Source of the DNA: an uncultured Bacilli bacterium
GTDB lineage: Bacteria; Bacillota_I; Bacilli_A; RF39; UBA660
Reading direction: 5' to 3'
Assembly: GCA_944358355.1 (NCBI GenBank)
Contig: CALVQY010000014.1
Location: 1 to 37,028, forward strand
Length of the DNA stretch: 37,028 bases
The translations under genes were made by a program, and so were the position numbers. Position 1 is the stretch's first letter. Each line of letters opens with the position of its first letter. Shown here in pieces: positions 1-37,028 of this stretch. The notes under the pieces are model-generated. The model saw nothing but the letters and a program-made list of their open reading frames with translations. It was not told the DNA's origin and ran no database searches.

Positions 1-203
1 TAAATAAATCCCTCTTCTTCTAATCCTTGTAAAGCTTTCTGCATTGTATTAGGATTTACTTGATATTTTAAGGCAAAATCACGCACAGATGGTATTTTAC
101 TACTTGGAAGTAACTCTCCTTTAAAAATCTCTTTTTTAATTATTTCCTCTAGTTGTAAATAGATAGGTTTATCATTATCAAAAACATAACTTATAATTAT
201 CAC
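1..203 (-). CDS. GntR-family (YtrA-like) transcriptional regulator, N-terminal part
   Basis: Only the first ~67 codons are in the window; the rest lies beyond base 1. The protein reads KPIYLQLEEIIKKEIFKGEL, then LPSSKIPSVRDFA, then NPNTMQKALQGLEEEGFI. This is the winged-helix DNA-binding domain of GntR regulators, with the short YtrA-type spacing. Such regulators usually repress a linked ABC transporter, which may be the pair just upstream (284-2564) or genes outside the window. The start is unclear. A GTG at 203-201 is in frame but overlaps the GAGGTG that looks like the ribosome site; an ATT at 197-195 would be better spaced. The family is clear; the regulated target is inference. Confidence 0.8.
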   Translation of the reverse strand, partial: MIIISYVFDNDKPIYLQLEEIIKKEIFKGELLPSSKIPSVRDFALKYQVNPNTMQKALQGLEEEGFI

Positions 204-210
204 CTCTTTT

Positions 211-228
211 GTATTACTTGCTTAATAC
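211..228. promoter_or_regulatory. Palindromic operator candidate in the GntR leader
   Basis: An inverted repeat, GTATTA - 6 nt - TAATAC, lies just downstream of the -10 box and upstream of the GntR start. Position and symmetry fit an autoregulatory operator for the dimeric regulator. Binding is inferred. Confidence 0.5.
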
Positions 229-229
229 A

Positions 230-258
230 GTTATACAATATATATATGTTAATGTCAA
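230..258 (-). promoter_or_regulatory. Sigma-A promoter of the GntR gene
   Basis: TTGACA (253-258), a 17-nt spacer, then TATAAC (230-235) on the minus strand. The -35 box begins inside the U-tract of the upstream terminator, so the regulator starts as an independent transcription unit. Confidence 0.7.
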
Positions 259-287
259 GAAAAAAATACCAAATCTATTGGTATTAA
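258..287 (-). terminator. Rho-independent terminator after the ABC permease
   Basis: Minus-strand stem AATACCAA / TTGGTATT (265-272 and 278-285) with a 5-nt loop, followed by a run of T. The stem includes the permease stop codon at 284-286. Confidence 0.8.
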
Positions 288-1864
288 TTCTTTAATTTAA
301 AAGTTTTAGGAGCATAGTTATATATTAAGAATAGCGATATCACAGAATAAAGTATGACAAAAATTATCATGATAATTCCAAAGATAAAGGTTGATACTTC
401 TATTCTTGAGATATAATAACAGGCCCAATAAGTTATTAGGCTAGCAATTGTATAAGTTGTACTTTTCATTTCCATGCCAATATTATAAGGTTGTAATAAA
501 TAATATAAGACTAAGTTATGGATAGAAAAGAATATAGACATAGAGATAATTGATAATATGATAATTATATAGTTTAAAGGATTAGAACTTCCTCCACTTA
601 AGAATAAAAGTATGGCAAGAACTAGAGCAAGAACCACTGTTGGTAATAAGTTAATACCTATTACTGTTTTTAATCTTTCTTTAAATAAAGATAAAACTAT
701 TTTAGGTTCACGATAAAATCTATAAAATAACATCGAATGGTCACAGTTCATAAACATAGCATTAGTAATATTTTTACCTGTGTTAATAAAGTACATTATA
801 AATAACATATATGGTAAGAGCAATAAAGCAAAGGTATTGATACCTTGTTTTAAGACAGGTACAAAGAAAATAAGTATTCCTAAGATTATTCCTATTACCA
901 AGATAAAAACAGTCATCTTTTTAGCACTATCGATTAAGAGTTTTCTATGTCGTTTAACAAACAAGTCATGAAAATAAGCAAAACTACTCTTATCACTAGT
1001 TATACCTTTATCAAGAGTAATCTGTTCCCTACTCATTTTTGTTAATTGTTCCGTATTATTAGATGTATTAACAACAAAGATATTATCATGCTTTAATAAT
1101 TCTTTACATAAATATTGATAGTTATTATAAGTTAAAACTTTTCTAAAAGACATTATTCCAAGTATTAAGGTAATAACACAAACTACATAGAATATATTAA
1201 CTGGGATAACTAGATTAAAGTATGGTAATAAATATCCTATTAATAAAAGAGATATTATTAAGAAAAAATATAAAGCCCATGATTTAGGTTTATTCTCATT
1301 TATAATGATATTACTCTTTTTCATGCGGTAAAAATAAAAGGCTATAGCGATTACTTTTACACTTACAGTAAATACTACTAACATTAAGACTTGATACCAT
1401 GTAATAACGTTAAAGAATAATAGAATTAAAGATACTAATTGTCCTACAAAGATACTTCCTAGAAAATAAATAAAGTTAGGAACAATATAGTCTTTTGCCT
1501 TCATTTTCATTAAGACTATTAAATAATATTTATCTCTTGTGGGATTAAATATTTCTGTATTAGCGAAAGCTCCAATTAAAGCTAGAAAGATATAGATATG
1601 TATTATATAACTAACATCAAAGCTTTTATAAAGAGTTAAAGGTAATAACAAGAATATATAAATATAAAGTAGTTTATATCCAAAAGTCCTAATTAATTCT
1701 CTTATAACAAAGATTATAAAACTAATTACTTTAAAACTCTTAAAGCCATAAAACTTAGTAGGTATTAACTTACCTATTAAAGGCAGTTTACTAAAACCAT
1801 AAATAATCTGATTAACAGTATAAGCATTTTTTACTCTTAAAGATATTAAAAAGTTATTAAGCAT
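284..1864 (-). CDS. ABC transporter permease, large membrane subunit
   Basis: About 526 residues, with roughly twelve hydrophobic segments and a soluble stretch around residues 240-310 between two membrane halves. I do not recognise a specific family; general shape resembles large ABC-2/EcsB-like exporter permeases. It follows the ATPase gene directly, overlapping its stop by 8 nt (ATGCTTAA), so translation is probably coupled and the two proteins form one exporter. The ATG at 1864 is chosen over the GTG at 1873 because AAGGTG sits 7 nt upstream of the ATG, whereas the GTG is itself part of that site. Substrate unknown; candidates are peptides or antimicrobials, by analogy with GntR-linked exporters. 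Confidence 0.8.
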   Translation of the reverse strand: MLNNFLISLRVKNAYTVNQIIYGFSKLPLIGKLIPTKFYGFKSFKVISFIIFVIRELIRTFGYKLLYIYIFLLLPLTLYKSFDVSYIIHIYIFLALIGAFANTEIFNPTRDKYYLIVLMKMKAKDYIVPNFIYFLGSIFVGQLVSLILLFFNVITWYQVLMLVVFTVSVKVIAIAFYFYRMKKSNIIINENKPKSWALYFFLIISLLLIGYLLPYFNLVIPVNIFYVVCVITLILGIMSFRKVLTYNNYQYLCKELLKHDNIFVVNTSNNTEQLTKMSREQITLDKGITSDKSSFAYFHDLFVKRHRKLLIDSAKKMTVFILVIGIILGILIFFVPVLKQGINTFALLLLPYMLFIMYFINTGKNITNAMFMNCDHSMLFYRFYREPKIVLSLFKERLKTVIGINLLPTVVLALVLAILLFLSGGSSNPLNYIIIILSIISMSIFFSIHNLVLYYLLQPYNIGMEMKSTTYTIASLITYWACYYISRIEVSTFIFGIIMIIFVILYSVISLFLIYNYAPKTFKLKN

Positions 1865-2564
1865 CTTCTTCACCTTTTAAAACATTAATTATCTTATTCT
1901 TTAATTCTTTATCTGTTAATTCATCTCTTTTTATTTCTAAAAGTTCACCTTTGTTTAATACTACTATCTCATCACATAAATCTAGAGCAAGTTCCATAAT
2001 ATGGGTAGAAAATATAAGAATTCTATCTTTCTTCATTTTCTTTAATAACTCTTTCATCTCTTCTGCTACTACAACATCAAATGATGTTAAAGGCTCATCA
2101 AGTAATAAAATGTTTGGACTTGCTATTAAATAGATTAACATCTGCATTTTATTCTTCATACCATGAGAATAATCTTTCATTAATTTATCTCTATCTTCCA
2201 TATCTATCTTAACTATATCAAAATACTCATCTATAGTTTTTAAATTTTTAATATTATCTTTATTAATATCTATAAAGTATTTTAAAAACTCTCTTCCTGT
2301 TAAGAATTCAGGAACAACAGGAGTTGATAGAACATAGCCTATATCACTACTTTCTATTTTTTTATTAGACTTACCATCACTTAAATAAAACTCTCCACTA
2401 TCACATTTTAAATCTTCATTTAAGCAGTTAAAGAAAGTAGTCTTCCCTGCTCCATTTCTTCCTAAAAGTCCATAAATCTTACCACTTTCAAATGTAAAAT
2501 TAATATTTTTAAGAACGCACTTTTTATCAAAGTTTTTACTTAGATTTTCTATTACTAACTTCAT
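1857..2564 (-). CDS. ABC transporter ATP-binding protein
   Basis: A 235-residue ABC ATPase. Walker A GRNGAGKT is at 35-42, the signature YSHGM at 132-136 (standard LSGGQ replaced by the SHGM form common in ABC-2 exporters), Walker B ILLLDEP at 152-158 and the H-loop STHIM at 186-190. It energises export together with the permease that overlaps its 3' end. A strong ribosome site (GAGGAG) precedes the ATG. No substrate can be read from the sequence; the BcrA/YtrB/EcsA group is the nearest type. Confidence 0.92.
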   Translation of the reverse strand: MKLVIENLSKNFDKKCVLKNINFTFESGKIYGLLGRNGAGKTTFFNCLNEDLKCDSGEFYLSDGKSNKKIESSDIGYVLSTPVVPEFLTGREFLKYFIDINKDNIKNLKTIDEYFDIVKIDMEDRDKLMKDYSHGMKNKMQMLIYLIASPNILLLDEPLTSFDVVVAEEMKELLKKMKKDRILIFSTHIMELALDLCDEIVVLNKGELLEIKRDELTDKELKNKIINVLKGEEDA

Positions 2565-2630
2565 AATTACTCCTCATTTCTTTTTAAGTCTATCATAGGT
2601 AAATCCAAATATCAACATATATAATTTTAA

Positions 2631-2658
2631 CTTATAATAATCTCCTATAAAGTGGCAA
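2631..2658 (-). promoter_or_regulatory. Candidate promoter of the ABC transporter operon
   Basis: TTGCCA (2653-2658), a 16-nt spacer, then TATAAG (2631-2636) on the minus strand, 67 nt before the ATPase start. Confidence 0.4.
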
Positions 2659-2676
2659 AAATTACCAGTAAAAACT

Positions 2677-2705
2677 TTGTATTTTTAATTGTTATAAGAT
2701 ATATA
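2677..2705 (+). promoter_or_regulatory. Candidate promoter of the small hydrophobic peptide
   Basis: TTGTAT (2677-2682), 17 nt, TATATA (2700-2705); a TATAAT lies two bases later (2702-2707). It is divergent from the ABC operon promoter and would give a leader of about 60 nt containing a G-rich stretch (2740-2749). Confidence 0.45.
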
Positions 2706-2770
2706 ATATGTTACTATATATCTAGGAACATTTAATAGTTGGGTGGGGCCTTAGAAAGGAGGTCGATATA

Positions 2771-2854
2771 ATGAACAAGAAAGATTCATTAATCATTGCT
2801 TTAGTAGTTATTATCCTTTTTCAAAACCTATTACTGCTTTTAGCTTTAATATAG
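2771..2854 (+). CDS. 27-residue hydrophobic peptide, type I toxin-like
   Basis: The peptide starts MNKKDSLIIALVVII, then continues LFQNLLLLLALI: a charged start followed by a single membrane helix. It has the strongest ribosome site in the window, AGAAAGGAGG ending 10 nt before the ATG. Immediately after the stop comes a 12-bp hairpin, and a good minus-strand promoter beyond it would make an RNA antisense to this gene's 3' end. Tiny one-helix protein, strong translation signal and convergent antisense RNA are the hallmarks of type I toxin-antitoxin loci such as TxpA/RatA, BsrG/SR4 and Fst. I cannot assign it to a named toxin family. Function is inference. Confidence 0.55.
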   Translation: MNKKDSLIIALVVIILFQNLLLLLALI

Positions 2855-2969
2855 AAAAAGCCACCTAACTCACATCGTTGAATTAGGTGGAATCACAAAT
2901 TATATAGGTTTCACTCAACACGCGAATATTAAGTGTTCCTACTTTTTATTTTATGCAAATTTCTTTGAC
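2855..2969 (-). ncRNA. Putative antisense RNA (antitoxin) opposite the small peptide's 3' end
   Basis: A minus-strand promoter at 2976-3004 would start transcription near 2969. The RNA would end at the hairpin 2861-2890 (arms of 12 nt, loop CATCGT) followed by CTTTTTC. One base pair of the hairpin is U-G on the minus strand but a C-A mismatch on the plus strand, so the terminator belongs to the minus-strand RNA. A plus-strand stem AACAC / GTGTT (2917-2935) before TTTTTATTTT could end the peptide mRNA, giving roughly 80-100 nt of complementarity. Confidence 0.5.
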
Positions 2970-2975
2970 ATATTA

Positions 2976-3004
2976 ATAGTATCATAAAATATTTAAAAAT
3001 TCAA
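2976..3004 (-). promoter_or_regulatory. Promoter of the putative antisense RNA
   Basis: TTGAAT (2999-3004), 17 nt, TACTAT (2976-2981), with a TGA extended -10 motif. It lies just after the PHP gene's stop, where no downstream minus-strand coding gene begins for 400 nt. Confidence 0.5.
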
Positions 3005-3022
3005 TACATAGTGAATAAAAAA

Positions 3023-3916
3023 CTACTGGTAATATTTCCCTATTTTATAGTTAGTTATAATATCTTTACTTATCTTAAGATTACCTCTACCTACACCTAG
3101 ATTATGATTTTCTTTATTAGTACCATGATAATCACTTCCACCTGATATCAAGAGGTTTCTCTCCTTTGCAAAATTAACTAAATAATTAGTTTGTTTTTCA
3201 CTAAAAGTTGTATAAAAACATTCTATTCCATCTAAAGCAACTTCATTATATAGTTTATCTAAAAACTTTTCTGTATCAGTAAATTTATATTGATAAGGAT
3301 GCGCTAAAAAGGCAATACCTCCATTTTTATGAATAAGATTAACTATTTCTTTAATAGAAGGTTTAAACTCAGCATGATTTATAAACAATTTACTTTTAGG
3401 ATTAGTTAATCCTTTTCTATAGAAATTACTAAAAGATGTCCAAACATCTTCTTTTAGTTTTTCTTTATTATTTTCATATTTAACTAATTCTTCATATATA
3501 CCACGTTCAAAGAACTCATTTGTAAACTTCTTATCTCTTACTCTTTCAAGATGAAACTCTAAACCTAGTTCTTTTATTCTATCAAGTAATCTATTATAAA
3601 AAATATTAGTTCTTTTACTAACCAACTCATCACTATAAAATTCTTCTAAATATTTATTAACCTTTTTATAATCAAAGCCATATCCTAACACTTCTATTAA
3701 TCTATTATCAAAACTAGTAGTAAATTCACATCCTACCAATATATCTCCTTTATATATTTCTTTTACATTAAACTCTTCCATTTCAAAATAGGATTTACAA
3801 GTATTATGGTCTGTAATAGAAATAACCTCTAAACCTAAGTCTTCCGCTTTCTTTAGTAGTTCTTTAACTGTATCTGTTCCATCAGAATAAGTTGTATGCA
3901 TATGTAAATCTATCAT
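3023..3916 (-). CDS. PHP-domain phosphoesterase (TrpH/YciV-like)
   Basis: A 297-residue protein with the PHP metal-binding motifs: H5-x-H7, D12, T35-D36-H37, GCEFT near 64, FLAHP near 204 and SDYHG near 261. Members of this group hydrolyse phosphoester bonds, for example 3',5'-nucleoside bisphosphates or short RNAs (RNase AM/YciV); the substrate here is not determined. The ATG at 3916 overlaps the NUDIX stop by one base (TAATG), so it is the last gene of a three-gene operon with NUDIX and GNAT. The set is consistent with nucleotide or metabolite housekeeping. Confidence 0.85.
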   Translation of the reverse strand: MIDLHMHTTYSDGTDTVKELLKKAEDLGLEVISITDHNTCKSYFEMEEFNVKEIYKGDILVGCEFTTSFDNRLIEVLGYGFDYKKVNKYLEEFYSDELVSKRTNIFYNRLLDRIKELGLEFHLERVRDKKFTNEFFERGIYEELVKYENNKEKLKEDVWTSFSNFYRKGLTNPKSKLFINHAEFKPSIKEIVNLIHKNGGIAFLAHPYQYKFTDTEKFLDKLYNEVALDGIECFYTTFSEKQTNYLVNFAKERNLLISGGSDYHGTNKENHNLGVGRGNLKISKDIITNYKIGKYYQ

Positions 3917-4401
3917 TATTTATTCACTCCTTTATATATTTTTAAAGCATCACCTAATATATCACCATATTTTTCAAGATAGTTTTTAGTATGTTCTGTC
4001 ATATTAGATGGTAAATTACCTACATTAAACCACTCTAGTTTCTTACTTTCATTATCATTTACTCTTAACTCACCACTGTACTTTTTTACTACAAAGATAG
4101 CAGTAATATCATATAACTTATCTCCATTAGGATACTCTCTATAAGTATCTTTTCCTGATAATACTTTTACCATCTCTAAATCAATAATATCTAAATTTGT
4201 CTCTTCTTTTAATTCCCGTCTTGCCACTTCTTCAAAGCTTTCTCCTAATTCCATCGCTCCACCTGGAAAACCATACTGATTATAATCAGTTCGAAGTTGC
4301 ATTAACACTTCATCTTTATCATTAAAAACAAATAAACCTACACCTGCAGTTAAAATTGGATTATGCCCTACATATTTTCTTAAATCTTTAATATAACTCA
4401 T
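3916..4401 (-). CDS. NUDIX hydrolase
   Basis: A 161-residue protein with a Nudix box at residues 48-70: G48-x5-E54-x7-R62-E63-L64-x-E66-E67. The glycine usually found near the end of the box is Asn69. The preceding GVGLFVFND stretch and the YGFPGG turn match the YjhB/ADP-ribose-pyrophosphatase-like subgroup, which cleaves nucleoside diphosphates linked to another moiety. Its ATG overlaps the stop of the upstream acetyltransferase by 4 nt (ATGA), and its stop touches the PHP start, so the three are co-translated. Exact substrate unknown. Confidence 0.9.
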   Translation of the reverse strand: MSYIKDLRKYVGHNPILTAGVGLFVFNDKDEVLMQLRTDYNQYGFPGGAMELGESFEEVARRELKEETNLDIIDLEMVKVLSGKDTYREYPNGDKLYDITAIFVVKKYSGELRVNDNESKKLEWFNVGNLPSNMTEHTKNYLEKYGDILGDALKIYKGVNK

Positions 4402-4913
4402 ACTAATTCCTTCCTCATTATATATCTTATTTTACCACCATACATTAACTTCTCTTTATATTTTTTATAACCTGTCTTTTCTAATGTTTTAAGACTTGCT
4501 AAATTATCAGGATGAACAGTTGCATAAGAGTATTTTATACTAGCATCTCTTTCTTTCATTATAGATTCTGCTTTTAAAATTAAACTCTCTTGTAAATGAT
4601 TCCCTCTATATTTTGGTAATACTCCAGCATTATCCATTTCAATAGATGAAGATAATTCATCTTTAGGTATTTCTTCTGCAAGTTCACCAGTTGGATTAAT
4701 ATGTCGTTCTGCTATTAGAAAGCCTGCTAAATCATCTTTATACAATGCTTTAACAATAATAGCATTATCTTCTAGTTTCTTTAATATCTTATCATATTCC
4801 ATTAAATCAATAGAATACCATTCTTTATGTTCCAAGTTTTCATAAATTATTTTACAAACTTCAATAACCTTTTCTATATCATTGCTATTTCCTTCTTTGA
4901 TAATAAATCCCAT
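4398..4913 (-). CDS. GNAT-family N-acetyltransferase
   Basis: A 171-residue acetyl-CoA-dependent acetyltransferase. The acetyl-CoA pyrophosphate loop is visible as VLPKYRGNHLQ (98-108), followed by the helix ESLILKAES, and a typical final segment SLKTLEKTGYKKY. An AGGAGG site precedes the ATG. It is the first gene of the GNAT-NUDIX-PHP operon. The acceptor cannot be predicted from sequence alone. Confidence 0.85.
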   Translation of the reverse strand: MGFIIKEGNSNDIEKVIEVCKIIYENLEHKEWYSIDLMEYDKILKKLEDNAIIVKALYKDDLAGFLIAERHINPTGELAEEIPKDELSSSIEMDNAGVLPKYRGNHLQESLILKAESIMKERDASIKYSYATVHPDNLASLKTLEKTGYKKYKEKLMYGGKIRYIMRKELV

Positions 4914-4922
4914 AACATCCTC

Positions 4923-5347
4923 CTAAAATGGGTAAACAAAATTACCATTATCATAATCATCCATCAATTCAAAAAAATAATCAATATTTTCTTTTATTTC
5001 TTCACATAAATCCTCATATATTTCACTACTAATATGATTATTATCATTCATACATTTATAAAACCTCTTAATACTAGTAGAATATTCTTTGATAGATGAT
5101 TTACTAGACCACATACATTTTCTAATAAACCAGTCACTCAAAAATTCAAACACTTTATCTGGACCATCTTCCATTTTAGTAGGTTCATAGTAATTTAAAT
5201 AAGTATTAAGAAAAAACTCCATATTATATAAATGTTGCCTTATTGTCTTATCAGCTAATCCTTTATCTTTTAAATATTTTTCAAACTCTAAAAGAAAGGT
5301 CTCATTTCTTTTAACATTTTTATTAACTTTTTTTCATAATTATCCAT
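4923..5347 (-). pseudogene. Recombinase-like core-binding domain protein, interrupted at an A7 tract
   Basis: The open part (4923-5222) gives 99 residues, but the match continues upstream. A start at 5347 (MDNYEKK) has a GGAGTG site and a candidate promoter. That frame stops after 19 codons, while the other frame continues as NVKRNETFLLEFEKYL and KDKGLADKTIRQHLYN. One extra A in the A7 tract at 5328-5334 would join them into a ~141-residue protein. The layout, with KGLADKTIRQH followed by FLSDWFIRKCMWSS, resembles the N-terminal helical (core-binding, SAM-like) domain of tyrosine recombinases without a catalytic domain. It is either a one-base deletion, an assembly error, or slippage-controlled expression. 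Its 3' end lies 9 nt before the GNAT start. Confidence 0.6.
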
Positions 5348-5382
5348 ATATTATCACTCCAAACTTCTTATATATTAACTTT

Positions 5383-5411
5383 ATCATATTTATTTATCAG
5401 TTACTAGTTAA
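5383..5411 (-). promoter_or_regulatory. Candidate promoter of the core-binding domain gene
   Basis: TTAACT (5406-5411), 17 nt, TATGAT (5383-5388) on the minus strand. It probably also drives the GNAT-NUDIX-PHP genes, since no terminator separates them. Confidence 0.45.
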
Positions 5412-5452
5412 TTATTATAATTTGAAACTACTACTATTCATTTTTGCACATT

Positions 5453-5486
5453 AAAAACTCCATCTCTTCAAAGAAGAAATGAAGTT
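5453..5486 (-). terminator. Rho-independent terminator after the Abi locus
   Basis: A 14-bp minus-strand stem (5473-5486 pairing with 5456-5469, two U-G pairs, UUU loop) followed by T residues. It ends the Abi_2 transcript and the downstream RNA element. Confidence 0.85.
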
Positions 5487-5529
5487 TGATTTTGACTTAG
5501 GGCTTCGAAAGTTTCCTAAATACCAATCA
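5453..5529 (-). ncRNA. Structured RNA element, downstream copy (abiF-RNA-like), with terminator
   Basis: Positions 5494-5529 match 33 of 36 bases of the element at 6445-6480 in the leader of the same gene. On the minus strand it folds as a 7-bp stem (AUUUAGG / CCUAAGU) around a 13-base loop that is identical in both copies and contains CUUUCGAAG. Two of the three differences convert a C-G pair into U-A; the third turns a C-G pair into U-G. Pairing survives only on the minus strand. The terminator follows after 7 nt, so a ~75-nt RNA ends here, from the Abi mRNA or from a weak promoter of its own. Conserved RNAs near abiF genes have been described; identity with them is inference. Confidence 0.6.
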
Positions 5530-5556
5530 CTAATAGTTTATTAGTTTTTATTATAA

Positions 5557-6423
5557 TTATTCACTAGGATAGCCCATAATGTCTAAAATACCTCTTATAC
5601 TAATTGATTTTAACTTTTTAGATAACTTTGTAATCTCTTTATAAATTTGTTTCTGAAATTTTTTAGAATGTTTTTTATCTAATAATAATTTCATACAATT
5701 AACTAACATATAGAAATTAGTAGAACCATTATGCTTATTATACACCTTATCAACTAGTTTATAACTAATAAAAAATTTACTATGAAATGTATAAAGGCGA
5801 TCTGAATGAGCGCTTATATTTCTAGCTAAAGTTAAGTTGACTAAAATTTGTTTTAATAATTTATCTGATATTTTAAAATACTTACTAATTGCTTGCCTAT
5901 CTTCTTGCTTTAATAGTCCATAAAATCTACTAATCTCACCAAGTGTTAAAACTTTAACTAATACGAACGGAGGAACATATCCATACACATTTTGATAATG
6001 GGTAATTGCTGGATGTTTGCCATAATTTTTATTTAACTCTTCTTCAATATTATGCACTAGTCTTTTTACTGAATCAGTATCAGCATTTATATCAAAATTT
6101 TGTCTATCTAAATAATTTTCTATACCATATTTTTTGGAAATAGTATTAGCAATTAAGGATTTAACAACAACTTCAATTTCTAAAGCATATTTTAAAAATA
6201 TTGCTCTTAAATTTTTATCGAAATTATATAAGGAATATATTTCATTAAAAGTTACACCTTCAAAATATTTACCATCTCCTTTAAAAACTTCTTTATAAGT
6301 ATTAACAATGGCATAATATGTATATTTTTCAATTTTACTTAAGGCATCTTTTTTATTTTCAATTATAACACCTTTAGAAATTAGATAATTTATTAAATCT
6401 TCGTTACTTTTATATTCCTTCAT
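5557..6423 (-). CDS. Abi_2 (AbiD/AbiF) family abortive-infection protein
   Basis: A 288-residue protein of the Abi_2 family. Visible landmarks are the wHTH-like start ending LISKGVIIEN, IYSLYNFDKNLRAIFL (62-77), the central IEVVVKSLIANTISKKYG, and the RNISAH motif at 201-206. That motif is the R-x4-H signature of HEPN ribonucleases, so the likely activity is RNA cleavage triggered by phage infection, leading to growth arrest. Related lactococcal proteins AbiD/AbiF block phage growth. The gene has its own promoter and terminator, and both its 5' leader and 3' region carry copies of one structured RNA element. Such RNAs may act as antidote or guide; this is inference. GGGGGA serves as the ribosome site. 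Confidence 0.85.
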   Translation of the reverse strand: MKEYKSNEDLINYLISKGVIIENKKDALSKIEKYTYYAIVNTYKEVFKGDGKYFEGVTFNEIYSLYNFDKNLRAIFLKYALEIEVVVKSLIANTISKKYGIENYLDRQNFDINADTDSVKRLVHNIEEELNKNYGKHPAITHYQNVYGYVPPFVLVKVLTLGEISRFYGLLKQEDRQAISKYFKISDKLLKQILVNLTLARNISAHSDRLYTFHSKFFISYKLVDKVYNKHNGSTNFYMLVNCMKLLLDKKHSKKFQKQIYKEITKLSKKLKSISIRGILDIMGYPSE

Positions 6424-6444
6424 ATTTCCCCCATAAACAAAATT

Positions 6445-6480
6445 GACTCAGGGCTTCGAAAGTTTCCTGAGTACCAATCA
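6445..6480 (-). promoter_or_regulatory. Structured RNA element, upstream copy, in the Abi_2 mRNA leader
   Basis: The minus-strand stem ACUCAGG / CCUGAGU closes a 13-base loop identical to that of the copy at 5494-5529. The predicted transcription start falls at or next to the element's first base, so the mRNA begins with it. It could be a cis-regulator, the target of the trans-acting downstream copy, or a processed RNA cofactor of the Abi protein. Confidence 0.6.
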
Positions 6481-6484
6481 ATAT

Positions 6485-6519
6485 GAATATATCACTTTTA
6501 TTACTTCCTGTCAATAGAT
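6485..6519 (-). promoter_or_regulatory. Sigma-A promoter of the Abi_2 locus
   Basis: On the minus strand TTGACA is followed by 17 nt and TATATT, within the 40 nt upstream of the leader RNA element. This is one of the best promoters in the window; transcription would start about at the element's first base. Confidence 0.7.
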
Positions 6520-6556
6520 TTTAACTCAGCTTGTTAAAAAAAATATAATATAATAT

Positions 6557-6676
6557 TTAAATATTCTGGTACTTTTTTATATTTGAGGTTCCAAATTGTA
6601 ACTTCAAAATATTATACCATTTATCAGTTAACTCAATCTTAAATTCGTTTCTTGCATCTTCAATTACATTTAACAT
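6557..6676 (-). pseudogene. Remnant of an AlbA_2 (Schlafen-like) domain protein
   Basis: A 39-codon frame begins MLNVIEDARNEFKIELTDK. This is the typical opening of AlbA_2-domain proteins, which normally continue with LEKEVVAFLN and run for hundreds of residues. Here the match ends after about 19 residues and an unrelated tail follows (WYNILKLQF to the stop). The start has a near-perfect GGAGGTGAG site and a promoter (TTGTTT at 6722-6727, 17 nt, TAAAGT at 6699-6704), so the 5' end is intact and the body is deleted. A longer frame back to a GTG at 6781 has no ribosome site and mostly reads the promoter. AlbA_2 proteins occur among regulators and defence systems, which fits the neighbouring Abi genes. 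Confidence 0.55.
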
Positions 6677-6800
6677 ATATCTCACCTCCAGTTTTGCAAC
6701 TTTACTGTACCATACCATAAAAAACAATTCAGCGAATGTCGTAAGAAATGCCATAAGAAAAATATATAAATAGCCTTTCACTTATATAATATACTGTTTA

Positions 6801-7997
6801 TTAATTTTCCTTTCGCAAATTTAATAAAGTTATAGATTCTAAATGATAAGTATTTGGAAATTCATCTACTAGTTTTATATAATTAAGTTCGTAACAACTA
6901 TCTAAAAGATTAATATCACGAGCAAGGGTTAAGGGATTACATGAGACATAGATAATATTTTTTACTTTTAATGACAAGAGAAATTCTATTAAATCTTTAG
7001 AAATACCACTTCTTGGGGGGTCTAAAATAATAGTATCAGGAACAAACTTTAGTTTATTAATAACTTTACTAACATCCCCTAAATAAAACTCTGTATTAGT
7101 AACATTATTTAACTTAGCATTATTTCTAGCATCCCTCACTGCATCTTCAACTACTTCAATACCAATTACTTTTTTAGCATAGTCACTCACTAATAAACTA
7201 ATTGTACCTGTCCCACAGTATAAATCATAGATAATATTACTATTTAGTTTTTTTACTATATCAATAACTTCTTTATATATTAAACTAATACCTTCTTTGT
7301 TTACTTGAAAGAAAGAGTCTTTTCTTACCATAAACTTTTTAGATAAAACTTCTATAATTAAAGATGGAACACCACTGATTAGTTCATTATTATAGTATAA
7401 AGAACTAACCAAGGATGAGAAAAACTCTTTAATAGATTCTTTATCTTCCTTACCTTCTAATATTAACATAAGCTTATCATCTAAAGATTTAATAATCGCT
7501 TTAGTTAGTTTCTTATGTACTTTAATAAAAGAGTTTAAAGAGGCTGTTAAAGTTATAATGTCACTATCTAATAAATTACATTTATCAATAGATATCAAAT
7601 TATTAGACTCTTCTTCATAATAGCCAAGCCTTTCTTCCTTAATATGATAAGTTACTTTATTACGATAGTTATAACATTTAGTAGGTATTATTTCTAGATT
7701 ATCTAAATTATAATTTGTATATTTAGAGAAAATATTCTTAACTGTATTTTTCTTAAACTCTAATTGTTCATCATAAGTTAAATGTCCTATCTGGCATCCA
7801 CCACAAGTTTGATAATAAGGACAATATTTTACTTTAAGATGGTTACATCTTTTACCTATAGAAAATCTTTTCTTATCTCTTACTATATCAATAGATACTT
7901 CTTCTCCCACTTTTACTTTAGGTATAAAAATAACTTTATTATTTATTTTTGCGATTCCTCTACCTTGATGGTCATAATCTATTATTTTAACTTTCAT
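6801..7997 (-). CDS. rlmCD: 23S rRNA (uracil-C5)-methyltransferase, RlmCD/RumA family
   Basis: About 398 residues. It has an N-terminal TRAM domain (VKIIDYDHQGRGIA), the iron-sulfur cluster cysteines C59-x5-C65-x2-C68, the SAM-binding motif DLYCGTGTISL, DPPRSG, and the catalytic VSCNP near the C-terminus. It makes 5-methyluridine in 23S rRNA using S-adenosylmethionine; the Bacillus homologue RlmCD modifies two sites. The ATG at 7997 is chosen because AGGTGA lies 5 nt upstream; the longer GTG start at 8006 would overlap that site. It is a core gene sitting inside the defence-gene cluster. Confidence 0.9.
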   Translation of the reverse strand: MKVKIIDYDHQGRGIAKINNKVIFIPKVKVGEEVSIDIVRDKKRFSIGKRCNHLKVKYCPYYQTCGGCQIGHLTYDEQLEFKKNTVKNIFSKYTNYNLDNLEIIPTKCYNYRNKVTYHIKEERLGYYEEESNNLISIDKCNLLDSDIITLTASLNSFIKVHKKLTKAIIKSLDDKLMLILEGKEDKESIKEFFSSLVSSLYYNNELISGVPSLIIEVLSKKFMVRKDSFFQVNKEGISLIYKEVIDIVKKLNSNIIYDLYCGTGTISLLVSDYAKKVIGIEVVEDAVRDARNNAKLNNVTNTEFYLGDVSKVINKLKFVPDTIILDPPRSGISKDLIEFLLSLKVKNIIYVSCNPLTLARDINLLDSCYELNYIKLVDEFPNTYHLESITLLNLRKEN

Positions 7998-8058
7998 AAA
8001 CTTCACCTAATAATAGGTTACTACAAAATTTATAAATATAAAAGCCTTTTAGTACTTC

Positions 8059-8087
8059 TTGACATTTAAAAGATTTTACTATATCCT
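8059..8087 (+). promoter_or_regulatory. Promoter of the orphan gene at 8113
   Basis: TTGACA (8059-8064), 17 nt, TATCCT (8082-8087), about 25 nt before the ATG. Confidence 0.6.
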
Positions 8088-8112
8088 AATTGCAAAAAGA
8101 GGAGAAATAATT

Positions 8113-8490
8113 ATGTTTGAAAGAAATAATATTGATGATTTATTTTTAGCAAGTATCACTGTTTTATATCCTGACAATGATATAGTAACTGATAATGTTG
8201 GAGGTCTTTTAAAAATAAGTAGAGCAGGATATGGATACTCAACAATTTTAAAAAAAGAAGGAGAACAATATATTGATTTAAATAATTCTAAAGCAGAAAT
8301 AACTATGACAAGAGACCCAAATAAAACTAGTTATACAATAGATTATATGGAACCATTGAGCAAGTATTATACTAGTGATGGCAAAAGGAAAAATGTTTTT
8401 AGTAATAGACAAGCAATTAAAATGGCAGAAACATATTATGATGAATTTGATAAAGATGAAAAAGAAGCACAAAAAATAAAAAGTTTATAA
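8113..8490 (+). CDS. Unknown 125-residue soluble protein
   Basis: Not recognised. It is a soluble, charged protein opening MFERNNIDDLFLASITVLYP and ending in a Lys/Glu-rich helix. It has no signal peptide, membrane segment or cysteine motif. The gene has its own sigma-A promoter, a GAGGAG site 9 nt before the ATG, and its own terminator, so it is a one-gene unit. It stands between rlmCD and the AbiE operon on the plus strand, within the accessory cluster, so it may belong to mobile or defence content. Function unknown. Confidence 0.75.
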   Translation: MFERNNIDDLFLASITVLYPDNDIVTDNVGGLLKISRAGYGYSTILKKEGEQYIDLNNSKAEITMTRDPNKTSYTIDYMEPLSKYYTSDGKRKNVFSNRQAIKMAETYYDEFDKDEKEAQKIKSL

Positions 8491-8495
8491 ATAAT

Positions 8496-8520
8496 AGAGG
8501 TTAAAGCCCTCTTTTTAATT
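8496..8520 (+). terminator. Terminator after the orphan gene
   Basis: AGAGG - 7 nt - CCTCT stem followed by TTTTTAATT. Confidence 0.75.
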
Positions 8521-8549
8521 TTAATAATATTTTTATTTTGGTAATACTA
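8520..8549 (+). repeat. Direct repeat, left copy, flanking the AbiE operon
   Basis: This 30-nt stretch ends GGTAATACTA and matches 10133-10163 at 28 of 31 aligned positions, with one gap. Both copies directly follow a terminator U-tract, and the right copy precedes gerA, so the repeats bracket the AbiE operon exactly. Confidence 0.55.
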
Positions 8550-8598
8550 GAAATAAAATATAATGTTTATACAAGAGATTTTCAAGTGTCAAAAATAC

Positions 8599-8635
8599 TT
8601 GATTTTCACCAGTTTTTATCATATAATGATAAAAA
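8599..8635 (+). promoter_or_regulatory. AbiE promoter with perfect palindromic operator
   Basis: TTGATT (8599-8604), 17 nt, TATAAT (8622-8627). Overlapping the -10 box is a perfect 10-bp inverted repeat, TTTTTATCAT (8613-8622) and ATGATAAAAA (8626-8635), with a 3-nt centre. A second inverted repeat (TCAAGT 8582-8587, ACTTGA 8597-8602) overlaps the -35 box. AbiEi antitoxins are known to repress their own promoter by binding inverted repeats. Confidence 0.7.
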
Positions 8636-8646
8636 GAGGTGAAAAT

Positions 8647-9237
8647 ATGATAATAACAAGTGATATAGCAAAGCAATATTTAGCAAAATACTCTAATAAG
8701 AATACTAGATTATCTAGAGATGTTAGAGATGGAAAACTAATCAAGATAAGAAATGGTTTATATGAAACAGAGGCAAATACTCCAGGATATTTACTTGCAG
8801 GCAGTATTTATGGTCCATCATACATATCTTTTGAATATGCACTTGCCTATTATGGATTAATTCCCGAAAGAGTGACTACTATAACTTGTGCCACTTTTAA
8901 TAAGAAAAAGAAAAGAAAATATGAAACTCCATTTGGTACATTTACTTATAGAGATGTTCCATCATTAGCATATCCAGAAGAAATAATTTTAAAAGAAGAA
9001 AATAATTATTCATATCAAATAGCAACTCCTGAGAAAGCTTTATGCGATAAATTGTATACATTGAAGTCATTAAAAAATTATTCTAATTTAGAAAAGATGT
9101 TATTTGATGATTTACGAATAGATATAGAAGAGTTTAAGAATTTAAACGTTGAAAAAATAGAAAAGTTAAGTAATTTATATCACTCAAAAAATATAGAATT
9201 ACTTGCTAAATATAAAAGGAGAAAAAAAGATGAATAA
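8647..9237 (+). CDS. abiEi: AbiEi antitoxin of a type IV toxin-antitoxin system
   Basis: A 196-residue protein with an N-terminal winged helix (residues ~1-45, including LIKIRNGLYE as the wing) followed by the AbiEi domain (ISFEYALAYYGLIPE, then ATPEKALCDKLY near 140). It is the DNA-binding antitoxin that represses the operon and counters the AbiEii nucleotidyltransferase without direct complex formation. The ATG at 8647 has AGAGGTG upstream and sits just after the palindromic promoter; a longer frame from 8563 would run through that promoter. It overlaps abiEii by 8 nt (ATGAATAA). Confidence 0.9.
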   Translation: MIITSDIAKQYLAKYSNKNTRLSRDVRDGKLIKIRNGLYETEANTPGYLLAGSIYGPSYISFEYALAYYGLIPERVTTITCATFNKKKKRKYETPFGTFTYRDVPSLAYPEEIILKEENNYSYQIATPEKALCDKLYTLKSLKNYSNLEKMLFDDLRIDIEEFKNLNVEKIEKLSNLYHSKNIELLAKYKRRKKDE

Positions 9238-10090
9238 TATAATAGAACAAATGCTTTCAAAATATGAAATTAAAAATATTACTGATGAAATCAATGCTTT
9301 AAAGGAAATCATCCAAGAAATAGTGTTACTAGGATTATCTAGGAGTGGTTTTTTTGATAAAGCAGCATTTTATGGAGGAACAGCTTTAAGAATTTTTTAT
9401 AAGTTAGATAGATTTTCAGAAGATTTAGATTTTGCCTTAATCTCTCATAATAAAGATTTTGATTTAAGTAAATATTTTAGTTATATAGAAAAAGAACTTA
9501 AAGCATATGGATTAAATATGGAAGTTAATACTAAACAAAAAAGCACATCTTCTAATATAACTTCTGCTTTCGTAAAAGGCGATACATTAGAACTCATCTT
9601 AAAATTTTTCCCAAATGAAGAAAGCCATAATTATGATCATATCTTAAAAAAAATTAAAATAAAATTTGAAGTTGATATTAATCCACCAGACGGCGCTACT
9701 TATGAAGACGTGTATAAATTACTACCAAGTCCACATCAAATTAAACTATATGATAAAGAATCTTTATTTGCTAGTAAAATTCATGCTATACTATGTAGAA
9801 ACTGGAAAACAAGAACTAAAGGAAGAGATTTATATGACTATATATTTTTTCTAGCTAATAATACAAACGTTAATTTAGAACTTTTAAAAAATAAATTAAT
9901 AGCATCTGAATATATAGACGCTAATAGTAAATTTGATATAAATATACTAAAAGAATTATTAATTAAGAAATTTGAAATAATTGATTACACTGAAGCTAAA
10001 GAAGATGTAATTCCATTTATTAAAGATGTAAACAGCTTGGATATATGGAATAGTAACTTTTTTATCAGTATTACTGAAAAATTAAATTAA
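9230..10090 (+). CDS. abiEii: AbiEii nucleotidyltransferase toxin
   Basis: A 286-residue toxin with the family's nucleotidyltransferase motif YGGTALR followed by RFSEDLDF (residues ~45-70) and the later KGRDLYDYIFFL motif near 195-206. AbiEii-type enzymes transfer nucleotides to tRNA ends or bind GTP, causing reversible growth arrest that limits phage. The start at 9230 has a GGAG site in the abiEi coding region and overlaps its end by 8 nt, so antitoxin and toxin are translationally coupled. All core motifs appear intact. The terminator at 10106-10131 follows. Confidence 0.9.
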   Translation: MNNIIEQMLSKYEIKNITDEINALKEIIQEIVLLGLSRSGFFDKAAFYGGTALRIFYKLDRFSEDLDFALISHNKDFDLSKYFSYIEKELKAYGLNMEVNTKQKSTSSNITSAFVKGDTLELILKFFPNEESHNYDHILKKIKIKFEVDINPPDGATYEDVYKLLPSPHQIKLYDKESLFASKIHAILCRNWKTRTKGRDLYDYIFFLANNTNVNLELLKNKLIASEYIDANSKFDINILKELLIKKFEIIDYTEAKEDVIPFIKDVNSLDIWNSNFFISITEKLN

Positions 10091-10105
10091 GTAAAATTTT
10101 ATTAG

Positions 10106-10131
10106 AAGAACAAATCAAACGTTCTTTTTTT
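10106..10131 (+). terminator. Terminator after the AbiE operon
   Basis: AAGAAC (10106-10111), a 9-nt loop and GTTCTT (10121-10126), followed by a T run. Confidence 0.75.
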
Positions 10132-10132
10132 A

Positions 10133-10163
10133 TTTAATAATAATTTCTTTTTTGGTAATACTA
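10133..10163 (+). repeat. Direct repeat, right copy; possible sigma-G promoter of gerA
   Basis: This is the right-hand partner of 8520-8549. It contains TTAATA (10134-10139), 17 nt, then AATACTA (10157-10163), each one base from the Bacillus sigma-G boxes TGAATA and CATACTA. Germinant-receptor operons are sigma-G controlled in Bacillus, so this is a plausible forespore promoter. Being AT-rich, the match may be chance. Confidence 0.45.
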
Positions 10164-10184
10164 AAAGTGAAACGAGGTGAACTT

Positions 10185-11612
10185 ATGCTTGTAGATGAGA
10201 TAAAGAAAGCTTTTGGAAGTTCCACTGATTTAATCATTAGACCTTTTATTATCGATAATAGAGAAATTACTCTTGTTATGAGTGAAGTTTTAGGTAGTTC
10301 AAGTTATGTTAATGATTTTATTTTAAGACGTCTTTTAACTATCAAGTTTCAAAGTGATAATATAGGAAGTGAACTTCTTAACTTTATTCCTACTAATAAC
10401 GGAAAGATACTAAATAAATTAAGTGATATGACTGATTATATTTGTATGGGCTTCGCTCTTATTCTTTTTAATGATAATGAATCTGAAAAAGCCATTGCAA
10501 TTGAAGCCCGTGCTACCGTAGATAGAGGTATAGGTGAAGTTAATAATGAAGCTAGTATAACAGGAAGTAAAGATGCTTTTAATGAGAATTTTAATACTAA
10601 TGTGGGACTTATTAGAAGAAGAATAAGAGACTGTAATTTATATGTAGATGGTATGTTTGTGGGAAGATCTAGTAAGACTAAAGTTGGTGTTTTATATATG
10701 AATAATATTGCTATTAAAAAAAATGTTGATAATATTAAAAATAAACTAAAAAAAATTAATGTTGATGGCATAATCGATTCTGGCAATTTAAAGAGTTATT
10801 TAGATAGTAAGACTAACTTTTTCTTTCCAACAATTACATCAACAGAACGTCCTGATAAAGTCGCTCAAGCCCTTCTTGAAGGTAAGATTGCTATTGTCTC
10901 TGATAACTCTCCTTTTGTTTTAATTACCCCTACCTTTTTTGTTGACTACTTACATACTAGTGATGATTATTATGAGAAAGCAATTAATACTTCTTTTATC
11001 AGAATCGTAAGATTTCTTGCCTTTTTAATCGCTATTTTTACGCCAGCTTTATACATCGCTTTAACTACTCATAATCAAGATATATTACCATTATCTTTAT
11101 TCTTAAACTTTATGGAACAAAGAGAGTCTGTTCCCTTCTCAGCTTTAATAGAAGCACTATTTATGAGCATATCTTTTGAAATATTAAGAGAAAGTGACAT
11201 TAGAAAACCTGCTAGTATGGGAACATCAGTCTCTATATTAGGTGGACTAATTCTAGGAGATGCCGCAGTTAGTGCCGGTATTATCTCTCCTATTATGATT
11301 ATAGTCATATCAATATCAGCGATATCTGGTCTTGCTTTCTCATCAGTTGAAATGATTTATGCTCTTAGATGGTGGAGATTTATTATGTTATTTCTTGCTA
11401 TGTTCTTTGGTCTATTTGGTATCTTTGTAGGTTTCATCATTCTTCTAGCATCCCTTGTTACAACCTCTTCTTTATCTTTACCATACCTCGCTCCTTTTTC
11501 ACCTTTTATTAAAGAAGAGATTAAAGATACTATCATTAAAGGAAGCCATAAAAAGGTAAGATTTAGGAATCCCCTTCTTACTAAAAATAAAATAAGGGAG
11601 AAAGAGATATGA
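10185..11612 (+). CDS. gerA: Spore germination protein GerA (A subunit of germinant receptor)
   Basis: A 475-residue GerA/SpoVAF-family protein, close to the usual length. The N-terminal soluble domain (about 1-265) includes SSSYVNDFILRRLL and FFFPTITSTERPDKVAQAL. The C-terminal half is membrane-embedded (about 275-440), with the typical QRESVPFSALIEAL and RESDIRKPASMG segments. It forms the inner-membrane germinant receptor with the B and C subunits and triggers ion release when nutrients are sensed. The ATG at 10185 has GAGGTGA upstream. It overlaps gerC by 4 nt. This is direct evidence that the organism, or a recent ancestor, makes endospores. Confidence 0.95.
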   Translation: MLVDEIKKAFGSSTDLIIRPFIIDNREITLVMSEVLGSSSYVNDFILRRLLTIKFQSDNIGSELLNFIPTNNGKILNKLSDMTDYICMGFALILFNDNESEKAIAIEARATVDRGIGEVNNEASITGSKDAFNENFNTNVGLIRRRIRDCNLYVDGMFVGRSSKTKVGVLYMNNIAIKKNVDNIKNKLKKINVDGIIDSGNLKSYLDSKTNFFFPTITSTERPDKVAQALLEGKIAIVSDNSPFVLITPTFFVDYLHTSDDYYEKAINTSFIRIVRFLAFLIAIFTPALYIALTTHNQDILPLSLFLNFMEQRESVPFSALIEALFMSISFEILRESDIRKPASMGTSVSILGGLILGDAAVSAGIISPIMIIVISISAISGLAFSSVEMIYALRWWRFIMLFLAMFFGLFGIFVGFIILLASLVTTSSLSLPYLAPFSPFIKEEIKDTIIKGSHKKVRFRNPLLTKNKIREKEI

Positions 11613-12571
11613 AAAAGATTATTATATTATTGATAGTATTGTTAATATTTTTAGGATATACTCCATATAACGAATTAAATAGTCTCGCAGTTGTAGATAC
11701 TTTAGGAATAGACTTTACTGATAATAAATATTATCTTTATCTAAATATTATTAATGATGATAATAAAGTCTATAAAGTTACTGGAGATAGCCTTGGTGAA
11801 GTATTCTTAAAAGCAAGAAATATTAATAACAAGAAGACTTATTATAAACATCTAGAAGTAGTAATATTTAATACCAATACTTTAAATGATACTACTCTTA
11901 ACTTCTTTAAAGATGAATTTACTTCTATAGATTATTTAGTACTTGCAACTTCTGATAATTTAAATAATTTATTTAATAAATATCATAAAAGAAGTGATTA
12001 TAAAAGCTTTATTAGAAAAGAAAAAGAAACGTCTGCATCTATTATTAATACAACTTTTAAAGAAGTTTTAAGCAGTAGTTTAGATGATATTAAAGACTCT
12101 AGCATCCCTCTAATTAGTTATCATAATAAATTAAGCAGTAAAGGTATATATATCCCTCTAAAAAATATTACTATAAATAATTCTATGGCAAGAGCAAGTT
12201 ATTTACTTAATGAAAAAATAAATACCTATAATACTAAAATAACATTAGATGATAAGAGTTATGAAGTAGTTATATATAATCTAAAATGTAATATTAAGTA
12301 TAAAGATAATACTATTAATATCAAAATAACAGGTAATATAGACTCTCCTGACAGTAACAATCTATCTAAGTTAAAAAATAAAGTAATTAAGAATCTAAAA
12401 GATGATATAAATACCCTATTAAAAGATGAACAAGAAAAAAATTATAATATATCTAACATAATTAATTATATTTACTTAAAAGAAAGAGAAGTTAATTACA
12501 ATACTTATAAAAAATCTAATATAAAGATAGATATTAATTTAATTGAAAAGGAGAAAAATAATTATGACTAA
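11609..12571 (+). CDS. gerC: Ger(x)C family germinant receptor subunit without lipobox cysteine
   Basis: A 320-residue GerC-like protein, shorter than the usual 360-400. The diagnostic start of the mature domain, NELNSLAVVDTLGID, is clear, preceded by a hydrophobic signal segment (residues 4-17). In GerC proteins the signal ends in a lipobox, L-x-G-C-W, and the cysteine carries the lipid anchor. Here the same place reads LGYTPYNEL: tyrosine replaces the cysteine, so the protein cannot be a classical lipoprotein and is probably held by its uncleaved helix. It is the second gene of the operon and overlaps gerB by 8 nt (ATGACTAA). Confidence 0.85.
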   Translation: MKKIIILLIVLLIFLGYTPYNELNSLAVVDTLGIDFTDNKYYLYLNIINDDNKVYKVTGDSLGEVFLKARNINNKKTYYKHLEVVIFNTNTLNDTTLNFFKDEFTSIDYLVLATSDNLNNLFNKYHKRSDYKSFIRKEKETSASIINTTFKEVLSSSLDDIKDSSIPLISYHNKLSSKGIYIPLKNITINNSMARASYLLNEKINTYNTKITLDDKSYEVVIYNLKCNIKYKDNTINIKITGNIDSPDSNNLSKLKNKVIKNLKDDINTLLKDEQEKNYNISNIINYIYLKEREVNYNTYKKSNIKIDINLIEKEKNNYD

Positions 12572-13436
12572 TAAAAAAATAGGTTTATTACAACTAGCAA
12601 GTTTAACATTTTTTCTTGGAATATCAAGTTTTCCTCTCTTTATAGAAAAAATTATTAAAATTAGTAAAAGTGATACTATTATCAGTATAATAATTGGTTC
12701 TATTTTAGTACTAATTACTTTTAAAGGCATATTAGAACTAAGAAAAAAAATTAAACCTAAGAGTAATTATCTAAAAGTAATTATATCTATTTTATTATCT
12801 TTTATATTTATATATCTTTTATTAGAAACAACTAATTTTATAAAAACATCTTATCTAAGTAGTGGCAATTTCTATAGTATTCTAATTTTATTACTTTTAA
12901 TGTGTCTAACTACTTCACTACAAAGTTATAAAGAAATATCTAGTCTTTCTTTAATTTTAATATTTATTTTTATTCCTCTATTTATTATTAACATAATTGG
13001 TAGTAGCAAGAGCTTAGATTTAACTTATCTAAAAGTTTTATTTAGTACTAATAATCTTGATATTATCAAAGGTAGCGTTTTATTCTTTATTTATGAAATA
13101 ATCCCTATATCTTTACTTTTATTTATTCCTTACAATGAAATAGATGGTAGAAAAAAACAAGATAGATATTTATATCTTGCTTTAATAATAAGTCTTTTAA
13201 TAATAATTATAGATTATTTATTATTATATTTTTCTTCTAGTATTAATGTTTTAACAAGTTACAGCTACCCTTTTATGTTAACAATAAATAGTCTATCTAG
13301 TACCTTTATCTTAGGAAGACTAAGTTATCTCATAAGTTTCTATTTATTATTTTCAAGCATCATAACTTTATCTTTAATTATATGTATAATTAAGCAGTTA
13401 GTGTTGAACAAGTATATCCTAAAGACTCAAGATTAG
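12564..13436 (+). CDS. gerB: GerAB-family germination permease, short C-terminus
   Basis: A 290-residue membrane protein of the GerAB (endospore germination/APC-type permease) family; normal members have about 365 residues and ten helices. Eight helices can be counted (about 6-26, 35-55, 69-92, 102-118, 124-145, 165-187, 203-224, 258-282). The coding region then runs 47 nt into the 3' end of the convergent gene at 13390, so its last ~15 residues are antisense to that gene. This suggests a deletion removed helices 9-10. GGAG precedes the ATG at 12564. It should provide the germinant-binding subunit, if still functional. Confidence 0.8.
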   Translation: MTNKKIGLLQLASLTFFLGISSFPLFIEKIIKISKSDTIISIIIGSILVLITFKGILELRKKIKPKSNYLKVIISILLSFIFIYLLLETTNFIKTSYLSSGNFYSILILLLLMCLTTSLQSYKEISSLSLILIFIFIPLFIINIIGSSKSLDLTYLKVLFSTNNLDIIKGSVLFFIYEIIPISLLLFIPYNEIDGRKKQDRYLYLALIISLLIIIIDYLLLYFSSSINVLTSYSYPFMLTINSLSSTFILGRLSYLISFYLLFSSIITLSLIICIIKQLVLNKYILKTQD

Positions 13437-13914
13437 TCCTTTGAGCATCTATAGGTTGAAAATAACTATCCAAAGAAGTATTAGTAGCATTAGCTTCTTT
13501 CTGTTCTTTAGTTAAAACAAATTTAAATTCTGTATCTGTAGATTCTTCTGTAACTAACCCACTATTCCTAATTAAATTTATCTCATTTACAACTGGATTA
13601 TCAGTAACAGTAGCATCATAAGGAGTAGTCAAAGAATAAAGAAATGTTACTTTATTTAACGTATCATTACTATAATTACTAGTAATAGATACACTGTAAT
13701 TCATAGTTCCTACTACAACTTCTCTATTACAGTTTAAAGCAGTAGCAGTAGAAGCATCACTAGCATTACTAGCATTATTAGGATTATTAATAACAGATTC
13801 TTCTTCTTTAAACACCACTCTAAAAACTAAGGGCAAAGCTATTAATATTACAAGTATAACTATAAGTAAATAAACAAAAATATTTATAAACGAACTACTC
13901 TTCTTCTCACTCAT
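13390..13914 (-). CDS. Unknown secreted or membrane-anchored protein
   Basis: About 174 residues: a short cytoplasmic start, one hydrophobic helix (about 10-32, with VYLLIVILVILIALPLVF), a linker rich in Asn/Ala/Ser, and an extracellular domain with two cysteines (near C62 and close to the C-terminus). No family recognised. The ATG at 13914 is chosen for its GGAG site; a TTG start at 13923 is less likely. It overlaps the upstream membrane protein by 8 nt (ATGAGTGA), so the two are translated together and probably work together. Its 3' end overlaps gerB on the other strand. Confidence 0.7.
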   Translation of the reverse strand: MSEKKSSSFINIFVYLLIVILVILIALPLVFRVVFKEEESVINNPNNASNASDASTATALNCNREVVVGTMNYSVSITSNYSNDTLNKVTFLYSLTTPYDATVTDNPVVNEINLIRNSGLVTEESTDTEFKFVLTKEQKEANATNTSLDSYFQPIDAQRTNLESLGYTCSTLTA

Positions 13915-14311
13915 TATAACCAACTCCTTCTTCTATTTTATCTTGAGCTTTAAGATTATGAATAAATTTTCTAATATAAATAATTAAAAATATAAGTGGT
14001 ATTATAGGAAAAGCCATGAAAAAATAATAAGAAAACATATTATCATTAATAACATTATAATCATTAACTAATTTAGTAAATGCTGCCCCATATCCTATAG
14101 AAACAGATAAAAGAACACTTGATATAAAAACGCCTATAAAACTAGTCCAGTAATTAATAACATAATTAGTACGATTAATATTCTTATTTTTTCTTAATTT
14201 TTCATAAATTTTCGTACCTATAAAAAAAGCAAGTAATAATATTGTTAAAGGTATGATTATATAAAATAGTAAAATCTTAAAATTCTTTTCACTATAAACA
14301 GAACTAACCAT
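13907..14311 (-). CDS. Unknown three-helix membrane protein
   Basis: About 134 residues with three clear membrane helices (about 13-33, 55-80 and 95-115) and short charged loops. Not recognised. The ATG at 14311 has AGGTG 9 nt upstream; earlier in-frame ATG/GTG codons (14320, 14323) overlap that site. It has its own promoter and precedes the secreted protein at 13914 with an 8-nt overlap. Confidence 0.7.
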   Translation of the reverse strand: MVSSVYSEKNFKILLFYIIIPLTILLLAFFIGTKIYEKLRKNKNINRTNYVINYWTSFIGVFISSVLLSVSIGYGAAFTKLVNDYNVINDNMFSYYFFMAFPIIPLIFLIIYIRKFIHNLKAQDKIEEGVGYNE

Positions 14312-14331
14312 AACTACCATCACCTATTATA

Positions 14332-14360
14332 ATAATAGCACAGTTAAATAGAGGAATCAA
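14332..14360 (-). promoter_or_regulatory. Promoter of the 14311-13390 membrane protein pair
   Basis: TTGATT (14355-14360), 17 nt, TATTAT (14332-14337) with a TGC extended -10 motif, directly after the ogt terminator. Confidence 0.65.
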
Positions 14361-14363
14361 CCG

Positions 14364-14395
14364 AAAAAAAGAAAGATTTACATAGAACTTTCTTT
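14364..14395 (-). terminator. Terminator of ogt
   Basis: Minus-strand stem AAAGAAAG / CTTTCTTT (14388-14395 pairing with 14368-14375), then T7. The stem covers the stop codon at 14378. Confidence 0.8.
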
Positions 14396-14851
14396 ATTAT
14401 TACGTTCAAATTCTAGTAAAAATTCTTTTTTAATCGCTCCAAAAACATAATCACCTATATCATTTTCATCAACAATAACCCTATGACAAGGTATAAGAAT
14501 AGGAAAAGGATTTTCCAACAATTCTTTAATTACTGGTGAAACTACTTCTTCATTTCCAAGCATACCGGCTACTTCTTTATATGTTATAACTTCACCATAT
14601 GGTACATGACTAACAATTTCTAAAACTCTAGCTTGCAAACCTGACACTAAATAATTATAAAATGAAAATGATTTAAGTTCTCCCTTAAAATAAGAGTCAA
14701 GTTCATTTTTGACTCTAATACTTAAATGATTTTCAACCCCTTCATCTTCTTCATCTACTAAAGTAATAGAAAGAATATCATATTCACTAGTATTTATCCT
14801 AATTAAACCTATAGGACTTTCATAAAAAGATAAATAACTAATATGTCTCAT
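14378..14851 (-). CDS. ogt: Methylated-DNA-protein cysteine methyltransferase (Ogt/AGT family)
   Basis: A 157-residue protein with the AGT N-terminal domain and the C-terminal domain: VPYGEVITYKEVA (83-95) and ILIPCHRVI (118-126), with acceptor Cys122. It removes alkyl groups from O6-alkylguanine by irreversible transfer to that cysteine. The nucleotide-flipping arginine that lies nine residues before the conserved Asn-Pro in typical AGTs is replaced: N114-P115 is present but position 105 is serine (VVSPVIKELLENP). Base flipping may therefore be weaker or different. The gene is 9 nt downstream of the TVP38/DedA gene. Confidence 0.85.
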   Translation of the reverse strand: MRHISYLSFYESPIGLIRINTSEYDILSITLVDEEDEGVENHLSIRVKNELDSYFKGELKSFSFYNYLVSGLQARVLEIVSHVPYGEVITYKEVAGMLGNEEVVSPVIKELLENPFPILIPCHRVIVDENDIGDYVFGAIKKEFLLEFERNNKESSM

Positions 14852-14860
14852 AACTACTCC

Positions 14861-15430
14861 TTAAAAAACTTTAACAAATAAACTATAGAAAATTAAGGTA
14901 AGTGGCTTACCCAATAATATTATAATAAGAAATTTAAAAAAGGTCAAACCACTAATTCCTGCAATATAACAAAGTAAATCATCTGGCGCTCCAGGTAATA
15001 AAATTCCTAAAAAAAATACTTTTGAAAATTGTTTATGTCTTATATATTTAAGATATTTATCTACTGTTTCTTTTGCAAATAATTTATTTATCAAAGGAAG
15101 ACCAAAATTTCTACTTAAAAGAAAAGCGACAATACTTCCTAAAGTAAGACCTACATAATTATAAATAAAGCCTTCTATAGGACCAAAAGCTAAGACACCA
15201 GCAAGACAAGAAGCTCCTCCTGGTATTACTGGAAAAACTACTTGAACTATTTGTATTAACAAAAAAATAAAGGGAGCAATTAGTCCATATCCTTTAATTT
15301 TATCAACTAATATAGAAGGATCAGTTAATAAGTTCATCTTAATAGCATAAATAATGAAAGCAACTAAAATAATTGTTATTATCGCAGTTATAATTGTCAT
15401 TACTTTTTTTAAGTTTGTATCTTTTTCCAT
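14861..15430 (-). CDS. TVP38/TMEM64 (DedA-like) membrane protein
   Basis: A 189-residue membrane protein with about five hydrophobic segments. It has the family signature near the C-terminal half: GILLPGAPDDLLCYIAGISG (142-161), and the earlier FPVIPGGASCLAGVLAFGP re-entrant loop (66-84). DedA-superfamily proteins are lipid scramblases or flippases for undecaprenyl phosphate or phospholipids; the role of the TVP38 branch in Bacilli is unclear. GAGGAGG precedes the ATG. Confidence 0.85.
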   Translation of the reverse strand: MEKDTNLKKVMTIITAIITIILVAFIIYAIKMNLLTDPSILVDKIKGYGLIAPFIFLLIQIVQVVFPVIPGGASCLAGVLAFGPIEGFIYNYVGLTLGSIVAFLLSRNFGLPLINKLFAKETVDKYLKYIRHKQFSKVFFLGILLPGAPDDLLCYIAGISGLTFFKFLIIILLGKPLTLIFYSLFVKVF

Positions 15431-15498
15431 AACTATTCCTCCTCATATATATTGTACCCCATAAACTATCATTAATTACAAGAAATTATTATTTGCAT

Positions 15499-16404
15499 CT
15501 AGTACTTTTCATTTGCATCCATTGTAACAGAAGCTACTTTTAACGCTGCTTCTAAACTTTTAGTAGCAACTAAAAAACGATTAACATGACAAAAAGTAAT
15601 ATCTTTAATACCACTAGTTTTTTCCAAATCTTCATTAACTAAGCCAGCCCATTTCAAAGGAAAATAAACTCTACTATTTTTATCTTCTAAACTAATAGGT
15701 ACAGTCTTAACACAATATCCTCCTCTATTAGATGGATAAATAACTAGTTTAGTATTGTAATTACCAGTTAAAATAACTTCTTCATATGGTAAATATTCAT
15801 CAAGTAATAAGATATCACTATTATTATTTTTTAACAACTCTTTTACTTTTTTAGAAGCTTTAACTTTACCACAGACATTTTTTAATTCAAAAGAAAAAAT
15901 TGACTCAGCTACATTAACAGCTTTTACAAAATTTTCATTACTAGTATCATTACTTCCATAACTAGGATTATATAGCTTTATAATATCACTAACTGTTTTT
16001 ACTTTATAATTAGCAGTAACAGAAGGAAATTCTCCATTATCAATAGCATCTATTGAAAGTATAAAGTCTTTAACTAAATAATCATACACTTCTTCTTTAT
16101 TTTCTATTTTAAGCCTTTCTAAGAAAGATAATCCATACTCTTCAAATAAAAGACCAAAAGAGGAATATTTAATCCCATTATCTCTAATTCTAGCCTCTTT
16201 CTGATGATGATCAAACTTACCTTTTCCAATATCATAAATAATAACGTCATTATCTACATTTAAAGGAACACTATCAAGTCTAATAACAGAAATATTTGTA
16301 AAATATAAATCTAAAAATGCTGTAGCAAAGACATCATCAGCATGAAAAACACCACTATGAGTAATAAATTTAGCGCATCTTATATCATTTACTATTTTTA
16401 TCAC
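15499..16404 (-). CDS. MYG1 family (UPF0160) metal-dependent hydrolase
   Basis: A 301-residue member of the MYG1 family in the DHH phosphoesterase group. Motifs include THSGVFHADDVFATA (15-29), IYDIGKGKFDHHQ (about 70-82) and YSSFGLLFEEYG. Eukaryotic MYG1 is a 3'-5' RNA exonuclease; bacterial substrates are not settled. The GTG start at 16404 has GGAGG nine nt upstream and overlaps the glycosyltransferase 3' end by 20 nt. Confidence 0.85.
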   Translation of the reverse strand: MIKIVNDIRCAKFITHSGVFHADDVFATAFLDLYFTNISVIRLDSVPLNVDNDVIIYDIGKGKFDHHQKEARIRDNGIKYSSFGLLFEEYGLSFLERLKIENKEEVYDYLVKDFILSIDAIDNGEFPSVTANYKVKTVSDIIKLYNPSYGSNDTSNENFVKAVNVAESIFSFELKNVCGKVKASKKVKELLKNNNSDILLLDEYLPYEEVILTGNYNTKLVIYPSNRGGYCVKTVPISLEDKNSRVYFPLKWAGLVNEDLEKTSGIKDITFCHVNRFLVATKSLEAALKVASVTMDANEKY

Positions 16405-17647
16405 TATTTAATTCCTCCAAACTAATATCACTTTTATGTTCTATTTTTACCCAAGATACATCTTTATTTTTTAAAGCCAAATATAAACATTTAACATAAC
16501 TAGCTAAAAATAAAGGGTTATAGAATAATACTTTTATTTTCATCTTAGTATTTAGTCTAAGATTATCTTTTTCTTTTATTAATAAAATTAGAGTAAAGAT
16601 AACTAATACTAAGTATATCAAAAATATTATAACAAAAAATTGCAATAATAACGATGTTATATTAACTTTTACAATTGAATTAGAAATTATTCTAAAGATT
16701 AGATTAAGTAAGTACAAAATAATACTTATTACCAATAATATATACGGCTTAACTCCAACTAAAGCAATATAAACTGATGGATAATTACTATCTTTTAAAG
16801 CCAATTTCTTTTTTAGTTTATCATAATACATTAATCTTGAAGTAAAATATCCCTTAACCCATCTTGTTCTTTGTTTAATAGTAACATTAAAAGAAGTAGG
16901 TTGTTCATCAAAGTATTTAGCATTCTTATTATAAGTAGAACTTAAATTATTTAAAGTAGCATACAAACTAAACTCATAATCTTCAGTTAAACTATAAAAA
17001 GGATAACCTCCAAGTTTTTCTAAAATTTCTCCTTTTATATAAAAACCAGTTCCACTTATAGTCAAAGTTAAATTATGTTTTACCTTATAATTATTAGATA
17101 AAGTATTAATCATTGAAAATGTTAATGATGAAGCTGCTGAATATATACTACTATTTCCATTTTTAGTATTACGGTACCCTATACCTATATCATACCCATT
17201 TTTATAACTTTTAAGTATTTCTTTAAAGAAATTACGATCTAAAACATTATCAGCATCAAAAATAAAATAAGCATCATAATGCCTTTTAGCTTTTAATATT
17301 TCTTTTATAGCATCATCAAGAGCATATCCCTTACGTCTTTTTGTTAAATCTTTACGATATACTATATTAATACCTCTTTTTTTAGCAATTAAAACTGTAG
17401 GATCATCACTAGATTCTACAATTATATAAATATTTTTACTATCGACATTAATACTTTGCTTTTCAATACTATCAAGAAGATTAGAAATAACTAATGATTC
17501 ATCCCTTGCTGGTATCAAGATAGCAAAATCTACATTTCCATATTCTTTTTTTAATTTTCTCTCTTTACTTTTTAAAGTTACTAAATATTCTCTAAATAAG
17601 AAATAAGCAGCAATAAAAACTAAAGTTAAACAAATTAATGTTATCAT
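16385..17647 (-). CDS. Membrane glycosyltransferase, family 2
   Basis: A 420-residue GT2 enzyme with an N-terminal membrane helix (1-18) and two to three C-terminal helices (about 295-380). The catalytic domain shows ILIPARDES, FDADN as the metal-binding DxD, LTEDYEFS as the acceptor/base motif, and QRTRWVKG. This is the arrangement of processive synthases such as hyaluronan or cellulose synthase relatives. Product unknown, probably a cell-surface glycan or glycolipid. It lies one base after the CmpB-family gene and overlaps MYG1 by 20 nt. Confidence 0.85.
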   Translation of the reverse strand: MITLICLTLVFIAAYFLFREYLVTLKSKERKLKKEYGNVDFAILIPARDESLVISNLLDSIEKQSINVDSKNIYIIVESSDDPTVLIAKKRGINIVYRKDLTKRRKGYALDDAIKEILKAKRHYDAYFIFDADNVLDRNFFKEILKSYKNGYDIGIGYRNTKNGNSSIYSAASSLTFSMINTLSNNYKVKHNLTLTISGTGFYIKGEILEKLGGYPFYSLTEDYEFSLYATLNNLSSTYNKNAKYFDEQPTSFNVTIKQRTRWVKGYFTSRLMYYDKLKKKLALKDSNYPSVYIALVGVKPYILLVISIILYLLNLIFRIISNSIVKVNITSLLLQFFVIIFLIYLVLVIFTLILLIKEKDNLRLNTKMKIKVLFYNPLFLASYVKCLYLALKNKDVSWVKIEHKSDISLEELNSDKNSK

Positions 17648-17648
17648 A

Positions 17649-18338
17649 CTACTTTCTCCTTACTTTAAATTCCATATTAGGAAAGCTTTTAGCAAGAACA
17701 TCATCAGGATAAACTTTATCATAAAATACACCTACAGGTGTAATAGGATCTATATTATTACGTCTTAAAGCACTTCTAATTAAAGCTGTCCAAGATACAA
17801 ACATATCTATTACTAAGAAGCTTAAAATGATATAAAATATTACATTTCCTATTTTTAAAGGAATCATCTCTATCCCTTTAGATATATATGGATATAGAAT
17901 TTTTACAAAGATTAAAGAGAAAAGTCCCCAAACTATCATATAAGGAATAGTTGTTCTTCCGTTTATATTTAAAAAGTAATTAGAGTAATCCCATGATCTA
18001 GTATGTGTAAATGTTTCTTGTAAAAAACTAATAATATATTCAAATGCCCCTCCAAATAAAGCTCCATATATAAATGTTTTCAAATTAGAATAATTAGGTT
18101 TTACTAATAAATATACTAATAACACCGCTCCTGCTCCATATATAGGACTAAAAGGTCCATAGATGACTCCCCTTCTTAATTCCCAAACAATATCACCAGT
18201 AACAAGATATACTTTAATTAAATTTAAAATTTGTTCATACAAGGCTCCAAAAACAGAACCTATTACAAATATTAAAAATAGTTTTTTAAAACAAAAACCT
18301 GAAGCAAATTTTTTATCTAAATCTCTTTTACTGCTCAT
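17649..18338 (-). CDS. CmpB-family putative ABC transporter membrane protein
   Basis: A 229-residue membrane protein with six predicted helices. The stretches RRGVIYGPFSPIYGAGA (55-71), RSWDYS (near 118) and NGRTTIPYMIVWG (about 129-141) are typical of the ABC_trans_CmpB family (formerly DUF1113). Members are annotated as transporter permeases, though the function is poorly known. AAGGGG precedes the ATG. It heads the operon with the glycosyltransferase and MYG1. Confidence 0.8.
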   Translation of the reverse strand: MSSKRDLDKKFASGFCFKKLFLIFVIGSVFGALYEQILNLIKVYLVTGDIVWELRRGVIYGPFSPIYGAGAVLLVYLLVKPNYSNLKTFIYGALFGGAFEYIISFLQETFTHTRSWDYSNYFLNINGRTTIPYMIVWGLFSLIFVKILYPYISKGIEMIPLKIGNVIFYIILSFLVIDMFVSWTALIRSALRRNNIDPITPVGVFYDKVYPDDVLAKSFPNMEFKVRRK

Positions 18339-18364
18339 AACTACTACCCCTTTGTGTTGTTGTT

Positions 18365-18393
18365 ATTTTACCATATTTTATGAAATATTTCAA
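18365..18393 (-). promoter_or_regulatory. Promoter of the CmpB-glycosyltransferase-MYG1 operon
   Basis: TTGAAA (18388-18393), 17 nt, TAAAAT (18365-18370), with TGG directly upstream as an extended -10. Confidence 0.65.
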
Positions 18394-18443
18394 CAAAAAG
18401 TAACATTTACTTATTTTAACATAAACTAAAATAGGTGATGAAG

Positions 18444-18665
18444 ATGAAATTTAAGGCTAACAAACATAGTCCTTTCTGTAGATGTAATTTTTGCAAACAA
18501 AAAAGAAGAAGTAGTCTTCTTTATCTAGGCATTCTTCTTTCTTTAGGTGTCATTATTTGTTATCAAGCTATTTTACTTTTATTTTTAGTAACTAGAATTC
18601 ATGCTCTTCTTCTATTAATTGAACTCATACTCTTTATTGTGATGATTATCTTTTTGATATTCTGA
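18444..18665 (+). CDS. Small membrane protein with an N-terminal CxCxxC motif
   Basis: A 73-residue protein opening MKFKANKHSPFCRCNFCKQK, with three cysteines in a CxCxxC arrangement that could bind metal, followed by two membrane helices (about 28-50 and 54-72). The ATG at 18444 has AGGTGA five nt upstream; an earlier ATG overlaps that site. It is divergent from the CmpB gene, and its last 51 nt overlap the 3' end of the ysxE-like gene on the opposite strand. No family recognised. Confidence 0.6.
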   Translation: MKFKANKHSPFCRCNFCKQKRRSSLLYLGILLSLGVIICYQAILLLFLVTRIHALLLLIELILFIVMIIFLIF

Positions 18666-19499
18666 AACAAAAAGAAATGTATAATCTAACTTTTCAAAAT
18701 ATGCAGATAATTCAACTGATTTATCTAATGATGAAGGATAAATATCTATTTTATCAGGCATTAACAAATTAAAAGTCAAATAAAGAATTTCTATTTTTCT
18801 ATATTTATAACGATGTTGATAAAATCTAAAACTACTTTCCATCTCTATTTCATCATAATGATGATTATAAAAGCATATAAAATCTTCACTAACTCTTCCA
18901 ATATGAGCTTTCTCTAAACTAATAAAATAATCTTTATCGCTACTTATAAAATGATCAAGCTGACATTTCCCATGACACATAACGTATCTTTCTTTTGTCT
19001 CATTTAAAGATAATTTATACCACTCTTCAAGGACATTTTTAGAGTAATTTAAAGCTTTATATATTATAGAGACATTACGTATAAATAAATATTCACAAGA
19101 AGACATATAGACTTTAGATTCTATCATATCTTGTAAAGTATAATAATAGTTTTCTAAATAAATTATTTTATTTTTATATTGGTCATACTCTTCTTTTAAC
19201 TTATCTTTATCTATTTTTCTATATATAGTAGTTTTATTTTGCCATATACTTAAATTATAAATAAGTCTTTTAGCCATTTCATCTTTATCTAACTTTAAAG
19301 AGTCTAAATAATCAAAGTATATTTCTCTATCAGTTATTCTTAAAGGCTTTAAATAATTATCTATACCATGATTATCTAAATATGTATAAACTTTATCTAA
19401 ATCATATCTCTTTTTATTTTTTATAAATATTTTCTTATTATCATCATAAAGTATTATTTTATTATTATGTAAATACTCATATTTAACTATTTTACTCAT
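18615..19499 (-). CDS. ysxE: YsxE/CotS-like spore coat protein, probable pseudokinase
   Basis: A 294-residue protein of the aminoglycoside-phosphotransferase fold. The catalytic-loop equivalent reads MCHGKCQLDHF (174-184): HGD of active kinases is HGK, and the later metal-binding Asp is Glu (ISLEKA, 193-198). It is therefore likely inactive as a kinase. It sits directly after the SpoVID gene with an 8-nt overlap (ATGAGTAA). In Bacillus, spoVID is followed by ysxE, a CotS-related coat protein gene, which supports the assignment. Function in spore coat assembly is inferred from synteny. Confidence 0.7.
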   Translation of the reverse strand: MSKIVKYEYLHNNKIILYDDNKKIFIKNKKRYDLDKVYTYLDNHGIDNYLKPLRITDREIYFDYLDSLKLDKDEMAKRLIYNLSIWQNKTTIYRKIDKDKLKEEYDQYKNKIIYLENYYYTLQDMIESKVYMSSCEYLFIRNVSIIYKALNYSKNVLEEWYKLSLNETKERYVMCHGKCQLDHFISSDKDYFISLEKAHIGRVSEDFICFYNHHYDEIEMESSFRFYQHRYKYRKIEILYLTFNLLMPDKIDIYPSSLDKSVELSAYFEKLDYTFLFVSEYQKDNHHNKEYEFN

Positions 19500-20340
19500 T
19501 AGTTTCTAATAAAATACTAGGTATAATAATCTTACTACCAACTCTTAAATTATCTAAATCATTATATTCTGCTAAAACTTCTCTACTAGTCTTATATCTA
19601 TTAATAACTTCTTCAAGATTATCATTTTCTCTTAAGATATAAACAGAATATGTTGCATATGTCTCTTCAGTATTTGCAAAGATAGAAAATATAGAGTCCA
19701 TCACTTCTTTATTATTGTTATTATCATTAACAACTTCTTTTGTCTTTTCAACATTATCAACAACTTCTATATTATTTTGAATTTTTTCTTCCTTAAAGTT
19801 AAAGTTATCATCTTCATCTGTCTTTAAAACTTCTACTTTATCATTATCATCCATACTTTGTAAAACCTCATCATCTCTCTTTTCTTCTTCACTTATCTTA
19901 TTATCTTCACTTTTCTCTTCTTCTACTAAAACTTCTTGCCTACTTTCTTCTTTAACTTCTTCTTGTTCTTCCTCTCTTACTTCTTCTTTTTCTAAAGCTA
20001 CTTCCTCTACTTCTATTTTCTCAAGTCCTTCTATTAGAAGTTCTACTGTTATAAAAAGAGCCTCCTCATTAACAATTTTATAAATAAAATTATTAATAGC
20101 AATAGATCTTTTATTTTCATCTAAATTACTAGTAAGCATAATTTCTACTGGTACTTTATAATTAAAATCCTCTTCAATTGTACTCGCTTCAGTAAGCTTA
20201 TAAGTACCACTAACTATTAAATTACCTTCTATTTCACTATCACTTATAAAATCTAAGTCATGTTCTAAAGATATACTAGTAATATCCCCTATCATAGTTT
20301 TAAAGGCAATTTCTTTTTCTAAAGTTATAATTTGTCGCAT
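19492..20340 (-). CDS. spoVID: SpoVID-like spore coat assembly protein with LysM domain
   Basis: A 282-residue protein in three parts: an N-terminal beta-rich SpoVID domain (1-112, with IGDITSISLEHDLDF and EGNLIVSGTYKL), a long acidic low-complexity linker rich in Glu and Lys (about 113-225), and a C-terminal LysM domain (about 230-278, YSVYILRENDNLEEVI to LRVGSKIIIP). In Bacillus SpoVID is required for the coat to encase the forespore, and its LysM binds coat precursors or lipid II. The neighbour downstream is YsxE-like, as in Bacillus. AAGGAGAG precedes the ATG. Confidence 0.85.
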   Translation of the reverse strand: MRQIITLEKEIAFKTMIGDITSISLEHDLDFISDSEIEGNLIVSGTYKLTEASTIEEDFNYKVPVEIMLTSNLDENKRSIAINNFIYKIVNEEALFITVELLIEGLEKIEVEEVALEKEEVREEEQEEVKEESRQEVLVEEEKSEDNKISEEEKRDDEVLQSMDDNDKVEVLKTDEDDNFNFKEEKIQNNIEVVDNVEKTKEVVNDNNNNKEVMDSIFSIFANTEETYATYSVYILRENDNLEEVINRYKTSREVLAEYNDLDNLRVGSKIIIPSILLETNE

Positions 20341-20363
20341 AATTCTCTCCTTTCCTTAGTTAA

Positions 20364-20391
20364 AATATATGAAACAAAAAAAAGATTATTA
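20364..20391 (-). promoter_or_regulatory. Possible sigma-E promoter of spoVID
   Basis: TAATAAT (20385-20391), 13 nt, CATATATT (20364-20371) on the minus strand, close to the sigma-E boxes of Bacillus (KMATATW and CATACAHT). It overlaps the descending arm of the upstream terminator. spoVID is sigma-E dependent in Bacillus, but the AT-rich composition makes a chance match possible. Confidence 0.4.
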
Positions 20392-20420
20392 CTTTATTTC
20401 TTAGGAAAAGTAATAATCTT
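20375..20420 (-). terminator. Terminator between the lon operon and spoVID
   Basis: A perfect 14-bp stem (20407-20420 with 20382-20395), 11-nt loop, then T8. The stem encodes the last residues and stop of the preceding gene. Confidence 0.9.
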
Positions 20421-21014
20421 AGCTTTATCTCTTCTATTAAATAATTCCATTGTCTCATTAATAGCGATTAAATCCATATTACTCAAAGTTTTATCTAAAG
20501 AAAGCTTTAATAAAATGTTATATAAATAATCATCAGCATTTCTAAAAGTATCATAATAATCACTAAATAATGTTTTTAAATAGGAAATAGAAAATAATAT
20601 ATAAGGATTATCTATTAAAAGGCTAGAGTCATATTGTTTTAAAAGTAAATCATCTAACTCTAACAACTCCATATAATCATCATAAGTAAAAACAAATTTC
20701 CTAACTAGAGATTCTCTATCATAAAAGTCATTTTTCATCTTTTCTTTATCTTCAAAATCTAAAGAAGAAAGTTCTTCTAATTCATTTATAGCAAAGTAAT
20801 TATTATAAAATTCTGATACATAAATCCCTGCTTCTAAAAAGGAATCATTTATAAGGAAAAAAGCAGGTTCTGTCGCTACTAAAGCATTAATACCCTTAAC
20901 ACAAGACATATAATCTTCTGAAAAAAGTAAAGATACTCTCTCTTCATCAGTCATAATAGATTTAATATTTAAAGCTTTAAATCTATTTTCTATTGATAAA
21001 TCTCTTAATTGCAT
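20394..21014 (-). CDS. Unknown 206-residue protein downstream of lon
   Basis: A soluble acidic protein, largely helical by composition, rich in Leu, Asp and aromatic residues (for example FVFTYDDYMELLELDDLLLK near 107-126). No signal peptide and no recognised family. Its ATG overlaps the end of lon by 10 nt (ATGCAATTAA), so it is co-translated with the protease, and a strong terminator ends the unit. It may be an adaptor or partner of Lon, or a sporulation protein, given that spoVID follows; both are guesses from position. Confidence 0.75.
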   Translation of the reverse strand: MQLRDLSIENRFKALNIKSIMTDEERVSLLFSEDYMSCVKGINALVATEPAFFLINDSFLEAGIYVSEFYNNYFAINELEELSSLDFEDKEKMKNDFYDRESLVRKFVFTYDDYMELLELDDLLLKQYDSSLLIDNPYILFSISYLKTLFSDYYDTFRNADDYLYNILLKLSLDKTLSNMDLIAINETMELFNRRDKAKIITFPKK

Positions 21015-23323
21015 ACTACATCACTCATTACAAATAAATCATTATATATTTCTTTATAATTAGAAACAAAGATAAATTTTATTTTTTTCTTTATAAAAGA
21101 TGGAACTTCTTTTAAATCATCTTTATTATTTTTAGGTAAATATATAACATTAATTCCTTCACGATAAGCCCCTAAGACTTTTTCTTTAACTCCCCCTATT
21201 TCTAAGATATCTCCTTGTAAAGTAATCTCTCCTGTCATCGCTATCTTAGTAGATATTTTCGTATTAGTAAAGGCACTGATTAAAGCCGTAGTTAAAGCTA
21301 TACCGGCACTAGGACCTTCTTTAGGAATAGCACCTTCTGGAACATGAATATGAATATCATCTTCAAACAAATCTTTTTTAATACCAAACTTTTTTCCATT
21401 CGCTTTAATATATGATAGGGCAATCTTAGCAGATTCTTGCATAACATCACCTAAAGAACCTGTCAATAAAAGATTAGCATTTCCCTTATAATGTGTTACT
21501 TCTATTGGTAAAATATCTCCTCCATAAGAAGTATAAGCAAGACCATTAACGACTCCTTTTAATTTAGTTTCCTTTTTTTCTTTCGCTAAATATATACGTT
21601 TATCTAAATAATTAACTAAATCTTCTCTATTTATTAAGAAAAACACTTTCGTCTTATCAACTAACACTTCTTTTACTATCTTTCTTAGAATCTTTGCAAT
21701 TAATCTTTCTAAATTACGTACTCCTGCTTCTTTAGTATAATAATTAATAATATCCAAAATCACTTCATCAGTAAACTGTACTTGTAAAGAAGTAAGACCA
21801 TGTTCTTCTAATAATTTAGGTATTAAATAATCTTTAGCGATAGAAAGTTTCTCATACTCTGTATAGGAATCTAAATAAATTATTTCTAATCTATCTTTTA
21901 ACTCTAAAGGTATTTGATCTTCATAATTAGCTGTAGCAATAAATAAGACATTAGATAAATCATATTCTTCTTCAAGATAATGATCAGAAAACTTACTATT
22001 TTGTTCTTTATCTAACACTTCTAAAAGACTACTAGCAGGATCTCCTCTATAGTTACTAATCATTTTATCAATCTCATCTATTACAAATACAGGATTAGAA
22101 CTACCACATTTTCTTATACCTTGAATAATCCTTCCTGGCATCGCTCCTACATAAGTTCTTCTATGCCCCACAATCTCCGCTTCATCTGCAACACCACCAA
22201 CAGAAACACTGACAAGACGTCTATTTAAACTTTTAGCAATACTATAAGCAAGAGAAGTCTTACCAACTCCAGGAGGTCCTATTAAACATAGAATAGGGCT
22301 TCTTTCTTTAGGAGAATTCTGTTTAACTGCAATATACTCAACAATACGTGTTTTAACTTTAGAAAGGCCATAATGGCTGTTATTTAAGGATGTTTCAATC
22401 TCTTTAATATCAGTAACATCACGAGTTTTATAATCCCAAGGCAGACTAAGCATCAACTCTATATAATCTCTAATAATAACTGATTCAGGAGAATTACTAT
22501 TAGTATTATCATATCTTAATATCTCTTCTTTAATTCTATTTCTAATTTTATTATTACATTTAAGCTTCTTTAATTTTAAATTATAAGTATTAACAATTCT
22601 CCCCTTACTATTAACTTCTCCAAGTTCATTAGATATTATCTTCATCTTTTCTTGTAAGTAATATTTTCTTTGATCATCATCTATTTTCTTATGTACTTTA
22701 ATCTCTATTTCTTTCTCTAATTTAGCAAGATTAATCTCCTCTTTTAATTGACTAACTAAACTAATAGCCCTTTTAACAGGATTTACTTCATATAGGTACT
22801 GTTTCTTAATATCAGGGCTTAGATTAAGGAAAGATACTATAATATCTGTTAAATTATCTAAATTTTTAATAGAAGATATCTCTCCTAACATAGCATTACT
22901 AACAGAAGATATTTCTCTAACATATCTTTCATAATTACGATATAACATATCTAAATACATAGATTGTTCTTTATTATCTGTAACACTTACATCAATTTCT
23001 TTATAAATTGCATAAAATATCCCATTCTCTTCTTCATAATAATCAATCTCTACTCTTTTTATACCAAGTAATATATAACGCATCTTCGAATTTGGAATAT
23101 TAAGTTTTAAAGTTAATGAGACTAAAAGACCTATTTTAGGAAATTCTGTTACATCATCAGTACTAATATCATCAATAGAATGAATTATTATTAATTCTTT
23201 ACTATCAGAACTATCAACGTTAGTAATAAGTTCTTGTTCCTTATAATTAACAGTCTCTCCTCTATATTCAACACCAGGAAAAAGTATTTCGTTATTAATA
23301 ATTAAAACAGGTAATTTAGCCAT
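21005..23323 (-). CDS. lon: ATP-dependent protease Lon
   Basis: A 772-residue full-length Lon. An N-terminal substrate-binding domain (1-~200), a coiled region, an AAA+ module with Walker A GPPGVGKT (~350) and the Walker B/sensor region VFVIDEIDKM, and the proteolytic domain with catalytic Ser in GPSAG (about 672) and Lys in GGVKEKVLGA (about 713). It degrades damaged and regulatory proteins in the cytoplasm. GGGAGG lies upstream of the ATG and a sigma-A promoter precedes it. Confidence 0.97.
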   Translation of the reverse strand: MAKLPVLIINNEILFPGVEYRGETVNYKEQELITNVDSSDSKELIIIHSIDDISTDDVTEFPKIGLLVSLTLKLNIPNSKMRYILLGIKRVEIDYYEEENGIFYAIYKEIDVSVTDNKEQSMYLDMLYRNYERYVREISSVSNAMLGEISSIKNLDNLTDIIVSFLNLSPDIKKQYLYEVNPVKRAISLVSQLKEEINLAKLEKEIEIKVHKKIDDDQRKYYLQEKMKIISNELGEVNSKGRIVNTYNLKLKKLKCNNKIRNRIKEEILRYDNTNSNSPESVIIRDYIELMLSLPWDYKTRDVTDIKEIETSLNNSHYGLSKVKTRIVEYIAVKQNSPKERSPILCLIGPPGVGKTSLAYSIAKSLNRRLVSVSVGGVADEAEIVGHRRTYVGAMPGRIIQGIRKCGSSNPVFVIDEIDKMISNYRGDPASSLLEVLDKEQNSKFSDHYLEEEYDLSNVLFIATANYEDQIPLELKDRLEIIYLDSYTEYEKLSIAKDYLIPKLLEEHGLTSLQVQFTDEVILDIINYYTKEAGVRNLERLIAKILRKIVKEVLVDKTKVFFLINREDLVNYLDKRIYLAKEKKETKLKGVVNGLAYTSYGGDILPIEVTHYKGNANLLLTGSLGDVMQESAKIALSYIKANGKKFGIKKDLFEDDIHIHVPEGAIPKEGPSAGIALTTALISAFTNTKISTKIAMTGEITLQGDILEIGGVKEKVLGAYREGINVIYLPKNNKDDLKEVPSFIKKKIKFIFVSNYKEIYNDLFVMSDVVCN

Positions 23324-23352
23324 TTATATACCTCCCTAAAGAACTAATATTT

Positions 23353-23380
23353 ATTATAACGAAAATAGAAATTTTTACAA
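23353..23380 (-). promoter_or_regulatory. Promoter of lon
   Basis: TTGTAA (23375-23380), 16 nt, TATAAT (23353-23358), 30 nt before the lon ATG. No clear CtsR or HrcA (CIRCE) heat-shock operator is visible here. Confidence 0.6.
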
Positions 23381-23401
23381 GAAAAAAGAGAAAAAAATAA
23401 C

Positions 23402-23426
23402 AAAAAAAACAGTGCTTCCACACTGT
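23402..23426 (-). terminator. Terminator after the second pilin-like gene
   Basis: Stem ACAGTG (23421-23426) / CACTGT (23409-23414), 6-nt loop, then T8. Confidence 0.85.
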
Positions 23427-23435
23427 AATTTTATT

Positions 23436-24020
23436 TTATCCAACTACTTGAGAAACTGTACAAGTTCCATTAGTAGCAGTAGCACCTGTTCCTTGACCTT
23501 TATAAAGAGTAATTGTACTATTTGCTGATGGTGAACCACCAGATGCAACACGGTTAGGTTGGAAATTTGTTTCTCCATCAACATCTTTTTCGATTACATG
23601 ATCACGTTCAAGATCTGTCTCTAAGATAACTCCAAAACCATTACCAGCATTATCTTCCATTTGTAGATAATAATCATATTTATCTTGACCAGTACTACTA
23701 CTATTATGAATAATTACATAACTATTATCAGTAAAATCTTGTCCAAATGAGCTTTCATGTGATCCACTTTCTAGAGCGATTGAATTAGTTTTAATAACTA
23801 AACATTGTCCTCTTGCTGGAATATCATAATCACCATTTACAAAACTAAGTCTTGCTGCATTAGCATATTGTAAAGCTGTAGTTCTGAATGTATCCTTTCT
23901 AGCATTTCTAATATAACCTGACATAGCTGTAATAGCTAAAGTCATCAAAATAGCTAAAATGATAATAACTGCTAACAACTCAATTAATGTAAAACCTTTT
24001 TTATTTCTTATTTTTTTCAT
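23436..24020 (-). CDS. Type IV pilin-like protein (prepilin leader)
   Basis: A 194-residue prepilin. The leader MKKIRNKKG is followed by FTLIELLAVIIILAILMTLA, the class III signal cleaved by prepilin peptidase between Gly9 and Phe10, with the conserved Glu at position +5. The hydrophobic helix runs to about residue 35, then a globular domain with cysteines near 77 and 188 that may pair. It would be a pilus or pseudopilus subunit. It has its own strong promoter and terminator. No pilus ATPase, platform protein or peptidase gene is in the window. Confidence 0.9.
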   Translation of the reverse strand: MKKIRNKKGFTLIELLAVIIILAILMTLAITAMSGYIRNARKDTFRTTALQYANAARLSFVNGDYDIPARGQCLVIKTNSIALESGSHESSFGQDFTDNSYVIIHNSSSTGQDKYDYYLQMEDNAGNGFGVILETDLERDHVIEKDVDGETNFQPNRVASGGSPSANSTITLYKGQGTGATATNGTCTVSQVVG

Positions 24021-24046
24021 TTAAATAACCTCCATACTCTATAACA

Positions 24047-24075
24047 ATCATATCAATATTTATTTTTAGTGTCAA
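24047..24075 (-). promoter_or_regulatory. Promoter of the pilin-like gene at 24020
   Basis: TTGACA (24070-24075), 17 nt, TATGAT (24047-24052), with TGA as extended -10. One of the strongest promoters in the window, suggesting abundant expression. Confidence 0.75.
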
Positions 24076-24093
24076 TAACAAAAAACAAAAATA

Positions 24094-24606
24094 CTAACTT
24101 TTTACAATCTTTGTCACTTTATATCCCGATAATTTTGAACCAACAGTAGGTGTAGGAATATTTAAGTCAGAATCTTTAGCAACTAATCTAATAGCATTTT
24201 CTTTATTTAAATCAGATCTAGTTGATAAAGGAACTCCTCTTCTTCCACCATCATAGTTTTCAACTAAAGCTGCCATATAAATATTCTTATTACCACTTCT
24301 AGCTATAACAACATAAGAACTATCTATATCATAATCTCCACCTTCAGGTCCTTGATCAAATTCACTCAAATCTAAAGCTCTTAACAAAATTACTACACAA
24401 TTACCATCAGTAGGTGTAGGAATACTTGTATCACTTCTAAGTTCATATTCTGCTAAAGTAATCATTCTTCTAGCATCTTCTACATATGTAGATTGTTTAT
24501 TCTTATCAATAGTACTCATAACATTAGGAACAGCCACTAACATAATAAGCGCTAAAATCATAATAGTAGCAAGTAACTCAATTAATGTAAAACCTTTTTT
24601 ATTCAT
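24094..24606 (-). CDS. Type IV pilin-like protein (prepilin leader)
   Basis: A 170-residue prepilin starting MNKKG then FTLIELLATIMILALIMLVA, with cleavage after Gly5. The globular part (about 35-170) contains a single cysteine (near 74) and a DSSYVVIARSG stretch that parallels DNSYVIIHNSS in the next gene. The two are paralogues in tandem, but only the leader and one core strand remain similar. An extended -10 (TGT TATAAT, 24641-24646) lies upstream. Confidence 0.88.
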   Translation of the reverse strand: MNKKGFTLIELLATIMILALIMLVAVPNVMSTIDKNKQSTYVEDARRMITLAEYELRSDTSIPTPTDGNCVVILLRALDLSEFDQGPEGGDYDIDSSYVVIARSGNKNIYMAALVENYDGGRRGVPLSTRSDLNKENAIRLVAKDSDLNIPTPTVGSKLSGYKVTKIVKS

Positions 24607-24658
24607 CTAAATAAATCACCACTTCCTTTATCTTTATTTAATTATAACACTGTTTTTA

Positions 24659-25840
24659 TCAAGATAAAATATTTTTTAAATTTTCTTTTTCTAAAAAAGA
24701 TGTACTTGATATATTCTTTCCAAAAATAGAATCATATCTAAAAATAGAAAAACCATCATAATTAGTTAAACTCCTACTCAAACTAACTTCTCTTGCAATA
24801 ATATTGTTATATTCTATCCATTCATTACTACCTTCTTTAGCATAATTATCAACATTACCCGTTTTATAGAAAGCTAAAGCTGGTATTAAGTCTATTCCAT
24901 TAGTAATTAACTCATTCCAAGACTTAACTGTCACTTCAAAAGGCTTTACACTATTTAAAAAACCATAATATACTTGAGGCATTATATAGTCAATATATCC
25001 TTTCTTAGTACAAAAAGTCCTTGTATCTACATAATTACTAGTATAATTATTATCTATATTACCATCAGGAGATATCCCAAAAAGAATATTTTTATCATAG
25101 GATTTAATTAAGTCATAAGTCTTTTTTATTAAAGAGCTTATAACATCAAGTCTAAATTCTTCTAAAGTAATACTATTATTTTTATTTAAAGCTTCACTAT
25201 ACTCTAAACTATCAATATCTTCACTTTTAGGATAGAAATAATCATCAAAGTGAATTCCATCTACATCATAGTTAGTGATTATTTCTTTTATACCATCAAG
25301 AACTAAAGACTCTATCTTACTACTAGCAGGATTATAATATATTCCATTATCAAGTATTTTAACATTATTAGTATTTAACATAGAATAAGCAGGATTATTC
25401 TTACTTATTAATGATATATTAGAAGTATTACTAATTCTATAGGGATTAATCCAAGCATGTATTTCTAAATTATTCTGATGAGCTTTTTTAATAAAGTAAT
25501 CTAAGATATCAAAAGGAAGTTCATCTCCTTCATTATTTACAACACTTCTACTACTAGGAAAAATAGAAGAAGGATATATTGCATCACTAAAGCTTCGAAC
25601 TTGTAAAATAAGCATATTAAACCCAAAGTCTTTCGCTTCTTTTAAAATATTATCAATAGTACTCTTCATATCATTTTGATTTTTACCTCTTAAATTATCA
25701 CCAAGTTCAATATAAGAAATAAAGACTGCTCGCTTCTCCTCATCTTTAAGATTTTCTTTTCTTTCACCATTATCAGGTATAAGAATATAAACTATTAATA
25801 ACAAAAAAATAATAAGTATTAAATAAATTTCTCTTTTCAT
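24659..25840 (-). CDS. GHL10/YngK-type glycoside hydrolase-like secreted protein
   Basis: A 393-residue protein with an N-terminal membrane anchor (4-22) and a TIM-barrel domain of the glycosyl-hydrolase-like 10 family (formerly DUF187). Landmarks are FNMLILQVRSFSDAIYPS (~74-91), LEIHAWINPYR (~125-135), VDGIHFDDYFYP (~192-203) and YIDYIMPQVYYG (~284-295). The acidic residues in HFDDY and the MPQVYYG strand are the expected active-site region. Bacterial members act on cell-wall or surface glycans; substrate unproven. It is displayed outside the membrane. Confidence 0.88.
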   Translation of the reverse strand: MKREIYLILIIFLLLIVYILIPDNGERKENLKDEEKRAVFISYIELGDNLRGKNQNDMKSTIDNILKEAKDFGFNMLILQVRSFSDAIYPSSIFPSSRSVVNNEGDELPFDILDYFIKKAHQNNLEIHAWINPYRISNTSNISLISKNNPAYSMLNTNNVKILDNGIYYNPASSKIESLVLDGIKEIITNYDVDGIHFDDYFYPKSEDIDSLEYSEALNKNNSITLEEFRLDVISSLIKKTYDLIKSYDKNILFGISPDGNIDNNYTSNYVDTRTFCTKKGYIDYIMPQVYYGFLNSVKPFEVTVKSWNELITNGIDLIPALAFYKTGNVDNYAKEGSNEWIEYNNIIAREVSLSRSLTNYDGFSIFRYDSIFGKNISSTSFLEKENLKNILS

Positions 25841-25880
25841 ATACTTATTATATTATTTATAAACTAATTATTTTGTCTAA

Positions 25881-26528
25881 TTAAGAGATACAATCACTGT
25901 TTTTAATAATAAATAATTGATTATCTTTATAAAAAGCATAAAACACATCATCAAGTTTTACTTTTTTACTAGCAAGTAACTCATTAAGCCATTTTTCTTT
26001 TTTCTTTAGTCTTTTTAGCGTCATTTGTTGTACTTTACCATCAAGTATTATTGGCAATGGATATGGTCCACTATTACTAGCATTTTTAGTAAATACTGAT
26101 AATTTACCACTAGTCTCTAGTATTGCATATTCTACTTCTTCAATACTTTTAACTTCTTTAGCACGTAACTGTGTAAGTAAATCTTCTAAATTATAACGTT
26201 GTTTAATCATTTCTTTAAAATTAACTTTACCATTATCTATAATAATTGAAGCTTCTCCATCTAAAAGACTTCTTACTTTATCACTTTTTAAAGATATTTT
26301 AGCAATAAGTATTTGCAATATTACTAATAATGTCGCTGGCAGAAGCATAAGAAAAACACTACTATCATATTTTTCAATACTAATCGCTGCAAGTTCTGCT
26401 ATTAGTATTGAAACTATTAAATCTATTATACTAAGTTCTCCTACTTCTCTTTTACCCATAAAGCGATAAAATATAACAATTACAAAATAAAAGAAAAGAG
26501 TTTTTAAAAGTATAAATAAGTAATCCAT
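25881..26528 (-). CDS. DUF421 (YetF-like) membrane protein
   Basis: About 215 residues: three N-terminal membrane helices (about 3-22, 32-50, 57-77) and the cytoplasmic DUF421 domain (about 80-165: LLDGEASIIIDNGKVNFKEM, then DLLTQLRAKEV and VEYAILETSGKLSVF). YetF-family proteins have been linked to spore membranes and to germination or stress in Bacillus, but biochemical function is unknown. The ATG at 26528 has AGGTGA upstream; the GTG at 26537 belongs to that site. Confidence 0.85.
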   Translation of the reverse strand: MDYLFILLKTLFFYFVIVIFYRFMGKREVGELSIIDLIVSILIAELAAISIEKYDSSVFLMLLPATLLVILQILIAKISLKSDKVRSLLDGEASIIIDNGKVNFKEMIKQRYNLEDLLTQLRAKEVKSIEEVEYAILETSGKLSVFTKNASNSGPYPLPIILDGKVQQMTLKRLKKKEKWLNELLASKKVKLDDVFYAFYKDNQLFIIKNSDCIS

Positions 26529-26562
26529 AATTATCACCTAATAATACTTTTTCCAAAACTTT

Positions 26563-27204
26563 TTATTTTATACCTCTTTTTTCTAAAAGTTCTATTATCT
26601 CTTTATGAATCTCATCCCTAGTTTTCTCTTTGTTATCAATAATACAATCAATTACATCCCAATTATATAGTCCTGCAAGTTCCATATAAGCACGTAATAC
26701 TTTTTCTTGTTTATTATTATTAGAAAAATCAAAAGATAGTTGATTATTATATTTATAAGGCATATTAAGAAGAATTGTATAATCAGGTTTAGGTAGTTTT
26801 AAAAGCCAATACTCTAACTTATCTATCCATTGATACATATAAAATCTATCTTCAGCTTCTTCATATTTACTACCTTGATTAGCCATATTTGAACTAGTAT
26901 ATCGATTAATTACCACGATATAATCTAAGTCAAGATACTTTTTTATTGTTTTAATATTATATTTACGATCAGCCGCTGTATATAAACAGACAAGTTCAGG
27001 GTCTAATGCTTCATAACCTTCAGGAAAAAAATTATTATTACTAAGTACACAGTTTTTAAAGATTTTACCCGTTGGAGTATCATACATAGGAAAAGAAAAC
27101 TCTATCGCTTTTATTCCCTTTTTATTTAAAGATTCTACTAATAATTTACTTTGTGTCTCTTTTCCACTACCTTCTATTCCTTCAATAACAATAATCTTAC
27201 CCAT
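26563..27204 (-). CDS. Thymidylate kinase-like P-loop kinase
   Basis: A 213-residue protein of the dTMP kinase family. The P-loop is GIEGSGKETQ (9-18), with Glu after the lysine where most Tmk have Thr or Ser, as in a clostridial subgroup. The motif NRYTSSNMANQGSK (about 99-112) matches the DRY/H dTMP-binding region of that subgroup, with Asn in place of the usual Asp. It should phosphorylate dTMP or a related deoxynucleotide using ATP. It is 8 nt from the HD-domain gene upstream. Confidence 0.82.
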   Translation of the reverse strand: MGKIIVIEGIEGSGKETQSKLLVESLNKKGIKAIEFSFPMYDTPTGKIFKNCVLSNNNFFPEGYEALDPELVCLYTAADRKYNIKTIKKYLDLDYIVVINRYTSSNMANQGSKYEEAEDRFYMYQWIDKLEYWLLKLPKPDYTILLNMPYKYNNQLSFDFSNNNKQEKVLRAYMELAGLYNWDVIDCIIDNKEKTRDEIHKEIIELLEKRGIK

Positions 27205-27212
27205 AAGCCCTC

Positions 27213-27794
27213 CTATATTTCTATATTATTATGACTATCAAACGGTACTAACAAACATTTACGACTAGCTAAAAAGTCACACATATGGACAAAATTTTGA
27301 TATTTAGTATGAGGCTTCTCTAACACTTCATTACCATTATAATCGACAGTATAATCTCCCATATGAGTCTTAATAGCATCACTTATAAAGGTTGCATCTT
27401 CTAAACTAAGCCCTACTTTTTCATAGTTATCAAGCACTACTTTACTAGCGATTAAAGGATGATCAAAACGAGTATATCTCTCTTCTACAAGTCCTTTTTT
27501 AAAGCCATCATGTAAAAGCAATGCCATAAGCATTAAATCTTTTTCATGAGCAGTATATTTCTTACCAATAGATAAATCACTTAATAACTCATAACCAATC
27601 CTAACAGCTGCTTTAGTATGACGTAAAAGTCCACCTTCCCCTAAAGCATATTTAGGATGATATTTACCAGTAGAAGAAGCTGCTTCCTTAAAGAAATAAT
27701 CTGGTAATAACTCTATTAACTCTACAAGACTCTTTCTTAATGATTCATCTTTTATATAATTTATTTCATCATAAAATATCTCTTTCTTATTCAT
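27213..27794 (-). CDS. HD-domain hydrolase
   Basis: A 193-residue HD-superfamily protein. The metal-binding histidines are visible in LLRHTKAAVRIG (55-66), ALLLHDGFKKG (about 91-101) and DHPLIASKVV. HD proteins hydrolyse phosphomonoesters or phosphodiesters of nucleotides; this one is unassigned. It lies between hemW and the dTMP-kinase-like gene with gaps of about 10 nt, in one operon. Confidence 0.8.
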   Translation of the reverse strand: MNKKEIFYDEINYIKDESLRKSLVELIELLPDYFFKEAASSTGKYHPKYALGEGGLLRHTKAAVRIGYELLSDLSIGKKYTAHEKDLMLMALLLHDGFKKGLVEERYTRFDHPLIASKVVLDNYEKVGLSLEDATFISDAIKTHMGDYTVDYNGNEVLEKPHTKYQNFVHMCDFLASRKCLLVPFDSHNNIEI

Positions 27795-27806
27795 AAATAC
27801 CTCTTT

Positions 27807-28940
27807 CTAATTCATTATATCAAAAGAAACATTTGTTTGTAAAGTCTCAATAAATCTTAACGTAACATCATCTAAAACATAAAAGTACTCTTCACTTACT
27901 TTTAAAGATCTAATATCTTCCTCCAATACTTTATTTTTAACTAGTTCTTTATAATTAAAAAGTTTCTCTATATTAACATTATATTTACTCTTAAACTCTC
28001 TCTTATCAATACCTCTATTAGTTCTAAAAGCTAGCATAATTTCATAAAAGATTTTATCTTTAAGAGTAAGAATCTCTTTATCTAAAACAGTTTTACCCTT
28101 AAGATAATTAGTAATACTTCTAGTATTAGTATATCTAATACTATCTAAATAACCAGAAGCTCCTACACCAAAGCCATAATAATGGAGATTATTCCAATAT
28201 TTTAAATTATGCTTAGATTGATAATTATTTTTAGCAAAATTAGACACTTCGTAATGAATATAATCATTTTCTTTAAGTATTTTAGATATCATATCATACA
28301 TTTCTCTATCTAATGACTTATCTATATTATCAATACCTTTTATTTTTAATTTAGTATTATTTTCTATAATCAAAGAATATGTCGATACATGAGGAACATC
28401 TAATGACAGAATAAAGTCTAAATCCCTCTTTAAGTCATCCAAACTTTCTTCCTTAATAGCATATATTAAATCTACATTTATATTAGTAATACCAACACTT
28501 CTTAAATTATTTATACAAGAGATAACTTTATCTTTACTAGTTCTCCTTTCAAGTACATCTTGCAATTTACTATCAATAGTCTCTACCCCAATACTTACTC
28601 TATTAACACCAAAATCTTTTAGCAATTTAATTTTATCTGAGCTTAAACTATCAACATTAGCTTCCATAGTAATCTCACAGTCTTTACTTAATTTAAAGAC
28701 TTTTAAAATATCAAATAAATATATTAATTCATCTATACTAAGACTACTAGGAGTACCTCCACCAATATATAAAGAGGTAATAACATCTCCTTTATAGTTA
28801 GAGTTTATTTCCTTTTCTAAAGCATTTAAATATCTATTAACATATTCTTTATTATAAAATACTTTACAAAAATCACAATAAGCACAGATTTGCTCACAAA
28901 AAGGAATATGAATATAAACAGCATCTACATTGTTTTTCAT
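27807..28940 (-). CDS. hemW: Radical SAM heme chaperone HemW
   Basis: A 377-residue radical-SAM protein. The cluster motif is HIPFCEQICAYCDFC (12-26), with the C-x3-C-x2-C triad plus the extra cysteine typical of the HemN/HemW group, followed by YIGGGTPSSL. A shortened C-terminal domain (relative to HemN) fits HemW, which delivers heme to respiratory enzymes and is not a coproporphyrinogen dehydrogenase. The ribosome site is weak. It is the first gene of the hemW-HD-kinase-DUF421 run. Confidence 0.9.
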   Translation of the reverse strand: MKNNVDAVYIHIPFCEQICAYCDFCKVFYNKEYVNRYLNALEKEINSNYKGDVITSLYIGGGTPSSLSIDELIYLFDILKVFKLSKDCEITMEANVDSLSSDKIKLLKDFGVNRVSIGVETIDSKLQDVLERRTSKDKVISCINNLRSVGITNINVDLIYAIKEESLDDLKRDLDFILSLDVPHVSTYSLIIENNTKLKIKGIDNIDKSLDREMYDMISKILKENDYIHYEVSNFAKNNYQSKHNLKYWNNLHYYGFGVGASGYLDSIRYTNTRSITNYLKGKTVLDKEILTLKDKIFYEIMLAFRTNRGIDKREFKSKYNVNIEKLFNYKELVKNKVLEEDIRSLKVSEEYFYVLDDVTLRFIETLQTNVSFDIMN

Positions 28941-28969
28941 GAAATCACTTCTTTCTCCTATAGAATACT

Positions 28970-29003
28970 TGAAAAAAGAAAAAGAAGCAAGTAAACGCTT
29001 CTT
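28970..29003 (-). terminator. Terminator after the large surface protein gene
   Basis: AAGAAGC / GCTTCTT stem (28997-29003 and 28982-28988), 8-nt loop, T-rich tail. It overlaps the stop codon at 29002. Confidence 0.75.
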
Positions 29004-30813
29004 AACTTAATTCTAAAGTAAATGGATTTTGTAAAGTACCATCGCCCCCAGTTATTATAACATTTGATTTTAAATTTAAAGCAGGTTTTATTCCATAAGA
29101 CATTAAAGGATTATTATAATTTATATTACCATTTGCATAAACACTACGCATATTAGAATTATTATAAGAAGTTATAGGCCAATAATCTGTATTATTATTA
29201 TATTTATCAAATTGACCTAACATTAATTCTCCAATTCTTAATAATCCTACAGTTGCTATAACAGTATTAGAAGTTAATATATTATCAGTATTATTTGTAT
29301 ATTTAGCTAGTTTATAACTAACACCACTACCAACAGAACCTAAATACCAAGTACTATCTTTTTCAATCATATTATGATAATAACTATCTACATAATCATT
29401 TAAATAATCATTATTAAGAAAACTACCTATAGTATTTGTAGAAGAAAAAGACGTTGTATCACCAAAAGCTATAGTTTTAAAAGTCGAAGAATCTTTTAAA
29501 GGCTCAGCACTGACTATCTTAGTTAAGCCTTCACTTTCATGGCTTACTATTCTATATAAATTATTTTCTCCTGCTCCAAAACTTACATATTCACCACTAT
29601 ATCGACTAGATAACTTTGTTCCAGATAAATTATTATCATTATCTCCTTTTAACCGATAAGGATTATCAATAGTTCCAGAACCTTCAACTACTATTACATC
29701 TTTTTTTAAATTAATCGCTGGTCTTATACCATAAGCATGAGTAACAGAATATGAACTATTAGCTCCAGAAAGATTTATATAATTAACAGAAGTATTATTA
29801 TATGGAGTTAATGTCCACCAAAAAAGTCCATTATTTAAATAACTATCTGTTCCACCATTATTACTAGATTGATACTCATACATATTCAATAATCCTACAG
29901 GTGCTGTTACAACAGACATTCCATTAGGTCTTGTAATATTTCCTAATGCATTACTATCTTCTGTAGCATCCCATATACTATCAGTTACTATAAATTTATC
30001 ATAATCTCTTAAATTACCTAAAAAGCCATCAGCACTAGTATCGTTTAACCATTCTTCCATGTAACTATCTTTAAATTCTGAAGTACTACTAACATTATAT
30101 GGTATAGCGCTAATATTCCATTGTGTTACTAATTTAGCGGTCTTTATTTCATTATTAACAGACACTGCTCTCCATAACTTTCCACTATACCAAATATAAT
30201 TATTTGGCTCTTCTCCTACTATAAAAGTATCAACTCCATCATCATAAATATCTTTATTAGAATCTAAGAGAACATCTGCAACAGATTGATTATACTCTTC
30301 AAATAAATGTCCATTATCAGGTAATGTTAAATCATTATAATCAAGCCCTACATCAACACCTAATTTTATACTTACTTCATCATCACTATTATTTGATACT
30401 ACAATTTTATAAGTATTACTTGAAAAAGAAGAATCATTCTTTTCTAAATTAATACCTTGAGAAGATGGCATATTATTAGTACTAGAATCATTTATATACC
30501 CTGTCTTTACATTATCAGGCAAATTTCCTTCATAATAAAAATTAAATCTCGCAATTCTATTATTAGGATTACTTAGAGTAATAACAAATTGTTTAATAGT
30601 ATTACCATCTATTACCAAAGTATCATTTTCTTCACCATCTATTTTTAATTTATATTCTAAGTTACCAGTTACTATACTTATTGCATTACTTTTTTCTTTA
30701 GATACTGTAAACACTGCATAAGAAAAATAACTTCCTAATATAAACAAAGTAATTATAATCATAACTACTATATATATTTTATTTACCGTTGTTTTTAACA
30801 ATAAATTTTTCAT
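29002..30813 (-). CDS. Secreted surface protein with a duplicated C-terminal domain
   Basis: A 603-residue protein: signal/anchor helix (about 13-35), a beta-rich N-terminal domain (about 36-180) that resembles TasA/CotN-type anchored proteins (SYAVFTVSKEKSNA), and two copies of one domain (about 190-388 and 400-603). Each copy starts with YIWYSGKLWRAVS- or NNLYRIVSHES-like strands and ends in a matching block: IRPAINLKKDVIVVEGSGT versus IKPALNLKSNVIITGGDGT, each followed by NP and a final strand. The domain is of the DUF6273/FISUMP-like type common in gut Bacillota surface proteins. No sortase signal is present. Role unknown; probably adhesion or matrix. Confidence 0.8.
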   Translation of the reverse strand: MKNLLLKTTVNKIYIVVMIIITLFILGSYFSYAVFTVSKEKSNAISIVTGNLEYKLKIDGEENDTLVIDGNTIKQFVITLSNPNNRIARFNFYYEGNLPDNVKTGYINDSSTNNMPSSQGINLEKNDSSFSSNTYKIVVSNNSDDEVSIKLGVDVGLDYNDLTLPDNGHLFEEYNQSVADVLLDSNKDIYDDGVDTFIVGEEPNNYIWYSGKLWRAVSVNNEIKTAKLVTQWNISAIPYNVSSTSEFKDSYMEEWLNDTSADGFLGNLRDYDKFIVTDSIWDATEDSNALGNITRPNGMSVVTAPVGLLNMYEYQSSNNGGTDSYLNNGLFWWTLTPYNNTSVNYINLSGANSSYSVTHAYGIRPAINLKKDVIVVEGSGTIDNPYRLKGDNDNNLSGTKLSSRYSGEYVSFGAGENNLYRIVSHESEGLTKIVSAEPLKDSSTFKTIAFGDTTSFSSTNTIGSFLNNDYLNDYVDSYYHNMIEKDSTWYLGSVGSGVSYKLAKYTNNTDNILTSNTVIATVGLLRIGELMLGQFDKYNNNTDYWPITSYNNSNMRSVYANGNINYNNPLMSYGIKPALNLKSNVIITGGDGTLQNPFTLELS

Positions 30814-30861
30814 AACAAAACTCCTCTCTTTATTAGATAAAAATATAATAGTTAATTCATA

Positions 30862-30993
30862 CTACTCTATTCTTCTAACACAACGAAAGAAAGCATTATT
30901 AATATTTAAACTACCATTTAGGTAATTTAAATACCCCCCCCCAGGTAACCCATTGTAAACACATTTTTTCCATAAATATTGTCCTCTTTTGTT
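30862..30993 (-). pseudogene. C-terminal remnant of another surface protein, with a G9 tract
   Basis: A 43-codon minus-strand frame with no start codon of its own, running NKRGQYLWKKCVYNG, then LPGGGYLNYLNGSL, then NINNAFFRCVRRIE and a stop. The NAFFRCVR ending is typical of extracellular domains in this clade's surface proteins. The frame is preceded by an in-frame TAG, so the body is lost. Three glycines are encoded by a run of nine G (30934-30942), a likely slippage site. Confidence 0.45.
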
Positions 30994-31113
30994 CTACTTT
31001 TAACTACATTAATAATAGCAAATTATTAATTAACAATCAAGTAATTATCTCTATAATTTCTCTAATTATATACTTAATTCTTTATTTACTGCATATATAT
31101 CAAATACAATAAC
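30994..31113. other. Non-coding stretch between ftsZ terminator and surface-protein remnant
   Basis: Apart from the remnant at 30862-30993, the 354-nt gap between the surface protein and ftsZ shows no gene, tRNA or clear promoter here. It is very AT-rich and probably eroded coding sequence. Confidence 0.4.
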
Positions 31114-31144
31114 AAAAAAAGATTCAGATTTTAAAATCTAAATC
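31114..31144 (-). terminator. Terminator of the ftsAZ operon
   Basis: A 12-bp near-perfect palindrome (31121-31144, one U-G pair on the minus strand), followed by T7. Confidence 0.85.
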
Positions 31145-31167
31145 ATAAATTCTCTAAATTTATACTT

Positions 31168-32307
31168 TTAAAAGTTCTTATCTCTTAAGAATGGTGGAAA
31201 ATCATAATCACCATCATCTAATATTTCTCCGTCATCATCATCGCCGTCATCATCAGTATTATTACTACTCATTGCTGCAACATAAGGATTATCTTCTCTA
31301 CTTCTTCTAGTTTGTTGAGCATTATTTGAGAATATTGGCTGTTTAGATTCTCCTTCTTTCTTTTCAAATCCTGTAGCTATTACTGTTACAATAACTTCAT
31401 CAGATAAGTTCTCATTAATAACAGAACCAAAAATTGTATTAATATCATTACCAGATGCTGCTCTAACAACTTCAGCAGCCTGTTCAGCTTCAAACAAAGT
31501 AAGATTAACTCCACCAGTTATATTAATAATAGCATCAGTAGCACCAGTTATACTAGTTTCAAGTAATGGACTAGAAACAGCTTGTTTAGCAGCTTCTATC
31601 GCTCTATCTTCACCCATACCAATACCAATACCAATAATTGCCCTACCAGAATCTTTCATAACTGATTGAACATCAGCAAAATCTAGATTAACAAGACCAA
31701 CAACTGCTATTAAATCTGATATTGATTGAACACCACGACGAAGTACATTATCAACTTCTTTAAATGCTTCTAGCATAGGTGTAGTCTTATCTATAATTTC
31801 TCTTAATCTATCGTTTGGTATTACTATTAAAGTATCTACATGTTTCTCTAACTCTTCTAATCCTTTTAAGGCATTATCCATTCTTTTCTTTCCTTCAAAA
31901 GTAAAAGGTTTAGTAACAATAGCAACTGTTAAAGCTCCTAAAGCTTGAGCTATCTCAGCAACTACAGGTGCTGCTCCAGTACCAGTTCCACCACCCATTC
32001 CACAAGTAATGAAAACCATATCAGCACCAGTTAAAGCATCTTCAATCTCTTTTTTAGACTCTAAAGCTGCTTCTCTACCAATATCAGGCCTACTACCAGC
32101 TCCTAACCCATCAGTAAGATTAGCACCAAGTTGAATTTTAATATCTGCTTTAGAATTATTTAATACTTGTAAATCTGTATTAGCAACTATAAATTCAACA
32201 CCTTTAACACCAGATTCAACCATTCTATTAACAGCATTACCACCGCCACCACCGCAGCCGATTACTTTTATTTTCGCTAATTGATCCATTTCTAGTCCAT
32301 TTCCCAT
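31168..32307 (-). CDS. ftsZ: Cell division protein FtsZ
   Basis: A 379-residue tubulin-like GTPase: [13 protein letters not shown] near residue 18, the GTP signature [10 protein letters not shown] (about 106-115), the T7-loop region LNLDFADV (about 205-212), and an acidic variable linker ending in [13 protein letters not shown], the C-terminal peptide that binds FtsA and other partners. It polymerises into the Z-ring. GGAGG lies upstream; ftsA ends 17 nt before. Confidence 0.98.
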
Positions 32308-32324
32308 GTTTGCTTCCTCCTTAA

Positions 32325-33560
32325 TTAGTTATCAAAAAAGTGACCAAAAAATTTATTTATCATAACATCATTAACATTATTTTTCTTCTTAGGTGATATG
32401 AATTCCTCTATTTCATTAGCATAAAACATGTCTATACTTCTCTCTTTTAACTGACATTCTCTATCTAAATATATACAACTACCAAAAGCACTTGTATATT
32501 TATTATGTCTTGCTCCTATCTCTTTCATATTTAGACAACTAGCATTAATACCTAAAACATCCTCTACAACATAATTAAATCCAGCTAGCTCACTAATACC
32601 ACCTACTACAATTATATAACTTATTTGTCTTTTTGTTAAGCGATTTATTTCATTTTTTGCAAGTTTTAGTATTTCTTTTATTCTTGACTCTATTACTTCT
32701 GATATCTGAACTTGATTTATTGTTAACCTTTTGTTTTCTTGATTCATAACTACTACATCATCATTACTATCAGCATATCTAGAAGAAGTAAGGGCAAAAG
32801 TCTCTTTTAATTTTCTAGCTTCTTTCAAATCTACTTTATATATAAAAGCTATATCTTTATCAACACTACTACTACCAACAGGAACATAAGAATTTTTAAT
32901 CATAATACCTTTATTAAAGATACCTATACTAGTAATATCTGCTCCTATATTTATAATAGCTCCCATTTTTCTATCTAATTCTTTATTAGATATTGTATAA
33001 TAATCAGCTTGTGTATTATATATAATATCAACTATATTAATACCTACACTTCTAACTATATTAATAAAAGGATATATTTCTTCTTTAGGAGAAGTAGCTA
33101 CCACAGCTTTCAAAAATAGTTTTTCTCCTTCCTCATCTAAAGGATTAATAACACTAATATTATCATCAACTGTAAAGGAAATAGGTAAGCAACTAACTAA
33201 TTCTCTAGCATCATCATAAGTATTTAAAACTGTATCTTTAATAACTGCTTCTATATCTTTTCCCCTAACTCTACCCTCTCTAATATTAACCAAACCACTT
33301 TCCATAGTCATACTAGCTCTATTACAAGGAACAGTCAAAATAACCTCTTTAATTTTCATACCTATTTTATCTTCTGTAAGCTTTATAGCATTCAAAACAG
33401 AACTTTTTAACTTCTTCTCATCATAAATAACATTTTTCTTAAGTCCTAAAGTCTTAACTGAAGTAGTTGCTAAAACAAAATATCTATTATCACTAGCATT
33501 AACTACAACTACCTTAACTTCACCATTACCTATATCAAGTCCAGTATAGATATGACTCAT
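32325..33560 (-). CDS. ftsA: Cell division protein FtsA
   Basis: About 411 residues of the actin-like ATPase fold: [15 protein letters not shown] (phosphate 1), [13 protein letters not shown] (phosphate 2) and [11 protein letters not shown] (adenosine loop). The C-terminus [13 protein letters not shown] is the amphipathic membrane-targeting helix. It tethers FtsZ to the membrane. The ATG at 33560 is chosen because GAGGTG sits 5 nt upstream; an upstream frame to 33587 starts with a non-ATG codon across that site. Typical dcw-cluster neighbours (murein ligases, divIB) are absent; only the ftsA-ftsZ pair is here. Confidence 0.93.
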
Positions 33561-33586
33561 AGCAACACCTCTATTCTTTAAAAACA

Positions 33587-33616
33587 ATTATACACTAATT
33601 ATATTTATTTTAACAA
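33587..33616 (-). promoter_or_regulatory. Promoter of ftsA-ftsZ
   Basis: TTGTTA (33611-33616), 18 nt, TATAAT (33587-33592), 27 nt before the ftsA ATG. The -35 box touches the stop of the upstream small gene. Confidence 0.6.
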
Positions 33617-33620
33617 GTAA

Positions 33621-33953
33621 TTAATTCATTGTATTTTTAGTTTCAATAGCTTTCTGCCAACAAGAAGTAATATTGATACCATCTTCATTATCAGGTAACC
33701 AATTCATTAAGATATTTACAAGTGTAGGTAAAAAGAACACAATTAACGCTGCTATAACTTTTACAAGTATTTTCTTAATAATTCCTTTTTGATCAGGTGT
33801 TGTTATAATAGAAATAATTGTAAGAATTATACTAATAATCAAAATAATTGGAACTGCTATACAAATAATTTGAAAAGCTGTCTGTGTAAGTGACAATATA
33901 TTCGCTAAAGCATAATCACTACAAGCATCAGCAGTCGCTAAAACATAAACCAT
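33621..33953 (-). CDS. Small VirB2/TrbC-like membrane protein
   Basis: About 110 residues: a short N-terminal Cys-containing segment (ADACSDYALAN), a long hydrophobic helix pair (about 22-52) with a turn at ITTPDQKG, and a further helix (about 63-82), then a tail with one more cysteine. The two-helix hairpin resembles the TrbC/VirB2 pilin-like proteins of type IV secretion, but no other conjugation gene is near and the gene sits inside a core block. The ATG at 33953 has AGAGGTG upstream. Assignment is tentative; unknown membrane protein otherwise. Confidence 0.65.
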   Translation of the reverse strand: MVYVLATADACSDYALANILSLTQTAFQIICIAVPIILIISIILTIISIITTPDQKGIIKKILVKVIAALIVFFLPTLVNILMNWLPDNEDGINITSCWQKAIETKNTMN

Positions 33954-33964
33954 AATAAACACCT

Positions 33965-34561
33965 CTATTTCTTAGAACTAACAGCAATACCATCACCAAC
34001 ATCATAAATAGTTGTATCGTATTTATCATTATCTTTTAAAAAGGCAATATAATTTTTTATTTTCTTAACAATTCCCCTAACATTACGACTAACTATCTCC
34101 TTTTCATTCTTTTGAACTAAGCCATGAAAATACATATTATCAGTAATGATATAGCCATTATCTTTTAAGTTTCTCTCAAACAATTCAAAAAACTTAATAT
34201 TTTGTGACTTAGCAGCATCTATAAATATCAAATCAAAACTATCATCTATTTTAACATTTAAAGCATCGTTAAATATTAATGTTATTCTATCTTCTAAATG
34301 TAATTCTTTAATATTTTTTAACGCTTCTAAATATCTTTTTTCATCTCTTTCTATAGAAGTAATCTTTAAATCCGGACTGCACAAGGCCATCATAATAGCA
34401 GAATATCCTATCGCTGTACCTAACTCTAAAACATGTTTAATTTGATGTTTTATTATAAAGGTTGTTAAAAAATCAAGTCCTTCATCTTGCATAATAGGTA
34501 TTTTATTAACTAAAGCATATTCTTTTATTTGTTTTATTTTACTATACTTATCATTTACCAT
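33965..34561 (-). CDS. trmR: tRNA 5-hydroxyuridine methyltransferase TrmR (O-methyltransferase family 3)
   Basis: About 198 residues of the class I SAM-dependent O-methyltransferase fold: VLELGTAIGYSAIMMA (motif I), ITSIERDEKR (acidic loop) and FDLIFIDAAKSQ (motif II). It matches YrrM/TrmR, which converts 5-hydroxyuridine to 5-methoxyuridine in tRNA wobble positions. In Bacillus yrrM also follows yrrL (mltG), as here. The ATG at 34561 overlaps the mltG stop by 7 nt; a TTG at 34567 is possible but less likely. Confidence 0.85.
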   Translation of the reverse strand: MVNDKYSKIKQIKEYALVNKIPIMQDEGLDFLTTFIIKHQIKHVLELGTAIGYSAIMMALCSPDLKITSIERDEKRYLEALKNIKELHLEDRITLIFNDALNVKIDDSFDLIFIDAAKSQNIKFFELFERNLKDNGYIITDNMYFHGLVQKNEKEIVSRNVRGIVKKIKNYIAFLKDNDKYDTTIYDVGDGIAVSSKK

Positions 34562-35619
34562 ATCCAATCACCATTTTCTTTTAACTCTGCTACTTTTTCT
34601 TCATGTTCACTAGCACTCATCGTAAAATAAACATTTCTATTCTTATCAGCTACAAAATATAAATAATCACTATCAGTAGGATTTATTGCCGCTTCTATAC
34701 TAGATAAAGAAGGATTACAAATAGGACCAACTGGTAATCTTCCAGCCATTTCTGCACTTCTTGTATTATAAGGATTATAAGTATTAAACATCTCTGTAGT
34801 TAAATCAGAATCCATCGCTTCATTAAAGGCATAATAAGTAGTAACATCACTTCCTAAGTTCATACCCCTATTAAGCCTATTATTAAAGACACCAACTATT
34901 AACTTTCTATCTTCATCCCTAACTCCTTCTAACTCAGCCATACTAGCTAATGTTAAGATACTATGTACATTTAAATTAGATAATGCTTCTTTATAAGGAG
35001 AAAGTTTTTTCTCTTCTTCATCTAAAAGAGTTCTAATAATATCTTCACTAGTTAAATCAGTCTTAACAAATTGATAAGTATCAGGAAATAAATAACCTTC
35101 TAAAGGATAATAAATCTCAGAATTTAAAATATCCTCACTTAAAAACCAATATTCACTAATTAACTGTGTCAAAAAGTTAGTATCTTTTACTTTCGCTAAA
35201 AAGGTATCAGCAGTAATAGAAGTATTTTCTTCAATAATATTAGCATAATCTCTAATATTTTGTCCTTCCTTAAAGGTTAAATTAACAACATCACCATTTT
35301 CACTATTACCACTTTCTAATACTTTAACAATATCCTCCAAAGTCATATTTTTTGATAAAAGATAAGTAGATGCTTTCAAGCTAGAAGCATTATTTAATTT
35401 TAAATAAACTTTAAAGAAAAATTTACTTCTTATTAAGCCTTTATCATATAAGGTTATAGCAATATTATCAGTACTCATTCCACTAGGAATAACTACTTCA
35501 ATCTTAGCATCACTACTTTTATCAACAGGACTAACATTATATTCATAATAAATAAAACAAGAAATCAAACCAAGTCCTAATAATCCTAAAATAATTGCCA
35601 ATATTCTTATCTTCTTCAT
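34555..35619 (-). CDS. mltG: Endolytic murein transglycosylase MltG
   Basis: A 354-residue YceG-family protein. One membrane helix (5-27), then the YceG domain: the LysM-like region VVIPSGMSTDNIAITLYDKG, and the catalytic block LASMAELEGVRDEDR with Glu near 229, aligned to the catalytic E of E. coli MltG (VEKE). The conserved RLPVGPICNPSLSSIEAAINP follows. It cuts nascent glycan strands at the membrane during cell-wall growth. It lies between yrzB and trmR as in Bacillus. Confidence 0.92.
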   Translation of the reverse strand: MKKIRILAIILGLLGLGLISCFIYYEYNVSPVDKSSDAKIEVVIPSGMSTDNIAITLYDKGLIRSKFFFKVYLKLNNASSLKASTYLLSKNMTLEDIVKVLESGNSENGDVVNLTFKEGQNIRDYANIIEENTSITADTFLAKVKDTNFLTQLISEYWFLSEDILNSEIYYPLEGYLFPDTYQFVKTDLTSEDIIRTLLDEEEKKLSPYKEALSNLNVHSILTLASMAELEGVRDEDRKLIVGVFNNRLNRGMNLGSDVTTYYAFNEAMDSDLTTEMFNTYNPYNTRSAEMAGRLPVGPICNPSLSSIEAAINPTDSDYLYFVADKNRNVYFTMSASEHEEKVAELKENGDWIW

Positions 35620-35642
35620 TATCTAACTGCCAACCCCAATCA

Positions 35643-35930
35643 TTATTCTTCTGTCGTTGTCTGCTTTCTAACCTCTTCTTGAATAGTTTCAAGAATCTTT
35701 TCAATCCATTGCCATTCTTTATCAGTTTCAATAGGATCTAACTTAGTAGAACCAGTACCTGGATAATAAACACTAGCATAAACTTGGACATTACCTTGAT
35801 CGTCTAAACTATTATCTGTATATACAATATAACTCTTATTAGTCTCATCACTATCAAAAGTAAACAAAACATCATATAAAGTCTCATTACCAAACTCATC
35901 TTTTAATTTAAATTGATTTTGTTCATTCAT
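35643..35930 (-). CDS. yrzB: DUF1292 protein (YrzB)
   Basis: A 95-residue acidic protein with the DUF1292 core (FTFDSDETNKSYIVYTDN, then VYASVYYPG and a final helix). Function unknown, but it is conserved in Bacillota between ruvX and mltG, as here. It lies 1 nt from ruvX. Confidence 0.9.
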   Translation of the reverse strand: MNEQNQFKLKDEFGNETLYDVLFTFDSDETNKSYIVYTDNSLDDQGNVQVYASVYYPGTGSTKLDPIETDKEWQWIEKILETIQEEVRKQTTTEE

Positions 35931-35931
35931 A

Positions 35932-36345
35932 TTATTTTCTCCTATCTAAAAATGATTGTAATATAATTGTAGCAGCCACTTTATCAATAACTTTTTTACG
36001 CTTTTTACGACTTGTATTACCTTCTATCAAGTAATATTCAGCACTCTTAGTAGTAAGTCTTTCATCTTCTAAATAAATAGGGATAGATAAATTATTTTCT
36101 AAAAATGTCTTATATAAAAGAGTCTCTTTCGCTCTATCACCTAAAGTATTGTCCATATTTTTAGGAAATCCTAAAACTAAAGCATCTATTTTTTCTTTTT
36201 CAATGATTTCTTTTAGTTCATCAAAACAGTCTTCGGGATTATTATCATGATGTAATACTTTATAAGAAGTAGCAATTAAACCAGTTCTATCACTAACAGC
36301 AAGCCCTATAGTTTTAGTACCTAAATCAAGTCCCAAATATCTCAT
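35932..36345 (-). CDS. ruvX: RuvX/YqgF Holliday-junction resolvase-like, pre-16S rRNA nuclease
   Basis: A 137-residue YqgF-family nuclease: MRYLGLDLGTKTIGLAVSD with the first catalytic Asp, DALVLGFPKNMD, and LEDERLTTKSAE with acidic residues of the RNase H-like fold. It processes the 5' end of 16S rRNA precursor. Its ATG overlaps the last base of the yrzL stop; second gene of the yrzL-ruvX-yrzB-mltG-trmR operon. Confidence 0.95.
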   Translation of the reverse strand: MRYLGLDLGTKTIGLAVSDRTGLIATSYKVLHHDNNPEDCFDELKEIIEKEKIDALVLGFPKNMDNTLGDRAKETLLYKTFLENNLSIPIYLEDERLTTKSAEYYLIEGNTSRKKRKKVIDKVAATIILQSFLDRRK

Positions 36346-36590
36346 TATTTATTCAAAAAACTAGTCACTAAAACTTCAACAATCTTACTACGATCGATAG
36401 TTTTAATCTTACTTCTTGCATCTTGATAACTGGAAATATAACCCAAATCACCACTAATTAAATAACCAACAATCTGATTAGTTGGATTATATCCTCTTTC
36501 TTTTAATGAATTATAGACTTCAAGCAAAGTTTTATGAACAGTAGCCTGATCATCACTAACTAACTTAAATAATCTTGTTTTATCATTCAT
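36345..36590 (-). CDS. ireB: IreB family regulatory phosphoprotein (YrzL, UPF0297)
   Basis: An 81-residue protein, full length for UPF0297: KLVSDDQATVHKTLLEVYNS and the GYLISGDLGYISSY block, with the Thr that IreK-type kinases phosphorylate in Enterococcus lying in the DDQATVHKT region. GAGGTGA precedes the ATG. In most Bacillota it follows alaS; here no alaS is in the window and decayed sequence lies upstream. Confidence 0.93.
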   Translation of the reverse strand: MNDKTRLFKLVSDDQATVHKTLLEVYNSLKERGYNPTNQIVGYLISGDLGYISSYQDARSKIKTIDRSKIVEVLVTSFLNK

Positions 36591-36619
36591 ATTATCACCT
36601 CACTACAATTACTAAAACT

Positions 36620-36648
36620 AGTTTAGCATTTTTTTATAATAAGTTCAA
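36620..36648 (-). promoter_or_regulatory. Promoter of the ireB-ruvX-yrzB-mltG-trmR operon
   Basis: TTGAAC (36643-36648), 17 nt, TAAACT (36620-36625) with TGC as extended -10, 30 nt before the ireB ATG. Confidence 0.65.
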
Positions 36649-36650
36649 GG

Positions 36651-36818
36651 TTAAAAGAAAAAGAATCGGGATAAAAATCTAACACCTATTTTATGAGAGA
36701 AACTCATCGTTTCTTTATAAACACCACCTTTAAATCTATTAATAACCTTCTTTTAATTTAACTAAAAATGGCTCTGAATTTAAGATATCATAACTCTCAT
36801 CACAATCACCAACAATTA
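36651..36818 (-). pseudogene. Decayed glycosyltransferase (dolichyl-phosphate mannose synthase-like)
   Basis: Two adjacent minus-strand fragments in different frames. The first (36742-36801) reads NVIVGDCDESYDILNSEPF, then LVKLKEGY and a stop; the second (36651-36740) reads NRFKGGVYKETMSFSHK, then IGVRFLSRFFFF and a stop. Joined, they follow the family's order: GDxDxSYD, then KLxEGYDLVxGNRFKGG, then the MPFxHK-type segment. About five residues at the junction (the DLVIG region) are lost. No intact start was found. The gene encoded a membrane-associated family-2 glycosyltransferase, perhaps acting on polyprenyl phosphate. Confidence 0.6.
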
Positions 36819-36914
36819 CATTTTTCCCTTATCCCTTATTTTTTCATAAAACCATACTACTTTATAAGTAAAGAAAAAAAACAATCACATGAATGCATAA
36901 ACATAACCAAATAT

Positions 36915-37028
36915 CTAACTATTGATACTAAACTTATACAAACTTTTTTCTAAGAACAAATAAAACAAAATAAATTTTGTTTCGCCCTTGTCGTTACCTC
37001 CAAGGATTCCTACTTCATAGATAGAGTA
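36915..37028 (-). CDS. Unidentified reading frame open to the window edge
   Basis: A minus-strand frame open from 37028 to a TAG at 36915 (37 codons visible). It starts YSIYEVGILGGNDKGE and ends in a hydrophobic tail. The YEVGI stretch recalls the C-termini of IS605-family TnpB proteins, but could equally be part of the decayed glycosyltransferase (YEV followed by an N-D-K box). Two hairpins lie in it: CCTTG/CAAGG near 37000, and an 8-bp palindrome at 36963-36982 followed by T-rich sequence. It may not be a gene. Confidence 0.25.
   Translation of the reverse strand, partial: YSIYEVGILGGNDKGETKFILFYLFLEKSLYKFSINS
36963..36982 (-). terminator. Terminator-like palindrome near the window end
   Basis: Arms AAACAAAA and TTTTGTTT with a 4-nt loop, then TATTTGTTCTT on the minus strand. 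All A-T apart from one C-G pair, so the stem is weak. Confidence 0.35.

Follow-up and report, generated by a model that had tools for sequence, protein, structure and literature searches.

Paired, covarying RNA hairpins at the two ends of a predicted AbiF-type HEPN gene in an uncultured Bacilli bacterium

Why should a putative toxin gene carry one copy of the same RNA hairpin in its mRNA leader and another just past its stop codon? The question is posed by a 37,028-nt stretch of DNA (the window; contig CALVQY010000014.1 of assembly GCA_944358355.1) from an uncultured Bacilli bacterium, which bears such an Abi_2 gene on its minus strand. Work on AbiF systems offers a frame for an answer: in Clostridioides difficile the RNA RCd22, with two abiF hairpins, binds AbiF and neutralises it in cis and in trans (PMC12373285), and the PbAbiF dimer takes two RNAs (PMC12737573). 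Candidate roles for the hairpins range from RNA antitoxin through regulatory element of a single message to DNA-level repeat, and we weigh these here by comparison across related loci, whole genomes and viral contigs.

The abi gene (5557..6423, minus strand, 288 aa) is preceded by a promoter matching 11 of 12 consensus positions (TTGACA at 6514-6509, a 17-nt spacer, TATATT at 6491-6486 and a TG before the -10 box). The hairpin element, here called R1, comes next: the 5' copy (6438..6480, 67.3 bits with the R1 covariance model and supported by covariation) has stem arms at 6472-6466 and 6452-6446, a loop at 6465-6453 and a U-tract at 6442-6435, and a Shine-Dalgarno-like GGGGG (6428..6432) lies between it and the ATG (6423-6421). 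Beyond the gene, a -10-like TAAACT (5535..5540, 4/6 consensus) precedes the 3' copy (5487..5529, 60.8 bits; stem arms 5521-5515 and 5501-5495, loop 5514-5502), and a 15-bp hairpin resembling an intrinsic terminator closes the unit (5453..5487, stem-loop 5455-5487), all likewise on the minus strand. The original prediction had placed 36-nt copies at 6445-6480 and 5494-5529 with 33 of 36 positions identical, and this holds, as does its statement that the three differences all fall in the 7-bp stem and keep pairing (one C-G to U-A change, one C-G to U-G) while the 13-nt loop AAACUUUCGAAGC is the same in both. Its placing of the leader copy at the promoter start is also borne out: the copy begins 6 nt after the -10 box, so that +1 lies at about its first bases. 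The proposed 14-bp terminator after the 3' copy proved to be 15 bp long; the fold of 5440-5545, which takes in the 3' copy and this hairpin, has z = -4.7, and a simple pattern scan of the window flagged no terminator, this hairpin included. Two further defence-related features were noted: an AbiEi/AbiEii type IV toxin-antitoxin pair lies near the locus at 8563-10090 (plus strand), and the same genome has a second Abi_2 gene (L073, G000:C31; 318 aa), which lacks the hairpins and sits in a separate hairpin-less clade of 21 rows.

The protein belongs to Pfam PF07751 (Abi_2) with 142.9 bits against a gathering threshold of 25.6 (E 1.8e-41), and PADLOC returns an AbiD match (E 2.2e-55). By sequence it also matches 8VZ6 (E 1.6e-13), the PbAbiF dimer with bound ncRNA, which is the best match of its predicted fold as well (E 1.4e-11, TM 0.79, structure-based identity 23%). 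The residues named in the original prediction, R201 and H206 of the HEPN RxxxxH motif (5823-5806, minus strand), were correct; they are invariant in 21 relatives and align with R210 and H215 of PbAbiF, whose double mutant is inactive (cited in PMC12373285). On the strength of the modelled fold, we take the locus protein to be an Abi_2/HEPN protein with the PbAbiF fold. Scanning one genome per species yielded 43 Abi_2 relatives in gut Bacilli and Clostridia assemblies, mostly metagenome-assembled sequences; apart from short fragments, they are 47-86% identical to the query. In the protein tree the R1-bracketed proteins form a single clade (support 100/100), and a search of IMG/VR with the Abi protein gave no relatives.

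The copies owe their significance to comparison, not to their lone folds: taken singly, neither window copy stands out for its stability (z -1.3 and 0.0). A search of the whole 1.5-Mb genome returned only the two copies in the window, which removes the concern that they are footprints of a dispersed repeat. The other concern, that related Abi_2 loci might lack such RNA pairs, was likewise not realised: a leader copy and a post-stop copy occur in each of the 38 relatives whose gene is intact and whose two flanks are present, the rest of the 43 being gene fragments or cut by contig ends. Run over 17 whole host genomes, the covariance model gave 49 matches, 40 of which make up 20 pairs spaced 950-963 nt apart; R1 is otherwise rare, with clear matches in 6 of 392 genomes of the phylum.

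Across 54 distinct copies, which align without gaps, 99.7% of the cells in the 7-bp stem are paired and double changes occur at six of the seven pairs. Scored for covariation, the named structure as a whole reaches 0.404, compared with 0.212 for shuffled and at most 0.12 for slid controls, which do not fully remove the relatedness of the copies. Counted as stems, and with relatives L079, L082, L083 and L142 included, 22 distinct versions pair with one mismatch in all (99% paired) around a nearly fixed loop, AAACUUUNGAAGC; the loop is almost invariant in 85 copies while the stems vary. An outer helix (columns 2-6/36-40) is weaker than the 7-bp stem, with 84% pairing. The two copies within one locus differ at a mean of 6.75 of 36 positions, as much as copies from different loci do. 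We also considered a kissing contact between the copies through UUCGAA and rejected it, since the middle base varies among C, A and U. The two-copy layout is thus real and not a matter of chance; stem pairing and loop sequence are under strong selection, and the layout is kept across the clade.

An identity with the abiF motif of Rfam (RF03085), to which the original prediction had pointed, was not borne out. Rfam searches of the window at gathering and at E 10, and of seven more loci at E 0.1, returned no family, RF03085 among them; its gathering threshold is 37 bits and the positive control, phiC2, scores 37.6. RF03085 had no match in 193 genomes of the same family either, a search in which the controls were silent as well. 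As judged from these sequence searches, R1 is a new RNA family distinct from RF03085.

The two copies differ in their settings. The 5' copy has the stabler stem of the two in 37 of 40 loci, and the richer U-tract after it, again in 37 of 40; the 40 loci are related, so the p-value of this contrast is not to be taken literally. In the relatives, promoter boxes precede the 5' copies in nearly the same register, and the distance from the start of the hairpin loop to the start codon is 39-61 nt, with a Shine-Dalgarno sequence in between. Some loci have a 5' hairpin of about -6 kcal/mol, which is weak for a terminator. The 3' copies mostly have no U-tract, and nearly all are followed by a separate stable fold resembling a terminator. 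In two loci, L041 and L053, U5 comes directly after the 3' copy, which has a GC-rich stem, and L053 has a second Abi-like start beyond it. An exact TATAAT stands in promoter register before 32 of 42 3' copies (7% in shuffles), with no -35 box. The best evidence that the 3' copy can be an RNA gene of its own comes from L115/L083, a sister protein of the R1-bracketed clade (about 30% identity, support 81/89): it has no 5' copy, and its gene is followed by TTGACT-17-TATAAT, then R1 (26.9 bits), then a terminator. The free RNA of about 75 nt foreseen in the original prediction is plausible on these grounds; in the window itself, the -10 box is poor, and where a -35 box would lie, overlapping the stop codon, there is none; here the 3' copy may therefore arise only within the mRNA.

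Bracketing occurs in two further Abi_2 lineages, so that a second hairpin per toxin gene recurs. L061 and L103, in the clade of the C. difficile AbiF, have on both sides a hairpin resembling RF03085 (23-25 bits, short of the gathering threshold), and on a gut phage contig (L142) the Abi_2 gene is bracketed by a hairpin with loop AAACUUGCGAUGC. Other candidates did not stand: the upstream-downstream self-similarity of L069, L074, L127 and L129 is a terminator or a short chance match, and L137 has a terminator-like hairpin common to both flanks with no clear antitoxin-like one. Leaders of L105, L108, L113 and L143 carry another hairpin family before Abi_2, built on a plan like that of R1 (7-bp stem, 13-nt loop AAGCNUANGGNGC). 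In L051 and L052, the leader hairpin loop TATCCCGTGTGGA has a reverse complement of 16-17 nt starting at the Abi_2 stop codon, and the ends of the mRNA could therefore pair.

Some loci appear to have lost parts of the unit, and R1 also occurs alone. L006, a near-identical strain, has a 174-nt in-frame deletion that removes the HEPN motif and keeps both hairpins; the deletion could be an assembly fault. L082 has a single hairpin with a 5'-type promoter and a 3'-type flank, resembling a locus whose toxin has dropped out from between the copies. In L079 and L338 a solo, promoter-bearing R1 immediately precedes a CptIN type III system that has two RNA repeats in tandem; a PemK/MazF-like toxin gene has another R1 in its leader (L339:1501-1543), and a solo R1 precedes an AbiLi-like ATPase in L340.

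R1 is also found in phages. Five IMG/VR contigs carry it (32-48 bits) between the genes for the major tail protein and the tail assembly chaperone (PF23803), at L211:1723-1764 (-), L180:674-715 (-), L167:4292-4334, L183:4347-4382 and L188:1517-1559, and none of the five has Abi_2 near R1. The exact viral pattern hits 71 stretches of IMG/VR, most without the full stem; L171 and L194, good pattern matches at contig ends, were excluded. We estimate that chance alone would yield about 7 matches to loop plus 7-bp stem across the whole of IMG/VR. Single phage matches therefore carry no proof; only the set of five in one homologous slot does. Across 80 chaperone relatives, this slot is as a rule occupied by a terminator-like hairpin whose loop is not that of R1. 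The chaperones sharing R1 are down to 41% identical and a close relative (L229) has a different loop, so the R1 loop is kept in some phages and is not just inherited with the slot. The phage hairpin had no match in 50,697 deposited phage records. A second hairpin, GTCGTATTCAG...CTGGCGGC, the inner bases of which are conserved, recurs in this slot some 60 nt upstream of the chaperone start (L236, L238, L241, L257, L267, L271, L274, L278 and others), and was not found near the retrieved Abi_2 loci. The viral R1 hairpins are possibly RNA decoys, and in the case of ToxIN a phage is known to imitate the RNA antitoxin (PMC3475682). We put forward only tentatively, as rather doubtful, the fuller scenario of an arms-race RNA, in which R1 would be the AbiF antitoxin, the tail-slot copies of tailed phages, on abundant late mRNA, would titrate the toxin, and the solo units in defence islands would be orphan antitoxins.

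For the bracketed genes themselves, we consider it reasonably likely that they encode an HEPN RNase of AbiF type, kept in check by an RNA antitoxin that derives from the two gene ends, R1 RNA probably being the safety catch on the toxin; such gating is suggested by work on other AbiF systems. Each hairpin would bind one monomer of an AbiF dimer and silence the RNase, and the second hairpin per toxin gene may, we infer, serve a dimer that binds two RNAs. The 5' copy would double as an attenuator, a stable hairpin with a U-tract ahead of the Shine-Dalgarno sequence, so that most transcripts would end as short antitoxin RNA and few would read into the toxin. A further antitoxin RNA, some 75 nt long, would come from the 3' copy at the opposite gene end, which has a terminator of its own and usually a -10 box as well. 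If transcription came under phage control, or through RNA decay, the hairpins would run short, and the freed RNase would halt growth of the infected cell. Protein identity and fold, the pairs in 38 of 38 loci and in the whole host genomes, covariation, the single clade of R1-bracketed proteins, the 5'/3' asymmetry, L115/L083, the RCd22 and PbAbiF precedents and the retention of both hairpins in L006 all speak for an RNA-antitoxin module; the unlikeness of R1 to the abiF RNA with shown antitoxin action, the weak 5' terminators of some loci, the empty terminator scan of the window and its poor 3' -10 box with no -35 box speak against it.

The same hairpins might act in cis only, the Abi dimer sitting on both ends of its own mRNA to repress translation, perhaps also closing or protecting the message, with no free antitoxin RNA. 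The spacing of the 5' loop from the start codon around a Shine-Dalgarno sequence would suit such autoregulation, as would the capacity of one mRNA to bear both copies for a dimer that binds two RNAs; we nevertheless think it unlikely, because it does not account for the -10 box in promoter register at 3' copies, the separately promoted 3' unit that is the only copy in L115/L083 or the solo promoter-bearing copies, and because RCd22 works in trans. Less likely again is an infection sensor in which R1 mimics a phage RNA element, so that a phage protein binding that element turns on toxin translation through the leader. There is precedent in the activation of AbiD1 by Orf1 (PMC2661086), and the five viral contigs have R1 in the chaperone leader in the same hairpin, U-tract, Shine-Dalgarno and ATG layout; yet few phages have R1, their slot usually holding hairpins with other loops, the 3' copy is left unexplained, and no candidate protein is known.

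That the copies are just a transcription attenuator and a terminator, with no binding of the toxin, is very improbable: U-tracts do follow the 5' copies, and the phage slot generally holds terminator-like hairpins, but the 3' copies mostly lack a U-tract and have a separate terminator while keeping the same loop, and that loop stays near-invariant in 85 copies despite varying stems. We disfavour most strongly, as scarcely credible, a reading as DNA-level direct repeats, the ends of a mobile cassette or recombination sites. The copies are indeed direct repeats around one gene, and L082 resembles their recombination product; against this, the changes preserve RNA pairing on one strand, the conserved unit includes a promoter outside the 5' copy and a terminator outside the 3' copy, and copies within a locus are as divergent as those between loci.

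Set beside known systems, the RNA-antitoxin reading has a close counterpart in AbiF-RCd22 of C. difficile (phage phiC2 relative, L046; PMC12373285), which shares the Abi_2 HEPN toxin, two hairpins per gene, a hairpin RNA located at the promoter start and transcribed together with the toxin and, as we infer here, attenuation before the toxin gene. There, however, both hairpins lie upstream in one RNA of family RF03085, whereas here one of another family lies on each side, and the AbiF-RCd22 protein and the R1-bracketed proteins fall in different tree clades. PbAbiF-AbiFr (8VZ6; PMC12737573) shares the fold and the corresponding HEPN residues (R201/H206 for R210/H215), but AbiFr is a single ncRNA species with one molecule per monomer, and bracketing does not feature in the sources consulted. 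Type III toxin-antitoxin systems (ToxIN, CptIN, TenpIN) likewise join an RNase toxin to a repeated RNA antitoxin on what is here a presumed common transcript, but their toxin fold is unrelated, their repeats stand in tandem before the toxin and ToxI is a pseudoknot; the type III order of RNA repeats before the toxin and then a terminator is not found here, with one copy before and one after the gene. AbiD1 of Lactococcus lactis is again an Abi_2 gene with a structured leader that controls expression, but there a phage protein activates translation and no second copy is described (PMC2661086).

What is new here is the RNA family and the layout with one hairpin at each end; the kind of system is already known. 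Cas13 is considered to descend from AbiF, and the way in which the RNA partner of AbiF is encoded has a bearing on the possible route from antitoxin RNA to guide array. The present clade adds another RNA family and, beside the tandem arrangement of C. difficile, another layout, the latter found in more than one AbiF lineage. This makes it testable why two hairpins per gene recur and provides a defined candidate for RNA-based phage counter-defence.
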